Shown in pieces: positions 1-64,000 of a DNA stretch of 64,000 bases. Every line of letters begins with the position of its first letter. Position 1 is the first letter of the stretch. The stretch is from Aureispira anguillae (lineage in GTDB: Bacteria > Bacteroidota > Bacteroidia > Chitinophagales > Saprospiraceae): NCBI RefSeq assembly GCF_026000115.1, contig NZ_AP026867.1, positions 5,196,001 through 5,260,000 of the forward strand. The letters are read 5' to 3'. Below the pieces are notes generated by a model that worked only from the letters and a program-made list of their open reading frames with translations, made no database searches and had not been told where the DNA came from. A program made the translations under genes and the position numbers.

Positions 1-291
1 TTTTACTTAAATGAATTAATTTGTAAATTTACATTACTCCGTTAAAAAATTGTATTCAATTTAATAATCCTCCCCTAAATTCTTAAGGCATAATCATTGC
101 TAAGCATAATTGAACGGTTAAGCTTGTTAAGTATAAACCTTAAATTTATGCTAGATTAAACAATCTATCAAAGATAATAAAATAAATGAGGTGCTTTTCT
201 ATTCCTTTGTTCCTTAATTTGTAATATCACTTGTTTTAATCCCTACAAAATTGTATACTTGTTGTTAAGTTAAAATTAAATTCTATACTCT
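1..291. other. Intergenic region at left edge with a one-ended repeat remnant
   Basis: No convincing ORF is present. Positions 32-70 match the left end of the repeat at 8671-8710: both begin CATTACTCCGT, then an A-run and GTATTCAA. No matching right end (GGAGTATTA) is visible downstream, so this is a decayed or truncated copy. AAATTTA occurs at 25-31 and again at 142-148, but in such AT-rich sequence this is weak evidence for a target duplication. The promoter of the gene starting at 292 must lie in the remainder. Confidence 0.5.
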
Positions 292-1212
292 ATGTCCTTT
301 AAACTAAAAAAGAAGATTCCAGAAATCCTTGCTATGGATTTTGAATCTTATGCCAAATTCCTCAAAAAAGAAATCCAACGTGCTGCCAAATTTGGAGAAT
401 TGGATGCTGTTATTTGTGGCAATCATTCTTTCTCTGATGGAAAAGAATCAGCGTTGATTCTAATGGGGGTCTATGTCGGAGATTTAGCCAATTTTTTCAA
501 GCAAAATAAAGCGGAGATGCATTTTGCCAAAGGCAAATGTTTTTTTGAATCTACAGAACAAGGAATCAAAATGCATATTGCAATCAATGCTGGTAAAGGC
601 AAACCTGACAAAATAACCAAAGCAGGTAAACGCCTGTGGTCCAAGGCTGCTATTACTCCAGAATTCCACAAAGATAAACTGCCATTTTTGGACGCCGCAC
701 TAGACCAAGTTAATGTCGGAGAAGCTGAGCTATTAAAAGTAGCCGATTCAGAAAATGATCATCAGGCTATCAAACTGGTAAAAAACAACTATCTAAAGGC
801 AAAAAAAGCGCTACAAGATCGAGTTGTACCGCTAATTAGCAATAAAGATACACTGGATTCAGCCTATACTGTTCAACATTTTAATATTGCCAAAATTGCC
901 TTAAAAAATGGAGCTAGCTTCTTAAATAAACTAGAAGAAGTAGACAAAAAAACAAAAGTTGCTTACCAAAAAGATGCAACTACTGCTCTGGCTGACTACC
1001 CCAAACTTAAACGTATTGCAGCCAAAATAAAACAAGCTTTAATGGCAAGCAATGCAGTAGATATTGAACTGAATAAGACAATGGATCATACTGCCCAAGA
1101 AAAGGGAATAAAAACAGCTTTAGATTTGCTTGAAAAAGAGTTTGAAACACTACGTCATCTAGAAACACAAGCTAAAGAAGCTCTAAAATATCTCGATACT
1201 TTGCTACAATAA
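292..1212 (+). CDS. Uncharacterised cytoplasmic protein, 306 aa
   Basis: I do not recognise this family. The protein has no signal peptide or membrane segment. The first ~130 residues look mixed alpha/beta (ICGNHSFSDGKES near residue 42, then KMHIAINAGKGKPDKI near 98), and the rest is lysine- and glutamate-rich and mostly helical, probably coiled coil from about residue 150. It starts at an ATG preceded by a long AT-rich leader. The next gene follows after 18 bp in the same direction and is also unrecognised, so the two probably form one transcription unit and may act together. What lies upstream is outside the window. The codon use looks like that of the neighbours. Confidence 0.8.
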   Translation: MSFKLKKKIPEILAMDFESYAKFLKKEIQRAAKFGELDAVICGNHSFSDGKESALILMGVYVGDLANFFKQNKAEMHFAKGKCFFESTEQGIKMHIAINAGKGKPDKITKAGKRLWSKAAITPEFHKDKLPFLDAALDQVNVGEAELLKVADSENDHQAIKLVKNNYLKAKKALQDRVVPLISNKDTLDSAYTVQHFNIAKIALKNGASFLNKLEEVDKKTKVAYQKDATTALADYPKLKRIAAKIKQALMASNAVDIELNKTMDHTAQEKGIKTALDLLEKEFETLRHLETQAKEALKYLDTLLQ

Positions 1213-1230
1213 CCCTCCAATCCTATAAAC

Positions 1231-2958
1231 ATGAATAAGCAAAAAATCATAGCCATTTACCAAGAAATGCTCGCCAGCATTCATAAGATAAAAAACAGTG
1301 GTCAACCGCTAACTGAAGGGCAAAAAATTCAATTAACTCAATTAGAAACAATTGCCAACCAACTCAAAAGCAAAGCGGAAGCTGCTGGTTTTGGAGAGGA
1401 ATTGGTTGCCGATCCTACGATTGCGGTTAATTCAGCCGATGATTTGTTCCAATTGATCGACACTTCTGTTTGCAGTGCTGACATTCGTCAAAAATTAGCC
1501 ACAGTTGTTGGCAAAAATTATGTCGCAGATGGGTTAAGTCGAAAAAAACTTTGGGATGCCTTACAAATTTTTGATAAATACTACATCGCCAATGTAGATA
1601 AGATTTCTGCCGTTACGGTAAATAGCAGAATGAAAGGAGAATGGGAAAAAATATTTGGAACGGATAAGTACGATTTACAATTATTGGCTACTGCTTATCA
1701 GAATTCTGCAAAAGAAGCACTCCTAAAAGAAATTGACCGCCTATCTCCCAACAACTGGGTTACTAAACCTGCCAACTTGGATCAGAGTTTTAAGGCTTTT
1801 TTTAAAGGTAAAAAATCATGGCTAGATTCTGCCAATGATATTGCTTATGCCGCAACTCAATTAAAAATTGATGCCTATGAATTTCCATTAATTCCCGATC
1901 GTTTTGATACCAAATATTTTAAATTTACCAATGGAAAAACTCAAGTTAGCGGTAAGTTGGCTTTTGGTAGCCCTGTCTTAATCAACAATCAGGAAAAAGC
2001 AATCAATGGCTTTTTGGTAGATTTTGAACAGGCCTTTCGATCAACTGTTAACCTAAAAGCGTTTAAAGGTGTCATGCCATCTATAGGTGGTGTATCAGGA
2101 ACTGCGTTGACCAAAGGCGCTACTCTTGACTTGGGTTATGTGACCTTTACCCTTAAAACAGATCTCGCTAAATATGGGCTGCAACCCACCAAAAAAGATG
2201 TTGATGAGCCTACTGACAACTTTTTTAGAAAAATTGCCAATCGAGGTAAATTTACAGCGGCATCTGTGCGTTTTCAAGGAACCATCAATTTAGCTAAGTT
2301 GATCAAAAAAACAGGTTTAGAACTTCCTTTAATTGATGTGCCAGTCTGCAATATCAGTGTTAGTTGTGGCTTTGATGTTTCTTTGGTTCCTATCAAGCCG
2401 AAGGTAAAAAATAATTCATCCAAGCAAAAAACTCCTGATGCAGATTTAGATCGACCTTCTATAGAGAACGATCAAAAAGCATTGAAAAAAATTCAAGCTA
2501 AAAACGATGATTTATTAAAAAGAGCTGACCAACTTTCTGATGCCATTGACAAACAGGATGTAGATGCTATGAAAAAAGCAGCTAATGAAGTCCAAGAAAC
2601 GGCAAAAGATGCTTATAAGCTACTAGAAAACCACGATTGGAAAGATAAGTCACTCAAGAACAAAGCGGCTGATTTGCTAGATCAGTCTGCTAAAAAAGTT
2701 TATAAAAAAATAGCGGGTCCTGTTGCGAAAATAACCAAGGCCTTAAACTATGCTAAGCCTTTGGCTCGATTGATGCCTGCCGTCAATGCAGTATTAACAA
2801 TTATCGAAGTGGGGACTTACATTTATGATTTTGCTGTCTGGTTTAATAGCATTGAGGCCAATACTTGGGAGGATTATTTTATTGCTTGGGGCAAAGACAT
2901 GAGTCAGGGTACTTTTGGGCAATGGTTCCGAAAAGTTGATACTTATTTAAAACAATAG
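1231..2958 (+). CDS. Uncharacterised multidomain protein, 575 aa, with late hydrophobic segment
   Basis: I do not recognise this family. Three parts can be seen: a helical N-terminus (about 1-170), a middle section with beta-rich stretches (about 210-390, including SVRFQGTINLAKL and DVPVCNISVSCGFDVSLVP), and a lysine-rich helical C-terminus. Near residues 510-545 is a hydrophobic stretch, MPAVNAVLTIIEVGTYIYDF, long enough for one membrane span. No signal peptide, lipobox or T9SS domain is present, so it is made in the cytoplasm. It lies 18 bp after the preceding unknown gene. A membrane-active or delivered protein is one speculative reading; nothing in the sequence proves it. Confidence 0.8.
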   Translation: MNKQKIIAIYQEMLASIHKIKNSGQPLTEGQKIQLTQLETIANQLKSKAEAAGFGEELVADPTIAVNSADDLFQLIDTSVCSADIRQKLATVVGKNYVADGLSRKKLWDALQIFDKYYIANVDKISAVTVNSRMKGEWEKIFGTDKYDLQLLATAYQNSAKEALLKEIDRLSPNNWVTKPANLDQSFKAFFKGKKSWLDSANDIAYAATQLKIDAYEFPLIPDRFDTKYFKFTNGKTQVSGKLAFGSPVLINNQEKAINGFLVDFEQAFRSTVNLKAFKGVMPSIGGVSGTALTKGATLDLGYVTFTLKTDLAKYGLQPTKKDVDEPTDNFFRKIANRGKFTAASVRFQGTINLAKLIKKTGLELPLIDVPVCNISVSCGFDVSLVPIKPKVKNNSSKQKTPDADLDRPSIENDQKALKKIQAKNDDLLKRADQLSDAIDKQDVDAMKKAANEVQETAKDAYKLLENHDWKDKSLKNKAADLLDQSAKKVYKKIAGPVAKITKALNYAKPLARLMPAVNAVLTIIEVGTYIYDFAVWFNSIEANTWEDYFIAWGKDMSQGTFGQWFRKVDTYLKQ

Positions 2959-3075
2959 TGGGACTATTATCAGGTGTTTTTGGATAAAAAATAGAAAATA
3001 GACTAGGATTGGAACTTAGCGCTTTGCAAAAGAGTTAAGAACATTGTCTAAAGACTAGATCAAAACTAAAACATC

Positions 3076-4479
3076 ATGAAAAAAGAAAAGCTCAGAGGAA
3101 AAGATTTGGCGGCAATTGGGTATACAGAGACTGAAATTCGAAGTTTAGCGATGTTATTGGTAGGCAAAGGTTATAAATACACCTCTAAAGCCGAAAAAAT
3201 AGCCATCCTTAAAGCGGTCATAAAAACACCCCATAATTATATTCAAGATAAAATTATGGGACCTGTTGCTATTAAATTAATTGACCAACAAGCCAAAGTA
3301 GCAACCTATACTTTTACAGACAAAACATTCCAGATTTATGGAGCAGATGGAATTGCCGAAAATGCAAAATCACAAATGCAACAGGCAATGCGTCTTCCCG
3401 TTTCGGTTAATGGAGCATTGATGCCTGATGCCCATCATGGTTATGGGTTGCCAATTGGAGGTGTTTTAGCCACTGAAAATGCCATTATTCCTTATGGTGT
3501 TGGCGTGGATATTGGCTGTAGAATGTGTTTGAGTATCTTTGATGCCAAAGAGAGTTATTTGGAGCAGAACAAATCTCAACTAAAAAAAATTATTCAAAAT
3601 AATTCTCGCTTTGGTCGGTCTACCTTTGAGGATAATAAAAGAGAGGATGCCATTTTTGATCGTCCTGAGTTTAGAGAGATTGGCTTAATTCGTTCTCTAC
3701 TGGACAAAGCTTATTCCCAAATCGGGTCTTCGGGAGGAGGCAATCATTTTGTAGAATTCGGTTTAGTAAAGATCAATGATATTAACAATGATTTAAATCT
3801 ACCTGTTGGTACTTACCTTGCTTTATTAACCCATTCTGGTTCTAGAGGTTTTGGCGCTAAAATAGCCAATACTTACACCAATATTGCTATAAAAAAACGA
3901 AATCTTCCAAAAGCTGTGGCTCACTTATCTTGGCTTTATATGAATGAGCAAGAAGGACAAGAATATTGGTTGGCAATGAATTTGGCAGGAGATTATGCTT
4001 CGGCTTGCCATCATCACATCCACCGAAGAGTCCAAAAAGCACTAGGGATAAAAGAACTGCGCAGAATAGAAAATCATCATAACTTTGCATGGAAAGAGCA
4101 GTTAAAAGATGGTCGTTCTGTTTATGTCCATCGCAAGGGAGCTACTCCTGCTCATCAAGGGCAATGGGGTATTATCCCAGGGTCTATGACTGCCCCTGCT
4201 TTTATTGTTAGAGGCTTGGGCAATAGTGCTTCTATTAATTCCGCAGCACATGGAGCAGGACGAGCATTTTCTAGACGAAAAGCAAAAGAATCTTTCACTA
4301 AAAAAATGCTTCGCAACGAATTAAAAAATAAACAGGTAGAACTAATTGGTGCAGGCTTAGACGAAGCTCCCTTTGCTTATAAGGATATTCATACGGTTAT
4401 GCAAGCACAACAAGATTTAGTTCAAGTTGTTGCGCCATTTTATCCTAAAATTGTACGAATGGACAGTGCAAAATCTTAA
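3076..4479 (+). CDS. rtcB: RNA-splicing ligase RtcB
   Basis: RtcB joins RNA 2',3'-cyclic phosphate or 3'-phosphate ends to 5'-OH ends using GTP and manganese, acting in RNA repair. The family motifs appear in order: PDAHHGYGLPIGGV, then GVGVDIGCRM with the metal-binding cysteine, SSGGGNHFVEFG, HSGSRGFG, NHHNFAW, and SAAHGAGR with the histidine (His392) expected to take the GMP. The length of 467 aa is normal. The 117-bp gap to the preceding unknown gene suggests its own promoter. Neither archease nor RtcA is nearby. The assignment is secure; the natural RNA substrate is unknown. Confidence 0.95.
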   Translation: MKKEKLRGKDLAAIGYTETEIRSLAMLLVGKGYKYTSKAEKIAILKAVIKTPHNYIQDKIMGPVAIKLIDQQAKVATYTFTDKTFQIYGADGIAENAKSQMQQAMRLPVSVNGALMPDAHHGYGLPIGGVLATENAIIPYGVGVDIGCRMCLSIFDAKESYLEQNKSQLKKIIQNNSRFGRSTFEDNKREDAIFDRPEFREIGLIRSLLDKAYSQIGSSGGGNHFVEFGLVKINDINNDLNLPVGTYLALLTHSGSRGFGAKIANTYTNIAIKKRNLPKAVAHLSWLYMNEQEGQEYWLAMNLAGDYASACHHHIHRRVQKALGIKELRRIENHHNFAWKEQLKDGRSVYVHRKGATPAHQGQWGIIPGSMTAPAFIVRGLGNSASINSAAHGAGRAFSRRKAKESFTKKMLRNELKNKQVELIGAGLDEAPFAYKDIHTVMQAQQDLVQVVAPFYPKIVRMDSAKS

Positions 4480-4507
4480 TGTAAAAGAGACAGTCCCCAC
4501 TACTTAA

Positions 4508-5635
4508 TTATTCATCCATAAACAAATCTGAAATAATAGCATCTGAAACAATCTTGCCTTTTGCCGTCAGTATATAAGCTTGTTTTGTTTTTTCCATCAA
4601 CCCCTCTTGGATATAGGTTAGTGCTTTTTTTTCAAACCACATTTTAGTTGTACTCCCCCACTCTATTAACTGATCAATGCGAACTCCCCACTTGGTTCTC
4701 AAAGAGGTCATGATATATTCATTAAATTGATTTTGGATCGTCAACAGCTCTCTTTCCCAATAACTCTCTTGTTGCGCTAAGGCTTTTATATATTTAGGGT
4801 TATGCGCTATATTCCATTGCCTAGATTCTCCATCAAAAGAATGGGCTGCGGGACCTACCCCTAGATAATGTTTTCCTGTCCAATAATTTGAATTGTGTTT
4901 TGCATAATTTCCTGGCAAACAAAAATTAGAAATTTCATATTGCTCATAGCCATTCGTTTCCATTTCATCCAACAAAATTTCAAACTGCTCTGCAATGTGG
5001 TTGTCGTCTGTATTAGCCGTTTTTCCTTTTTCGATAAAATGTGCCAAAGCTGTTCTAGGTTCTACCGTTAACGCATAGCAAGAAATATGTGGTATATTTA
5101 ATTCAAACGCTGTCCTTAAGTTTTCTCGCCATTGCTGATGACTCGTTGTTGGTGTGCCATAAATCAAGTCGATTGTCAAATTATCAAAACCTGCCGCTTG
5201 TGCTGCTTGAATACATTCTTTGGCATGCGCTGCATTATGCGCCCGATTCATATAAACAAGATCGTTATCAAAAAAAGATTGAATCCCTATGCTAAAACGA
5301 TTGATTGGAGTTTCTTTTAATGCCTCTAAATAATCCAACGTCAAATCATCTGGATTAGCTTCTAGTGTTACCTCTAGGTTTGTTTTTAATTGATAATGCT
5401 CCTCAATAACTGCCCATAATTGAAGGATTTCTTTAGCAGATAATAACGAAGGAGTCCCTCCTCCAAAATAAACCGTTTCAATGACTTGCCCCTTTAAATA
5501 AGTCTTACGTTCTACAAGTTCTTTATGAATTGCGAGCAATAATTCATCTTTCTGGCGCAAAGAAGTCGAAAAATGGAAATTACAATAATAACATGCCTGT
5601 TTACAGAATGGAATATGGATGTAAATACCTGCCAA
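4508..5635 (-). CDS. hemW: HemW-like radical SAM protein (coproporphyrinogen oxidase family)
   Basis: The protein has the radical-SAM cluster motif CxxxCxxC in PFCKQACYYCNFHFS, the glycine-rich stretch YFGGGTPSLL, EANPDD, and the HemW-type segments GIQSFFDNDL and YEISNFC followed by NYWTGKHYLGVGPAAHSFDG. HemW proteins bind a 4Fe-4S cluster and heme and are thought to deliver heme rather than oxidise coproporphyrinogen. I choose the TTG at 5635, giving MAGIYIHIPFC and 375 aa, the usual start and length for the family. The frame stays open upstream to another TTG at 5719, but that adds 28 residues unlike the family, and no in-frame ATG precedes the iron-sulfur motif. It runs towards rtcB, with 28 bp between the two stop codons. 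Confidence 0.9.
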   Translation of the reverse strand: MAGIYIHIPFCKQACYYCNFHFSTSLRQKDELLLAIHKELVERKTYLKGQVIETVYFGGGTPSLLSAKEILQLWAVIEEHYQLKTNLEVTLEANPDDLTLDYLEALKETPINRFSIGIQSFFDNDLVYMNRAHNAAHAKECIQAAQAAGFDNLTIDLIYGTPTTSHQQWRENLRTAFELNIPHISCYALTVEPRTALAHFIEKGKTANTDDNHIAEQFEILLDEMETNGYEQYEISNFCLPGNYAKHNSNYWTGKHYLGVGPAAHSFDGESRQWNIAHNPKYIKALAQQESYWERELLTIQNQFNEYIMTSLRTKWGVRIDQLIEWGSTTKMWFEKKALTYIQEGLMEKTKQAYILTAKGKIVSDAIISDLFMDE

Positions 5636-6063
5636 GATAGTTCTTATTAATTGTTCTTTTTGGATAAAAATATCCTTACAAAGGTAACTTTTTTTAAAAA
5701 AACAGCTTTTCGGGAACAATTTTATTAAAAATTTTATTTTAAAAACTGTAACCTTTTTAAAATTTTTACATTAATAATAACATTAACAACAAGTTAAAAA
5801 ACCACAAACACTAAATATAACAAAATATTACACTTAAATTAATAGAATTAAATAAGCATTCCACTTTAGATACACCAAAAACAAATTAGGTTGCATCTAG
5901 ACCTTATATAAGACCTAAACCTTATCATCTAGTGTAACAACTAAACCAGCCTTTTTTTCTAAAATGGATTGACAGCATCATATTAACCCACTCATTAGCT
6001 ACAACGTATAAAACTCACCTGAGCAGTAAGTAGCTATTTTGATTCATCTAAACCAACTTCATT
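5636..6063. other. AT-rich divergent promoter region
   Basis: This region separates hemW from the secreted protein gene at 6064. No ORF or RNA gene is evident. A short palindromic core, CTTATATAAG, lies near 5895-5904, and TTAGCTAC near 5995 is echoed by GTAGCTA near 6030, making a loose inverted repeat about 30 bp before the start codon at 6064. Promoters for both genes are expected here but I cannot place them. Confidence 0.4.
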
Positions 6064-7011
6064 ATGAAAAAGCATTTACTTTTTGCCCTTAGCAGTTTTA
6101 TTTTTATACTCTTAGCGGTCAATACACAGGCACAAACATCAGCTAATCTTGAAGCAGCTAGAACAGACGCTAATCCTGTTTATGAACAATTTAATAGTCA
6201 ATGTATTCTAGACAAGGTAGAATACCAAAAAGACCGTACCATTTTTCATTTTCGTTACAGAGCAAGTAGTTATACTTCTATTTGGCTCTATTCTCCTGAA
6301 GGAGAACATCCTTGGTTTTTAAAAGATGAAATCAATGACAAAAAATACAATTTAATTGGGGTTTATAACGTTCGTAGAAACAACCGATTAACCCACAAAG
6401 AAGTCACAGGTGGCTACGTTTATTTAAATGCTGATTCTAAAAAAGAAAAAACATATTTTGAATGTGAGGTACACTTTGAACGTCTTCCTCAAAATGTTTC
6501 GGAAGTAGATTTAATAGAAGGCGAAGGGATGGAAGAAGCATGGAACCACTTCCATTGTTTTAACATTCAGGTAGCTCCGCTTAAAGAAAAAGCCGTACCC
6601 GTTGTTGCACCAATCCAACCAGAAGATATTGTTCTTGCTCCTGCTATTGATTTGTTGGAGGAAGCAATTGCTCCTATTGAGCTGGTTGCCGCTGCACCAA
6701 CCACAAATGAAAAACCCAATCACAAAACAATAAAACCATCTAAAGAGAATTCCACTACTTTATCAGATGTTGCTACACTTAGTAATTGGAGCGTTTTCCC
6801 GACTCCTGCTACCAATGTACTTAATGTGAAACAAACCAATCCACAAGAAGCTGATTTGGCATTAATCAATGTTTATGGTCAAGTTATTTGGACGGGTAAA
6901 ACAAAGAGTACTAGCACTACTATTGATGTTAGCAAATTTTCTACTGGTGCTTATTTTTTGCAGCACACAGTAGCGGGTAACACTACATCTCAAAAAGTAT
7001 TGATCCAGTAA
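6064..7011 (+). CDS. Secreted protein with T9SS C-terminal sorting domain
   Basis: A Sec signal peptide is clear (MKKHLLFALSSF, ending near AQA/QTS at about residue 24). The last ~75 residues form a type A T9SS sorting domain: SVFPTPATNVLNV, ALINVYGQVIW, IDVSKFSTGAYFLQ and a basic end, KVLIQ. Such proteins cross the outer membrane by the type IX system and are released or anchored. The N-terminal domain (about 30-170) is not one I recognise; it is rich in aromatic and charged residues (FHFRYRAS, YFECEVHFERLP). A proline/alanine/glutamate-rich linker (about 175-235) joins the two. A terminator follows at 7074. The gene is monocistronic. Confidence 0.9.
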   Translation: MKKHLLFALSSFIFILLAVNTQAQTSANLEAARTDANPVYEQFNSQCILDKVEYQKDRTIFHFRYRASSYTSIWLYSPEGEHPWFLKDEINDKKYNLIGVYNVRRNNRLTHKEVTGGYVYLNADSKKEKTYFECEVHFERLPQNVSEVDLIEGEGMEEAWNHFHCFNIQVAPLKEKAVPVVAPIQPEDIVLAPAIDLLEEAIAPIELVAAAPTTNEKPNHKTIKPSKENSTTLSDVATLSNWSVFPTPATNVLNVKQTNPQEADLALINVYGQVIWTGKTKSTSTTIDVSKFSTGAYFLQHTVAGNTTSQKVLIQ

Positions 7012-7073
7012 TAGTTAATTGAACTATTACTAGCCACACCTCCCCATAATAAACGCCAGCTCTACTCCATGAC

Positions 7074-7104
7074 AAGCCTATTTAGCAATGCTAAGTAGGC
7101 TTTT
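7074..7104 (+). terminator. Rho-independent terminator
   Basis: AAGCCTATTTAGC (7074-7086) pairs with GCTAAGTAGGCTT (7090-7102) across a 3-nt loop, with one G-U wobble, and runs into TTTT. It ends the T9SS-sorted protein gene. Confidence 0.8.
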
Positions 7105-7262
7105 GTATAGTTATCCTACGCTCTATTTGAATTTCTTAATTTGTAGCGTTTTAGTAAGTTCTACTTTTTTTTTTAAGCTATAAAAAAGTGCCTATATTAC
7201 GAACAAGTTTTAAAAACAAAATCTTTAAAACTACTTTATTGAGTAAAACGAATAATTACTAT

Positions 7263-8558
7263 ATGAAACATTTATTGATTATCCTAATGGCTGCTTTTTT
7301 TACATCTGCTACCCCTGTTCCCAAACCAGGTCCTCCACCAGAAGGTTTTGTAACAGTAGACGGAACCCAATTTAAAATAGGAGGAAAACCCTATCGTTTT
7401 ATAGGCACTAATTTTTGGTATGGTATGCACTTAGGGGTGCCAGCCAAAAGAGATCGTCTAATCAAAGAACTAGACAAATTGCAAGCAATAGGCTGCAATA
7501 ATTTGCGCATCATGGTTGGCTCTGAAGGACCTGAAGGAGAAAAATATCGAGTGCAACCTCCTTTAATGATTAAGCCATTTCAATACAATGAAGATATTTT
7601 GGAAGGCTTAGATTTTCTTTTAGCAGAAATGGCAAAGCGCAATATTTATGGTGTTTTGGTTTTGGGGAATTTTTGGCATTGGTCTGGTGGCTTTGCCCAA
7701 TATTTATCTTGGCTAGACAATAAACCCATTCCCTACCCCTCGCTAGACGGTGGTGTTTCATGGGGAATTTACATGGACTATACCTTCCGTTTTTACAAAA
7801 ATACTCGTGCTAAGAATTGGTTCAAAGCGCATGTCAAAAAAGTAGTAGAGCGCACAAATAGTATTACAGGCAAAGCTTATAAAGATGATCCAACCATTAT
7901 GTCTTGGCAATTGGCTAACGAGCCCAAATGTGGTGTTCGAGTAGGTCCTTACCGCAAGTGGATTCGTCAAACGGCAAAATTCATCCGCAAAATGGATCCT
8001 CATCATTTAATTTCTACAGGAAGTGAGGGAATTATGTCTGAATCCCTGTTTGGCAATCGTCGAAAGAATTTCATTAAGAATCATTCTGTTGAAATTGATT
8101 ATTTGACGGCGCATATTTGGATTCAAAATTGGGGTTGGTATGATCCACATAAAGTCAAAACCTTAGAATCTGCTCAAAAAAAGGCAATTGCTTATTTAGA
8201 CAAGCATATTGAAATTGCCAAAGAGATGAACAAGCCGTTAGTTTTGGAAGAATTTGGTATCGCTAGAGATGCAGAGAGCTACGATGCTAGTTCTACTGTC
8301 CATCAACGAGATTCTTACTTCAAATTTATGTTTGAGCATCTAGAAAAAAACATCAATGAAGGAGGACCTTACCAAGGAATCAACTTTTGGGCATGGGGAG
8401 GAGAAGGACGCCCACGTGTACCAAGATCTGTTTATGAAGCAGGCGATGATTTAATAGGAGACCCACCTCACGAATACCAAGGATGGTATTCTGTTTATAA
8501 CACAGATTCTACCACACATGAGCTCATCAAATCATTTAATGATAAGTTTCAAAAATAA
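7263..8558 (+). CDS. Secreted GH5-family glycoside hydrolase, mannanase-like
   Basis: Likely hydrolyses beta-1,4-mannan or a related beta-glycan outside the cytoplasm. The fold is a GH5 TIM barrel: FKIGGKPYRFIGTNFWYG opens the catalytic domain, WQLANEPKCG carries the acid/base glutamate (the NEP signature), and LVLEEFGIARD carries the nucleophile. GNFWHWSGG and INFWAWGGEG fit the GH5 subfamily that contains beta-mannanases. I choose the ATG at 7263, giving MKHLLIILMAAFFTSATPVP, a signal peptide; the frame extends upstream to a GTG at 7188, but that would add 25 residues in front of the signal. No carbohydrate-binding module or T9SS domain is present, so it may remain periplasmic. A strong terminator follows. 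Confidence 0.85.
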   Translation: MKHLLIILMAAFFTSATPVPKPGPPPEGFVTVDGTQFKIGGKPYRFIGTNFWYGMHLGVPAKRDRLIKELDKLQAIGCNNLRIMVGSEGPEGEKYRVQPPLMIKPFQYNEDILEGLDFLLAEMAKRNIYGVLVLGNFWHWSGGFAQYLSWLDNKPIPYPSLDGGVSWGIYMDYTFRFYKNTRAKNWFKAHVKKVVERTNSITGKAYKDDPTIMSWQLANEPKCGVRVGPYRKWIRQTAKFIRKMDPHHLISTGSEGIMSESLFGNRRKNFIKNHSVEIDYLTAHIWIQNWGWYDPHKVKTLESAQKKAIAYLDKHIEIAKEMNKPLVLEEFGIARDAESYDASSTVHQRDSYFKFMFEHLEKNINEGGPYQGINFWAWGGEGRPRVPRSVYEAGDDLIGDPPHEYQGWYSVYNTDSTTHELIKSFNDKFQK

Positions 8559-8565
8559 GGTCAAG

Positions 8566-8597
8566 ACGCTGCTCTCATTTAGGGCAGCGTTTTTTTT
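8566..8597 (+). terminator. Rho-independent terminator
   Basis: ACGCTGCTCT (8566-8575) pairs with AGGGCAGCGT (8581-8590) around a 5-nt loop with one wobble pair, followed by seven T. It ends the GH5 gene, 8 bp after its stop codon. Confidence 0.9.
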
Positions 8598-8670
8598 GTC
8601 TCTCCACTAGGGTTTCTACTTGTTGGATAATATCTTACATTTTTAGTATATTGTGCGATAACACATCCAT

Positions 8671-8816
8671 CATTACTCCGTAAAAAAATCGTATTCAACT
8701 GATTATCAAGACTATACAATTTTACCGTTCAAAATGACAGTTGTTTGATAATCAATCGAATACAAGATGTTTTTTTGCCTTTTTTTGAAAAAAAACAAAA
8801 AATCTACGGAGTATTA
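8671..8816. mobile_element. Small non-autonomous element, family 1 (146 bp)
   Basis: The element starts CATTACTCCGTA and ends TACGGAGTATTA, so its ends are inverted (TACTCCGTA 8674-8682 against TACGGAGTA 8805-8813). It is flanked on both sides by the same six bases, ATCCAT (8665-8670 and 8817-8822), as expected for a target-site duplication. Inside, GATTATCAA (8701-8709) pairs with TTGATAATC (8745-8753), and GTATTC (8691) with GAATAC (8758), giving a nested hairpin. It has no ORF. The copy at 17921-17983 has the same ends and also a 6-bp duplication. It lies 47 bp upstream of the symporter start, in its leader or promoter. Confidence 0.8.
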
Positions 8817-8863
8817 ATCCATAATACTAATTTAATCTTCCTAAAATAATAGACATCTTACCA

Positions 8864-10489
8864 ATGAAACCAAGAATTCAGACCATTCAACAACGATTGT
8901 TTTTTTTGCTTTTTGCCCTATTATCTCCCATCTTAGCTTTTTGTCAAGATCCTGCTGCCAAAGGAATCGATCAAAAAATTGATGAAGCATTCAAGCCCAT
9001 CGCCGATGCTATCTTTAATTTTGTTCTTTATTCTATTCCACTAGGTGGAGGTTTATCGGCTCCCATTGTATTAATTGTACTAATTTCAGGAGCTTTGTAT
9101 TTTACCTTTTACTTTGCCTTTCCCAACATTCGTTACCTAGGATTGGCCATCAAAACTGTAAAAGGTGACTTTTATGAGCCTACATCAACCAGCAACATTA
9201 CCCCATCAGATCATCAACGAGCAACGGTCTTAGACGATATGCCCGATACGATTCGTGACGAAAGCGCCCAAGGTGAAGTTACTCCCTTTCAGGCATTAAC
9301 AGCCGCACTTTCAGCTACAGTTGGTCTAGGAAACATTGCAGGGGTTGCCGTAGCCTTGTCGGTTGGTGGTCCTGGAGCTACCTTTTGGATGATTTTGGCA
9401 GGTATTTTAGGAATGGCTACTAAATTTACAGAATGTACCTTGGGGGTAAAATACCGTGAAATTGATGCCGATGGCACTGTTCATGGTGGTCCCATGTATT
9501 ATTTGAGCAAAGGACTTGACAGCAAAGGGCTAGGAGGCTTAGGTAAAGTATTTGCTGTTTTCTTTGCTATTATGTGTGTTGGAGGATCGTTTGGTGGAGG
9601 AAATATGTTCCAAGCCAATCAAGCGGCTGCTCAATTCTTAAGCATGGTTTATGGCAATGATATTCCTCTTGCTGCAAAAACTATTTTTGGTGTTATTATC
9701 GCCATTTTAGTAGCTGTTGTGATTATTGGAGGTATCAAACGAATTGGTCAAGTAACTGAAAAAATAGTTCCTTTTATGGCCGTACTTTACGTTGGTGCAG
9801 CTATTGTTATTATAATTATGAATATAGCTGCCATACCTGCTGCTGTGGGGCTTATTTTTTCTGGTGCATTTACACCAACCGCTGCTGTAGGTGGTTTTAT
9901 TGGGGTTTTGATTCAAGGTTTTCAACGTGCTGCCTTCTCTAATGAAGCTGGTGTAGGTTCTGCTGCTATTGCCCACTCTGCGGTACGTACAGCACATCCT
10001 GCTAGTGAAGGAATGGTTGCTTTATTAGAGCCTTTTATTGATACCGTTGTCATTTGTACCATGACGGCTTTGGTTTTGATTGTTACCAATATTGATGGTG
10101 GTTTTATGACCTACGGTTCTCAGGTTCCTGATGGTGTTGTAGTAACTTCTACTGCATTTGAATCTACCATACCAGGTGCGTCTTATATTTTAACCATTGC
10201 GGTGGTTTTATTCGCTTTTTCTACCATGTTATCATGGTCTTATTATGGTCTACAAGCTTGGAAATACCTATTTGGAAAAGGAAAAACAACAGATTTAGTT
10301 TATAAAGTCTTGTTCTGTGTTTTTGTAGTGATTGGTTCTGCTGCTGGCTTAGGCTCTGTGGTTCACTTTTCAGATGCCATGATTTTTGCAATGGTATTCC
10401 CCAACATCATTGGTTTATTAATCTTAGCCCCTGTGGTCAAAGAAGAAGTTGCTAAATATGTTGCGTTTACCAAAAACTATAAAAAATAA
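8864..10489 (+). CDS. Sodium:alanine symporter, AGCS family
   Basis: Inner-membrane transporter coupling sodium (or proton) entry to uptake of alanine, glycine or a similar amino acid. The family signature GLGNIAGVAVALSVGGPGATFW is present near residues 151-172, followed by KFTECTLGVKYRE, GGPMYYL, AAFSNEAGVGSAAIAH and about ten hydrophobic segments. Length 541 aa is slightly long because of an N-terminal hydrophobic, signal-like segment (FFLLFALLSPILAFC) and a hydrophilic insert near residues 105-140. The gene stands alone, with a mobile element just upstream and a strong hairpin downstream. Substrate specificity cannot be read from the sequence. Confidence 0.93.
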   Translation: MKPRIQTIQQRLFFLLFALLSPILAFCQDPAAKGIDQKIDEAFKPIADAIFNFVLYSIPLGGGLSAPIVLIVLISGALYFTFYFAFPNIRYLGLAIKTVKGDFYEPTSTSNITPSDHQRATVLDDMPDTIRDESAQGEVTPFQALTAALSATVGLGNIAGVAVALSVGGPGATFWMILAGILGMATKFTECTLGVKYREIDADGTVHGGPMYYLSKGLDSKGLGGLGKVFAVFFAIMCVGGSFGGGNMFQANQAAAQFLSMVYGNDIPLAAKTIFGVIIAILVAVVIIGGIKRIGQVTEKIVPFMAVLYVGAAIVIIIMNIAAIPAAVGLIFSGAFTPTAAVGGFIGVLIQGFQRAAFSNEAGVGSAAIAHSAVRTAHPASEGMVALLEPFIDTVVICTMTALVLIVTNIDGGFMTYGSQVPDGVVVTSTAFESTIPGASYILTIAVVLFAFSTMLSWSYYGLQAWKYLFGKGKTTDLVYKVLFCVFVVIGSAAGLGSVVHFSDAMIFAMVFPNIIGLLILAPVVKEEVAKYVAFTKNYKK

Positions 10490-10514
10490 GTTTTAACTCA
10501 AGCCTTATTGGTTA

Positions 10515-10551
10515 CAATGCGCCTAAACTCAAAAGGAGTTTAGGCGCATTG
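10515..10551 (+). terminator. Strong hairpin, terminator of the symporter gene
   Basis: CAATGCGCCTAAACTC (10515-10530) and GAGTTTAGGCGCATTG (10536-10551) form a perfect 16-bp stem with a 5-nt loop. The T-tract after it is poor (CTTTAAATT), so termination may be bidirectional or leaky. Confidence 0.75.
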
Positions 10552-10565
10552 CTTTAAATTGAAAA

Positions 10566-10591
10566 AGAGGCTATCGAAAAATCAATAGCCT
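10566..10591. terminator. Second hairpin, possible minus-strand terminator
   Basis: GAGGCTAT (10566-10573) and ATAGCCTC (10584-10591) form an 8-bp stem. On the minus strand it is followed by TTTTTC, so it could have ended the decayed minus-strand gene at 10662-11049, about 70 bp after that frame's last stop. Confidence 0.5.
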
Positions 10592-10661
10592 CCCATTCTT
10601 TTGCAGCAATAATAGAATTCTGAATGGATTTATAAAAGCAAGCAACTTTCAACCTAATGCT

Positions 10662-11049
10662 TTAACTATCCAATGAATCAAAGAAAGGTTTAGGAACAAC
10701 TTAGTAAGCAAGTCCAACATAAATAACAAACGTTCCTGCTCGATTCTTTTCTTCAGAAATAATAACACGTTAGCCTTTTTTATTCTTCTTAAACCATTGC
10801 CATGCAGAATCAATATCTCAAACAATGGTATTCATCAAAAAAAAACATTCACTTAAATTCCAAACTAGCTTTGCCTTTAACATTCGTACGCTATGTTAAC
10901 TAGCTAAGAAATTAACTGTCTGCCTTCCCTCCTTTGTCTACCATCAGTTGCTATAACGGATCTGATTTCAATAATTTATTATTTGTGTTAACATTAATTT
11001 CAAGGCTCACTTCATTGCATTTCCATTTCAAAAGTCTTCTAAACTGCAT
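10662..11049 (-). pseudogene. Decayed gene, unknown family
   Basis: Minus-strand translation gives protein-like sequence broken by stops. From the ATG at 11049 the frame reads MQFRRLLKWKCNEVSLEIN and on to KSDPL before a stop, then QLMVDKGGKADS, further stops, and NVKGKASLEFK. Near the run of nine A at 10837-10845 the sense shifts frame and continues as DIDSAWQWFKKNKKG, stop, RVIISEEKNRAGTFVIYVG, LAY, stop, VVPKPFFDSLDS, stop. The composition resembles a real protein rather than random AT-rich DNA, but I do not recognise the family. A terminator-like hairpin lies downstream at 10566-10591. This fills most of a 1-kb gap that otherwise has no gene. Confidence 0.4.
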
Positions 11050-11536
11050 ACGACCAAAGATCCCTTGTTTCCTAACAATTGACTATAGTTCAATTGGATC
11101 GCAAACAAGCTCTCCAGTTACTAGAAGCAAAACAGCAGTTCAATACATGATTTATCCACTGCTGGTTCTTATACTATATACCCAAAAACTTCAAAGGTTA
11201 TCAAATCCATTATTTTTTATTGTGGTTTTAGAATTGAGACAAGAATCGCCAAAGATAAATGAGGTAGATTTAAAATAATTTGCTTATCATTGACAGACAA
11301 ACCCATAGTTCTTTTTGTATTTTGATCAAAACACAAAAAATACGATTGTATCTAGTAAAAATAATGGGGTAATTAATTTGTAATTTGATATTTGGCACCC
11401 TTATAGCTCTAGTAGTTATACATCAAACAATAAATTAATATAATTCTTCACATTATTTCTGTATACTTATAGTCTATAACTTGTGGGTTTTGGATTTCTA
11501 TAGAATATTGTGTGTATAAAAAGGGATTAAAATAAC
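11050..11536. other. Region upstream of folA with a palindrome and a sigma-54-like site
   Basis: No gene is supported; a plus-strand frame at 10934-11278 begins with TTG and looks random. A near-perfect palindrome centred on GATC spans 11312-11339 (arms TTTTTGTATTTT and AAAACACAAAAA, one mismatch). TTGGCACCCTTATAGCT at 11392-11408 has GG and GC separated by exactly ten bases, the spacing of a -24/-12 sigma-54 promoter, although the -12 box is TAGC rather than TTGC. Confidence 0.35.
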
Positions 11537-12034
11537 ATGAGAGTATCAACAATTGTAGGGATGGGCAATCATAATGAAATAGGCAAGGGAAATGATATTC
11601 CTTGGTACTTGCCTGCCGACCTCAAATATTTTAAAAAAATCACATCTGGACACCCCATTATCATGGGGCGAAAGTGTTTTGAATCTATTGGAAAACCACT
11701 CCCCAACCGAACCAATATCATTGTTAGCCGAAATCCTGAATTTCATATCGATGGCTGTATTTTAGTCCATTCTATTGGCGCAGCATTGGCAGTAGCACAA
11801 GACAAAGGAGCAGAGGAAGCATTTATTATTGGAGGAGGAGAAATTTATAAAAAAGGGCTACCGCTTTCTACTCGGCTATATTTAACGACCATTGATATAA
11901 CGGTTAAGGATGCTGATGTGTTCTTTCCTAAAATCAATATGGATCATTGGAATGTAATTAGCCAAGAGGCACATCAAAAAGATGCCAAGAATCCTTACGA
12001 TTATACCTTCAAAGTCTTAGAACGCAAAGAATAA
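11537..12034 (+). CDS. folA: Dihydrofolate reductase
   Basis: Reduces dihydrofolate to tetrahydrofolate with NADPH in the cytoplasm. The DHFR core is complete: VGMGNHNEIGKGNDIPWYLP at the N-terminus, the acidic active-site residue in LPADLKYFK, the NADPH-binding stretch PIIMGRKCFESIGKPLPNR, and FIIGGGEIY. Length 165 aa is typical. The next gene starts 2 bp after the stop, so the two are very probably cotranscribed. Thymidylate synthase, the common partner, is not in the window. Confidence 0.97.
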   Translation: MRVSTIVGMGNHNEIGKGNDIPWYLPADLKYFKKITSGHPIIMGRKCFESIGKPLPNRTNIIVSRNPEFHIDGCILVHSIGAALAVAQDKGAEEAFIIGGGEIYKKGLPLSTRLYLTTIDITVKDADVFFPKINMDHWNVISQEAHQKDAKNPYDYTFKVLERKE

Positions 12035-12036
12035 AA

Positions 12037-13026
12037 ATGGTTTTGCGTTTTCAAAATATCAAAGGACCTCTACAGTGGCTAAGTGTACTTACCGACTTAG
12101 CCATGCTAGGTTTAACGATTTTTGATTTACTTTGGCTAATGTTTGACGCATTGTATACCATGCATACAGTTCAAGCATTCGTTGATCCTATCTTGCCTTT
12201 TTATCGATCGATTCATCAAGATTTTTATGTTTATGATGGGATTATTGTCTCTATTTTTATAACGGAATTCATTGGGCGTTGGCTGATCGCTATCTATCAA
12301 AAGACATATGACAAATGGTTCTTCTACCCTTTTATCCACTGGTATGATGTCTTAGGCTGCTTCCCCACAGGATCTTTTCGTATTTTGCGCTTATTCCGAA
12401 TTATAGGGCTTACCTATCGCCTACACAAATGGCAAGTCATTGATCTCCATAACTATGCATTAATTAATATTTTAAGGCACTACTATAACATTGCTATTGA
12501 AGAAATTTCAGATCGAGTTGTTATCAAGGTTTTAGAAGAAACCAAAAATGAAATCAACCGAGGACAACCAATCAATGATGCTATTGTACAGGAAGTTATT
12601 CGACCTCGCCAGTCCGAAATCACAACAATTCTTAGTCAGGTCATCCAAGATGGCGTTCGAGAAAAGTACCCTCAATACCGAAAATTATTAGCCAAACACA
12701 TCTCGAAAACAGTACAAGATACGGTTTCTAAAAATCCTGAGGTGCAGCAAATTGAACGCATTCCTGTTGTTGGTGCGCCAATCCAACAAAGCCTAAATTC
12801 AGCAACCAGCCAAATTGTTTTTGGTGTCATTGATCGACTTATTTTAGATATAAGTGCTGCCAAAAATCAAAAGACAATTAGTCTAGTATTAGATAGTGTA
12901 TTGGAAGTTTTTTTGCAGCATCCCTCTTTACAAAATTCAGACTTGAGCAACGCCTTGATTATTGACTCGATCGACCTTATTGTCAAACGAGTGCAAGTAA
13001 AACAATGGAAAAATGCTGCTTTATAA
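12037..13026 (+). CDS. Voltage-sensor-like membrane protein without a pore domain
   Basis: The first ~150 residues contain hydrophobic segments near 14-42 and 66-90 (IIVSIFITEFIGRWLIAIY), then WYDVLGCFP and an S4-like helix FRILRLFRIIGLTYRLHKW with arginines every third or fourth position. This resembles the S1-S4 voltage sensor of ion-transport proteins. No pore helix or selectivity filter follows. Residues 160-329 are instead a soluble, mostly helical domain of unknown function (ITTILSQVIQDGVREKYPQY, PEVQQIERIPVVGAPIQQS). It starts 2 bp after folA. It could be a voltage-responsive regulator or simply a related membrane protein; the call is by motif pattern only. Confidence 0.7.
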   Translation: MVLRFQNIKGPLQWLSVLTDLAMLGLTIFDLLWLMFDALYTMHTVQAFVDPILPFYRSIHQDFYVYDGIIVSIFITEFIGRWLIAIYQKTYDKWFFYPFIHWYDVLGCFPTGSFRILRLFRIIGLTYRLHKWQVIDLHNYALINILRHYYNIAIEEISDRVVIKVLEETKNEINRGQPINDAIVQEVIRPRQSEITTILSQVIQDGVREKYPQYRKLLAKHISKTVQDTVSKNPEVQQIERIPVVGAPIQQSLNSATSQIVFGVIDRLILDISAAKNQKTISLVLDSVLEVFLQHPSLQNSDLSNALIIDSIDLIVKRVQVKQWKNAAL

Positions 13027-13132
13027 AAGCGATCCTTTCTATAACTTTCTATAATAGGGGTATCCAATACGAGCTAAAAGCCGTTCATTAAGTTTAGAAA
13101 AGCAAGTTCAGTCCCCATTCAAAATTTAGATT

Positions 13133-15508
13133 ATGAATACAACAGCGATAAGAGCACTTTGTATCAATGGAACACAAGCTTATTATGATTATTTGGATAA
13201 GAATGATCGTGGTTTGCAACGCATCGGAATTGCTGCTATACTTGCTTTGCCTAAGGGGTTATTTCAAGTCAAAATAAATGGAAATCTATTTGATACTGAA
13301 GCGATCTTTTTTTTGTTGAAAACCAATCATAAAAAATTGAACAGCTCCCAAATTCAGGTTGTTTCTTATGATAAAAATAGCAAGACTTTGATTTTGCGAC
13401 CAGAAGAGCAATATCATGCTTTGTTCACCCAATTAACGCCCACCGATTTAGAGATTATTTCAGATCTCAAGTTTTTGGTAGAACGGGTAAAACTTTGGTA
13501 TGAAAAAAATGGTGGTGCCTTGCAGTTACCGACTCAATGTTCTCCTCTTAAAAACAAACTTAAATCAATTGATTTTTTCAACAATATATTACCCTCTAAT
13601 AATCAAAAGGAAGCAATTTTTACTATTTTTAATCATCCACTCAGTTATATCTGGGGGGCACCTGGAACGGGCAAAACGCAGGCAGTTTTATCTTATGCTT
13701 TATTGCATTATTTAAAAAATGGCTACAAAGTGGCGATTTTGGCTCCTACTAATAATGCCATTGAGCAAGTATTGAGAGGAGTAATTGCCATGACGGACAA
13801 AGCCAAGATCCAACGAGAGCAGATTATTCGCTTAGGCACACCATCCAAGGCATTTGCAGATGAGTTCCCAGAAGTTTGTGAAGCAAGAGGCATTATAAAG
13901 CAATTGGAAGAATTAAAAAATCAAGCAAAAATAATAGAGAAAGTATTGCTCTACAAAAGCTATGAATTGTTGCTAAATATACTTCAAGAGGGAGAAGGGA
14001 TTTTTGTAGAATTACAAACGCTCAAAAATAAACTGGATAATTTGGTCATTGAGGAACGTAAGTTATTAGTACAAATCAATGCCACTAAAAAGAAGATAGA
14101 GCGCCGCCAAAAACAAATCCAAACCATAAAATCAACGATTCGTATTCTTGATCGAAAAATTCAACAACTCGATTCAACCATGGCTCGTGGAAGTCTTCAT
14201 AACTTAGCTCAACTAAAAAAAGACAAAGCCCAATTACAGCAAGAATACCGTGCTATTGAAGATGAAATAGATGACTTTTTAGCTCATAGTGAACTTTTAG
14301 AGGAGGATAGAAAGACCGCCTTGATTGTCGTCAACCAACAAAAGACAAAACTCCACACTAAAATAGAATTTATAGAAACAGAGTTCAAAAAAAATAATGC
14401 AACTGCCCTAGTTCAAGATTTATTGTCTGATCGTTCTGAGTTAGTAGAAGCTGCAATTCAAAAAATAAAAACGGCTTACCAAAACAATCAAGTCGAATTG
14501 GGGGCATTAGCAGACTCCTATGCTGCAATCTCTATTGATCAACTCAAACACGAACAGGCTGCCATCAAACAGCAACAGACCTTATTAAGTGGCTATTCCA
14601 CAGAAGAACGACTAAAAAATGTTCGTATTATTGCTGCTACGCTAGATGGTTATATTGGTCGCTTTATGGAAGAAAAACTACCTGTTCACCATATCTTTAT
14701 AGATGAGGCAGGCTATGCTAATATAGCAAAAGTACTTCCGCTCTTTAATCATCGTGTTCCAATTACGCTACTTGGCGATCATAAACAACTGCCTCCAGTT
14801 TGTGAAATTAGCGACCAAACCATTGCTAGAGATCCTAGTTATCACGATGCATTTATTTGGGGGCAATCTGCTATCTACGCAACAGGGCTTTTTTTCAAAG
14901 AAAAAGAAGAAGCCTTAAAAGAATACATTCGCAATAGCCCTCTAAGACTCAAGGCCATGCAAAAAGCAGACCTTAACCAAACCTATCGTTTTGGGAGTAA
15001 CCTCGCTCAAGTCCTCAATCAATATGTTTATCAAAATGGATTTGAATCAGCTGTTACCAAAGAAAAAACAACAATTTATTATGTGGATGCTCCTAAACCT
15101 TCTAGTTCGAAAAAAAAGCGAGAAAATAATACAGAAGCATTGCTGATCCAGGCACTCGTTTCCCAAATAGAAGATGATTTTGTTATTTTAACCCCTTATA
15201 GAAATCAACTCAAACTCCTAGGCGATTTGCTCCCTCAAGCTCGAAAAAATCAGCAAATTATTACCGTTCATGGTTCACAAGGTAGAGAGTGGTCTACGGT
15301 AATTCTGTCTTTAGTAGACACCTATGATAAATGGTTTACGGATAGTCAAAATAATTTATCCAAGGGGCTAAACTTAATCAATACTGCGGTAAGTCGAGCC
15401 AAAAAACAATTGATTATTGTAGGAGATGTCCGCTTTTGGAAACGTCAAGAAGGGCAATTAATCAAGGGGCTTTTAGATATAGGAATTCCTCTTGTTGAAA
15501 AAAAATGA
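13133..15508 (+). CDS. Superfamily 1 helicase, UPF1-like, with coiled-coil insertion
   Basis: An ATP-dependent nucleic acid helicase of the AAA_11/AAA_12 type. Walker A is WGAPGTGKTQAV near residue 178, the motif Ia-like LAPTNNAIEQVL follows, Walker B is IFIDEAGYAN near 523, motif III is LLGDHKQLPPV, motif IV-V features are LNQTYRFG and VHGSQGREWSTVI, and motif VI is NTAVSRAKKQLIIVGD. Between motif Ia and Walker B is a long charged coiled coil (about 255-470). The N-terminal 150 residues are not recognised. I see no fused nuclease domain. The gene is flanked by 106 and 88 bp, so it is probably monocistronic. The substrate (DNA or RNA) is not evident. Confidence 0.9.
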   Translation: MNTTAIRALCINGTQAYYDYLDKNDRGLQRIGIAAILALPKGLFQVKINGNLFDTEAIFFLLKTNHKKLNSSQIQVVSYDKNSKTLILRPEEQYHALFTQLTPTDLEIISDLKFLVERVKLWYEKNGGALQLPTQCSPLKNKLKSIDFFNNILPSNNQKEAIFTIFNHPLSYIWGAPGTGKTQAVLSYALLHYLKNGYKVAILAPTNNAIEQVLRGVIAMTDKAKIQREQIIRLGTPSKAFADEFPEVCEARGIIKQLEELKNQAKIIEKVLLYKSYELLLNILQEGEGIFVELQTLKNKLDNLVIEERKLLVQINATKKKIERRQKQIQTIKSTIRILDRKIQQLDSTMARGSLHNLAQLKKDKAQLQQEYRAIEDEIDDFLAHSELLEEDRKTALIVVNQQKTKLHTKIEFIETEFKKNNATALVQDLLSDRSELVEAAIQKIKTAYQNNQVELGALADSYAAISIDQLKHEQAAIKQQQTLLSGYSTEERLKNVRIIAATLDGYIGRFMEEKLPVHHIFIDEAGYANIAKVLPLFNHRVPITLLGDHKQLPPVCEISDQTIARDPSYHDAFIWGQSAIYATGLFFKEKEEALKEYIRNSPLRLKAMQKADLNQTYRFGSNLAQVLNQYVYQNGFESAVTKEKTTIYYVDAPKPSSSKKKRENNTEALLIQALVSQIEDDFVILTPYRNQLKLLGDLLPQARKNQQIITVHGSQGREWSTVILSLVDTYDKWFTDSQNNLSKGLNLINTAVSRAKKQLIIVGDVRFWKRQEGQLIKGLLDIGIPLVEKK

Positions 15509-15572
15509 TTTTTTTTTTCAGTTCTTTAAACCTTTTCAAAAATAGCCTGTTTAGCTTATTGTATTTAACTTT

Positions 15573-15594
15573 AAACAAACTGGTCTAATTTATA
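15573..15594 (+). promoter_or_regulatory. Probable operator of the TetR-type regulator (autoregulatory site)
   Basis: The core ACTGGTCTAATTTATA (15579-15594), preceded by AAACAA, recurs with one change upstream of the SDR gene at 16232-16253. Here it ends 2 bp before the regulator's ATG, so a bound repressor would block its own transcription or translation start. A 22-base match with one mismatch between the two promoters of adjacent genes is unlikely by chance. Confidence 0.75.
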
Positions 15595-15596
15595 AA

Positions 15597-16178
15597 ATGG
15601 GTTACAAACACAAAAAAGAAGACATTATTGCCATTGGATCTGAACTGATTCGAAAAAAAGGATACCACAATGTTGGTATTAATGAAATCTTAAAAGCTTG
15701 TGCCATTCCCAAAGGGTCATTTTATAATTTTTTTGACAGTAAAGAAGATTTTATAGAACAAAGTCTGCAAGAATATGGCAAAAATAGTCTCTCTTTAATT
15801 CAATCTTTTTTGAAAGACAATACCATATCCCCTCTTCAACGGCTAAAAAATCTTTATACTCATCTAATCAATCAAAATCACAAAGATGGTTGCGATGCAG
15901 GTTGTCTAATTAATAATTTGTCGGTAGAATTAGGCGGAACTCATCGAGAACTCGCTCAAATTATTGATTCACAGGTTCAAGGTAATGTCATTGAAATTGC
16001 AGCTTGTATAAAAGAAGGGCAAAACATGGGTGAAATTACCAATGCATTTTCAGCTATTTATATCGCTGAATATATACAGGCAGGTATTTATGGTGCTTTT
16101 TCTAGAATGAAAGCTCAAAAAGACCGAACCTACTTGGACAAGTGGTTTGCAATGACTTTTCAGTTTATTAGCGGTTAA
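15597..16178 (+). CDS. TetR-family repressor, NemR-like
   Basis: The N-terminal helix-turn-helix is typical (IIAIGSELIRKKGYHNVGIN, then EILKACAIPKGSFYNFF). The C-terminal part contains GCLINNLSVELGG and YIQAGIYGAF, the pattern of NemR/AcuR-type regulators, some of which sense reactive electrophiles through cysteines. Two cysteines sit close together here in DGCDAGCL (about residues 99-103). A shared operator before this gene and before the downstream SDR gene shows the likely regulon. Length 193 aa is normal. The inducer is unknown. Confidence 0.9.
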   Translation: MGYKHKKEDIIAIGSELIRKKGYHNVGINEILKACAIPKGSFYNFFDSKEDFIEQSLQEYGKNSLSLIQSFLKDNTISPLQRLKNLYTHLINQNHKDGCDAGCLINNLSVELGGTHRELAQIIDSQVQGNVIEIAACIKEGQNMGEITNAFSAIYIAEYIQAGIYGAFSRMKAQKDRTYLDKWFAMTFQFISG

Positions 16179-16231
16179 GCCGCTTGCTTAAGGATATTAA
16201 AATTTAAATAATAATTTTACACATTAAAAAT

Positions 16232-16258
16232 AAACAGACTGGTCTAATTTATACCAGT
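16232..16258 (+). promoter_or_regulatory. Probable operator upstream of the SDR gene
   Basis: AAACAG plus ACTGGTCTAATTTATA at 16232-16253 repeats the site before the TetR gene. Here it extends into an inverted repeat, ACTGGT (16238-16243) and ACCAGT (16253-16258) with a 9-bp spacer. AGACTGGTCT within it is also nearly palindromic. It lies 37 bp before the SDR start codon, where a repressor would act. Confidence 0.75.
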
Positions 16259-16294
16259 ATTACTTAATTAAAACACCACAAAATAATTACAACA

Positions 16295-17044
16295 ATGAAA
16301 AAATTAGCAAACAAAGTAGCAGTCATTACAGGTGCAACAAGTGGAATGGGATTAGACACTGCAAAACTATTTTTAGCAGAAGGGGCAAAAGTAGTTTTAA
16401 CGGGTCGTTCTCAAGCCAAACTAGACGCTTTGGAGGGTCAACTCGAAGGCGATTATTTATTGGTAAAAGCAGATGCAGCCAATACTTCTGATTCTCATAA
16501 ATTGGTTCAAACTGTGGTAGAAAAATACGGCAAAATTGATGTATTGTTTCTAAATGCGGGTGTCTTTCAAGCACATCCAGTAGGGCAGCTTTCAGAAGCG
16601 ATATTTGATGACATATATGCCATCAATGTAAAGGGGCCTTTGTTTTTGGTCAATGCAGCAGTAGCTCATTTAAACCAAGGAGCATCTATTATTTTTAATA
16701 CCTCTGCGTCTGGTAGTAAAGGAATGCCTGGGGTTTCTATCTATGGTTCAAGTAAAGCAGCCTTGCGTTCGATTGTACGTACCTTAGCCGCAGAACTAGC
16801 TCCTAATGGAATTCGAGTAAACGCAATTAGTCCTGGTCCTATAGAAACTGAAATCTGGGGTAAAACGAATCTATCCGAAGAAGATATCGCAGGTTTTGCA
16901 AGTGGTGTCAGTACACAAATTCCCTTAGGTAGATTTGGGAAAGGTCCTGAAGTTGCTCAAACCGCTCTATTCTTAGCCTCTACAGATGCCTCTTATATCA
17001 CAGGAAGTGAAATACCTGTAGATGGAGGATTGACACAGGTATAA
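16295..17044 (+). CDS. Short-chain dehydrogenase/reductase
   Basis: A classical SDR oxidoreductase using NAD(P)(H). The cofactor motif TGATSGMG is near residue 13, NAG near residue 88, and the catalytic set is Ser in NTSASGS, Tyr150 and Lys154 in YGSSK. PGPIETEIW and the C-terminal SYITGSEIPVDGG are family-typical. Length 249 aa is normal. TGR after the second strand suggests preference for NADP(H), which is inference. The shared operator with the NemR-like regulator suggests induction by a reactive carbonyl or similar compound and a detoxifying role. Confidence 0.92.
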   Translation: MKKLANKVAVITGATSGMGLDTAKLFLAEGAKVVLTGRSQAKLDALEGQLEGDYLLVKADAANTSDSHKLVQTVVEKYGKIDVLFLNAGVFQAHPVGQLSEAIFDDIYAINVKGPLFLVNAAVAHLNQGASIIFNTSASGSKGMPGVSIYGSSKAALRSIVRTLAAELAPNGIRVNAISPGPIETEIWGKTNLSEEDIAGFASGVSTQIPLGRFGKGPEVAQTALFLASTDASYITGSEIPVDGGLTQV

Positions 17045-17122
17045 CTAAGAAGTTTTCACCATAAATTTCAAAATTCATACAATCAAATTTTTCTTTTCCA
17101 CTGGTAACCATCCAGTAAGACA

Positions 17123-17156
17123 ACATGCTCTCTTTCTAAGGAGAGCATGTTTCATT
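17123..17156 (+). terminator. Rho-independent terminator
   Basis: ACATGCTCTC (17123-17132) and GAGAGCATGT (17141-17150) form a perfect 10-bp stem with an 8-nt loop, followed by TTCATTTTT. It ends the SDR gene. Confidence 0.85.
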
Positions 17157-17350
17157 TTTAGCTTTTTTGTTTTTTTTTTGGTATTTGGTAGAATAATATA
17201 GAAATTAGAGTCTGGTTTTCAAAGAAGTCTAAAAATAAGCATTCAAAGAAATTGGCTTAATTTTAGTTTAAACCAAGTTGTAATCAATAGCCTTTTGGTA
17301 CGTCCCTTATTACCAAAAGCTTATTCCCTAGATTAAAAACTAAAATAAGA
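17157..17350. promoter_or_regulatory. Leader of rhodanese-like gene with inverted repeat
   Basis: CTTTTGGTA (17292-17300) and TACCAAAAG (17311-17319) form a perfect 9-bp inverted repeat 31 bp before the ATG at 17351. It could be an operator or a leader hairpin. There is no T-tract, so termination is unlikely. Nothing else is recognised between the terminator and the gene. Confidence 0.4.
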
Positions 17351-17920
17351 ATGAAGCATGTTTTACTAGTCCTGATACCTTTTTTTGTATTTAGTATAAC
17401 TAACTTTTCACAAGCTCAACGGGATCCTTTTGCTGTTGTTCCTTCTCAAAGAGATGCAGCCGCACTCTCACCAAGTGAACTTCCAAAATTTGAAGAATAC
17501 TGCGCAAATCCTGAAAACATAAACGTTACTCCTGTTCCTCCCAAAGAGTTAAATTATATCATAGAGGATAGCCGAGAGAAATTTTTCATCTTAGATGCCC
17601 GTTCGAAAGAAGAATACAATATCAGCCATATTGAAAATGCAAAAAGAACAGGCTATAAAGATTTCTCTGTAGAACGGGTCTGGATGGTTGATCGACAAGC
17701 TAGGGTTATTGTTTATTCTTCAAATCAAAAACGAGGCTATCTTGTCGCTCAATATCTAAAATTAATGGGCTTTATAGATGTTCAAATCTTAGAAAATGGA
17801 CTAATCGGATGGAAAAATACGGGTCATGAAGTATTTGACAAAGATGGAAAAACAGACAAGGTCCACGTTGGAAGTAGAAGCAACCTCAAACTATTAAAAA
17901 GCGGATTGGGAATCTACTAG
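17351..17920 (+). CDS. Exported rhodanese-like protein lacking the active-site cysteine
   Basis: A signal peptide is present (MKHVLLVLIPFFVFSITNFS, cleavage near AQA). The rhodanese fold is seen in FILDARSKEEYNISHIENA and in RVIVYSSNQKRGYLVAQYL with ILENGLIGWKNTGHEV. At the position where active rhodaneses carry the sulfur-accepting cysteine, this protein has serine (VYSSNQKRG), so sulfurtransferase activity is not expected; a binding or structural role is more likely. The C-terminal ~25 residues are basic and unrelated. A 63-bp mobile element abuts its stop codon. Confidence 0.8.
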   Translation: MKHVLLVLIPFFVFSITNFSQAQRDPFAVVPSQRDAAALSPSELPKFEEYCANPENINVTPVPPKELNYIIEDSREKFFILDARSKEEYNISHIENAKRTGYKDFSVERVWMVDRQARVIVYSSNQKRGYLVAQYLKLMGFIDVQILENGLIGWKNTGHEVFDKDGKTDKVHVGSRSNLKLLKSGLGIY

Positions 17921-17983
17921 CATTACTCTGTTAAAAACCTGAAGGCTCACGCAGTAGCAACGCAGTTAATCAACGGAGTATTA
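17921..17983. mobile_element. Small non-autonomous element, family 1 (63 bp)
   Basis: The element begins CATTACTCTGTTAA and ends GGAGTATTA, the same ends as the copy at 8671-8816. Six identical bases flank it, TACTAG at 17915-17920 and 17984-17989, a clear target duplication. The left copy of the duplication contains the TAG stop codon of the rhodanese-like gene, so the insertion sits exactly at the end of that gene without changing the protein. The interior carries GGCTCACGCAGTA, also found inside the family-2 element at 43780. It has no ORF. Confidence 0.8.
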
Positions 17984-18008
17984 TACTAGTCCACAAACTA
18001 TTAACCAC

Positions 18009-20195
18009 TTATTTATACTGTTTGAGTCTCAAACTATTCATTACTACAAAAACAGAACTTAGTGCCATTGCGCCTCCTGCTACCATGGGGTTGAGCAAAA
18101 TGCCCCAAGGATAAAGGATTCCCGCTGCTACAGGAATCAATATTATATTATAAATAAAAGCCCAAAAGAGATTTTGGCGAATGATACGCAACATATCCGA
18201 AGCAATGTTTGCCAAGGTTCCCAATTGTTCCAAATCGTTATTTCTCAAAACAACATCTGCACTTTCGATAGCAACAGAGGTTCCATTATTCATCGCAATG
18301 CCAACATCTGCCTGTGCCAATGCAGGAGCATCATTAACCCCATCTCCTACCATCATTACCTTTTCTTTTCTTTGTTGTAATTCTTGTACAAAGGCAATCT
18401 TGTCTTGTGGCATCACATTAGCTTGATAATTTTGTATGCCAACCTTCTTAGCAACTCTCCTTGCAGTACCCTCATTATCCCCTGTTAACATATAAATCTT
18501 TTTCCCTTCTTTCTTCAACAAGAAAATAGCCTCTGCCGATCGTTCCTTGATCACATCGTTCAAGCCCAACACGGCCAATACAGCATTCTTTGTCGCAAAA
18601 AAGACCAACGTACAGCCCTCTTGCTCATATTTTTGAGCATTTTTTTGGAGGCTTGGAGCGATTGATATTTGCTCTTGCTCCATCAATTGTTTGTTCCCTA
18701 ACCAATAGTCTACCCCTTTAACGGTTCCTTTTAACCCTAGTCCTGTATAATTGGCAAAATTATGCACTGGTTCTTTAGCAGTAATCCCTTTCTTTTCATA
18801 ATAATGAACAATAGCCTGTGCAATAGGATGTTCTGATTCATTTTCTAACGCCAGTAAAGTTTCCTCCAAATCTCTAGTACTTCCTGCCTTCCAATCCATT
18901 TGAGTAATTTCAGGTTTTCCTTCGGTAATGGTTCCCGTTTTATCCAAAACAATGGCATCTATCTTAGAAATTCGCTCCAACGATTCAATATTTCGAATCA
19001 AAATCCCCCGTTTAGCAGCCTCGCCAATTCCTATTGTAATAGCCGTAGGCGTTGCTAGTCCCAAGGCACAAGGACAAGCTACAACCAACACAGCAACAGC
19101 ATTTACCAGCCCTTCGACCCATAGACCATTGGTCAACCAAAAGACAAAAGTCATTAAGGCGATTAGAATAACAACAGGAACAAATACAGCCGCAATTTTA
19201 TCTACTAACTTCTGGATCGGAACTTGAGTACTTTGAGCTTGTTCTACTAAAGTTATAATCTGCGCCAACACGGTATCTTCTCCTCCCCTTGTCACTTCCA
19301 ATAAAAAGCTCCCCTGTTGAAGAATGGTGCCCGCTAGTACTTCATCCCCCATCCTTTTAGAAATCCACTTTGATTCTCCCGTTAACATGCTTTCATCAAG
19401 GTGAGCTGTTCCTTCTATAATTTTACCATCCAACGGGATGACATCCCCTGGTCTAATTTTCAGAACATCTCCAAGTTGAATCACTTCTATTGGCATTTTC
19501 TTTTCTACTCCTTCTTCTAACAATTGAACCGTTGGTACTTGCATAGCCAACAGAGCTTCGATTGCCGAAGAAGTTTGCCGACTGGCTTTTGCTTCTAAGT
19601 ATTTTCCCAATAAGACAAAAACAAGCAAAACACCTACTGCCTCAAAATAAACATGTGGGATAATCCCATAGGACTCCAAAACAAAAGGAAAAAAAGTATT
19701 AAAAGTGCTAAATAAAAAAGCCGTGCCTGTCCCCAATGCAACCAAAGTATCCATATTCGCTTTTAGCACCGTTGCTTGCTTAAAAGCACTGCTAAAAAAA
19801 TGCCTTCCTGACCACCATAAGATGGGCAATGTTAAGCCAAACATAATAAAGTTGGCATTCGGGATTTCAGGCATAAACATAGCGATCACAAACAAAGGCA
19901 GTACAAAAATACTCCCTCTTATCAATTGCATTTTTAAGGTATGAAGTGCTTTTTGTTCTCTTTCTTGACGTTCTTTGTGCGCTGTTCTACTCTTAGGGTA
20001 TAACTTAAAACCCAATTTGCTTAATCGATCATTGAGCCCGTCCAGACCAATTGTTTCTTGTTCTACCGCTATTGCTGCCGTTTTTGTTGCATAATTTACT
20101 CGAACATTCCCCACTCCTTTCGTTCTCCCTAATATTTTCTGAGCACTTGCAGCACAAGAGGCACAGGATAGCCCCTCGATATTATATATTTCCAT
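18009..20195 (-). CDS. copA: Copper-translocating P1B-type ATPase CopA
   Basis: Pumps Cu(I) out of the cytoplasm. One N-terminal heavy-metal domain has the metal motif GLSCASCAAS (Cys11, Cys14). The membrane metal site CPC is Cys374-Pro-Cys376, the phosphorylated aspartate is Asp418 in DKTGT, and the P1B features SEHPIAQAI and GDGVNDAPALAQADVGIAM follow. About eight membrane segments are present; length 728 aa is normal for a one-HMA CopA. The AraC-type regulator with its own CxxC domain lies 94 bp upstream on the same strand, suggesting copper-controlled expression. Confidence 0.95.
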   Translation of the reverse strand: MEIYNIEGLSCASCAASAQKILGRTKGVGNVRVNYATKTAAIAVEQETIGLDGLNDRLSKLGFKLYPKSRTAHKERQEREQKALHTLKMQLIRGSIFVLPLFVIAMFMPEIPNANFIMFGLTLPILWWSGRHFFSSAFKQATVLKANMDTLVALGTGTAFLFSTFNTFFPFVLESYGIIPHVYFEAVGVLLVFVLLGKYLEAKASRQTSSAIEALLAMQVPTVQLLEEGVEKKMPIEVIQLGDVLKIRPGDVIPLDGKIIEGTAHLDESMLTGESKWISKRMGDEVLAGTILQQGSFLLEVTRGGEDTVLAQIITLVEQAQSTQVPIQKLVDKIAAVFVPVVILIALMTFVFWLTNGLWVEGLVNAVAVLVVACPCALGLATPTAITIGIGEAAKRGILIRNIESLERISKIDAIVLDKTGTITEGKPEITQMDWKAGSTRDLEETLLALENESEHPIAQAIVHYYEKKGITAKEPVHNFANYTGLGLKGTVKGVDYWLGNKQLMEQEQISIAPSLQKNAQKYEQEGCTLVFFATKNAVLAVLGLNDVIKERSAEAIFLLKKEGKKIYMLTGDNEGTARRVAKKVGIQNYQANVMPQDKIAFVQELQQRKEKVMMVGDGVNDAPALAQADVGIAMNNGTSVAIESADVVLRNNDLEQLGTLANIASDMLRIIRQNLFWAFIYNIILIPVAAGILYPWGILLNPMVAGGAMALSSVFVVMNSLRLKQYK

Positions 20196-20289
20196 TCCAA
20201 TTCATTGTTCAATTATTTAATACTTGGTACAAAAGTACTCCCTAAATGACGGAAAGCTGTTATACAATTTTCAAAATGATTTACAACAT

Positions 20290-20850
20290 TTACAACTCTT
20301 CAATTTGCTTTCGCTTCTTATCTTTTAATTGTTTAAAATAAGTTGGTGTAAAACCAGTTACTTTTTTAAATTGGCTGCTCAAATGACCAGTGCTGCTGTA
20401 ATTTAAATCCAAAGCAATTTGGCTTAACGTCAATTCACCATAGACCAACAATTCTTTTACTCGTTCTATTTTCTGAGCAATGTAAAATTGTTCAATCGTC
20501 TGCTGTTCTACTTCCGAAAATAGGCTGCTCAAAGCTGCATAACTTTGTAAAAGGTCTTTGGATAGATATTCGGATAAGGGGTAAGTTAATTGATTATTTT
20601 GGTGGTGTACCAAATCAATAATCAGGGTTTTAATGCGCTCTATTGTTTTGCTTTTTTCGTCATTAATTAATTCAAAGCCGACCAACTTAAACTCATCCAC
20701 TAGTAACTTTCGTTCTCCTTTTGTCAAATCGCCTGCCAATTCTATTTCGCCTAAATTAATGGCAACATAGTTAATTTTTAATTGATCCAATACTGCTTTT
20801 ACTACTATTTTGCAGCGGCGACAAACCATATTTTTAACGTATATTTTCAT
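20290..20850 (-). CDS. AraC-type regulator with N-terminal HMA-like metal domain
   Basis: The first ~65 residues resemble a heavy-metal-associated domain, with CRRC at residues 10-13 (MVCRRCKIVVKAVL) and a ferredoxin-like alternation. A short helical linker follows, and residues ~110-180 form an AraC helix-turn-helix (RVKELLVYGELTLSQIALDL, then SSTGHLSSQFKKVTGFTP). It is short for AraC proteins (186 aa) because the HMA-like part replaces the usual ligand-binding cupin. Located just before copA on the same strand, it is likely a direct copper sensor and activator of copA. Metal identity is inference from the neighbour. Confidence 0.85.
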   Translation of the reverse strand: MKIYVKNMVCRRCKIVVKAVLDQLKINYVAINLGEIELAGDLTKGERKLLVDEFKLVGFELINDEKSKTIERIKTLIIDLVHHQNNQLTYPLSEYLSKDLLQSYAALSSLFSEVEQQTIEQFYIAQKIERVKELLVYGELTLSQIALDLNYSSTGHLSSQFKKVTGFTPTYFKQLKDKKRKQIEEL

Positions 20851-21046
20851 GTTGTAACATCATTTTAATTCTATCGGTACAAACCATTATCACAAAACTT
20901 CAGAAGTTTTTGGGTGCCCAACGAGCGATCTAATAGATCTCCTGTTAAAGTATTATCTTATATAACATAAAAAAGTTAAAAGAAGTTATCTTTATGAGTT
21001 GATTAGCGTATAATGCTAACATTATCACCATCCAATTGATTATTCC

Positions 21047-22828
21047 ATGAAATACACGTTCTATCTACTGTTACTTTTTTTTAGTTGTACCGCTTGTCAT
21101 TACCAACTTAATTTAACCCATCGCCAAGATCCCAATAAAACTCAAAAACAATTTCGAAAGGCAAAACGATCAACTAGCTTATCTTACAAAGCCAACAGCG
21201 ATTCTTTAGCGAACAGTATCTTACCCAAAATAACACGCAAGAAGTACAAAGATATATTTTTCAACATACGAGATAGCGCTTATAGTGATGTTGTACTTCA
21301 ACAACTCTCCAAGCTTCGTAAAGTGAATCAACTAAAAATAGTCGTTAACAACAAACAATACTATGATTTTAGTCCTATTCTATCTATCCCCACCATAAAA
21401 TCATTGATTCTATATAACTTAAACACCGTAGAACGTTATAAAATTAGGCACTCCTCCAAAACGTCTATCCAAGAAACGCATCAGGCGATTACTGAATACT
21501 GTTCCCAAAAGCAACGTCTACAGCTTATCGATCGTTTTCACGCAGCAGCCTTTGCCCCCTCGATCCAAAAAATTGATTATTCTAATAACTATTTAATCGC
21601 TATTCCTCCTAGTTTAGGAAAACTTCCAAAACTCAAAGAATTGCACCTTACGTACAATTTTATTCACCGCCTTCCTACCAATCTAAATGATTTTAAAAAA
21701 TTGGAAGAATTGAATCTGTATCACAATTATTTAGATAGTCTTTCAACGGCGCTGCTTTCGCTCCAAAAATTAAAACGACTCAACCTCAATTCTAATGGCA
21801 TCAATGAGTTTTCTATTGTTTTGACCCAACTTTCTACATTAGAAAAGCTTAATATAGGCTCTAATAACATCAAAGCAATCCCTAAAGAAATTGCCAAGAT
21901 GGAGGCGCTAAAAGAATTAGATTTAAGCGTCAATCCCTTGTATAGAATTCCCGAAGAGATCATCACGATCCCCAACCTAGAATATTTAGATGTTAGCTCT
22001 ACCAAACTCCTGCATATTCCTCCCTACATCAAAGATATGCCTAAGCTCAAAAAGCTTGATTTGATGGACAATGAGTTAACCGTGCTTCCTCCTGAGTTGT
22101 TTCAAATAGCCTCTTTAGAAGATTTGGACTTAATGGATAACTTTATTAGCAAAATACCTGAAAATATAGGCGATCTAAAACAGCTAAAACTATTGGATTT
22201 AAGTTTTAATAAGATCACAAAACTCCCAAAGTCTATTGGTGCCTTACCCCAACTAAGAATGCTAGATTTACGAGGCACCCCACTAACTGCTTTGCCTGAA
22301 GAATTGGGCAATTTAAAGCAACTTAAAATCTTACATTTTTATGATAATAAGATTAAGCAATTTCCCAAATCGCTACAAAATTTAAACCAATTAAAATTGG
22401 TCACTTTATCCAATAGTCAGTTGGCAGAACTCCCTGCCATTGTCCCTTATTGGTCTAATTTAGTGTCCTTAGATTTATCTTATAATAGCCTATCTGGGCT
22501 ACCGTTAGAATTTAGTAATCTAAAACAGCTCCGTGGGCTAAAACTACAAGAAAACCAATTGAAGGAATTTCCATTGGTACTCACTGAATGCAAATCATTG
22601 GTCGCCTTAAACCTTGGCAGCAATAAAATCAAAACAATTCCCAAAGAAATTAATCAACTTAAAAAATTGCGTACCCTTGATTTAAGTTTTAATCAATTAA
22701 CAAGCCTCCCCAAAGAACTACGTCAGCTAAAAAAACTACGTCATTTAATTCTTAATTATAATGCGATTCCTAAAGCAGAGATAGAACAATTACAAAAAGA
22801 AATGCCTTATACTAAAATTGTTTTTTAA
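21047..22828 (+). CDS. Leucine-rich-repeat lipoprotein
   Basis: The N-terminus MKYTFYLLLLFFSCTACHYQ is a lipoprotein signal, with the acylated cysteine at FFSC or CTAC. From about residue 175 to the end there are some 16-17 tandem repeats of about 23 residues with the pattern LxxLxLxxNxLxxLPxxIxxLxx (for example LKELDLSVNPLYRIPEEI and LRTLDLSFNQLTSLPKEL). Such repeats form a curved solenoid for protein binding. The part before the repeats (30-170) is not recognised. It is probably surface or periplasm facing. It converges on the HTTM gene with 16 bp between them. Confidence 0.9.
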   Translation: MKYTFYLLLLFFSCTACHYQLNLTHRQDPNKTQKQFRKAKRSTSLSYKANSDSLANSILPKITRKKYKDIFFNIRDSAYSDVVLQQLSKLRKVNQLKIVVNNKQYYDFSPILSIPTIKSLILYNLNTVERYKIRHSSKTSIQETHQAITEYCSQKQRLQLIDRFHAAAFAPSIQKIDYSNNYLIAIPPSLGKLPKLKELHLTYNFIHRLPTNLNDFKKLEELNLYHNYLDSLSTALLSLQKLKRLNLNSNGINEFSIVLTQLSTLEKLNIGSNNIKAIPKEIAKMEALKELDLSVNPLYRIPEEIITIPNLEYLDVSSTKLLHIPPYIKDMPKLKKLDLMDNELTVLPPELFQIASLEDLDLMDNFISKIPENIGDLKQLKLLDLSFNKITKLPKSIGALPQLRMLDLRGTPLTALPEELGNLKQLKILHFYDNKIKQFPKSLQNLNQLKLVTLSNSQLAELPAIVPYWSNLVSLDLSYNSLSGLPLEFSNLKQLRGLKLQENQLKEFPLVLTECKSLVALNLGSNKIKTIPKEINQLKKLRTLDLSFNQLTSLPKELRQLKKLRHLILNYNAIPKAEIEQLQKEMPYTKIVF

Positions 22829-22844
22829 TGGATTAGGCAGCTTA

Positions 22845-24176
22845 TTATTGAGCATCTTGAAGAGGCAAAATCCAGTCTTTTTGCCAAAGGCTACGTTTTT
22901 CGGCGGCTAAGTTAACAGTGGGATCTATCAACTGTTGGCTTACTCGCCCATTCATTGCTACAAATACTTCTGCTCGAACAATTGGATCTTTTATTTCATA
23001 GCGTCTGGCATAAACAGCAGCCAAATGATGCGCATATTGTAGAATATGATCAGGACGTATTGCCATTCTTTTTTCTTGAAAAGGAGTTAAAAACTCTAAA
23101 TTAGAAACCACCCAATGCCGTTCAGAATTTGGATCTTCTACATAAAAGGTTGCCATCCCTTCCTTTTCTAATAACATGACCCACCATGAAAAACGGTAGC
23201 CCTCCTCTGACCATAGTGGATTGCTGTTGTACAACAGATGATGTCGAAAAGGTAGAATTACTTGTACAAAAAAATGAAGGCTAAAAAAACAAATTAACAG
23301 TTTGTGATCCGCTTGGGGGCTTTTTTGAGTACTTAGTTTTACCCCTAATCGTTGTAAAACAGAAAGCTGGCTGTTAGGGCTAAAAAATACAATTGTACTA
23401 AAAATCATTAGAATAGGAAATAAGCCGATATTAAACAATAAACCTGTCATGGTATGAAAAATAACCACTACGATATAAGCCCATTTTCTTGTTTTGGAAT
23501 TCCACAACCACCAAGCAATTGTCAAGTCAAATAAAAAGCCAATCCAACTCATTCCCAAATGAACGGCATGGTATTTAAACAAGCTTCCTATCAGGGGAAA
23601 ATCTTGGCTTTGCAACAACCAAATTTTTAAAGGCATGGCAGCCAATAACCAATCTGAATTCATTTTTGCAATGGCTGCAAATGTATAAATCAAGGCAACT
23701 TGTACTTGAAAAACACCTATGTACCAATAAGGAATTTCATGCTGCTTAATTTGGGGCTTTCTCCAAGCATCGATAGACAAAGCAGCATTGGCAGGCAATA
23801 AAGTTAAAAATAATGCTAAAATAGAAATGGCATAATAATGATTGATATAGTTGGTTGCATCTAAGGCCTGCAAATAGGTGAACACCAAAAAAAAGCTACC
23901 GATTGATAATCGATAAAAAGCACCCAAAATAATTCCTAGGGCGCTCAATATCCATACTGCATACAGAAAATAAATTCCTGTATCGCCTACAAATTCTAAC
24001 CATTCCATCCCATAGTACTTAAAAAAAAAGGTAGGCTTCAAATAGCGCATTTGAATATCTCCTTTGCCAATTGACCAAAGTGCGCCATAAGCAACCATTA
24101 GTCCAAATAGTATTCGGAAAACAAGCAGGGGGGCAATTGATATTTTCTTAGAAAGTAGGTTGATTATTGTATTCAA
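22845..24176 (-). CDS. HTTM-domain membrane protein (vitamin K-dependent carboxylase related)
   Basis: The HTTM family shares the membrane core of vitamin K-dependent gamma-glutamyl carboxylase. Seen here: LVFRILFGLMVAYGALWSIG at the start, MRYLKPTFFFKYYGMEWLE, LDATNYINHYYAISILALFL, and about nine membrane segments, then RFSWWVMLLEKEGMATFYVED in the exterior part. The family's true bacterial activity is mostly unproven. The start is a TTG at 24176: it has a textbook Shine-Dalgarno, AAGGAG, five bases upstream, and the next in-frame ATG is at residue 28, inside the first membrane segment. Length 443 aa is similar to other bacterial members. Confidence 0.85.
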   Translation of the reverse strand: MNTIINLLSKKISIAPLLVFRILFGLMVAYGALWSIGKGDIQMRYLKPTFFFKYYGMEWLEFVGDTGIYFLYAVWILSALGIILGAFYRLSIGSFFLVFTYLQALDATNYINHYYAISILALFLTLLPANAALSIDAWRKPQIKQHEIPYWYIGVFQVQVALIYTFAAIAKMNSDWLLAAMPLKIWLLQSQDFPLIGSLFKYHAVHLGMSWIGFLFDLTIAWWLWNSKTRKWAYIVVVIFHTMTGLLFNIGLFPILMIFSTIVFFSPNSQLSVLQRLGVKLSTQKSPQADHKLLICFFSLHFFVQVILPFRHHLLYNSNPLWSEEGYRFSWWVMLLEKEGMATFYVEDPNSERHWVVSNLEFLTPFQEKRMAIRPDHILQYAHHLAAVYARRYEIKDPIVRAEVFVAMNGRVSQQLIDPTVNLAAEKRSLWQKDWILPLQDAQ

Positions 24177-24277
24177 TGATTCTCCTTTTAAGCTTGGTTT
24201 AATAATCGTGTAAATTTCTATTTTTTTTGGTAATTTTATAGTGAAGGTACTGTTATATCAACTTAACAACAAAAACT

Positions 24278-25099
24278 ATGGATTTATCAAATCGCCCCTC
24301 TGACAAACAAGTAAAACAAATGTTTAATTTATTTAAGCCTTTGTTTTGGCTCAATGATCCTGTTTTTTACGATGCCCACCTTATTCCAGAAAAAGGGCCT
24401 GTTTTATTTGTTGGAAATCACACCTTATTAGGACTCTGGGATGCCAGCATCATGTGGTTCAAGTTATACAATGACAAAAATATATTTACCTACTCTTTAG
24501 GCGATCGAGCACATTTTCAAATTCCCTTTTGGAGAGATTTGGCGAGTCAGTTTGGTATGGTAGAAGCCAGCCGTAAGAACTGTACAGAGTTAATGCAAAA
24601 TCAGCAATATACCTTGGTTTTTCCAGGAGGCGCAAGAGAAGCTTTTAAAAATAAAGGAGAAGCCTATAAACTAAAATGGAACAATCGAACAGGGTTTGTA
24701 AAAATGGCCATCGAACATCAATGTACAATTGTGCCCTTTTCGGCTGTTGGAGCTGAAGAGTGTTATGAATTGGTTTGGGATAGCAAAGAGATTTTATCTT
24801 CTCCTTTAGGGCTGCTGCTCAAACAATTTGGGGCTCGCAAAGATATGATTATACCTATTGTCAAAGGAGTTGGTCTAACTCCCTTACCCAAACCTCAACG
24901 ATTTTATTATAAATTCAGTAAACCAATCGCTACCACCAAATACAAAGGTATGGCTCAAGATGAAGAGACCATACAGGGCTTAAAAGCTATTGTGCGCCAA
25001 AATATAGAAGAAGGCATCGATGATTTGCTAGAAATTCGTGACAAAGATCCCAATAAAACCCTTTTTAAAAGGATTTTATCCCAGATGTTGCACAAATAA
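24278..25099 (+). CDS. Lysophospholipid/diacylglycerol-type acyltransferase
   Basis: Membrane-associated acyltransferase of the LPLAT/MGAT-like group. Motif 1 is GNHTLLGLWDAS, with the His...Asp catalytic pattern more widely spaced than in PlsC (NHxxxxxxD). FPGGAREAFKNKGEAYKLKW is the other family hallmark, and GVGLTPLPKPQRFYYKFSKP lies near the end. It probably transfers an acyl group to a neutral lipid or lysolipid; the substrate is unknown. The gene is divergent from the HTTM gene, 101 bp apart, so the two share a promoter region. Length 273 aa is normal. Confidence 0.85.
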   Translation: MDLSNRPSDKQVKQMFNLFKPLFWLNDPVFYDAHLIPEKGPVLFVGNHTLLGLWDASIMWFKLYNDKNIFTYSLGDRAHFQIPFWRDLASQFGMVEASRKNCTELMQNQQYTLVFPGGAREAFKNKGEAYKLKWNNRTGFVKMAIEHQCTIVPFSAVGAEECYELVWDSKEILSSPLGLLLKQFGARKDMIIPIVKGVGLTPLPKPQRFYYKFSKPIATTKYKGMAQDEETIQGLKAIVRQNIEEGIDDLLEIRDKDPNKTLFKRILSQMLHK

Positions 25100-25367
25100 A
25101 AGTAATCTAGAGTACTTTTTTTTAAGTTTTTGTGAAGTTTTTTTTTTAGATGCACAAAAAAAATACCACCTAAATCACTATGAATCAAAAAACTAAAAAA
25201 CAACTATTTTTCAAAATAAAAAACTTAATTCTCCTAAAAACGCCTTATAAAAACTAAGTTTTTGTATTTTTTGTGTTTTTTTCATTCCTTTTATATCCTT
25301 ATATTAGTAATAGATAGTTGAATTAGTATTTCTTCATTTAAGTGATCCCTTACTTATTGAGGATTTA

Positions 25368-25409
25368 ATGAAATTAGTTATTTTAATATCCCTATGCCCT
25401 TTGGAGTGA
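25368..25409 (+). CDS. Possible 13-aa leader peptide
   Basis: ATG at 25368 is preceded by GAGG at 25359-25362 with five bases between, a good ribosome binding site in a genome where such sites are mostly weak. The frame encodes MKLVILISLCPLE and stops at TGA 25407-25409. Seven of 13 residues are Leu, Ile or Val. Its last four codons and its stop overlap the 5' arm and loop of the terminator hairpin at 25396-25422, the arrangement of a translation-controlled attenuator. Whether it is translated is unproven, and the regulated gene would be the phosphopantetheinyl transferase 55 bp downstream. Confidence 0.35.
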   Translation: MKLVILISLCPLE

Positions 25410-25430
25410 TTGACCAGAGGGCCTTTTTTT
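25396..25430 (+). terminator. Rho-independent terminator, possible attenuator
   Basis: GCCCTTTGG (25396-25404) pairs with CCAGAGGGC (25414-25422) with one wobble, followed by C and seven T. It lies 35 bp before the ATG at 25465 and about 300 bp after the preceding stop, so it may control entry into the downstream gene or end a short RNA. Confidence 0.8.
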
Positions 25431-25464
25431 ATGTGTTTTGCCAAGCAAATTTTATATTTGCAAT

Positions 25465-26103
25465 ATGCCTATCTTACTAAAATATCAACAGTCCAATTTT
25501 GAGCTACTCATTTGGCAAATCATAGAATCATCTTCTTCTCTAGAGCAACAACTACAGTTACCTAAGAACCAATCGCTTTTGCTTCAGAAAAAGTACAGCC
25601 ATTCAGAAGCTTGGCAGCAGTGGTTGGCAAGCCGATGTGGGCTACAAGAACTCTTTAATACTTCCTATTTAAATTTTCAGAAAAATAAACTTGGTAAGTT
25701 AGAATTAATCGATCAATCCTTCCAACTCTCCATTAGTCATAGTGGAAACTATATTTCGGTTGCTAAATCCAAACAACCCATTGGTATTGATTTGCAAGTT
25801 CCTAGCCCTAAGTTAGAGCGAATTGCCGCTAAATATATTGCTCCTAAGGTATTGTCTACGCTAAAAAACAGCCCTTATTATATCGATTATCTACATCTCT
25901 ATTGGGGCATCAAAGAAGCCCTGTTTAAAGCTTATGGACAGGGGCAGGTCAATTTTATCCAACATCTACACATTAGCCCCTTTGCAATTTCTAGGCAAGG
26001 CACTACTACCGCAAAAATTATTAAACCCGCATTTGAAGCAACCTATAAAGTTTTTTATGAAAAGACTTCAAATTATTACCTTTGTGTTGTAACTAAAGTT
26101 TAA
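25465..26103 (+). CDS. 4'-phosphopantetheinyl transferase superfamily protein
   Basis: Transfers phosphopantetheine from coenzyme A to a serine of acyl or peptidyl carrier proteins. The family signatures are present: LSISHSGNYISVAKS, the magnesium-binding IGIDLQVPS, and LYWGIKEALFKAYGQG (the W-x-x-K-E-x-x-x-K core). I choose ATG 25465 (MPILLKYQQ, 212 aa); a TTG nine codons upstream would extend it into the terminator region. The Sfp-type layout fits. The target carrier protein is not in the window. A terminator and a possible leader peptide lie directly upstream. Confidence 0.88.
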   Translation: MPILLKYQQSNFELLIWQIIESSSSLEQQLQLPKNQSLLLQKKYSHSEAWQQWLASRCGLQELFNTSYLNFQKNKLGKLELIDQSFQLSISHSGNYISVAKSKQPIGIDLQVPSPKLERIAAKYIAPKVLSTLKNSPYYIDYLHLYWGIKEALFKAYGQGQVNFIQHLHISPFAISRQGTTTAKIIKPAFEATYKVFYEKTSNYYLCVVTKV

Positions 26104-26202
26104 TTAAGAATTAAGAGTTTGTTCCGTACATGCACTTAACTTAAGTCGAAAAATAAATACTTACTTAACTGCGCTGTTACAATATTAGGGCTTTCCTAAC
26201 GA

Positions 26203-26694
26203 ATGAAAAACACCATCAATATGAAAATACAAGCAATTGCTTTTTTTATTACCTGTCTCTTTTTTTATGCCTGCACTAACAATCCTTCTATCCCCTTAGA
26301 TGAGGCAGGAAGAGAAGATTTCCAAGTCTTTCGTGCTCGATTTTACGAAGATAGCTTGTTTCAAATCCAGCGCATTGAATTTCCTTTATTGGGTAAAAAT
26401 CCTGACGGAAGTAAGGAGCCCTTTTATTGGGAGGTAGAGAATTGGAGGTTTAAAAAAGCAGTGAATTTAGAAAGTGAAGAAATTACAATGGTGCCACTTT
26501 TTGACATGGGAGATGTCATGCGAGAACGGATTATAGTACAAAATCGCTTTATGATTGAAAATTTATTTTCTCTAATCAATAACAAATGGTATCTAACTCA
26601 ATATTCGGGCATCAAAGACATTGGTTCTTTTTCGGCTAAGAAAGAAGCGCAAACAGAAAATGCCACTGAACCAACAATTGACTCTATACAATAA
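26203..26694 (+). CDS. Small lipoprotein of unknown function
   Basis: A lipoprotein signal is clear: MKIQAIAFFITCLFFYAC, with the lipobox FFYAC and Cys at residue 24 from the first ATG. A second ATG at 26221 would give a shorter and equally good signal. The mature part (about 140 aa) is acidic and aromatic (REDFQVFRARFYEDSLFQ; NRFMIENLFSLINNKWYLTQY) and resembles a DUF4348-like or NTF2-type fold only vaguely, so I make no family call. A terminator follows directly. Confidence 0.75.
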   Translation: MKNTINMKIQAIAFFITCLFFYACTNNPSIPLDEAGREDFQVFRARFYEDSLFQIQRIEFPLLGKNPDGSKEPFYWEVENWRFKKAVNLESEEITMVPLFDMGDVMRERIIVQNRFMIENLFSLINNKWYLTQYSGIKDIGSFSAKKEAQTENATEPTIDSIQ

Positions 26695-26696
26695 AA

Positions 26697-26735
26697 AAAG
26701 GGCTGCTCTCTAAAAAAAGAACAGCCTCTTTATTA
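26697..26735 (+). terminator. Rho-independent terminator
   Basis: GGCTGCTCT pairs with AGAACAGCC with one mismatch, flanked by AAAG and CTTT, and is followed by a T-rich stretch. It ends the lipoprotein gene and also faces the convergent peptidase gene. Confidence 0.6.
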
Positions 26736-26784
26736 TTTTTTCTTTTTTAAGTAATCAATAAATAAGGCGAATTTTTCCTATAGA

Positions 26785-27921
26785 TTATTTTGAACGATTA
26801 CTTAATTCTTCTAGAATACAACTTTTGCAAAACTCATACTTTCCTGTTATGGAGTTTTTTTCCTGTAATATTTCATATTGCTTAATCGCAATATCTTGTT
26901 CTTGCAAAACGGGCAGTGCCACAATGCTGGTACTCCAAAACACGCCCCCTACCAATATCAATGTTAACAACCAATTTGGTTTATAGTGTGTATTGGGAGT
27001 GCTTACCAATCGGACAATACGCTGTTTGAATAATCCTTGTGCAAAACAAACCACTAAACTTAATTGCTCTTGCTGCCCTTGTTTCTCTTTGGCTTTCAAC
27101 AAGGTTTTGGCATAGAATTTTGCATTGCCAATATATTCGGCCGCAAAATCATCCGCCACATATTCATTGAGATGTTCTAATTCTCGTTTGAAGAAATAAT
27201 ACATCGGTTGCATCCACCAAACACACTTCAATAAATGCAACAACATTTGTTGCCACGTATCCCGTTGGCGTAGATGTGCCACTTCGTGCAATAAAATAGC
27301 CTCCATTTCTCGTTCAGAAAAATTAGCTTCTAAATTGGGATGAGCAATCACATAATGTTTCCATAAACTAAAAGAGCTAATGGCTAAAGGCATTTTTTGC
27401 TCTGGTCGAAGTATATAAAAAGTAGTTCCTGCCAATACTCTTTTTTCACTTGGGCTCTTGACCACTAAATAAACCAAACAAGCCATTTTTACAGCCAAAT
27501 CCATTAGAAAAATCAAAAACATCATTACAAAAAACCAAAAACAAGGGCTTTTACAGGTAATAATAAAATTGTAGTATGGATTGGATTGGTAATACAAGAC
27601 ATTGGATTGCTGTTTTACCTCACAGTGACAGAGTTCTTTACTATTTTCAGCCGTTTCATAGCAAGCTACTAAATTTTGATCCTCAATATCTACAACATTC
27701 CAATCGTCGTAATTATGATAATCCAATAAATATTCTTTCTCTAAGGCAACTGTATAATTGGGCAAATTAGGAACCATAGCTGGTACCGTCCAACTCAAAG
27801 CCATTATTCCCAAAAGAACATACTTTGCTTGTAGTACTTGCAGCCGCCCTTTTAAGAATCCAAAATAGAACAGCCCTCCTATTATAGATAACAAAGAAGA
27901 GAGTAGTATATAATTTATCAT
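26785..27921 (-). CDS. M56-family metallopeptidase, BlaR1-like sensor
   Basis: A membrane-embedded zinc peptidase. The active site HEVAH is His212-His216 in LLHEVAHLRQRDTW; helices before it are MINYILLSSLLSIIGG and VLLGIMALSWTVP, and a third near CFWFFVMMFLIFLM. Full BlaR1 carries a C-terminal penicillin-sensor domain; here the protein stops about 55 residues after the last membrane segment, so no beta-lactam sensor is present. I choose ATG 27921; a TTG 25 codons upstream adds an unlikely stretch. The BlaI-type repressor gene lies 102 bp upstream on the same strand, its usual partner. Confidence 0.88.
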   Translation of the reverse strand: MINYILLSSLLSIIGGLFYFGFLKGRLQVLQAKYVLLGIMALSWTVPAMVPNLPNYTVALEKEYLLDYHNYDDWNVVDIEDQNLVACYETAENSKELCHCEVKQQSNVLYYQSNPYYNFIITCKSPCFWFFVMMFLIFLMDLAVKMACLVYLVVKSPSEKRVLAGTTFYILRPEQKMPLAISSFSLWKHYVIAHPNLEANFSEREMEAILLHEVAHLRQRDTWQQMLLHLLKCVWWMQPMYYFFKRELEHLNEYVADDFAAEYIGNAKFYAKTLLKAKEKQGQQEQLSLVVCFAQGLFKQRIVRLVSTPNTHYKPNWLLTLILVGGVFWSTSIVALPVLQEQDIAIKQYEILQEKNSITGKYEFCKSCILEELSNRSK

Positions 27922-28023
27922 ATGCTTAAAATTAAGATGGAAAAACAAAAGCTGTACTGTTAGAACGTAGCTTTTGGGAGATTTGTGTTTGCACAAAACT
28001 CCGAATCCACCATAAGCTCGTTA

Positions 28024-28395
28024 TTATTCCTCCAATAATTTTTTTAATTCATCCATTTCATCTTGGTTAACCTTTTCGTCATCAACCAAAGCAGAAACTA
28101 AACTGGTCACCGAACCTGCAAAGACCTTATCAATTGCATTTTTTAGAAACGTTTTTTGATAATCACTTTTGCTAATTAAGGGGAAATACTCATGGGTTCG
28201 CCCATAGGCCTTGTACCCAATAAATCCTTTGTCTTTTTCCAAAATTCTTACAATGGTAGAAACAGTATTATAAGCAGGTTTTTTACCATCCTTATCTACG
28301 GGCCAAGCCTCTAAGAGATCCTTAATAAAAACCTTCTCTTTTTTCCAAAGCAAGTTCATCACTTGCAACTCTAAAGGTGTTAGTATCCTTGTCAT
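28024..28395 (-). CDS. BlaI/MecI-family transcriptional repressor
   Basis: A winged-helix dimeric repressor. LTPLELQVMNLLWKKEKVFI and YNTVSTIVRILEKDKGFIGY form the DNA-binding domain, and FLKNAIDKVFAGSVTSLVSAL the dimerisation helices where the partner peptidase normally cleaves. Length 123 aa is typical. Together with the following M56 peptidase it forms a two-gene signalling unit; lacking a beta-lactam sensor and a beta-lactamase nearby, the signal is unknown and the pair need not relate to antibiotics. Confidence 0.92.
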   Translation of the reverse strand: MTRILTPLELQVMNLLWKKEKVFIKDLLEAWPVDKDGKKPAYNTVSTIVRILEKDKGFIGYKAYGRTHEYFPLISKSDYQKTFLKNAIDKVFAGSVTSLVSALVDDEKVNQDEMDELKKLLEE

Positions 28396-28531
28396 ATTAT
28401 AATGTATTTTCTATATCCTGTTTTATTACGCAATAACTAAAGACTAAGTTAAAAAACTAATCTTTAAGTTCCTAATATTTTAACGCTATTATTATTATCC
28501 TAACATTTACATTATCAGCAACAAATTGTGT

Positions 28532-29074
28532 TTAAACATTCATTGTTTGTCCACCTGTATCCAGATGTTTTTTTAGCATTTCCCATTGTTTTTGGGTTAG
28601 ATCTAAATAATAAAAACTGATAATGCCCATCATCAATATCACCCCTCCAATGATTATTTCGCCGACCTCTAGTACCACTATTTCTTTAATTCCATCTAGG
28701 ACAAGAATCCCTCCGAAAAGACATAGTAGCAAAGCATTTAGAACAAAAAAAAATTTTAAACCCGTCATCTTCATATTTTCAAGGTCATTTTTTTTAATTT
28801 CTTGATCTACTTTAAATGATATAGCTCGCCAGCGCAACACATAAATAAAGGGAACCATCACCGTAAAGGACATGCTTTCCAAACAATCCACTAAGAGCTG
28901 CAACCAGCTCAAATATGGAGCCTCCCAATTAATCCAAACAATGCAAAGAGCAATGAAAAAGAGATTACCAAGCATCAATCGTTCTATTTTTTCTACTTTT
29001 GAAGATCTAAGCCTAGGCAAATCTATATATTGTATTGCATTGATTGTATCATCATCCAATAGTTCTTCGCTCAT
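28532..29074 (-). CDS. Uncharacterised membrane protein, four spans
   Basis: I do not recognise this family. Four hydrophobic segments are visible: LMLGNLFFIALCIVWI, MSFTVMVPFIYVL, FFFVLNALLLCLFGGILVL and IIIGGVILMMGIISFYY. The N-terminal ~30 residues and the C-terminus (QKQWEMLKKHLDTGG) are hydrophilic. It lies 136 bp upstream of the BlaI-type repressor on the same strand and could be in the same unit, but the gap is wide enough for a separate promoter. Confidence 0.75.
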   Translation of the reverse strand: MSEELLDDDTINAIQYIDLPRLRSSKVEKIERLMLGNLFFIALCIVWINWEAPYLSWLQLLVDCLESMSFTVMVPFIYVLRWRAISFKVDQEIKKNDLENMKMTGLKFFFVLNALLLCLFGGILVLDGIKEIVVLEVGEIIIGGVILMMGIISFYYLDLTQKQWEMLKKHLDTGGQTMNV

Positions 29075-29206
29075 ATTCTAAGGATTAATAAGGGGGAATG
29101 TTAAGCATAAATTTTAAGGGGCTAAAAGTACTGCGCTAGCGTTATTGTATGGAGCTTCAAAAATCATTCTAATTTTGGTTTATCGGAATACTATTCTTAC
29201 GTAACT

Positions 29207-29239
29207 AAAAAAAGCACCAAACCTTGAAAGATTTGATGC
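29207..29239 (-). terminator. Rho-independent terminator on the minus strand
   Basis: Read on the minus strand, GCATCAAATCT pairs with AGGTTTGGTGC (with wobbles) around a short loop and is followed by TTTTTTTAG. It ends the gene at 29278-29718. Confidence 0.75.
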
Positions 29240-29277
29240 CCATTTTTTATTTTTTATGCAAAATCGTTGTTAATCGT

Positions 29278-29718
29278 CTAAAGAAGCTCTTCAATAAATG
29301 AATTCATGGAATCTTTTGTAGTTGTTTCAGAAGCCCACTTTTCAATTAATGTTAGGGCTAATTCTCTTGTTTTTTTTGTTAATTCTAAAGAAATGACTAG
29401 CTCAACAAGTTTACCCTGTTCTCCATCTTCGGCTTCATCTATCCAAGCCATTATTTGGATAACGTCACTTTCTGGCTCTTCTTGAATAATTCGTATCGCC
29501 TTTTTATCAACAATTTTGGCACTATAAATTGGATTTCCATCATAAACCTTATTACCATTGGCAAATTCATTGACCAACCAAGATTCAGGTTCAATTTCCA
29601 TTGTTTTTAATACATTTTTGACATAGCGCTTCCAATAAGACTCATTTTGGTTATAAATTGTCTTTTTTGTTAAAAAGTTTTTATACAGGAAATCTTTATC
29701 TCGAACTACAGAAATCAT
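29278..29718 (-). CDS. Uncharacterised soluble protein, 146 aa
   Basis: I do not recognise this family. It has no signal peptide or membrane segment. The sequence is acidic in the middle (IIQEEPESDVIQIMAWIDEA, then EDGEQGKLVELVISLE) and helical at the end. It begins MISVVRDKDFLYKNFL. It sits 75 bp downstream of pbpC on the same strand and has its own terminator, so it may be the last gene of that unit. No function can be inferred. Confidence 0.65.
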   Translation of the reverse strand: MISVVRDKDFLYKNFLTKKTIYNQNESYWKRYVKNVLKTMEIEPESWLVNEFANGNKVYDGNPIYSAKIVDKKAIRIIQEEPESDVIQIMAWIDEAEDGEQGKLVELVISLELTKKTRELALTLIEKWASETTTKDSMNSFIEELL

Positions 29719-29793
29719 AAATTTATTTTTTTACCTAGTACAAGGTAAACACCAAAAACCATAAAACCAACATTATCAACACAAAATACATTT

Positions 29794-32196
29794 TTATTTT
29801 TCCTCACCAGCAATAATCACAAATTCTCGACGAATGGACTCCCCATCTTCATCTACAATTGTAATGGTATGTTTTCCAGGGGTTGGATTAAGCTCCATAT
29901 AATGCAACTCTTGGGTTTGCCCAATATAACTATTATCCAAGTGCCAAAAAAGCTGTGCATGAACATCACTATGCTTGGCTTCAAAAACCGTCCTACTCTT
30001 GGTTTCGTCCAAATTGGTCGGTACATAAATCTTCATATTTGCCTCAGGGTAAATCAAAGCCATCCTCTTTTTTTGCCTATTTTCTAGGCTCGTTTTGCAA
30101 TCGCTTCTATAAGAAGGTACGATTTTATAGCTAGGATGTTTCTTTTGGTAATACCAACTTTGGGCAGGTGGCAACACAAAGTAATTAGCCGATACCATAT
30201 TCATGGGCCATTCACAATCACTATGTACTTGATGAAACTGATCTTTTGATAGATGGATGCGTTTGTGATAAGGGCAAACTTTTGATTTGGAGCTACTCTT
30301 AGGCTCATAACGTTTTACAACATCTGTACAATATTCAGAAGCAATATGCCCACTCTGCTTACAAATAGACAATTCCAACAGTTCATCATAAGGTTGTTCA
30401 AACCAAGTTTTATCTGTATTTAAAATACGAAAAGCATCGAATAAAATCGGTGCTGCGGCATGTACTCCAACCAAACCAGGACGCCCTTCCCCGTCTGCGT
30501 TGCCCACCCAAATCGCAACCACATATTCTGGGGTGCACCCCACTGCCCAGGCATCTCTAAAACCAAAACTAGTTCCTGTTTTCCATGCTACCCTATCCGC
30601 AGAAGGAAAGCTTTTCCAAAACACATCCTCATTGGGGCGTACCACTTCCTGCATTGCTTCAAAAGTATGCCAAATCGCAGCAGCAGACAGAGGAGTACTT
30701 TTTTGCAATACGTTTTGTTCTTCCATCGTCAACCTTCCTTTAGAATTAGCATTTAAATAATTAAGCTTTCTAAAATTATTGGGATCATACCAGCCATTAT
30801 AAGCATAGACATTGTTCAGGTTGCGAGCCATTCCTGAATACATAGCCCCCAAGTCCCATAGACTCGCTTCGGCTCCTCCCAAAATTAGTGTCAAACCATA
30901 ATGCTTAGCAGAATATTTTAGGGTTGTCATCCCCAATCGTCTCAATTTATCCGCAAAACGCATCATTCCATATCTTTTTAGCATGTAAACAGAAGGAATA
31001 TTGAGCGACTTTGTAATGACTCGATTGGCTTTAACAGCCCCCGAATAGCTCTCATCGTAATTCATAGGAGTATAACCTCCAAAATGAGATGGAATATCAG
31101 GAAATAAGGTACTAGAGGTCATTTCTCCATCGTGGAGCATAGCAGCATACAAAAAGGGCTTAAGAATAGAGCCGCTACTTCTGGGTGCTGTGATAATATC
31201 TACCGCAGGGCTATGCTCTACAGAAGCCTGAGGCACATTACCAGTATAAGCGACAACATCGCCTGTTTCAACTTCGATGACTAGCGCTGCGGCATTGTAT
31301 ATTTCGTTTGATTTTAGTACCTGATAATGTCGATTCAAAATGGCATTAATTTGTGTTTGTACACTAAGATCTATGGTAGAATGAATAATGCCATTGCTGT
31401 TGCCACTTAACACTAATTCTTTGTGCACCCGTTCTAGTAAATGAGGACTTAAACGAGGAAGTGGCTTAGGCTTTTGCGGCAAGTTTTCAAGCTTTGCTAA
31501 AGAACAAGTAAGGCTATCCATTTCGCCATTATTATATAATTTGTCCAATAACCAATCTCGCTTTTTTTTGAGTTTTTTTCGATTTCGTCCCAAGTGAATC
31601 AAACTAGGACTATTGGGCAATACAGCCAGCATACAAGATTCTGCCCATGACAACTGTTGAGCACTTCGTCCAAAATATTTCCATGCTGCGGCATCCAGCC
31701 CCACTACGTTCCCTCCAAAAGGCGCATTGGAGGCATAAAGCCCCAAAATATCAGACTTGGAATACGACCATTCTAAACGAGTAGCCAATAATGCCTCTTT
31801 AATTTTTTCAACAACTGTCCTATCGGGATTGTTTCTTGCCATTCTCAAGGTCTGCATCGTAAGTGTGCTGCCACCACTTACTCGGCGTCCTTGCTGCGTA
31901 TTGAGTCGAATGGCTCTAAGAATTGCCCATATATCAATGCCCCAATGTTGTTCAAATCGCTTGTCCTCAAAGGCTATTATTGCTTTTTTAAATTTGTAAG
32001 GAACCGAATCGTTGTGTGGAAATCGCCACTGTCCATCTCTAGCAATTTTAGCTCCTAACAAAGCGCCGTTTTTGTCAAATAAAACGGTAGAAGTCGGATT
32101 TAAAAAGAGTGTAGCAGGTAGACAAAAATAATAGCCTATTAACAATATAATCCCTCCTCCTAATAATTTCCGTTTGTGTTGTTTAATTCCTTTCAT
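29794..32196 (-). CDS. pbpC: Penicillin-binding protein 1C
   Basis: Bifunctional peptidoglycan synthase anchored in the inner membrane. One N-terminal membrane segment (LLGGGIILLIGYYFCLP) precedes the GT51 glycosyltransferase domain, with catalytic Glu77 in AFEDKRFEQHWGID and SGGSTLTMQ. The transpeptidase domain has the active serine Ser343 in SGSILKPF and KTGTS near residue 547. The C-terminal ~90 residues match the extra domain typical of PBP1C. I choose ATG 32196; a TTG eight codons upstream is less likely. The alpha-2-macroglobulin gene that often accompanies pbpC is not nearby. Confidence 0.93.
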   Translation of the reverse strand: MKGIKQHKRKLLGGGIILLIGYYFCLPATLFLNPTSTVLFDKNGALLGAKIARDGQWRFPHNDSVPYKFKKAIIAFEDKRFEQHWGIDIWAILRAIRLNTQQGRRVSGGSTLTMQTLRMARNNPDRTVVEKIKEALLATRLEWSYSKSDILGLYASNAPFGGNVVGLDAAAWKYFGRSAQQLSWAESCMLAVLPNSPSLIHLGRNRKKLKKKRDWLLDKLYNNGEMDSLTCSLAKLENLPQKPKPLPRLSPHLLERVHKELVLSGNSNGIIHSTIDLSVQTQINAILNRHYQVLKSNEIYNAAALVIEVETGDVVAYTGNVPQASVEHSPAVDIITAPRSSGSILKPFLYAAMLHDGEMTSSTLFPDIPSHFGGYTPMNYDESYSGAVKANRVITKSLNIPSVYMLKRYGMMRFADKLRRLGMTTLKYSAKHYGLTLILGGAEASLWDLGAMYSGMARNLNNVYAYNGWYDPNNFRKLNYLNANSKGRLTMEEQNVLQKSTPLSAAAIWHTFEAMQEVVRPNEDVFWKSFPSADRVAWKTGTSFGFRDAWAVGCTPEYVVAIWVGNADGEGRPGLVGVHAAAPILFDAFRILNTDKTWFEQPYDELLELSICKQSGHIASEYCTDVVKRYEPKSSSKSKVCPYHKRIHLSKDQFHQVHSDCEWPMNMVSANYFVLPPAQSWYYQKKHPSYKIVPSYRSDCKTSLENRQKKRMALIYPEANMKIYVPTNLDETKSRTVFEAKHSDVHAQLFWHLDNSYIGQTQELHYMELNPTPGKHTITIVDEDGESIRREFVIIAGEEK

Positions 32197-32427
32197 GGTA
32201 GCGATATTAATAATCCCCAATCGTATTTCTGTCTCTTTTCATTAAAATACTTTACGATGGTTCAAACACCAAGCCCTAAACAAACAAAACAATTACACTT
32301 TATTATTTGGCAGCCAATAACAAGTATTTGGTAAGATAAGTACAGGTTTAAAATTTTATATTCAAGTTACGCATACTTGTTTTTTCTTGAACAGGCTAAA
32401 ATTTAAACCTACTGTAATAGAGAAAGG

Positions 32428-33162
32428 CTATTTTTTGCCCACAACAATCGTAGATAATCCAGCACGACGAAAAACTAGCTTGTCTATCCATCTAAACAGA
32501 GGAACAAACATATTGTACAAACGCATTTGTTTGCCTGGAATGGTATTGTTTTTTTGCAGTTTTCCTGAAATAAACCAAGCAAAAATACCCATAAAATTAA
32601 AATATTGCTTGCGGATAATGGTCAGTTCATTTTGATCAAACAAAGCCGCCAATGATTTTTTGTTATAACGGCGATAATGATCCAAATCCTTATCCAAACC
32701 ATTGTATAACCATTGAAACGAAGGAACTAAAATAATAAGATGTCCTCCCTTTTTAAGCAGTTTTTTGCAATTTTTGATGGCCAGTGTATCATCGTAAATG
32801 TGTTCTACTACATTCAAAGAAAAAACAGTATCAAATGTTCCCAATAAATGCGCAAACCGTTGGTCAAAATCAGGAACCACCAAATCCAATAATTCAATCC
32901 CTGCTAAACTAGGGGCATCTCCAAACTTCTTTTGTAATTCATCACAATATACTTGGCGAATGTCAGAGAGTAAAATAGAAGCTTCTGCTTGTAAGAAAAA
33001 TTGAGATATATTACCCACACCGCTCCCTATCTCTAATATTTTACCTTTACAATAGGGTTCAATTGTATCATAGGTCCATTGATTAAACTTATCAGCATCG
33101 CTAATAACATCTAAGGTTTCCCCCCCAATGTGGTCAATTTCTTTAAACTCAAGTTCTTTCAT
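32428..33162 (-). CDS. Class I SAM-dependent methyltransferase
   Basis: Motif I is ILEIGSGVGNISQFF near residue 40, the acidic residue after strand 2 is in LLSDIRQVY, and VFSLNVVEHIYDD with LLKKGGHLIILVPSF are motifs of the ubiquinone/menaquinone-type methyltransferase fold. A basic C-terminal segment (NTIPGKQMRLYNMFVPLFRW) may bind membrane or a lipid substrate. The substrate is not evident. The gene lies 120 bp downstream of the lipid hydroxylase gene, separated by a terminator, so it has its own promoter. Confidence 0.85.
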   Translation of the reverse strand: MKELEFKEIDHIGGETLDVISDADKFNQWTYDTIEPYCKGKILEIGSGVGNISQFFLQAEASILLSDIRQVYCDELQKKFGDAPSLAGIELLDLVVPDFDQRFAHLLGTFDTVFSLNVVEHIYDDTLAIKNCKKLLKKGGHLIILVPSFQWLYNGLDKDLDHYRRYNKKSLAALFDQNELTIIRKQYFNFMGIFAWFISGKLQKNNTIPGKQMRLYNMFVPLFRWIDKLVFRRAGLSTIVVGKK

Positions 33163-33235
33163 AATGCAAATATAGAAAACAGTTAGAAGTAATTAAAAAT
33201 AATGGTTGCTCAACTGGTCTTATTCTCCTTACAAA

Positions 33236-33269
33236 AAAACGCTTCTGAAAATATTTTCAGAAGCGTTTT
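33236..33269. terminator. Perfect palindromic terminator
   Basis: AAAACGCTTCTGAAAA (33236-33251) and TTTTCAGAAGCGTTTT (33254-33269) are perfectly complementary over 16 bp with only two bases between, so the hairpin terminates in both directions. It ends the hydroxylase gene on the minus strand. Confidence 0.9.
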
Positions 33270-33289
33270 CCTTTGCAAAACAGTTCGTT

Positions 33290-33949
33290 TTACTTTTTAT
33301 TTTTCTTGATACTATCTTGAGCAGTACCAAACACTCTATCCCAAAAAACATTACTTAATCCAAATCCTTTGTCATGATCTACATAATGATGATCCAAATG
33401 ATTTTTTTGAATATCTCTAAACCATTTGCTTTTCCATTTGGCATAATGCGAAGCATAATGCATCATGTCGTAGATAATATAACCTGTAACAAAGGATGCA
33501 AAAAAGGCGTGTAAGGTTCCTATTGTTCCTCCTAATAAATAAACAATAAAGAAATAGAAAAACCAGTACATGAGTACAGCCAATGCCAAACTAGCTCCAG
33601 TAGGAATAACCAAACGCATAGAATCATTGGGATAATCGTGATGACAACCATGAATCATAAAATGCATTCTTCTTCCCCAATCCGTATCGATCTGCAAGTG
33701 GAATAAATAGCGATGTAAAAAATACTCAAACAAAGTCCAAATAATAATTCCCGATACAAAAAGCCCTATAAAGGTCAATACGGTAACATCATGAACCATA
33801 AAACTGGAATAAAGAAAATAAAGTACGATAGGTACAAACACAATGGGCACCATGATTGGGTGCGCTCTTGAAAAATAATCTAAAATATCATTTTCAAACA
33901 TTCTTGGAGATTCATCCTTTGCTGATACAAATTGATCGTTTCCTTTCAT
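33290..33949 (-). CDS. Sterol desaturase / fatty acid hydroxylase family protein
   Basis: An integral membrane di-iron oxygenase that hydroxylates a lipid chain, most like fatty acid 2-hydroxylases. The histidine boxes are complete: EYFLHRYLFH, IHGCHHDYPND, HYASHYAKW and KNHLDHHYVDHDKGFG. Four membrane segments are present (MVPIVFVPIVLYFLYSSFM; FIGLFVSGIIIWTLFEYFL; two later). Length 219 aa is normal. In Bacteroidota such enzymes can make 2-hydroxy acyl chains of sphingolipids or ornithine lipids; that role is inference. Confidence 0.9.
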   Translation of the reverse strand: MKGNDQFVSAKDESPRMFENDILDYFSRAHPIMVPIVFVPIVLYFLYSSFMVHDVTVLTFIGLFVSGIIIWTLFEYFLHRYLFHLQIDTDWGRRMHFMIHGCHHDYPNDSMRLVIPTGASLALAVLMYWFFYFFIVYLLGGTIGTLHAFFASFVTGYIIYDMMHYASHYAKWKSKWFRDIQKNHLDHHYVDHDKGFGLSNVFWDRVFGTAQDSIKKNKK

Positions 33950-34645
33950 GTTTTTTATCTTTTAATGAAGCAATTAAGTTGCTTCTTATGAAGAAAAAAG
34001 AAGATTTTTAAAGCAATCAATAAATTTGTTTTTGGGTCATTCTATTTATTGATGCGCTACATTCTCTTCTTATGTTTTTTAGTATATAGTGCTTTCTCCC
34101 GCCAAAAAACCATCCTACTGTATATAACAGATAAAATAGCGTTTTGGGTGGGGCAAAGATAGGCATTTTTAATCATTTTTTTAATCTTGTTTCGCCTAGC
34201 CTAGAATAAATATTGAATCTTTACTCGTTTATGCAAGTAGATTTTGACAAGGTTGCCGTGCAAAAAGTTGACAAAAAATAAAAAAATACCGTTTAAATAC
34301 CTCCTATTTCATATTACTTCGCAAGGGTAGCTGCTCCATATTTTTTTTTTTTTATTTTTGATTTATACAAATAAAAGTAATTTTCGGTTTGTAAAAAACA
34401 TCGATATGATATAAAAAAAACGTCGTGAGTTTCGTCTAAGTGGACTTCTTTGGCCGCAACTATAAAAAATCACAAAAAGCTTAACCAAATCTCAAAGTGA
34501 GGGCAAGGCCTTCATCTTCCACAGCACCAAACTTAGGGCAATTTCTTGCCCCAACTGGTTACCTTTTTAACCCAAGCTCATATTCAAACTATAAACAAAC
34601 CGATCATTTCTAGTACAAAATTGTTTCTAACTAAGAAAAACTCCT
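33950..34645. other. Long AT-rich intergenic region
   Basis: Divergent region between the hydroxylase and the MFS/spermidine synthase fusion. No ORF or decayed frame is recognised. Visible structure: GAAGCAA / TTGCTTC hairpin at 33967-33985 in the hydroxylase leader, a run of 13 T at 34341-34353, and a GGGCAA / TTGCCC hairpin at 34536-34551, about 95 bp before the ATG at 34646. Promoters for both flanking genes are expected here. Confidence 0.45.
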
Positions 34646-37450
34646 ATGTCTAAAAACGCTACTTCTACCCAATATTTACTGATTAGCTTTCTATTTTTTA
34701 TTTCGGGCTTTTCAGGCTTAATCTATCAAGTTCTATGGACAAGACAATTTAAATTGTTACTAGGTAGTAGTATTCTATCCATCAGTATTATTGTTGCTAC
34801 TTTTATGGCGGGTTTATTAATTGGTGCTTGGTGGATTGGCAAGCGATTAGCTAAGAAAAAAATCAAAAACGAACTACAATACTATGGATATTTAGAAATA
34901 TCAATTGGTTTGTATGGTATACTATTGCTACTTTTATTGCCTTACAGTAAAGTTTTGTTTTCTTTAGTTGGAGCACCTTCTGTTGAATTCAATTATATAA
35001 AACTAATTATCAATACGCTCCTTACCTTCCTAATTCTAGCGGTACCAACAACAGCAATGGGGGCAACACTTCCCCTTTTAATCAATTACTTCTCTAAAGG
35101 CAATCATACCTTTAGAAAAACAATTGGTCATTTTTATGGCATCAATGCACTTGGAGCGGCGATTGCTTCATTTGTTGCTGGCTTTTTTTTTATTAAGAAT
35201 TTTGGGGTTAATGGTTCTGTATTTATTGCAATAATTCTCAACTTAATTATTGGAATTTTTGCCATTTATATTGCAGCTAAAAACAATTCCACACATCATT
35301 CTATTCCTGAAGCTCAACCTGCTACTTCGGATCACACTCCCTCAGCTGACAACAATCGTCTATCTCAGATCATTCTAGCTACCTCCTTTCTAACGGGTTT
35401 TATTGCTATTTCTTACGAAGTATTATGGATTCGTTGTCTGAATTACATTTCGAATAATAGTACGTATACCTTTTCTATTATTTTGTTTATTTTTCTCCTA
35501 GGAATTGCACTGGGAAGCTTTTCATTATCCTATATCAAACAGCTAAAAAACAAGCTCTTAACAGTTGCTATTTTTCAATACTTTTTGGCCATCGCAAGTT
35601 TGTTAATTATTTATCTATTTTATGCTTTTGCATATACAGACACGTTTTCAAATTGGTTTATGCAAACTAATAATTCAGATACTCCCATTTGGTATCATAA
35701 TATAGGGCTTAATTTAACCCTATCAATTCTCGTTTTTTTGATTCCATCTATACTCATGGGCATGACTTTCCCGCTCTTATCGGAGTTATACTATGACAAC
35801 AAGCAGGTAAAATCGGGCGAGGCGATTAGCCAAATCTATGTGGTCAACACTTTTGGGAATATATTGGGTGCTTTAATTCCTATTTTTGTGCTTATCCCCT
35901 TATTAGGCAGTATTAAGTGGACCTTATATCTCTTAGCAGGCGTAAATTTATTGATTGCACTTTACTATATCTTGCTGTCGAATACCCCTAAGAAAAATGC
36001 ACTGCTGTTAATGTCTACTTCTATTTTTGTAGCTGTACTAATGCTTACTCAATCTAATAATGTCCTAGCTTCTTTAGAAAATGTTAATGAAGACGCTTAT
36101 TCTGATAAACCTATTTTTTATAAAGAAGGAGTAATGGCTACAGTAAAGGTTTACAATCAGCACAATACCTACCAATCACTTAGCATCGATGGCGTTACCA
36201 TTGCCTCTGAGGCGTTTAAAGCGAAAGAAAGCACAATTGCCCACTTGCCTTTTTTTACGGATAAACCCATTAAAAATGTACTAGCGGTAGGTTTAGCAAG
36301 TGGATCTACTGTTGGATCTATTCTCAAACATCCTGAAGTAGAACAACTGGATGTAGTCGAAATTGTTCCAAGTGTCATGGATGCCCTAGACTATTTTAAA
36401 ACCTCTAATGGTGGTCTGCAAGACAATCCTAAAGTTAGCATCTATATTGATGATATATTCTCGCACCTTAATTATTCAGACAAAAAATACGACGTAATCT
36501 CTTCTGATGGCAAATTTGGCATATTAAATAGATCTAATACAACTATGTTATCCAAAGATTACTATCAAGTATGCAAAGAACATCTAAACCCCAAAGGTAT
36601 TTTTATACAATGGATCACTACCGAAATACCCAATAAACATTTTAAAACGATACTTAAAACAACCCAAGCTGTATTTCCTCATTCTGAATTGTTCCTCATT
36701 CGTAAGAACCTGTACATCATGTCTTCCTTAGAGCCTACAGCCCTAAAACATGATCGTATTGTCGCCAACTTCAACGATCCCAATATTAGCCAAGATTTAT
36801 ACGATAGTCACATTTTTACCCCTCAAGAGGTAATGGCTTATTATATTGGTCCTAATTTAGATTCTTCGGACAATACTCCTCTTTATAATACCTTGAATAC
36901 GCCAGTTATAGAATATGATTATAACTTAGAACGCAATAAAGATATTATTAAAGGTCGAACTAGCTTTTTTGTCAATCTACTTCATCTATATCAAAATTAT
37001 AATAAAAACAAGGCAGAAATAATAGGTTCAAAAAATACCATTACTGTTAATAAGGATTATATCAACTATGAATCCAACCAACGCTACCTTAGCTCTAGAA
37101 TAGCTTATCTGCAAGCACATTTTGCAATGCAAGAGCAACAAATTGATAAGATGTTAACCTTTTTCCAAAAGGTAGTTGATGAGAATCATCCTGAAAACAA
37201 TAATAATATTGCTGTCGCTGCTAAGAGTATTGGAGAGTATCATTTTCAACAGAAGAAGTATAGAAAAGCATTGGACTACTTTAACCTTGCAATAAAAAAG
37301 ATGGATGGCTATTCTGATGCTTTTACAATGCGAGGATTATGCTATTACTATTTAGGGGATATGACCGCTTCTAGAACCAATTTAGAAAAAGCATTGTCTC
37401 TCAACCCCCAAGATCAAACCGCAATTAGTTTCTTGAATGCCATCCAATAA
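34646..37450 (+). CDS. Fused MFS-like transporter / spermidine-synthase-like protein with C-terminal TPR
   Basis: Three parts are visible. Residues 1-470 hold about 12-13 hydrophobic segments (FFISGFSGLIYQVLWTRQFK; GINALGAAIASFVAGFF; ILMGMTFPLLSELYY). Residues ~490-720 are a spermidine-synthase-like Rossmann domain: NVLAVGLASGSTVGSIL (motif I), VVEIVPSVMDAL, and a DDIF loop; the usual catalytic aspartate region reads SSDGKFG. Residues ~830-934 are tetratricopeptide repeats (AKSIGEYHFQQKKYRKALDY). The family is common in bacteria and its substrate is mostly unknown; it probably is not a true polyamine synthase. A bidirectional terminator follows. Confidence 0.88.
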   Translation: MSKNATSTQYLLISFLFFISGFSGLIYQVLWTRQFKLLLGSSILSISIIVATFMAGLLIGAWWIGKRLAKKKIKNELQYYGYLEISIGLYGILLLLLLPYSKVLFSLVGAPSVEFNYIKLIINTLLTFLILAVPTTAMGATLPLLINYFSKGNHTFRKTIGHFYGINALGAAIASFVAGFFFIKNFGVNGSVFIAIILNLIIGIFAIYIAAKNNSTHHSIPEAQPATSDHTPSADNNRLSQIILATSFLTGFIAISYEVLWIRCLNYISNNSTYTFSIILFIFLLGIALGSFSLSYIKQLKNKLLTVAIFQYFLAIASLLIIYLFYAFAYTDTFSNWFMQTNNSDTPIWYHNIGLNLTLSILVFLIPSILMGMTFPLLSELYYDNKQVKSGEAISQIYVVNTFGNILGALIPIFVLIPLLGSIKWTLYLLAGVNLLIALYYILLSNTPKKNALLLMSTSIFVAVLMLTQSNNVLASLENVNEDAYSDKPIFYKEGVMATVKVYNQHNTYQSLSIDGVTIASEAFKAKESTIAHLPFFTDKPIKNVLAVGLASGSTVGSILKHPEVEQLDVVEIVPSVMDALDYFKTSNGGLQDNPKVSIYIDDIFSHLNYSDKKYDVISSDGKFGILNRSNTTMLSKDYYQVCKEHLNPKGIFIQWITTEIPNKHFKTILKTTQAVFPHSELFLIRKNLYIMSSLEPTALKHDRIVANFNDPNISQDLYDSHIFTPQEVMAYYIGPNLDSSDNTPLYNTLNTPVIEYDYNLERNKDIIKGRTSFFVNLLHLYQNYNKNKAEIIGSKNTITVNKDYINYESNQRYLSSRIAYLQAHFAMQEQQIDKMLTFFQKVVDENHPENNNNIAVAAKSIGEYHFQQKKYRKALDYFNLAIKKMDGYSDAFTMRGLCYYYLGDMTASRTNLEKALSLNPQDQTAISFLNAIQ

Positions 37451-37465
37451 CGATAACTATTAAAT

Positions 37466-37500
37466 AAAAAAGGTAAGTCTGAAAAGACTTACCTTTTTTT
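37466..37500. terminator. Bidirectional terminator between convergent genes
   Basis: AAAAAAGGTAAGTC (37466-37479) and GACTTACCTTTTTT (37486-37499) form a perfect 14-bp stem with a 6-nt loop. A-run and T-run flank it, so it serves both the MFS fusion gene and, from the other side, secDF. Confidence 0.9.
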
Positions 37501-37544
37501 AGCTTTTTCAAGCTTATTTAGTTAATTACTAAATCTATATTTTA

Positions 37545-40500
37545 TTAAGCTTCTGGAGCATCTTCTTCTGCAACCACTTCCTCTACAACTGGTGCATCAA
37601 AAATATTGCTATTTCCTGTTGTATCTACCACAACTGGTGTCGCAATAAAAATAGAAGAATAAGTACCCACTAAGATACCAATCAACAATGCAAAAGCAAA
37701 GCCACTAATACCAGAACCTCCAAACAAGAACAAGATCAAAACTACCAACAATGTAGTTAAAGAGGTAATACAAGTACGGCTGATGGTATTGTTAACAGCA
37801 ATGTTTACAATTTCTTCAAAGCTAGCTTTATCTTGCATATCTCTACCTACCTCACGAATACGGTCAAATACAACCACTGTATCGTTAATAGAATAACCAA
37901 TTACGGTCAAAATAGCCGCAATAAATGCTTGATCAATTTCTAAAGAGAACGGTAGAATTCCTTTGAAAATAGAGAAAATAGACAAGACAAATAAAACATC
38001 ATGTACCAATGCTGCTAAAGCACCTGCACTGTATTGCCATCTATTAAATCGCAAGAAAATATACAAGAAAATAAAGATTAATGACAAACCTGCTGCCCAA
38101 CCTGCTGAATTGCGAATATCATCCGCAATAGTAGGACCTACTTTAGAAGAAGCACTTAGGTAGAATGCACCAGCTGCACCACCTTCTACGGGTTCTCCAG
38201 CGGCAAAATTAGCATAGCTAATGTCATTGCTAGAATATGCTTTTGCTGCTTCGTATACCTTGAATAGAATAATAGAGTCTGCATTGATCTCTGTATTCTT
38301 TTGAAGGAAAGAAGTTGTAATTTTAGCTTGAGTAGACTTACTAAATTCTCGAACAACGGTTTTGTTTACATTCTCTTCATCCAATCCTACTGTAGCAAAA
38401 GAAGTTTCAATTTCTTTTTTAAATGCAGTAACATCTACATCACCAGCAAACTGAACCGTATAAGAACGTCCCCCTTGTAAATCAACCCCTAGCTCAAAAC
38501 CTGTACTAACAATTGAAATAATACCTAGGGTCAACACTACACCAGAAATAGCATAAGCCATTTTACGTTTAGATACGAAGTTAATACCAGGATTTGCTAA
38601 AACATTTTTAGACCAATTTGCCCATACAGTAACCTCTTTGTTTTTCTCCATATAAGAGTCAAAAAGCATACGCCCAATAAGTACCGCAGAGAATACAGAA
38701 CAAACAACCCCTATAATCAATACTGTTGCAAAACCTTTGATTGGTCCAAGCCCAAAGTTGTACAAAATACCTGCTACGATCAAGGTTGTAATGTTGGCAT
38801 CCAAAATAGCAGAGTAAGAATGGCTAAAACCTTTGGTTATTGCCTCTTTCCAACCTTCTCCTCCTCTCAATTCTTCACGAATACGCTCAAAGATAATTAC
38901 GTTGGCATCTACTGCCATACCAATGGTCAAAACGATACCCGCAATACCAGGTAACGTTAATACAGTACCAAAAGAAGCCAAAGAACCAAAGATAAAGAAT
39001 ACGTTTAAGAACAAAGCAATTACAGCGATTACACCCGCCATTGCATAATAACCCAACATGTATAACAATACCAAAACAAAACCGCCAACTAATGACCAAA
39101 TACCAGCAGAAACAGTAGCCGCTCCCAAAGAAGGACCAACAACAGCTTCCTCAATAATTTCAGGTTTTGCAGGCAATTTACCAATACTCAAAATATTAGC
39201 AAGGTCTTTTGCCTCTGTAACGTTATCAAAACCACCAGAAATAGAAGTATTTCCATTTGGAATCGGCTCATTTACATTGGGTGCAGAGTAAACTTTGTTA
39301 TCCAAAACAACCGCTACTTGACGACCAACGTTATCTGTTGTCATTTTTTTCCAAACTCTTGCTCCCTCTTGATCCATACTCAATGAAACCGCAAAACCTC
39401 TACCCGTTGGATTAGGAGTTGGGTACGATTGAATCACACGCTCTCCACTCAATTTAGAGTTCTTTCTTCCTTTTGTATTTAAAGCATATAAAGCAATATA
39501 ATTTTTGCCGTCTGTTCCTTCAAAAGATTTGGCATCCCATACAAAACGTACTGATCTAGCCTTTCCTCCCAATGCCTTTTTAGCATCTTCACTCTTTAGA
39601 ATAGCCTCTACTCCAGGAACGTTTGCCAACTCAGCATAACCAATTACACCTGAACGATCTGCATTGCTACGAGCAATAACAGGTTGCAATAATGTAAATA
39701 AAGGACCCATATCAACAGAATCCGCTGCTAAATCACCATTGTCTAAGTCTCCTAGATCACTCAAGGTAGAATCTCCAGCCAAATCGCTAGAATCTGATGT
39801 AGTCTCAGGCGTTTCTTCAACAGGAGCAGAAGTAGTATCATTTAATGTTTCTGCTAACTTCTTTTGCTCTTTTAAAGTTTCATTTAATGCAATCAACTCA
39901 TTTTGGATGTCTACATTTTGGTGCAATTCCCAGAACTCTAAGTTTGCTGTTGCTTGCAAATATTTTCTAGCACGCTTAGGGTTACGAACACCTGGCAACT
40001 CAACTGTAATTCTATCGGTACTTTTATCCAATGATACGATTGGTTGAGCCACACCAAAGCGGTCAATACGTTGCTTCAATAGATTGTAAGTACTTTCTAC
40101 TGTTTCTCCAGCAATCTTGCGAATAGCAGCCAATACTTGTGCATCTGTTGATTCAATTGTTACCTCATCTTTTAGACGCTCACTTACTGAAAACAAACGA
40201 GCCAATGGGCGGTCAGAATTAGCAGCATAACGCTCTCCAAACAAAGTCACATAATCAGTTTGAGCTGACTGTTGTGCTGTTTTTGCTTCATCCAAAGATT
40301 TCAAAAACTCTGGATTGCGGCTATCACCAGACAAGGCAATAATTAGCTCTTTCAAATCTACCTGCATAACAACACTCATACCTCCTTGAAGGTCCAATCC
40401 CCAAGCGATTTGTTGTTGTTTTAATTCTTGGTAGTTATATTCTTTAACAAATGGTATACTAAATACTGTCTTATTAGAAACCGAATCTAGATAAGCATTA

Positions 40501-40679
40501 CGAAAAGAATCTCTGCGTTCTTCTTTTATATTTGAATCAGCTTCTTGTGCTACTGCTGCTGCTGCATACTGGCTAGCGTTAGATTCTACGCTATTTGTTG
40601 GAAACCAGAGCAAAAATTGATAGGCAACTACCAATAGTGCTACACCTGTAAAAAATTTAATCAGTGCTTTTCCTTGCAT
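37545..40679 (-). CDS. secDF: Protein translocase subunit SecDF (fused)
   Basis: An RND-type membrane protein that uses the proton gradient to pull exported proteins through SecYEG. SecD and SecF are fused in one chain of 1044 aa, as usual in Bacteroidota. The SecD half has GLDLQGGMSVVMQVDL and, before its membrane bundle, VVGPSLGAATVSAG, GMAVDANVIIFERIREE. The SecF half repeats this as GVDLQGGRSYTVQF, KVGPTIADDIRNSAG and SINDTVVVFDRIRE. A low-complexity Asp/Ser/Thr stretch near residue 290 is an exported loop. ATG 40679 is preceded directly by an in-frame GTG. Export through SecDF feeds the T9SS cargo seen in this window. Confidence 0.96.
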   Translation of the reverse strand: MQGKALIKFFTGVALLVVAYQFLLWFPTNSVESNASQYAAAAVAQEADSNIKEERRDSFRNAYLDSVSNKTVFSIPFVKEYNYQELKQQQIAWGLDLQGGMSVVMQVDLKELIIALSGDSRNPEFLKSLDEAKTAQQSAQTDYVTLFGERYAANSDRPLARLFSVSERLKDEVTIESTDAQVLAAIRKIAGETVESTYNLLKQRIDRFGVAQPIVSLDKSTDRITVELPGVRNPKRARKYLQATANLEFWELHQNVDIQNELIALNETLKEQKKLAETLNDTTSAPVEETPETTSDSSDLAGDSTLSDLGDLDNGDLAADSVDMGPLFTLLQPVIARSNADRSGVIGYAELANVPGVEAILKSEDAKKALGGKARSVRFVWDAKSFEGTDGKNYIALYALNTKGRKNSKLSGERVIQSYPTPNPTGRGFAVSLSMDQEGARVWKKMTTDNVGRQVAVVLDNKVYSAPNVNEPIPNGNTSISGGFDNVTEAKDLANILSIGKLPAKPEIIEEAVVGPSLGAATVSAGIWSLVGGFVLVLLYMLGYYAMAGVIAVIALFLNVFFIFGSLASFGTVLTLPGIAGIVLTIGMAVDANVIIFERIREELRGGEGWKEAITKGFSHSYSAILDANITTLIVAGILYNFGLGPIKGFATVLIIGVVCSVFSAVLIGRMLFDSYMEKNKEVTVWANWSKNVLANPGINFVSKRKMAYAISGVVLTLGIISIVSTGFELGVDLQGGRSYTVQFAGDVDVTAFKKEIETSFATVGLDEENVNKTVVREFSKSTQAKITTSFLQKNTEINADSIILFKVYEAAKAYSSNDISYANFAAGEPVEGGAAGAFYLSASSKVGPTIADDIRNSAGWAAGLSLIFIFLYIFLRFNRWQYSAGALAALVHDVLFVLSIFSIFKGILPFSLEIDQAFIAAILTVIGYSINDTVVVFDRIREVGRDMQDKASFEEIVNIAVNNTISRTCITSLTTLLVVLILFLFGGSGISGFAFALLIGILVGTYSSIFIATPVVVDTTGNSNIFDAPVVEEVVAEEDAPEA

Positions 40680-41051
40680 CACTTTTTATAATTTGTCTTA
40701 AAAATTGGTTCTATACAGTAGATAAAATTGTCTCTTTTTTACAACTAAACTACTGCGCTATTGCTTCCATTTGTTTAGTGCTAACTACTTAGCGCTAGAC
40801 AAATTGACTGCAAATATAGATTTTTTTAAGTATGATTTAACAATTCGCTCATGAAATACTTGGTTTAACCAATAAACACAATGCACAGCTCCAACAATCT
40901 ATTTTCTCATCCTAGCATTAAAAACAACTTCAATACTAAAAATCAAACTATTAGAGCTGTCTCTTTTGTTCTAATTAAAACAAAAACAAACGCATTTATT
41001 CATGAACAGGTTTATAATGAATGCGATTTAGCAATCGCTGGCGTATAAAAG
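40680..41051. other. secDF leader with strong inverted repeat
   Basis: No gene seen. TTTGTTTAGTGCTAA (40770-40784) and TTAGCGCTAGACAAA (40789-40803) form a 15-bp stem with a 4-nt loop; the two unmatched pairs are G-U in plus-strand RNA but C-A in minus-strand RNA. It lies 91-124 bp upstream of secDF. It has no T-tract, so it is not an obvious terminator; an operator or a structured leader is possible. Confidence 0.45.
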
Positions 41052-41450
41052 TTAGCAATGAGGAGGTCCCCGACTAGGTGTGCTGAGGGCATAACATTGT
41101 GTGTATGCCTTGTTTTCTTTAAACGAATATGGGCTAACATTTTGAGTAAAGTTGAGTGTTTCAAAAGTTGCCTCTGTTCTATGTTGAGATAACGCAATCC
41201 AAGGTAAGTTCTTGTCGCTATCTTTAGCATCAGTAGGATTGTTTTTGGTAATCTGTTGCCCATCGTCAGGCATCATAGGAGTCAACAGCTTAAACAACAA
41301 CACTGTCTCTCCACTAGGAGCAGCATCACTTTGTATCTGGGGGCTAACAAAAGTAATACTCTGAGCCGTAGAACAAGACCAAAACTGCGACGTGACCAAG
41401 CCTGCTATGGCAATAATCGCTACAAAGAGTCGTGCAAACGTCTTGTTCAT
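41052..41450 (-). CDS. Small exported protein of unknown function
   Basis: I do not recognise this family. MNKTFARLFVAIIAIAGLVT followed by SQFWSCSTAQ is a signal peptide (possible lipobox near WSC). The mature ~105 residues are polar, with FVSPQIQSDAAPSGE and an end rich in proline and histidine (STPSRGPPHC). The ATG at 41450 is 100 bp after the murB stop on the same strand. Another minus-strand frame at 41012-41263 overlaps it but lacks a signal and a good start, so I prefer this one. Confidence 0.6.
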   Translation of the reverse strand: MNKTFARLFVAIIAIAGLVTSQFWSCSTAQSITFVSPQIQSDAAPSGETVLLFKLLTPMMPDDGQQITKNNPTDAKDSDKNLPWIALSQHRTEATFETLNFTQNVSPYSFKENKAYTQCYALSTPSRGPPHC

Positions 41451-41567
41451 GGTGAATAAATATTTTTTAATTTTAGAAAAACCTAAGGCTCTAACCTAAA
41501 GCAATTGGGCAAAGTTAATAAAAATAACTATTCATAGCCTTCTTAAAGCCCTAAAGTTGTTGATTTA

Positions 41568-42563
41568 CTACAAGATATTTACTTCTGCTTCTAATTTTAC
41601 CCCAAAATTTGCCCAAACAGAAGCTTGAATTTTTTGTGCTAAATTCCAAATTTCTTGTCCTGTAGCTTTTCCATAATTAACCAGTACCAATGCTTGTTGA
41701 GTATGTACGCCTGCATCTCCTTCTCGATAGCCTTTCCAGCCTAGTTGGTCAATCAACCAGCCCGCAGCCAATTTCTTAGCTTCCTTTCCCATTGGATAAA
41801 CGGGCATTTTAGGGTATTTTTTTTGTAATTTTTCGCAAAGTGCCTTGTCGATGATTGGGTTCTTAAAAAAGGAGCCAGAATTGCCAATTTTTTTTGGATC
41901 GGGTAATTTCTGGGTTCGAATTTGGATAATGGCATCACTAATTGCTCGAATAGAGACAGGAGCATTGGTGGCGGCTAAGATTTGCTGAATGGCTCCATAA
42001 GAAGTGTTAAAAACAGGTTCTTTAGACAAACGTAAAATAACTCTTGTAATCAAACATTTGCCTTTCATCGCTCGTTTAAAAATGCTATCTCGATAACCAA
42101 ACTCACAGTCTTCCAAACTAAAAAATTGCGTTTGACCTGTTGCCAAATCAATGGCTTCTAAATGATGAAAGACATCTTTTAACTCTACTCCATACGCTCC
42201 AATATTCTGAATAGGAGCAGCCCCCACAGACCCAGGAATCAAGGATAGATTCTCAAGCCCAGCATATCCTTGTTCAATAGACCACAAAACCAACTCATGC
42301 CAAACCTCTCCCCCTCCGACACGAATCCAAACATTGGTTGCATTCTCTTCTACCAATTCAATGCCTTTGATTTGATTGTGTACCACTAGACCTTCAAAGC
42401 TTTTGGTAAATAGGATATTGCTTCCTCCTCCCAAAATAAAAAAGGGGCTTGTAAGTGGCAATGCTTCCCTTAATTGTTTTTCAGAATGAATGGCACAATA
42501 GTCCGTTGCACAGACCTCCAAACCAAAGGTATGCAGTTCTTTCAAAGAAATCTTTCTTTTCAT
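41568..42563 (-). CDS. murB: UDP-N-acetylenolpyruvoylglucosamine reductase MurB
   Basis: Reduces UDP-GlcNAc-enolpyruvate to UDP-MurNAc with NADPH and FAD, an early step of peptidoglycan synthesis in the cytoplasm. The FAD-binding core shows LGGGSNILF near residue 41, WIRVGGGEVWHELV, GLENLSLIPGSVGAAPIQNIG, and FGYRDSIFK. SGSFFKNPI carries the serine proton donor and AEVNIL ends the chain with the expected acidic residue. Length 331 aa fits the type I (E. coli-like) enzyme. A small membrane protein gene lies 3 bp upstream on the same strand. Confidence 0.96.
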   Translation of the reverse strand: MKRKISLKELHTFGLEVCATDYCAIHSEKQLREALPLTSPFFILGGGSNILFTKSFEGLVVHNQIKGIELVEENATNVWIRVGGGEVWHELVLWSIEQGYAGLENLSLIPGSVGAAPIQNIGAYGVELKDVFHHLEAIDLATGQTQFFSLEDCEFGYRDSIFKRAMKGKCLITRVILRLSKEPVFNTSYGAIQQILAATNAPVSIRAISDAIIQIRTQKLPDPKKIGNSGSFFKNPIIDKALCEKLQKKYPKMPVYPMGKEAKKLAAGWLIDQLGWKGYREGDAGVHTQQALVLVNYGKATGQEIWNLAQKIQASVWANFGVKLEAEVNIL

Positions 42564-42566
42564 AAT

Positions 42567-42866
42567 TTAGCGATAATACATTAAGACTCCTCCACAAATA
42601 GTCAACACAAGCATACAAAGCATTGAGATACGCATGGACAATTTCATACTGCCTACATGTGACAATATCAAATCTTTGTGTTGAGGGTACTTTAGTAACA
42701 CTTCTTTTTCTAAACGTTCTTTATTCAAAACATGCTCTTTACTAAAAGCAACGCCTTGTTCTGCTAGTTTTTTAAATGTTCTAAACGTCTTTACTCGAAA
42801 AAACACATTGGCTAATAATAAAAAACCAAAGGTTACGATTGTTATTGTGATTAATGTATCTTGCAT
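42567..42866 (-). CDS. Small membrane protein, 99 aa
   Basis: I do not recognise this family. Two membrane segments are visible, TIVTFGFLLLANVFF near the N-terminus and LSMRISMLCMLVLTICGGVLMYY at the C-terminus, with a basic 40-residue loop between. Its stop lies 3 bp before the murB start, so the two are cotranscribed; no functional link to cell wall synthesis can be shown. Confidence 0.75.
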   Translation of the reverse strand: MQDTLITITIVTFGFLLLANVFFRVKTFRTFKKLAEQGVAFSKEHVLNKERLEKEVLLKYPQHKDLILSHVGSMKLSMRISMLCMLVLTICGGVLMYYR

Positions 42867-43042
42867 AGCAGGTTATGATTCAATAAATATAGTCTTTTAT
42901 AGAAATGCAAAAGTACAACAATGTATGTAATCTGTCCTAATAATCTATTGTTAAATTGCGTACCAAGTAGGTCCATAGATTTTCTTAATAAGATATTGAT
43001 GTTGTTTAATTTTTTCCATCATTCACAATCCATCCAAATACA

Positions 43043-43771
43043 ATGAGAATTAGTGCTGCCCAAATACAATCCATCAAAGGAGATATAGCCGCTAATATTA
43101 ACCATCACATCAGGTGGGTTCGGCTTGCCATAAAAAATCAGGTAGATGCTATTTTTTTTCCAGAACTTTCTATTACTAATTATGAACCTACATTGGCAAA
43201 AAAATTAGCAACAACAGCTAACGATCCCCGCTTTGATGTCTTCCAAGAATTGAGCAATCAATATAAAATTACGATAGGGATTGGTGTTCCCATTCAATCT
43301 GAACGAGGAATTTTAATTAGCCTTCTTATTTTTCAAGCCAATCGAGCTAGACAGTGTTATTCCAAACAACAATTACATCCCGATGAGTTTCCTTATTTTG
43401 TTGCTGGCAAAAAGCAATTGGTATTGAATATCGACGATTTTAAAATTGCTCCTGCTATTTGTTATGAGTCGCTACAAATAGAACATGCGACGCATGCCAG
43501 CAGTTTAGGAGCCCAATGTTACCTTGCCAGTGTAGCTAAATCTCAACAAGGTATTAACAAAGCGATTTTGCACTATCCCAAGCTTGCAAAACAACAGGCT
43601 ATGCTTGTTCTTTTGGCTAATGCCATTGGAAAATCGGATACCTTTGACAGCAGGGGCTGTTCTGCTATTTGGGAAACCGATGGAACCTTAATGGGGCAAC
43701 TGGATGCACAATCAGAAGGCTTGTTAATTTATGACACCATTAGCAAAAAAGGAATTGCAGTAACGTTATAA
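43043..43771 (+). CDS. Carbon-nitrogen hydrolase (nitrilase superfamily)
   Basis: Hydrolyses a C-N bond in an amide or nitrile. The Glu-Lys-Cys triad positions are visible: Glu in FFPELSITNYEP (near residue 41), Lys in CYSKQQLHPDEFPYF (near 111), and Cys in FKIAPAICYESLQ (near 140). ISAAQIQSIKGDIAANI is the family start. Length 242 aa is short but complete. The natural substrate is unknown. A family-2 mobile element lies between it and the next gene, 8 bp after its stop. Confidence 0.88.
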   Translation: MRISAAQIQSIKGDIAANINHHIRWVRLAIKNQVDAIFFPELSITNYEPTLAKKLATTANDPRFDVFQELSNQYKITIGIGVPIQSERGILISLLIFQANRARQCYSKQQLHPDEFPYFVAGKKQLVLNIDDFKIAPAICYESLQIEHATHASSLGAQCYLASVAKSQQGINKAILHYPKLAKQQAMLVLLANAIGKSDTFDSRGCSAIWETDGTLMGQLDAQSEGLLIYDTISKKGIAVTL

Positions 43772-43779
43772 ACGATGAA

Positions 43780-44042
43780 GGTTCTTTGACAACCCGTAGG
43801 CTCACGCAGTAACCACGCAGTAGCAGCGAAGCTAATTTTGTGAAATAGAAAACTATTTTGCCTGCTTATTACTACTTTTGTTATAAGTTATAGATAGTAA
43901 GTCGCTTGCTTAGTTCCTGTAAATACAGGACATACGACTTACTATCTATAATTTTCTTCTAAAAAAACAGTAGCAACGAAGCTAAAATAGTTGAAGGCTT
44001 ACCCTTTTTTAGCATTTACCACACGATTGAGTTCTCAAAGAG
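43780..44042. mobile_element. Non-autonomous element, family 2, right end decayed (~263 bp)
   Basis: The left end GGTTCTTTGACAA (43780-43792) and the body (TGCCTGCTTATTACTAC, then TTTTGTTATAAGT, the central hairpin, GAAGCTAAAATAG, and CACGATT) match the intact copy at 55413-55671. The right end is altered to GAGTTCTCAAAGAG, and no clean target duplication remains. Relative to the other copy it carries an extra GC-richer stretch near 43793-43835 containing GGCTCACGCAGTA and CAGCGAAGCTAA. It fills nearly the whole gap between the nitrilase stop and the esterase start, so the latter's 5' leader lies within it. No ORF. Confidence 0.75.
43888..43951. repeat. Central hairpin of the family-2 element, copy A
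   Basis: TTATAGATAGTAAGTCG (43888-43904) pairs perfectly over 17 bp with CGACTTACTATCTATAA (43935-43951). The 30-nt loop holds a second hairpin, TCCTGTA / TACAGGA. Compared with copy B at 55471-55536 both arms differ at the same five paired positions, and the loop is in the opposite orientation. Confidence 0.85.
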
Positions 44043-44047
44043 CGACT

Positions 44048-45022
44048 ATGAATACGACAAAATACATCACTAAAATGTTTGGGCTTATTTTTCTGATTGG
44101 AGGAAAAAGGCTCTTGGGTATAAAAAAACGAGCAGATTGGCCCCTAAAGACTGAACTATTATGGGCAACAACTAGATTGACGCTGTTATCCTCCAATAAA
44201 TATGGGCTTGCTTGGTTAAAAAATTTATCTAAGAGCTATAGCCCTAAACCTATTTTTGCCGAAAAAGTATCTATTGATGCGGTAGATAGTAAGGTTGGTT
44301 CTTATCTAAAAATTGCTCCTATTGCTAATGCACCACAAAAACTAATCATTTACTTTCATGGAGGAGGATATGTCACAGGGTCTCCAAAGGCAATCGTTGA
44401 ATTTAGTAGTCGATTGGCTTTAAAAACAGCCGCTTTAGTATTAACCCCTTTTTACCCAACTGCTCCCGAAAAGACCTACCCTGCTGCCCATCAATTTGCC
44501 AGTGCTTTTGTTCAGTATGTTTTAACCAAGTATCCCAATAGCACCCCATTTATCGCTGGTGATTCTGCTGGTGCAGCATTAGCACTTTCTGCCATCAAAA
44601 ATCTTAATTGTAGCCTTTCAAAAAGGCTTAAAGGCTGTATTTTAATTTCTCCTTGGGTTGATCCTCTCGCTCAAAAAGGTTCCATTCAATTCAATTCAAA
44701 AAATGATGTTGGCAACCGAGAATTTGTTGTTGCCTGTTACCATACTTATCTAAATGGTGCCATCCCTTTAGAAAAATATCCATTACGTTTTGATGCGCAA
44801 AATATTCCTTCTTTACCGCCTACCTTTATCAGTATAGGAGATACCGAAATTTTGCTGGATCAAACCAAAAAATTATCCGAAGACATCCAAACTCAGGGCA
44901 CTCAAACAACCACAATGGTTTACCAAGGAATGTTTCATACTTTTTGGAACATGGCTCCTAGATTAAAAGAAGCAGATCGCTTAATAGAAGATCTAGCGAA
45001 CTGGATGCATAAGAAAAACTAA
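44048..45022 (+). CDS. Alpha/beta hydrolase, hormone-sensitive-lipase-like esterase
   Basis: The HSL-family oxyanion motif is YFHGGGYVTGSP, the nucleophile elbow GDSAGAALALS, the acid lies in SIGDTEILLDQ and the histidine in YQGMFHTFW. The enzyme likely hydrolyses short- to medium-chain esters in the cytoplasm or at the membrane; a hydrophobic N-terminal stretch (KMFGLIFLIGG) may attach it. I choose ATG 44048 (324 aa). The frame is open from a TTG at 43991, but those 19 codons are mobile-element sequence. The next gene follows after 29 bp. Confidence 0.88.
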   Translation: MNTTKYITKMFGLIFLIGGKRLLGIKKRADWPLKTELLWATTRLTLLSSNKYGLAWLKNLSKSYSPKPIFAEKVSIDAVDSKVGSYLKIAPIANAPQKLIIYFHGGGYVTGSPKAIVEFSSRLALKTAALVLTPFYPTAPEKTYPAAHQFASAFVQYVLTKYPNSTPFIAGDSAGAALALSAIKNLNCSLSKRLKGCILISPWVDPLAQKGSIQFNSKNDVGNREFVVACYHTYLNGAIPLEKYPLRFDAQNIPSLPPTFISIGDTEILLDQTKKLSEDIQTQGTQTTTMVYQGMFHTFWNMAPRLKEADRLIEDLANWMHKKN

Positions 45023-45051
45023 TTAAGTCCCTGCTAAATCTCTTTCTAATT

Positions 45052-45834
45052 ATGAATATTCCAATTTTAGTTTCGGTCGCCAATGTTACCCCAGAAGTTC
45101 TCCAACGCCTAGAACAGCAGGGAGTAGGCATTGAATTGTCTTATTTTTCCTATCCTTCCAGTTTAGAAAACGACAACTTGCAAGCGCAAATTCAGGCTTA
45201 TAAAACAATGTTGAAGGATTTTTCGCAACCTGTAACCATGCACGGGGCTTTTTACGATTTGTCCATGACTGCCAGAGAGCCCAAAATTGTAGCAGTAACT
45301 CGTTTTAGAATCAATCAATCCTTAGACATTGCCATCGAACTAGGGATAAAAAAATTAGTTTTTCACACCAATTACTTACATTCTCAACGTCCTGGGTACA
45401 AGGAAATTTGGGTAAAAAAACAGGTTGACTTTTGGCGATCGTTTATTCCTAAAATAGAACAACATCAACTCGTTTTGCATCTAGAAAATACAAGAGAAGA
45501 AGATTATACCTATATAGGCAGCATTCTAGATCAGCTCAGCCACCCTAATTTTAAAACCTGTTATGACACAGGACATAGCCATTGTTTTACACAGGCACAA
45601 AACAAGCCAATTAGCTGGGTAAAAGGCTATCAAAGCCACTTGTCCTATATTCATTTGCACAGCAACAATGGGCGAATAGATCAACACATTGCATTCACCA
45701 AAGGAAACGTTGATTTTAGTCATTTTTTTGAAGCGATACGGCAGCTTCCTGCCCCTCCCTACTTAGTGATAGAAGTAGCCCAACGGGAGGATTACCTTGC
45801 CTCATTAGTGGCTTTGCGTCAACTTGGTTTTTGA
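45052..45834 (+). CDS. Sugar phosphate isomerase/epimerase-like TIM barrel
   Basis: Belongs to the xylose-isomerase-like TIM barrel superfamily (also endonuclease IV fold). Metal-ligand-type residues appear in order: VTMHGAFYD, KKLVFHTNY, LVLHLENT, TCYDTGHSHCF, SYIHLHSNNGRIDQH and LVIEVAQREDYL. Length 260 aa is normal. The substrate is unknown; members act on sugars, inositols or hydroxypyruvate. It is 29 bp downstream of the esterase gene and probably cotranscribed. A short terminator follows. Confidence 0.85.
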   Translation: MNIPILVSVANVTPEVLQRLEQQGVGIELSYFSYPSSLENDNLQAQIQAYKTMLKDFSQPVTMHGAFYDLSMTAREPKIVAVTRFRINQSLDIAIELGIKKLVFHTNYLHSQRPGYKEIWVKKQVDFWRSFIPKIEQHQLVLHLENTREEDYTYIGSILDQLSHPNFKTCYDTGHSHCFTQAQNKPISWVKGYQSHLSYIHLHSNNGRIDQHIAFTKGNVDFSHFFEAIRQLPAPPYLVIEVAQREDYLASLVALRQLGF

Positions 45835-45855
45835 AATTTAAATAAATAATGCAAT

Positions 45856-45877
45856 AGAACTAATGGTTCTTTTTTTT
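45856..45877 (+). terminator. Short rho-independent terminator
   Basis: AGAAC (45856-45860) and GTTCT (45866-45870) with a 5-nt loop, followed by seven T. The stem is short, but the T-tract and position after the TIM-barrel gene support it. Confidence 0.6.
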
Positions 45878-45884
45878 GCTGCAA

Positions 45885-48800
45885 TTATCCCACTTTTTCC
45901 TCAATTTGCGCTAATAATAAAGGCAGCATTGCTTCGATCTCTTTGTACAAGTTTTTAATGTCCATTAGTGGAGCATTTTCCATTGCCAATTCGCTCATTT
46001 GTTCCCCTAGTTGATACCAATCTATTAATTGCAAGAGTTCAAAATTGGGTTTCATTTTATGAATGTGCTTAGGAATTACTTCCGTATTGTTGTTTTGAAA
46101 AGCCAATTGCATATTATTGGCAAATTTCAACAATTCTTCTCTAAAAATAAGTAATAACTCCTTGGCTAATTCTTGATCTCCATCGGTTACCTCCAACAAG
46201 TTGCCAAGCATTAAATTAGATGTCTTAGTAATTGTTGGAGTTGCTGTTGAGGGTTCTTCTGCTTTTTCTATTTTTTTAATTTCACGTTGGGTATATTTGA
46301 TAATCATAGTTTGTAGTTCCTCAATTTTGAACGGCTTGGCAATATAATCGTTCATGCCAATAGCGAGGCATTTTTCTTTTTCTTTGCTCAAGGCATGCGC
46401 CGACATTGCTATAATAGGCGTTACCGTATTTGTTTTTCTAATCTCTAAGGTGGCAGCAATACCATCCATTTTGGGCATTTGAATATCCATTAAAATTAGA
46501 TCATAATTTTGATGCATTAATTTTTGGATGGCTTCCTCCCCATTACTAACTACATCACAATCACAATTCAACATATTGAGGTAAATCAACGCCAACTCCT
46601 GATTCACTAAATTATCCTCAACAATCAATATTTTAAGGGCAGTAGTTGAAGTAGATTGAAGCTCAAACTTGTGTTTTTCTTCATCCTCTTTGATTTTATC
46701 CAATGCACGGTTCTGTTTTAGAGGCAATGTGAAATAGAAAGTAGAGCCTTTACCCAACTCACTTTCTACCCCAATACGTCCTCCCATCAACTCAACCAAT
46801 TTTTTGCAAATACTCAGCCCCAAGCCTGTTCCGCCATATTCTCGTGTCGTATAACTCTCTGCTTGGGTAAAGCTTTCAAAAATAGCATCCAATTTATTCT
46901 GAGGAATTCCAATCCCAGTATCTTTTACTTCAAACAACAAATAAGATCCCCTTTTGAATATGTTAAGATGGATAAAGCCTTTTTTAGTAAACTTAACCGC
47001 ATTACCAATCAGATTAATTAAAATTTGTGCCAAACGATCGGGCGCTCCTATAATTTCGGTAGGAACTCGCTCATCTATATCAATAATTAATTCTAGTTTT
47101 TTATTCTGAATAGTAACTTTTAGGATGTTCAAACTATCTTCGATTCGCTTCTTTAAATCAAACTTAATTTCATCCAGTTCAAATTTCCCCGATTCAATTT
47201 TAGACACATCTAAAATATCATTAACAACCACTAACAAATTCTCTGCAGAACTATAAATAGACTGTGCGTAATTTCGTTGGGTAGGATTCATTGTCGTTTG
47301 CAGCAACAACCTAGAAAAGCCCAAAACTCCACTCATAGGAGTTCGAATTTCATGGCTCATATTGGCTAAGAAATCCTCCTTTATTTTAGAAGTTTTAACG
47401 GCTTCTTCCTTGGCTTCTCTCAACTCCTCTTCTAATTTTTTTCGATCTGTTATATCTGCCTGAATGACAATATACTGAAACGGTTCATCATCTTGGTCCA
47501 AAAAGGGAACGCTAGAAGTATAGGTCCAATAATAAGAGCCATCCTTGGCTCGCTCTTTAATTTCTCCCTGCCAAATTTTCCCTGATTGTATGGTTTCTCT
47601 CAGATCAATCCAAAACGACTCAGAATGATGAAAAGAGTCTAATATTTCATGATGTTGCCCTATTACTTCCTCTCTGTGATAACCTGATATTTCACAAAAC
47701 TTATCGTTAACAGAAAGAATTTTTTCATCCCTACTAACAATCATAACAATAGCTGTTTGATTGAGCGTATAAGTCAAATCCTCAATTCTTTTTGTTGCTA
47801 TTTTTTCTTCGGTTATATCTCTAGCAATCGAATAGATCAATTGCCGCTCTTTATCCAACACAATTCTCCAAGACATCCAACGATATTCATTGTTCTTGGT
47901 ACGACACCTATTTTCAATGTTCATAATATCGTCCCCCTCCATCAATCGAGTAAACTGATTTCTGGTACCTTTCAAATCTTCAGGGTGGATTAGATCCAAT
48001 AAGGGCTTAGAAAAAAGCTCTTCTTCTGTATAGCCTAAAGCTTTTGAGAAAGCAGGGTTAATACGTTTGATATAACCATCGGGGGTAACAACCGAAATCA
48101 TATCCATTGACAAATTAAAAAAGCGATCTAATTCTGCCCCTCTTTCTTCTATCTCTGCAATATGTATTTTTTGTTGTTGGTACAGTTTTGCAAATTCAGC
48201 TTCGTTATTCCGTTCTAATTCTTCCTCCAAATATTTTTTTTCTGTAATATTCCTTTGAATTACAACAAACTGAGCAGGTTCTCCCTGTTCATCCATAAAA
48301 GGAATAATCGCAGCATCTACCCAATAATAAGTATTATCCTTTGCCTTGTTTTTTAACTCTCCCTTCCAAACTTCTCCTCGCTCCAAGGTAGCCCATATTT
48401 TTTTTAGAAACCACTTAGAATGATAGTTAGAGTCCGTCATACGAAAGTAGTTTCCCACCAATTCTGCCTCTTTATATTGTGATACCTTACAAAAATTAAC
48501 ATTAGCAGTAATAATCTGGGCATCCTTATTAATGGTCAGCACCATAGCAGAGTGATCTAGCGCATATTTTAGATCCTGAATCTCTTTAATTGATTTTTTA
48601 AGGTTTTCCTCTCCCTTTTTTTGTTCTGTAATATCCTGAATGGTACCAATCGAACGCCAAGGGTCTCCATATTCGTCAAACTCTGCATAACAGCGTTCAC
48701 TAACATATTTTATTTTACCATTGCGCAATAGAAGACGATAAGTAATGTGATAAGGTTTTTGAGTACGCACCAATTGCAAATAAGACTGATGCGCCCTTTC

Positions 48801-51071
48801 TCGGTCTTCAGGGTGCAAATTATCCAAAAAGCTTTTTTCACTAGGGCGTACATCATCGGGAGACAGCTCAAAAATATCATACAGTTGTTCAGACCAGACC
48901 TCCTCCCCTGTCAACAAGTTCAGCTCCCAATAACCAACATTAGCAATTCGTTGCGCTTCATTCAAACGCTTCTCACTCAGTTCTATCAATTCTTTGGCTT
49001 TGGCAAGTTCTTCCCGTTCTTCTAATACATTCGCAATTCTTTTTTGTTCTGTTATATCACTCTCTATAACAATGTATTTCAGCAAACCATCACTATCCAC
49101 AAAAGGAGTGATAGAGGTCGAACGCCAATAGAGTTGTTTATTTTTTTTGTAGCCTGGTATTTCGTACAGAGAAGATTTGTTCTGATGGGCATTAATTTTT
49201 AGTTTTTCCTCAAAAGCTGCATCAACGCCTGTTGCCTTCAGCAATGTACTCAACTGACAACCAATAGATTCTTCAAAACTATATCCTGTCATTTTTTCAA
49301 ATCCTTCATTTACCCACTCTATTGCGGTATTTTCATCCAAGATAATGACTGCATTATCCGTTTTTTGAGCTACTAACGATAATTTTTTGAGTTCGGCATC
49401 TCTTTTCTTTCGTTCTGTAATATCTGTGATTACAGTCAATTCATGTTGATTGTCCAATTTGCAAATACGCATAAAGACAGGAAAAGTAGTTCCATCCTTT
49501 TTGCGATGCATCCCTTCTATTTCCAAAACTTCCCCTATAGGCAATTGATCGTAACTAATTCCATTAAACAAATCCTCAATAGGTGTCATTTCAACATCTA
49601 GTAAATTCAGCTCCAAAAACTCTGTTTTTGTATAGCCATAAAACTCACAAGCTCGCTGATTCACATCCACCAATTTTAAGTCGCTAATTCTACTTTTTAG
49701 CATAAAATCAGGTGACAACTCAAAAAGTGTTTCTAGTTGATCCTTGGAAGTTTGCAAGGCCTTTTCGGCTTCTTTTTCTTCTGTTATATCCCTTACTACT
49801 GCCTGAACGACCCGTTCGTTGCCATAAAAAATAGCAGAAAGAGAAACTTCAGCATGAAACAACCGCCCTGTACATCGCTTGTGCAGCCAATAAAAACGAC
49901 AAGAACCATGTTTGAGCGCATATTCTATTCGCTCATTGGCCGCCTCAAAAGAAGAAGTTCCATCAGGCTGAAACTCTGGAGACAAAGCAGAAACATGCAT
50001 GGTTTTAAAAATAGCTTTGTCCTCTATTTCGAACATCTCTAAGGTCTTGGGATTGCAATCAAAAAAAGCCCCTTCAGTATACAACAATACCGCATCATTA
50101 GAGCCATTAAATATAGCTTGGAATTTTTTATTGGTTTCTCTTAATAATCGTTCAGATTCCTTCTTTTTGGTAACATCTTCTGCCACCCCAACTAAAAAAC
50201 AAGGTTCACCAGCCGCATTTCGAACAACAGCTTTTTGAGTATGTAAGGTTCTTTTTTTATCTCCATATTGGAGCATTTCTTCAGGAATCGTGACGACTCC
50301 ATCCTGTTGACTCACTTTAAGATCTGTTTTTCGAAATCGATCTGCCTCTTCTCTGGAAAAAATATCGTAATCCGTTTTTCCAATACAATCACTAGCAGGA
50401 ATTCCTAAGGTTTCTTCTGCTTGTTTGTTGCAAAGCAAAAATTTATAGTCTTCCTTTATATTTTTTACAAAAACAGCAATGGGTAAGGTATCTAAGATCG
50501 AAGACAAAATGCCTTCCTGATTGGCCAATTGTTCTGCAACGACCTTGCGTTCGGTTATATTTTGAAATATCCCTAATAAACGCCGACACTCCTTCCCCTG
50601 CATTTCGCTTTTACAAATTACCCTTCCCCAAATTTCTTTTCCTTCTTGGCTTATAAATGGCATCTCTAACTCATATCCTTCTCCCGTTTCTATAGCCCTA
50701 TTAACAAAACCAATGATTTTTTCTCGGCTCTCTCCTGTTTTATAAAAATCTAGGGCTTCTTCAATACTTAGTATAAAACTTTGTTGATTGTTCTCTATAA
50801 TGGGATTCCAATTTATTTTTTTGGTGCTGACATCTAGTTCCCAAATACCAATTTGAGCAATTTCAACCGCCTCTTTAAGCAGTTCTTTTTTTTGAGCCAA
50901 CGCCTCATTTTTTAACTGGAGCTCTATTAGTTGAATTTGGGCTTCTTTCAGTAAGTGTTGTAAAATAGCAGGATCGTTGGGCATTTCTTCCAATTCAGAC
51001 TTCAATTTCCATTGTTGTTCTGCTGCTTGTCTAAAATTATTGGTATTTATATTTGAGGTATGCTCATCCAT
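45885..51071 (-). CDS. Hybrid sensor histidine kinase with nine PAS domains, receiver and HPt
   Basis: A very large cytoplasmic sensor of 1728 aa with no membrane segment. Nine PAS-PAC units can be counted from their endings (QNITERK, EDVTKKK, RDITEEK, TDITERK, SDITEQK, QDITEQK, RNITEKK, RDITEEK, ADITDRK), over residues ~70-1215, after an N-terminal coiled coil. The kinase core has the phospho-accepting His1240 in [12 protein letters not shown] and [13 protein letters not shown] receiver domain follows with Asp1529 in [13 protein letters not shown], then an HPt domain with His1671 in HIHKMKP. A complete phosphorelay is thus in one chain. The divergent gene at 51389 encodes an NtrC-type regulator, the likely partner. 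Confidence 0.95.
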
Positions 51072-51388
51072 TGCTCTATGCTAATTATAATTCTTCATTC
51101 TTTAATTGCCACCCAATAGCAGCCTAGCTAACCCCCTGATAAAACGATGTTCTTTAGAACCGATACGATTAGCAAAAAAACTTACTTAAGTCCCATTAAG
51201 TTTGGAGACAACTTAGTACACTAAAATTAACGCTTTTTCTGCTATAATTTATAATCTTTAGTTTTAACCAAATGATGTTTTTTATATTTTTTTGTCAAAA
51301 AGCGGTATATTGGATATTATTTTAACAGCAGTTTTTATAACAATTGGTCTAGATAGTTAATCTTCTGTATTATCAAAATAACGCTTTA
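51072..51388. other. Divergent promoter region between kinase and regulator
   Basis: No ORF or RNA gene is seen. The region is AT-rich and must hold the promoters of the hybrid kinase (minus strand) and the NtrC-type regulator (plus strand). I could not identify an operator or a sigma-54 site here. Confidence 0.4.
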
Positions 51389-52744
51389 ATGGAATATAGT
51401 CGTAGCCTTCGAATTTTTGTAGTTGAGGATGATCCCATGCAACAACGTATTATTAAGTATGTTATGGAATCTAATCCCGAGCATGAAGTTCATACTTTTG
51501 CAACAGGTCAGGAGTGTCTAGACCACCTCTATTTACAGCCTCAATTAATCTCTTTAGATTATAACCTACCTGATCTAGGTGGAGCTGAAGTCCTTGAGAA
51601 AATAAAACAATTTAATCCCGAAATTAGAGTAATCGTTCTTTCTGGGCAAAAAAATATTAGCACAGCAATCGACCTACTCAAACAGGGCGCTAATGATTAT
51701 ATAACCAAAGACACAGGCATGAAGGAGCGTTTGAGAAGCTCCGTCGAATTACTAAAACAAAATATCCAACTAAAAAAGGAAGTTGGGGTCTTACGAGAAC
51801 AACTTGCTAAACAATTTAACTCTAGTGATATAATAGGGCAAAGCCCCTCTATGAAAGCAGTATGCAAACTGACAGAAAAAGCTGCAAAGAGTAATATCAT
51901 TGTTTCTATTACAGGCGAAACTGGCACGGGTAAAGAGGTCATTGCCAAAAGTATTCATTATAATTCATCCCGAAGAAAAAAACGCTTTGTTGCGGTCAAC
52001 ATGGCTGCCATTCCTAAGGAATTAATTGAAAGTGAACTATTCGGACACGAAAAAGGTGCTTTTACTGGCGCTATAACAACTAAAGCTGGTAAATTTGAAT
52101 TAGCCAATGGAGGAACATTGTTTTTAGACGAAATTGGAGATCTAGACCTTCCCTTGCAAGCAAAATTACTGCGTGCCTTACAAGAACAAGAAATTACTCG
52201 CATTGGTGGAAATGAAACCATAAAATTTGATGCTAGAATAATTACCGCAACCCATAAGAACTTATTTGATGAAGTGCATAATGGCAAGTTTAGAGAAGAT
52301 TTATACTACCGTTTATTGGGCCTCTCTATAGAATTGCCTCCTTTAAGAAAAAGAGGAAATGATGTGCTTGTGCTCGCAAAACATTTTCTACGCAGTTATG
52401 CCAAATCTAATAATGTCGCCACTAAAACGTTATCTCAAGAAGCCAAAGACTTGTTGCTTAATCACCAATTCCCTGGGAATGTTAGAGAACTAAAGTCAAT
52501 CATAGAACTCGCTATGGTCTTATCTGATGAGAAACAAATAAAAAAAGAACATTTGCAACTTCGCAATAGAGCCAAAAATTTTAGCTTGTTAGATGGAGAA
52601 ATGACAATAAGGGATTATACCAAAAAAATAATTCATTATTACCTCGAAAAATATAATAATGACGTTACGCTCATTTCAAAAAAATTAGAAATTGGTCGCT
52701 CTACTATTTATAAGCTATTAAAAGAAGATTCTACAATTGGTTAG
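51389..52744 (+). CDS. Sigma-54-dependent response regulator, NtrC type
   Basis: Activates sigma-54 RNA polymerase after phosphorylation. The receiver domain (1-125) has acidic EDD at 13-15, the phospho-acceptor Asp57 in SLDYNLPD and Lys in ITKD. The AAA+ domain has Walker A GETGTGKEV, the sigma-54 contact loop HEKGAFTGAIT, Walker B GGTLFLDEIGDL, and FPGNVRELKSI. The C-terminus has a Fis-type helix-turn-helix (LISKKLEIGRSTIYKLL). Length 451 aa is standard. It is divergent from the hybrid kinase, which may phosphorylate it. Confidence 0.96.
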   Translation: MEYSRSLRIFVVEDDPMQQRIIKYVMESNPEHEVHTFATGQECLDHLYLQPQLISLDYNLPDLGGAEVLEKIKQFNPEIRVIVLSGQKNISTAIDLLKQGANDYITKDTGMKERLRSSVELLKQNIQLKKEVGVLREQLAKQFNSSDIIGQSPSMKAVCKLTEKAAKSNIIVSITGETGTGKEVIAKSIHYNSSRRKKRFVAVNMAAIPKELIESELFGHEKGAFTGAITTKAGKFELANGGTLFLDEIGDLDLPLQAKLLRALQEQEITRIGGNETIKFDARIITATHKNLFDEVHNGKFREDLYYRLLGLSIELPPLRKRGNDVLVLAKHFLRSYAKSNNVATKTLSQEAKDLLLNHQFPGNVRELKSIIELAMVLSDEKQIKKEHLQLRNRAKNFSLLDGEMTIRDYTKKIIHYYLEKYNNDVTLISKKLEIGRSTIYKLLKEDSTIG

Positions 52745-53695
52745 CCTTTCATAACTAAACAAAACAAATCCAAATAAAGGGACAATCCGTTTTATTTTTG
52801 GATCGATAAGAAACTCGCTCTCATCGCTAATACAACGCTTTGTCTCTCCGTTTAATACAGCCTATTCCAGCAACCAAAGTTCCATCATAAAAAACTAAAA
52901 AATAAATTTAGCAGTTTGGAGATAAAACGAGATAGATTCTTTACAAAGAAAAAAAATTTAAGGTGCGGTATTGTCTTTTAAGTAAAAAAATGCCTTTTAA
53001 GTGCCGAATCGCTAAATTCACTTGACTTTTTAGGATAAAATCCTCCATTCTATAATTTCTATCGTTCATTTTCCTTCTATTGTCTATGAAATAAACACCA
53101 CTGTCTACCTCATAGATCAAATTCACCTACCCAATATACATAAAACACTAACAATCAATAAAATAAAGTTTGGCTCAGTTTTGTATATGCATAAGACAAC
53201 TATTAATCTTCAAATAGAGTTTTAATAGTTAGTTTAATGGAACTTTTAGACTAAGTGCAACTGGTAGATTGACGTTTTACCAAATAGAATGGGGATTCTT
53301 TTTGAGGTGCTAAATCGTAGGACAGTTTAGTATTATGGTAAAATAATTCATATATCAGTTGCATTATTCTATAAAATTAGTTGCATAATATCGCCCCTCT
53401 CTAAATATAAAAAACAAAGTATATAACTATTTTTTTTTCTTTTTTTTAAGGTAATCCTACCTCCCTAAAAGTAATATTTTGTTAACTTTGAGTCGTTAAT
53501 TCCTTAACACTAAAAACTTTATCACTGACCCAATTTTCAATGATAATAATAGCATTATAGCTAATCGATAATAATATCCTTATTTTAATGGGCGATGGTT
53601 TCCCCCGAATCATTTGCCCTTTTTGTAAACAATGAGTCTTCATTTATTAACTTTTTTTTCTATTTCCTATAATTGGGCTATGAATTATAAGTAAT
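52745..53695. other. Long intergenic region, no gene supported
   Basis: About 950 bp, AT-rich. A minus-strand frame at 52941-53126 begins with GTG and encodes 61 aa with no recognisable feature. A 15-codon frame at 53588-53635 (MGDGFPRIICPFCKQ) has a CxxC motif but nothing else to support it. A run of T lies near 53431-53447. The promoter of the anti-sigma-like gene at 53696 is expected at the right end. Confidence 0.35.
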
Positions 53696-54121
53696 ATGCA
53701 AGAAATTACCTCTCAAAAAATTATCATTAATAACTCCACTGCGGATATTCAATCTGCAATTTTGTCGCTTGAAAACTTTGCTCATGTTCATGGAATTCCT
53801 ATCACAACGATAGATCGTGTTAATGCCGCAATTAGCGAATTATTAGCCAACATAGTTCAACACAGCTTTCCAAAAAACAAACAAGGAGAAATTGGTATTA
53901 CACTACAACTATTTGACACAGGGAAACTTGCTATCAAACTAATTAACAAGGGGATCCCCTTCAATCCATTTTATACCTCTCCCCCTAAGTACAACAATGC
54001 TTCTAAATATAAAAATATGGATAGCTTAGGATTGCATTTAGTACGTAAATGCATGGATGAGTACAATTATAAAAGAATTGTAGATTATAATATCACTTGG
54101 ATGAGCAAAGAGCAAATCTAA
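53696..54121 (+). CDS. Serine-kinase/anti-sigma-type ATPase-fold protein
   Basis: A GHKL ATPase-fold protein of the RsbW/SpoIIAB group, which bind or phosphorylate anti-sigma antagonists. The N-box is VNAAISELLANIVQHSFP near residue 40, and the C-terminal DSLGLHLVRKCMDEYNY is the G2-like loop region. Length 141 aa is typical. No STAS-domain antagonist or sigma factor lies next to it, so its partner is elsewhere. A second such protein is encoded at 62271-62678. The long upstream region suggests its own promoter. Confidence 0.85.
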   Translation: MQEITSQKIIINNSTADIQSAILSLENFAHVHGIPITTIDRVNAAISELLANIVQHSFPKNKQGEIGITLQLFDTGKLAIKLINKGIPFNPFYTSPPKYNNASKYKNMDSLGLHLVRKCMDEYNYKRIVDYNITWMSKEQI

Positions 54122-54203
54122 TCCGCTCAAAGTTTAACAGTATATGGTGTAATATATCCCTTTAATTTAGTGGTTCAGCAGGATGTACTAAAAGGGAGCA
54201 TAG

Positions 54204-55343
54204 TTACTCAATAACTACTTCCTTTTTCCATACTTCTACTCTCAAATCATCAATATAAATAGGAAAAGGCTGTTTGTTCCAAGGGTAAATTTTTAAACGA
54301 TCAGTAGGTTTTGCATTTTCGGGAATAGCTTGCCACATTTCTAAATTGATCCATTTTCCATAAGTTTGTTTCCCATCTTTGTACAATCTAGCATCAATTG
54401 GTAAGCCTCTCCAAAATCGTTGTTCATTTCCATGCCCTAGCGATACAACCATGCTAGCAGAACCAGCATATTTTCTTACTTTATGTTTCTTTAGTGCATA
54501 AAAAGAGACCTTGATATAGTCTCCAGCCTGCGCCCCTACTTCAGCAAGTGTTCCATCATAACCCCTTCCGTATTGGTGTTTTCCTGCTTGGCTAGAAAGC
54601 ACACAGGAAAAAAGACCACGAGCAGCCGTTTCTTTGGTTGTTTGAGGAGCTAAATCACTAGTTTCATAATTTTGTTCGAGTACACGATGACTCAAAATTA
54701 GCCCCTCCTCAGGAGCTAAAGGCTCTGTGGTCCATGTTTCTACTATAAAATCATCCAGATAAAGATCTCCCCCCATAGGGTTCCAATGATAAATTTTTAG
54801 GCGGTCTCCTTTTTCAATATTGTCTGGTGCCTCATACCACAAGGATAGATTTTCCCATTTGTCCACCAATTGTTTATTTTGCGACTCTAATAAATCATTA
54901 ATAGAGAAAGTAGTATAGTGCAATGTTGAATCACCTCTATGAAAACTAACAACCACAAATCCCTTTATATTCGCAGGTTTTCTTATCGCTTTAGCAGGTT
55001 TGAAACAATCAAAAGAAATATGATACCATTCTCCCTTTCTAACCTTATTCACAAAAGCATTAACACCAGGTCCGAAAGCTTTTTGATTCGTAAGTCTAAA
55101 ATGCATCCCAGAAGTGCCTTTTGTTTGGTACTCCTTACTATAATTTGCGGCATTAGCATTCCTAGGAACAGCATTATAATCATTTTCATACATCAAATAA
55201 TCAAAACGCACACCTTCAGGAGCAACAACTTCTTTCGGAAAAGTTACATTTTTATCTATTGCAGAATAATCAGAGCCACAGCTTTGAACAATAAGTAATG
55301 CAGCAACTATAAAAAAATATAAGCTTATCTGTTTCATTTTCAT
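54204..55343 (-). CDS. Lipoprotein with two tandem copies of a beta-sandwich domain
   Basis: The ATG at 55343 (or 55337, two codons later) gives MKMKQISLYFFIVAALLIVQ followed by SCGSDYSAID, a lipoprotein signal with Cys at the lipobox QSC. The frame is open upstream to 55517, but that part is mobile-element sequence. Two halves of about 170 residues are alike: both contain WINLEMW/WENLSLW, DRLKIYPWN/DRLKIYHWN and YIDDLRVEVW/YLDDFIVETW, suggesting tandem carbohydrate-binding-type jelly-roll domains. No catalytic motif is seen. The protein is probably surface or periplasm facing. The family is not one I can name. Confidence 0.8.
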   Translation of the reverse strand: MKMKQISLYFFIVAALLIVQSCGSDYSAIDKNVTFPKEVVAPEGVRFDYLMYENDYNAVPRNANAANYSKEYQTKGTSGMHFRLTNQKAFGPGVNAFVNKVRKGEWYHISFDCFKPAKAIRKPANIKGFVVVSFHRGDSTLHYTTFSINDLLESQNKQLVDKWENLSLWYEAPDNIEKGDRLKIYHWNPMGGDLYLDDFIVETWTTEPLAPEEGLILSHRVLEQNYETSDLAPQTTKETAARGLFSCVLSSQAGKHQYGRGYDGTLAEVGAQAGDYIKVSFYALKKHKVRKYAGSASMVVSLGHGNEQRFWRGLPIDARLYKDGKQTYGKWINLEMWQAIPENAKPTDRLKIYPWNKQPFPIYIDDLRVEVWKKEVVIE

Positions 55344-55412
55344 TCCATTAATTATTCCCATCAACTTGATAAAATTGATAAAGGTTAGGTAGGTATTTAG
55401 TGTACTAATTTT

Positions 55413-55671
55413 GGTTCTTTGACAAATTGTGTGAAATCGTAAACTACCTTGCCTGCTTATTACTACTTTTGTTATAAGTCCTAAGTCGTATGTCCTGTAT
55501 TTACAGGAACTAAGCATACGACTTAGGACTTATAACTTTCTACTAAACCACATAAACGTAGTGCACGAGCAGTTTGATATGGTGTACCAACAGGGATGCC
55601 TAGCAGCGAAGCTAAAAAGTAGTTAAAAGCTTACCTTTTTTAGTGTTTACCTCACGATTTGTCAAAGAACC
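55413..55671. mobile_element. Non-autonomous element, family 2, intact (259 bp)
   Basis: Both ends are visible: GGTTCTTTGACAAAT (55413-55427) and its exact complement ATTTGTCAAAGAACC (55657-55671), a perfect 15-bp terminal inverted repeat. Eight identical bases, CTAATTTT, flank it at 55405-55412 and 55672-55679. The end sequence (GGNTCTTTG...) and the 8-bp duplication resemble those described for the ISL3 family, so an ISL3-type transposase elsewhere may mobilise it. It has no ORF; it holds a large hairpin and the motif CAGCGAAGCTAA. The other copy in the window is at 43780-44042. Confidence 0.88.
55471..55536. repeat. Central hairpin of the family-2 element, copy B
   Basis: The 22-base arm at 55471-55492 (beginning GTTATAAGTCCTAAG) pairs perfectly with 55515-55536 (ending CTTAGGACTTATAAC). 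The 22-nt loop contains TCCTGTA / TACAGGA. The arms differ from copy A while remaining complementary, and the loop is reverse-complemented relative to copy A. Confidence 0.88.
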
Positions 55672-55883
55672 CTAATTTTTAAACATTTCATCCTCTACAA
55701 AGGTAATTATTATATTTAAATAGTGCCTAGTTCCCTCCTATCTAAATTAGCCTCTTATTATAAGAGTGCCCCTTTAATCTTTTATGGTACAAGTTGGCAT
55801 CTATTTTGAACAATCCCTAACAGACAATTTGTCCCCTTCTCCTTGCCCAATGCCTATATTTAGATCGCCTAATCCTTCTAATT

Positions 55884-57437
55884 ATGCTACATAAGATTTT
55901 AAATAGAATTTCATTTGGTCCAACCCCAGCAAGCCTTGCCAAACTAAATGCAATAGGACTAGAAGCCTATCTAGAAGAACAACTAGCTCCTAGCGAAGAA
56001 GAAGCACCAATATTGATCAAAAAAAAGGCTGCTTTCCGATTCAACAACAAAGATATTGGAGCCAAAGATCAAGGGTTTAACTACATCCATGCTTCTATTG
56101 AACAACTCTGGGAAATCGCCAAGGATGAAAAAACCTTAGCAAAAAAGGGACGCATCCCTGCTGCCGAAGTATTGATCGACACCTGTTTTAATGCCATTTA
56201 TAGCCAATGGCAACTTCGAGAAATTTTAGTTCACTTTTGGCACAATCACTTTAATGTTAGTATTAACGCAGATGAGCGTATTGCAGTTACGCTCCCGCTC
56301 TATGACCGTGATGTCATTCGAAAAAACTGCTTAGGCAACTTTCGTGACTTTCTAGAAGCGGTTGCCAAAAGCCAAGCCATGCTATTTTATCTAAATAATG
56401 CTTCTAGCCGAGCCAGTCCTGCCAATGAAAATTTTGCCAGAGAATTATTTGAATTGCATACGCTTGGCGAGGAGAACTATTGGAATCATTTGTACAACAA
56501 ATGGCGAGAAGTACCTGGTGCAACAGCAGGAAAGGCAGAAGGGTATATTGATGAAGATATTTATGAAGCGGCACGGGCTTTCACGGGGTGGACTGTTGCC
56601 GATGGAGCCTGGACAGAAGGAGGAGAAAAGCCCAATACAGGGGCATTTTTGTACCTTGAAGCTTGGCATGACAATTATCAAAAAAGAATTTTAGGGGTTG
56701 AATTCCAATCCAATCAAGCCCCTTTAGCCGATGGACAAAAGGTGTTGGATTTGTTAGCGTATCACAGGGGAACAGCTCAGTTCATCTGTACCAAACTATG
56801 TATCAAATTCATAGCTGACCATCCTCCCCAATCTATTGTTGACAAAGCCGTAAAAACATGGATGCAGCATCAACAATCGCCAGAACAAATCAAACAAGTG
56901 GTTCGAACCATCTTGCTCTCCGAAGAATTTAAGAATTCTTTGGGCTCAAAAGTTAAAAATCCTTTTGAGCTACTGATTTCAATGATTAGAGCCTTAGAAT
57001 TAGATTTTTCTCCCAACCTTAATCTACAGTGGATGCTTCAACAAATGGGCTATCATTTATTTACTTGGTCAACGCCTACTGGGCATCCCGACAAGGCTAC
57101 TTATTGGCTCAATAGTAGTATGCTGCTCAAACGCTGGAACCTTATGCCCACTATTTTGTTTGACGATTGGCATAAAATGGTTCGGTTTGATGCTGATGCC
57201 CTCCCCCCTTCAACAGTCAAAAGCAGTAAAGAAATCGTACAGTTTTGGCTACAAAAAATATTAGGCACTCAACACGGGTTTTCTCCTGCTCATCAACAAA
57301 AACTCATTGATATTTTATTGGTTGAGAACAAAACAGAGGACGATCCTCCACTCACCTATGGCAAAGAAGATCGAGCTTATCGTTTTGCGCATGTTATTTC
57401 ACTCATTCTTATGGCTCCTCAATTTCAATATCGATAA
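55884..57437 (+). CDS. DUF1800 domain-containing protein
   Basis: A member of the widespread DUF1800 family, function unknown. Conserved stretches are HKILNRISFGPTP at the start, REILVHFWHNHFNVS near residue 112, ENFARELFELHTLGEENY near 180, AARAFTGWTV, FICTKLCIKFIAD and the C-terminal ATYWLNSSMLLKRWN. No signal peptide is seen. Length 517 aa is usual. The DUF1501 gene starts 3 bp after its stop; the two families are almost always encoded together, so they presumably act as a pair in the cell envelope. Confidence 0.93.
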   Translation: MLHKILNRISFGPTPASLAKLNAIGLEAYLEEQLAPSEEEAPILIKKKAAFRFNNKDIGAKDQGFNYIHASIEQLWEIAKDEKTLAKKGRIPAAEVLIDTCFNAIYSQWQLREILVHFWHNHFNVSINADERIAVTLPLYDRDVIRKNCLGNFRDFLEAVAKSQAMLFYLNNASSRASPANENFARELFELHTLGEENYWNHLYNKWREVPGATAGKAEGYIDEDIYEAARAFTGWTVADGAWTEGGEKPNTGAFLYLEAWHDNYQKRILGVEFQSNQAPLADGQKVLDLLAYHRGTAQFICTKLCIKFIADHPPQSIVDKAVKTWMQHQQSPEQIKQVVRTILLSEEFKNSLGSKVKNPFELLISMIRALELDFSPNLNLQWMLQQMGYHLFTWSTPTGHPDKATYWLNSSMLLKRWNLMPTILFDDWHKMVRFDADALPPSTVKSSKEIVQFWLQKILGTQHGFSPAHQQKLIDILLVENKTEDDPPLTYGKEDRAYRFAHVISLILMAPQFQYR

Positions 57438-57440
57438 ATT

Positions 57441-58691
57441 ATGCATTTAAATAGAAGAAACTTTCTAAAGGGCTTGGGAAGTACAATAGCCTTGTCTGCC
57501 CTCCCCAATATTCAAAATTTTGCCTACCAACCACTTCTTTCCAATAATCCCAATGAAGAGATTCTTGTCTTTGTTTTTCTGAGAGGCGGCTGCGATGCCC
57601 TCAATTTTATTGCTCCAATGGGCAATCGCCATTATGCAGATGCAAGAATTAAAGAACTCAGGGTTCCAGAAAATGCTAATTTTACGCTCAAAAATGGATT
57701 GGATGGTCTAGACTTCAACATTCACCCTAAAGCCGCTGCTCTAAAAGAACTTTATGATAGCCAAGATTTGGCGGTTGTTCATGCAACAGGGCTGACCAAT
57801 GGTACACGCAGCCATTTTGAAGCCATGAATCTAATAGAGCAAGGATTAACGAAGAACCAAGGCAATGCCGTAGGCTGGATGACGCGTTATTTTGAAACCA
57901 TATCTCATAAAGGAGAACTACCTGCTGTGGCAATTGGTGGCAATGGCTTACCAACTTCCTTTTTGGGTTGTCAACAGGCTGCCTCGATTGATGATCTTGC
58001 CGATTTTAACGTTATTGGAGAGCCTATTATGCAAGAAGTTTTGAGGGAATTTTACAATGGAAATACGTTCTTAGACCAAACAGGACAACAAACATTGGCT
58101 ACCCTACAACACATTCAGAAAAAACTCAAAAAAAATAGCAAGGGCGAAGCGTTGGATTATCATCCAGCACATGACGTGGATTATCCCACAGAATGGTACA
58201 TCAAGAGTTTTAGCCAGTCGCTTAAAAATTTAGCTCGATTAATAAAAATGGATGTGGGTACTCATCTAGCCATGGTAGAATATGATGGTTGGGACCATCA
58301 CGAAAATCAAGCGTTTCGATTTCCTCAACACCTAGCAGGTTTTTCCAATGCTTTGGCTGCTTTTTATAACGATTTGAGCAACTATCATCAGCGCATGACC
58401 ATTGTAGTTATGAGTGAATTTGGTAGACGCCTAAAGTCCAACCGTAGTGGTGGCACAGATCATGGACATGGTGGATTGGCGCTTGTTTTGGGTGGAAATG
58501 TCAAAGGAGGAAAGATGTATGGTCAATGGCCAGGCTTGGCAACCCATGAATTAGATAAGAATGTAGATCTAGCAGTAAGCACTGATTATAGAACAATTTT
58601 AGGTGAAGTATTAAGCAAACGCCTGCAATCTAAAAAATTAGATTTCATCTTTCCTAATTTTGACCATCATCAAGCACTTGGTTTTTTATAA
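57441..58691 (+). CDS. DUF1501 domain-containing protein, Tat-exported
   Basis: The N-terminus MHLNRRNFLKGLGSTIALSA contains the twin-arginine motif RRNFLK, so the protein is exported folded. DUF1501 hallmarks are VFVFLRGGCDALNFIAPMG, MVEYDGWDHHENQ, VVMSEFGRRL, and GGTDHGHGGLALVLGG; the Asp/His clusters resemble the metal-binding core of sulfatases and alkaline phosphatases, to which the family is distantly related. It is cotranscribed with the DUF1800 gene (3 bp apart). It converges on the next gene with only one base between the stop codons. The biochemical role is unknown. Confidence 0.93.
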   Translation: MHLNRRNFLKGLGSTIALSALPNIQNFAYQPLLSNNPNEEILVFVFLRGGCDALNFIAPMGNRHYADARIKELRVPENANFTLKNGLDGLDFNIHPKAAALKELYDSQDLAVVHATGLTNGTRSHFEAMNLIEQGLTKNQGNAVGWMTRYFETISHKGELPAVAIGGNGLPTSFLGCQQAASIDDLADFNVIGEPIMQEVLREFYNGNTFLDQTGQQTLATLQHIQKKLKKNSKGEALDYHPAHDVDYPTEWYIKSFSQSLKNLARLIKMDVGTHLAMVEYDGWDHHENQAFRFPQHLAGFSNALAAFYNDLSNYHQRMTIVVMSEFGRRLKSNRSGGTDHGHGGLALVLGGNVKGGKMYGQWPGLATHELDKNVDLAVSTDYRTILGEVLSKRLQSKKLDFIFPNFDHHQALGFL

Positions 58692-58692
58692 A

Positions 58693-59571
58693 TTATTTTG
58701 GAGCCCGTTTATTTCTAAATTTATACAATGCTTTCCAAAAATAAATATTAGCCTTGACCAATACATAAAAACCAAAAGCAAAAGGGCGCAATAGGTTAAA
58801 AAAAATGCTCTTTCTTAAAGAAATTTCAGGAACAGAATAATTAAATAAACCATAATATAAATGCGTCTGGTATTCTAAGGTAACTTGATCGTCTTGTTCA
58901 AATTTTTCAAAAAGTTGTTGCAACTCAACTAATGTATTTGCTTTGGGAACTTGGTTGTTTTTTTCTAAACTTGTCAGATAATATTGTTCTAACATTGTCC
59001 AATTTAAACGCTGTTGGTTTCCAAAAATTTTTAAGGCAAATCCATGCTTATAAAAAGCATTCAATGCTTCTTCCTTAGGAATTTTTGAAATTCCCCCCTC
59101 ATTGGTGTAATGCATTTTTAGAAATTGGAGGTAAGCTTCTGTAAAAGATCCTTCTTTTTCATACAATTGATTTTGCAAAATCAAAACATAACTATTCAGC
59201 CTTAGAATTCGTTCAAATTCTACCCCCATACGAAGGCTGTCAAAACGACTAAAGGTTTCATCGATACACAAACAATCAATAGAGTCTTCCTCTATGTTCG
59301 TTAATTCAGGAATTGCATTAAGACTTAAAAAATTAGATACATTTTTCAGTTTATGATTCAAATAGTTATGGTATTCTGGATCTGAAGAGAGCGAACAAAC
59401 TAAATGCACATGCTTTTGAAGTAATTTACTCAACTGTCCATTATGCGTATGAACATCCATAACAACATACTTCTTGCCCAATTGTAATTCTGCCTTTAAA
59501 AACTCCAAGACAGCAAGCGGGTACTGTGGTGATAGTTCAAAAACGTTATCATAATAAATTTCAGCATTCAT
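58693..59571 (-). CDS. Methyltransferase-like protein (degenerate class I fold)
   Basis: The layout of a class I methyltransferase is visible but its motifs are poor: the usual glycine-rich motif I reads VVMDVHTHNGQLS, and IDCLCIDETFSRFD is at the motif II-like position; EFERILRLNSYVLILQNQ fits the region where many such enzymes have a glycine. SAM binding is therefore uncertain. The last ~45 residues are hydrophobic and basic (FAFGFYVLVKANIYFWKALY). It starts 11 bp downstream of the GT2 fusion gene, so it likely acts with it in making a cell-surface glycan. Confidence 0.7.
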   Translation of the reverse strand: MNAEIYYDNVFELSPQYPLAVLEFLKAELQLGKKYVVMDVHTHNGQLSKLLQKHVHLVCSLSSDPEYHNYLNHKLKNVSNFLSLNAIPELTNIEEDSIDCLCIDETFSRFDSLRMGVEFERILRLNSYVLILQNQLYEKEGSFTEAYLQFLKMHYTNEGGISKIPKEEALNAFYKHGFALKIFGNQQRLNWTMLEQYYLTSLEKNNQVPKANTLVELQQLFEKFEQDDQVTLEYQTHLYYGLFNYSVPEISLRKSIFFNLLRPFAFGFYVLVKANIYFWKALYKFRNKRAPK

Positions 59572-59582
59572 AAAATGTTTCC

Positions 59583-61577
59583 TTAATCATTAGTATTTGG
59601 GATATAAATTGGCAGCTTTTGACGACCTAACTTACGCCAAGCTTTACTTATTATGCTTAAATCCATATTACTTGAGTAATCCTTGGCATAAAACAAATTA
59701 ACTCGATGCAGTGTTTGTGGCTCTGTTGGCATTACCTCTAAGGTATCTAGAGGGGTCAAAACTGCTGTCAATAAGCTTGGCAAATTTTTGTTCTGAGGAC
59801 TGGGAGAATAACCTACCCAAGTTTTTCTGCGAAACAGAACAGCAACTATATTTTTTAAAAAACCAATTTTTCCTTGGACAAATACAAGTAGAATTGGCGA
59901 AAGCAGCAAGAAAATCAAGCTATAGACAATATCCAATACTTGCTTATTTCGTTGCTGAATAGAGTTCGCTATATTAAAACTAATATCAACAGCATATAAA
60001 TCGCCTGCGCTATTTTTGGAATTAGAACCAATAATATAAACACTATCTTCAGGAACAATTTTATAGGTCATTCCCGTTCCTAATTTGGTCATCCAATAAA
60101 TAATTTGTTCAAAACTAATGTCCTTACCACAAAAGATAAGTTCATTTACCTTATAAACGTGTACAAGTTCTTCAAGGTTTTGAACTTGCCCCAATAATTC
60201 ATCTAGATTAACTTCTTCATAAGGAGTAACCGTTCCAATAAAATTAATATTTACATGCGCTTGATACAACAAATTTAGTACACGTTGGCTCTCTTCGGGC
60301 TCTCCTACAATAATAACATTTCGTTGAATGGATTCGCTCCAGAACAGGGTATTATTTTGAAGTAAAGAAACAATACTTCGATTAAAATAGGCAGCTATTA
60401 TGGTCCACAATGCCCCTAATAAAATCAACATTCTAGAAGAACGTAACTCCTGTGGAAAAAAGGCATAAATAGAAGTAATGCACACCGTTCCGAGCAATAC
60501 CCCTGTCAAAACATGCCCCACTCTTGCATGCTTGTCATAGCCCCCTCTTAGATATACAGCAAAAAGCCACATAATAACATAAAAAGGGAAATTAAAATAA
60601 ATTAGCGTTGGATTGCTATCGTAATAATGGGCATCTTGAAAACGAATTTGTGCCCAAATATTCTTAATCGCCAACATCCCCCCATATACCACCAAAGTAT
60701 CCAAAACAAATAAAAAACCCTTTTTGGTAAAATTAGAAAGTAGGGTTAGAAAAGCTCTAAAATAGATGGCAAACTGAAGCATGATAACAAATAAGCCTGC
60801 CTTAGATCCTTGAAAATGCTTTTGGGTAAAAATAATCATGGCCTCATAAAAGGCCTTCACATAGTTTAGGCTTCCTTTTTTTGTGCTTTCTCCCTTATAA
60901 TGGATGATGGTTGTATCAGCATAATAGTAGTTTTTATAGCCTGCTTTTATCACTCTGTAAGACAAATCAATGTCTTCTCCATACATAAAAAAAGCTTCGT
61001 CCCAATAGCCAATCTGATCCAGTATAGCTCTTGGCATTAGCATAAAAGCCCCTGACAAAACATCAACTTCATGCGTCTGCTCTTTGTCTAAATAGCCTAA
61101 ATGATAATGATTAAAACGTTTAGACTTGGGGAATAACTTGGACAAGCCAAAAATTTTGTAGAAAGCAACAGCAGGGGAAGGAAACCCCCGTTTAGATTCA
61201 GGCAGAAAAACACCTGTTCCATCAATCATCTTAACCCCTAAACCACCTGCTTGGGGCTGCCTTTCCATAAAATCAATTGTTTTCTCGAAGGTATCTTCTC
61301 GAACAACAGTATCTGGATTTAGGAACAGGATATATTTTCCTTTTGCAATAGCAATTCCCTGATTATTAGCCGTTGCAAAGCCTGTATTTTGGGTATTGGC
61401 AATCAATTTAACCTCTGGAAACTTTGCCCTTACCAAATCCACAGAGTTATCTTTCGAATTATTGTCAACAACAATAACCTCTGTGCTTACCCGTTCAGCT
61501 GCTTTTCGGACAGACAATAGTGTTTGTTCCAAAAAATAAGGTACTTTATAGCTTACTATAATAACAGATAGCTTCAT
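59583..61577 (-). CDS. GT2 glycosyltransferase fused to a membrane and phosphoglycosyl-transferase-like tail
   Basis: Residues 1-240 are a GT-A family 2 domain: LSVIIVSYKVPYFLEQTLLS, VVVDNNSKDNS, NTGFATANNQGIA, FLNPDTVV (DXD-like site) and MYGEDIDLSYR. Residues ~260-410 have several membrane segments. Residues ~420-510 resemble the NAD-binding-type domain of polyprenyl glycosyl-phosphotransferases (RNVIIVGEPEESQRVLNLLY). The last ~120 residues begin like their catalytic part (QVLDIVYSLIFLLLSPILLV; TWVGYSP) but end before its catalytic residues. It may glycosylate a lipid-linked intermediate. The methyltransferase-like gene follows after 11 bp. Confidence 0.85.
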   Translation of the reverse strand: MKLSVIIVSYKVPYFLEQTLLSVRKAAERVSTEVIVVDNNSKDNSVDLVRAKFPEVKLIANTQNTGFATANNQGIAIAKGKYILFLNPDTVVREDTFEKTIDFMERQPQAGGLGVKMIDGTGVFLPESKRGFPSPAVAFYKIFGLSKLFPKSKRFNHYHLGYLDKEQTHEVDVLSGAFMLMPRAILDQIGYWDEAFFMYGEDIDLSYRVIKAGYKNYYYADTTIIHYKGESTKKGSLNYVKAFYEAMIIFTQKHFQGSKAGLFVIMLQFAIYFRAFLTLLSNFTKKGFLFVLDTLVVYGGMLAIKNIWAQIRFQDAHYYDSNPTLIYFNFPFYVIMWLFAVYLRGGYDKHARVGHVLTGVLLGTVCITSIYAFFPQELRSSRMLILLGALWTIIAAYFNRSIVSLLQNNTLFWSESIQRNVIIVGEPEESQRVLNLLYQAHVNINFIGTVTPYEEVNLDELLGQVQNLEELVHVYKVNELIFCGKDISFEQIIYWMTKLGTGMTYKIVPEDSVYIIGSNSKNSAGDLYAVDISFNIANSIQQRNKQVLDIVYSLIFLLLSPILLVFVQGKIGFLKNIVAVLFRRKTWVGYSPSPQNKNLPSLLTAVLTPLDTLEVMPTEPQTLHRVNLFYAKDYSSNMDLSIISKAWRKLGRQKLPIYIPNTND

Positions 61578-61733
61578 GCCAAATTGAGTCGTCGATAATT
61601 ATTTGTGGAGCGCTTTGAGATTGTTTCTATGAAGCTCCAAAGATACCAAAGAAATTGAGGATTATTGCATTTGTCCTACAAATTTGCGGAATAGATAGAT
61701 CGCTCTCATTCGTCTCTTTCTACTACATTTAAT

Positions 61734-62165
61734 TTAATTAGTCGTTGAATATTTTTCTAGCACCTGTAAATATTGGTTTTCTTTGGCGGTCATAAGCGTT
61801 TTATCTGCTGGAGATTTGTCTTTGTACCCCATTAGATGCAATAAGCCATGCACCATAACACGATACAACTCATGAGCAGCACTCACTCCAAAAGTCGTTG
61901 CATTCTCGTTGGTTCGCTCTACACTAATAAAAACATCCCCCTCAACAACTTCCTCGCTGTATTGAAAGGTAATAACATCCGTATAAGTATCATGATCAAG
62001 ATGCTCCACATTCATCTTATGCAAATAAGCATCACTGCAAAAAATATAGGTCAGCCCTCCCAAGGTCCAATTTTCATTTTTGATCACCCCTTTCAACCAG
62101 TTTTTGATTTTTTCTACTTCTGCCAATTCAAAATCAATATCTTCCGAATAAAATGTTAATTGCAT
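61734..62165 (-). CDS. ybeY: Endoribonuclease YbeY
   Basis: Metal-dependent RNase in 16S rRNA maturation and ribosome quality control. The core motif HGLLHLMGYKDKSPADK lies near residue 109; the first two zinc histidines are present, while the third (usually in GYDH) is replaced by Lys-Asp, as I recall being common in Bacteroidota. LNVEHLDHDTYTDVITFQY precedes it (MNVEHLDHDTYTDVITF). Length 143 aa is normal. It lies 105 bp downstream of the anti-sigma-like gene, separated by a terminator. Confidence 0.93.
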   Translation of the reverse strand: MQLTFYSEDIDFELAEVEKIKNWLKGVIKNENWTLGGLTYIFCSDAYLHKMNVEHLDHDTYTDVITFQYSEEVVEGDVFISVERTNENATTFGVSAAHELYRVMVHGLLHLMGYKDKSPADKTLMTAKENQYLQVLEKYSTTN

Positions 62166-62198
62166 TTTTACTATTTCACGTTGATTAATTCAAAAACA

Positions 62199-62229
62199 AT
62201 CCCGACTCAGTCCTATGCTCAGTCGGGAT
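62199..62229 (-). terminator. Rho-independent terminator on the minus strand
   Basis: ATCCCGACT (62199-62207) and AGTCGGGAT (62221-62229) pair perfectly over 9 bp; on the minus strand TGTTTTTG follows. It ends the gene at 62271-62678 before ybeY. Confidence 0.75.
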
Positions 62230-62270
62230 CAAAATACATTTATATAAGGTGTAAATATACACTTTCTATT

Positions 62271-62678
62271 TTATTGCAAAGAAAATTCTAGTGTGACTAA
62301 ACGCCCATCGTCACCAAAGGTAACAGCGTCAGAAAGCTGTCTCATCAAGAAAACACCTCTACCACCAGGAGTTAGGATGTTTTCTGGAGCCGTAGGATCA
62401 GGTAAACCATCGGGATCAAAGCCAGATCCTTCATCTTGGACGGTAAAGCAAATTTTTTGTTGCGAACAGTTGGTAGAAACAAATACTTTCTTTGCCGCTT
62501 TGGCACTATTCCCATGTATGATAGCATTACTTACTGCTTCTGTTAGCGTAATTAACATATTACCATATAACTCTTGATTGATCTCATATTTTTTAACCAC
62601 CTGAGTAACATAAGGTTCTACCTCTGCTATGTTTTTAGGATGAGATTCAAGTGTTAAGTTAAGTGCAAGTTCTGTCAT
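62271..62678 (-). CDS. Serine-kinase/anti-sigma-type ATPase-fold protein
   Basis: A second RsbW/SpoIIAB-like GHKL protein. The N-box is LITLTEAVSNAIIHGNSA near residue 43, the D-box FTVQDEGSGFDPDGLPDP near 82, and the G2 loop TPGGRGVFLMRQLSD near 105. Motifs are better conserved than in the protein at 53696-54121. Length 135 aa is typical. It probably regulates a sigma factor or a PP2C/STAS pathway encoded elsewhere. It lies downstream of the large DUF4175-like gene on the same strand, 156 bp away. Confidence 0.9.
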   Translation of the reverse strand: MTELALNLTLESHPKNIAEVEPYVTQVVKKYEINQELYGNMLITLTEAVSNAIIHGNSAKAAKKVFVSTNCSQQKICFTVQDEGSGFDPDGLPDPTAPENILTPGGRGVFLMRQLSDAVTFGDDGRLVTLEFSLQ

Positions 62679-62834
62679 TAGAAAATGTTGGTTTTTAGTT
62701 TTTTAATAATTAATGCTTCTTAGAATTTGTCTATAAACACACCAGCACAAAAATAGGGGAACTATTTAAAACTGGGGTAAATAAGATGCTTTTAAAGCTC
62801 CCTAATTCTTTAAAAGCAACTTTCTAATAAGCAT

Positions 62835-64000
62835 TTAATTTAATGCTCTAAAATACCTTTCTACGAGATTTTTGTAATAAGGTTTCAATGAAGGCGAAAC
62901 AGTTTTGAACATTTCCACTTGACCCTGACGTTTTTTGAGATATTCTTCCAATGCAGGAGGCATTTTAGGAACATATTCATCTGGGCGTTCTGCCTTTCGT
63001 TTTTCATCCAATTCACGTTCACGTTCTGCATTTTCAGCCTGCAACAAACGAGTCAAAATATCCTTTTGGCGTTTTTGCATATCATTGGGCAAACGCTTAT
63101 TGACCAAATCCGTTTCTACTTTGTCCATTGCATCAATCATATCTTGCAATTCTTTTCCACCACCTTTTCCTTTCTTTTGTCCTTTCTTTTTGGCATCCTG
63201 CAATGCTTTTCGAATAGCGGCTTGTTTAGCGGCCATTTGAGCAAACTGTTTTCCACCAGGCATTTTACCTTGTTTCATTTGTTCCTTCATTTGCTGCATT
63301 TGCTTATTCAATTGCTCTTGCAACTGACGCAAGCCCCCCATACCAGGTTTTTTGCCCCCTTTGCCCATTCCATTCCCCTGCCCTCCAGGTTTTCCGTTAC
63401 CAGGCTTTTCACACATTTGATCTCCAGGCATTTGCTGTGCCATTTGCTGCTGCATTTGATCCATTGCTTCATTGAGCATTAAAGCCAAATCATTAACACC
63501 AGTCATCGTATATTGTTGTTGTACAACAGCAGTACGTTTTTGGCGTTCTTCTAAGGTTTTCACACTCTTCTTAAGCGTTTTTTTCACTTCTGTAACTTTT
63601 TCTGTAACAAAAGCCTCTATTTGGTAAACTCGTTTACTCAACGCTTGTAAGCTATCTTCAATATGACGGAAATCATCTTTGATTTTATCTTGTTGTTGCA
63701 CCAATTTGACATAAGTAGGTGTATTGGTAACGGTTATATTAACTTCATCAATCAGATCCTCTTGGTCAAAAGACATATCTACCAAATTTTCTAGCAATTG
63801 ACGCATACTCTTAATGTCTTCCTTCATTTGCTCCATTTGGTTCATCTGCATCATTTCTTTCATTTCTTTCGACATTTCCTTCATCTTCTGTGCAGCATTC
63901 TTTTGAGACTTAGAAGCCTTTTTATTGTTTTTTTTCTGCAACTGTTGGCTACTATTTTGAAGATTTTCTTTGGTATCTTTTTCTTGTTGATCCATTTCCT
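62835..64000 (-). CDS. C-terminal part of a large coiled-coil protein, DUF4175-like (partial)
   Basis: The frame runs off the right edge; the codon before MDQQEK is a sense codon (Glu), so this Met is internal. The visible ~388 residues are charged and helical with methionine- and glutamine-rich stretches (MKEMSKEMKEMMQMNQMEQM; EAMDQMQQQMAQQMPG), a glycine-rich spacer (GKPGGQGNGMGKGGKKPG) near residue 205 and a conserved-looking end (PSLKPYYKNLVERYFRALN). This fits the C-terminus of the ~1100-aa DUF4175 membrane proteins common in Bacteroidota, whose N-terminal membrane part would lie outside the window. Function is unknown. Confidence 0.75.
   Translation of the reverse strand, partial: EMDQQEKDTKENLQNSSQQLQKKNNKKASKSQKNAAQKMKEMSKEMKEMMQMNQMEQMKEDIKSMRQLLENLVDMSFDQEDLIDEVNITVTNTPTYVKLVQQQDKIKDDFRHIEDSLQALSKRVYQIEAFVTEKVTEVKKTLKKSVKTLEERQKRTAVVQQQYTMTGVNDLALMLNEAMDQMQQQMAQQMPGDQMCEKPGNGKPGGQGNGMGKGGKKPGMGGLRQLQEQLNKQMQQMKEQMKQGKMPGGKQFAQMAAKQAAIRKALQDAKKKGQKKGKGGGKELQDMIDAMDKVETDLVNKRLPNDMQKRQKDILTRLLQAENAERERELDEKRKAERPDEYVPKMPPALEEYLKKRQGQVEMFKTVSPSLKPYYKNLVERYFRALN

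Follow-up and report, generated by a model that had tools for sequence, protein, structure and literature searches.

Concerted arm changes and two loop orientations in the hairpins of putative ISL3-type MITEs of Aureispira anguillae

A window of 64,000 nucleotides, which is the whole stretch of DNA analysed here and part of the 7.79-Mb genome of Aureispira anguillae, contains two related hairpins (A and B) that carry different bases in a short block of one arm and the complements of these bases in the other. An earlier note on this DNA had set two explanations side by side, compensatory change that preserves a structure important as RNA or single-stranded DNA, or the replacement of whole hairpin arms. 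Covarying stems usually pass for the strongest evidence that sequence can give of a functional RNA, and the question raised by the locus is what kind of process changes both arms together. It is approached here through the elements that carry the hairpins and through the other copies in the genome.

Two hairpins within putative ISL3-type MITEs

Direct reading of the sequence confirmed both hairpins (Table 1). They had been described as perfect, which holds for B, where 22-bp arms without mismatch flank a 22-nt loop, but not for A, in which 20 paired positions are followed by two unpaired ones per side towards the loop, so that A is imperfect at its apex. Likewise, the five arm positions that were said to differ do so at four, the middle T being common to A and B, and for all four differing positions the opposite arms are indeed exactly complementary. 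Relative to the family consensus GGTCG the block has two paired changes in A and two in B. Compared with dinucleotide shuffles, the folds of the two strands reach z-scores of -7.8 and -8.5 for A and of -11.8 and -11.1 for B. Scans of the 64-kb window against Rfam (at gathering thresholds) and for tRNAs returned nothing.

Table 1. Positions in the window of the two elements, their hairpins and the target duplication of element B
Feature	Position	Strand	Details
Element A, putative ISL3-type MITE	43780..44044	+	left end GGTTCTTTGACAA; degenerate right end CTCAAAGAGCG
Hairpin A, 5' arm	43885..43904	+	variable block GATAG at 43893-43897; fold z -7.8 on +
Hairpin A, apex region	43905..43934	+	loop in orientation F (CTTAGTTCCTGTAAATACAGGA) with adjoining unpaired positions
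Hairpin A, 3' arm	43935..43954	+	CTATC at 43942-43946; from the fold
Element B, putative ISL3-type MITE	55413..55671	+	TIRs GGTTCTTTGACAAATTGTG / CACGATTTGTCAAAGAACC
8-bp target duplication CTAATTTT around element B	left 55405..55412, right 55672-55679		8/8 identical
Hairpin B, 5' arm	55471..55492	+	AGTCC at 55477-55481; one 7-nt unit below consensus length
Hairpin B, loop	55493..55514	+	orientation R, the reverse complement of the loop of hairpin A
Hairpin B, 3' arm	55515..55536	+	GGACT at 55526-55530; from the fold

Both hairpins lie inside members of a dispersed element family with many copies in the A. anguillae genome, whose ends read GGTTCTTTGACAA(ATYGTG) and whose length ranges from 131 to 435 bp in a set of 75 elements. 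Direct repeats of 8 bp that are identical at seven or more of the eight positions flank 56 of the 75 elements, compared with 4.5% in shuffled flanks; element A is bordered by the 8-mers ACGATGAA and ACTATGAA, which agree at 7/8 positions. Eight base pairs is the usual length of the target duplication for ISL3.

When public genomes were scanned for exact matches to the end sequence, 107 stretches were obtained, and among the 80 of these listed by title most come from uncultured Aureispira MAGs, followed by MAGs of other Saprospirales, Saprospiraceae and Chitinophagales and by a few others. Single exact matches in Segatella (L231) and in an actinobacterial MAG (L240) are possibly due to chance. 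In the Saprospiraceae MAG Tobar13m-G26 (locus L238, positions 2104-3358) two MITE-type ends 1,254 bp apart, with the 21-base end GTTCTTTGACAAATNGTGTGG on both sides at zero mismatches, flank two ORFs split by a stop codon, each of which, searched separately, matches PF01610 (DDE_Tnp_ISL3). Among 30 ISL3 loci from family genomes, related end pairs were found at two (L271 and L272) and no such pair at the remaining 28, and a target duplication is not evident at L238 or L271. The MITE-type ends around the transposase ORFs of L238 and the end pairs of L271 and L272 argue that A, B and their family are non-autonomous ISL3-type MITEs, apparently related to these elements by descent of their ends; membership was judged by ends and target duplications.

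The PF01610 profile matched in 23 of 199 family genomes and in none of nine genus genomes, that of A. anguillae included, with 4 of 14 controls positive. The MITEs were presumably spread by an ISL3 transposase that is not found in the A. anguillae genome today, and their present mobility is doubtful because the genus genomes gave no ISL3 transposase match. Two mechanically called ORFs extend into the elements, one on the minus strand (54204-55517) overlapping element B over 55413-55517 and one on the plus strand (43991-45022) overlapping element A over 43991-44044. The real starts of both probably lie outside the elements, for the latter at the in-frame ATG at 44048.

Concerted change of the arms and orientation of the loop

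With double counts removed, the A. anguillae genome contains at least 67 distinct copies of the hairpin type represented by A and B. They come from searches with both elements and with their motifs, the BLAST-type searches scoring 40 candidates each, and were required to have a recognisable loop and body; hairpins with a loop beyond recognition were left out, so the sample favours intact ones, and L095 and L104, whose body is unlike the motif, stand outside the 67. Pair counts refer to the 50 hairpins that can be aligned without gaps over 20 pairs with at most 4/20 broken, the other 17 of the 67 being excluded because more than 4/20 positions are unpaired in them, their arms differing in length or being otherwise unalignable. 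Over the 20 pairs 16 of the 50 hairpins are perfect.

Relative to the consensus, both arms are changed in 36 pair cells, of which 35 are complementary, whereas 2000 column shuffles, which ignore kinship, gave a mean of 12.7 and a maximum of 23 such cells. The covariation test that had been suggested for all collected copies thus bears out an excess of complementary two-arm changes. A separate count on 49 hairpins (45 distinct rows, with the copy that has a 23-nt loop left out) again gave 36 cells, where shuffles gave 9.2 and slid controls did not exceed 12. Weaker measures were raised too, though to a smaller degree: nine pairs were changed on two sides compared with 5.4 in shuffles, a number that was reached in 5 of 500 shuffles, and one slid control gave seven. 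Variation falls mostly in pairs 12-16 and 20, and divergence from the consensus is about 2% in the inner 5' arm and about 3% in the adjacent body.

The complementary double changes represent 11 distinct states only, so that common descent makes the cell counts too high, a small number of events being the probable source of many double-change cells. Nine cells share the change of pair 13 from C-G to A-T and seven that of pair 20 from T-A to A-T, and 4 of the 36 double cells come from L101, which has lost a 7-nt unit in both arms; unit shifts occur in L036 and L016 as well. One-arm changes make up 63 cells in the same 50 hairpins, with the 5' arm altered in 26 of them and the 3' arm in 37. Covariation is therefore genuine, yet complementarity is often lost. 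Arms that vary without keeping complementarity had been named in the earlier note as the observation that would speak against a structure under selection, and with 63 one-arm against 36 two-arm cells and 17 of 67 hairpins unalignable a strict structural constraint is not sustained.

The arms themselves are arrays of 7-nt units (GTTATAA GTTATAG GTCGTAA GTCGTAT), and it was observed that the arms of the first hairpin family (L001-L060) and those of a third family described below (L062-L267) resemble 7-nt arrays of the type GTNNNAA/GTNNTAA, with a unit lost or gained in several copies. A unit has been lost from the 5' arm in L016, L027, L119 and B, from the 3' arm in L038, L049 and L056 and from both arms in L101. 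Hairpin B can be derived from a GGTCC-type 5' arm by the loss of one unit together with a matching change of the 3' arm, and copies that show one of these two steps alone exist (L027 and L119 for one, L004, L040 and L091 for the other). The GATAG variant of A is also found in L009. Arms of mixed type occur in L035 (GGTTG with CTATC), L055 and L109, and these copies show that exchange between elements also contributes.

The loop of the first family is found in orientation F in 33 and in orientation R in 34 of the 67 hairpins. The two commonest loop variants each occur both ways (24 R and 26 F, 5 R and 4 F), so that at least two inversions are likely. Orientation was considered as a marker of ancestry and rejected, as it is independent of the similarity of the 5' flanks: nearest neighbours agree in orientation at a rate of 0.54, with 0.49 +/- 0.08 after shuffling (50 of 67 copies). 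Inversion of the loop is deduced from the comparison of copies within one strain. The inverted tract extends into the stem, as pair 2 turns with the loop: T-T at this pair is found with loop F only (10 copies) and A-A with loop R only (6 copies; Fisher p 1.2e-4), so that of the 17 copies mismatched here 16 turn with the loop, and L094 (G-A) is uninformative. Pair 6 is a less clean marker, with T-G accompanying F (3 copies) and C-A accompanying R (2 copies), but C-A accompanying F in L101, which misfits.

A second palindrome, of other sequence but within element ends as in A and B, has 13 copies in the same genome and a 13-nt apex that is oriented 7:6. Of the 338 cells in its first 26 pairs, 320 are paired, the broken ones being mostly those of L142 with its divergent outer 3' arm. 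Two-arm changes confined to a single copy comprise an extra base pair in L121, a change of T to G in L142 and another change in L141.

In a third family, which comes from related genomes, the arms are similarly long and the apex measures about 27 nt. Its loop lies one way in all 57 copies with recognisable arms. From 91 elements at the start, five from the A. anguillae genome and 17 that could not be oriented were left out, and among the remaining 69 lenient motifs placed 68 one way and one (L201) the opposite way; since such motifs are permissive and a number of the 69, including L201, represent another palindrome type, the figures for this family are based on the 57. One-arm changes are found in 63 cells and both-arm changes in 11 (53 of the 57 copies), and a change of AG to CC with its complement is present on both arms in four copies and on one arm in L089, L176 and L221. 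A family that does not flip and changes mainly on one arm indicates that the process is not uniform. Flipping is seen in the two families with a short apex (22 nt, largely self-paired, and 13 nt) and not in the family with the longer apex, which would suit a mechanism dependent on closely spaced arms, a suggestion that draws on three families from different genomes.

Template switching between the arms and its rivals

It is proposed that the hairpins probably undergo concerted evolution at the level of DNA, the arms being copied from one another by template switching and the loop being turned by a related switch. Each MITE has at its centre a palindrome built of near-heptad units and ending in a short apex, and when DNA is synthesised one arm would act as the template from which the other is made. 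A polymerase that switches template inside the hairpin or cruciform would thereby carry out quasipalindrome correction, and a related switch would invert the apex. According to this proposal the arms change in concert because one templates the other and the loop is found in either orientation because the apex is turned, and no RNA function would be needed. Template switching between short inverted repeats is reported to lead to arm homogenisation and spacer inversion (PMC8604942). Both effects are found here in the first and second families, the inversion as a difference between copies, and inversion is not seen in the third. We infer that template switching in replication does the copying, rather than another form of arm-to-arm exchange. 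Of the two alternatives of the earlier note, compensatory change for the sake of an RNA structure is unsupported by the evidence below, and the replacement of arms comes nearer, in the form of arm-to-arm copying with inversion.

Selection for a structured RNA or an mRNA hairpin that acts through stepwise compensatory substitutions could account for the strong covariation, for covarying base pairs as found in structured RNA families are present, but these are also expected from template switching. The very stable folds on both strands would fit a transcript too, and since all 51 hairpins examined in loci of 2.5 kb or more lie outside ORFs of at least 150 aa a position in non-coding RNA is possible. 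Such selection is nevertheless very unlikely. A strand conserved as RNA should accept G-U more readily than A-C, but the first family has 17 G-U and 17 A-C mismatches (34 in all, hence of limited power), the ratio is 16:18 when sorted by the strand of the loop, and it is 14:19 in the third family and 4:6 in the second. No G-U excess emerged on any strand definition tried, a strand-specific tolerance was found in none of the three hairpin families, and the structured-RNA reading was rejected on the G-U/A-C balance by element strand and by loop strand. Transversions make up 20 of the 35 complementary double changes by tally (e.g. C-G to A-T and T-A to A-T) and 5 of the 11 distinct states, and transversional double changes have no route through a G-U pair. 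The occurrence of both loop orientations, with bulges that shift to the opposite side on turning, the 63 one-arm changes, the 17 unalignable copies of 67 and the negative Rfam scan of the window (gathering thresholds) all count against an RNA as well. The surroundings show no clear bias in gene orientation, as simple ORF calls classified 47 of the 51 loci into 29 tandem, 10 divergent and 8 convergent, and a role as terminator or at gene ends was rejected for want of a convergent bias among these.

Pairing that is symmetric between the strands is well suited to DNA, which brings into consideration selection for a single-stranded or cruciform structure that serves mobility, as with REPINs and RAYT. 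In REPINs compensatory changes are reported to be common and are interpreted as selection on the hairpin (PMC3116915). For the present elements this is quite unlikely, since the Y1/RAYT profile PF01797 has no match in the A. anguillae genome (5 of 14 controls positive), on which ground a REP/RAYT reading was rejected. The ends and 8-bp duplications belong to the DDE type of element, some elements lack the hairpin although their ends can be recognised (L106, of 131 nt, and L092, L099 and L102, which belong to the second family), and the loop turns. The swapping of whole hairpins or single arms between copies by recombination, with A and B receiving their hairpins ready-made, would account for the mixed-type arms of L035, L109 and L055 and for the sharing of GATAG by A and L009, but as the main process it seems rather doubtful. 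It leaves the origin of the different perfect palindromes unexplained, it does not provide for two-arm changes that are unique to one copy (pair 13 of L015, pair 17 of L117, and L121 and L142), and it would not turn the loop unless the exchange passed through the inverted arms. A site-specific recombinase that inverts the apex in the manner of an inverton might account for the ratio of about 50:50 in both families of the A. anguillae genome and for the uniform orientation in the family of the related genomes. It is extremely improbable, however, as the segment between the arms is 22 or 13 nt only, the two families have no obvious apex sequence in common and the homogenisation of the arms would be left unexplained.

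An extension of template switching couples the flipping to the life cycle of the MITE, whereby each new copy would go through a hairpin or cruciform stage with random resolution, its orientation re-drawn and its palindrome re-perfected at every transposition. Such coupling is unlikely; if true, it would mean that the palindrome is kept by the element's own mode of copying and not by a host function.

Comparison with known repeats and mechanisms

The hairpins resemble the products of quasipalindrome correction or template switching (PMC8604942, PMC8794818) in the homogenisation of the arms, the clustering of changes and the inversion of the spacer. They differ in that dozens of copies of a bacterial repeat are involved and that the two loop orientations are about equally frequent. 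PMC8794818 also argues that RNA hairpins can arise and persist through the same mechanism, and reports that complete loop inversions are very rare in its rRNA data, unlike the equal orientations found here, where the loop is seemingly unconstrained. With REPINs (PMC3116915) the hairpins have in common that they are dispersed, extragenic and rich in compensatory changes, whereas target duplications are present here and a Y1/RAYT transposase match is lacking in the genome. The present case suggests that REPINs too merit a test for inversion.

Compared with known ISL3-derived MITEs, the elements are alike in their TIRs, which start with GGTTCTTTGACAA or a near variant and are common to the ISL3 elements L238, L271 and L272, and in their 8-bp target duplications, their length of 131-435 bp and their lack of a transposase. 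They differ in that an ISL3 transposase match is missing from the nine genus genomes and that their interior is modular, with central palindromes that are varied or missing. Cardinium belongs to the Bacteroidota. Its MITECca01 (PMC9769881) is likewise a MITE of about 240 bp in a Bacteroidota genome, but it is derived from IS982 and intact parental elements are present.

Among the matches listed, which were limited to open-licence literature, no description of these elements or of loop inversion in bacterial MITEs was found; the mechanism proposed for them, template switching, is already known. A repeat family with dozens of copies that passes a covariation test, fails a strand test and carries its loop both ways is a warning for the covariation-based discovery of non-coding RNA. 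The same copies offer a natural data set in which template switching in bacteria can be measured, and they add to the genus Aureispira a MITE family with ISL3-type ends.

Recognisable ends without a central palindrome were observed at L092, L099, L102, L106, L113 and L128; here the palindrome may be a removable module or may have been deleted. A further module of approximately CCCGTAGGCTCACGCAGTAACCACGCAGTAGCAGCGAAGCTAAT, or parts and relatives of it, occurs in the window at 43793-43836 and at loci such as L003, L036, L043, L058 and L123. It follows directly inwards of the 13 bases with which the element end begins, at one side of the element or at both, which gives the elements a nested look, and a copy of the GGCTCACGCAGTAGCAACGCAG module lies apart from elements A and B at 17931-17966 of the window.
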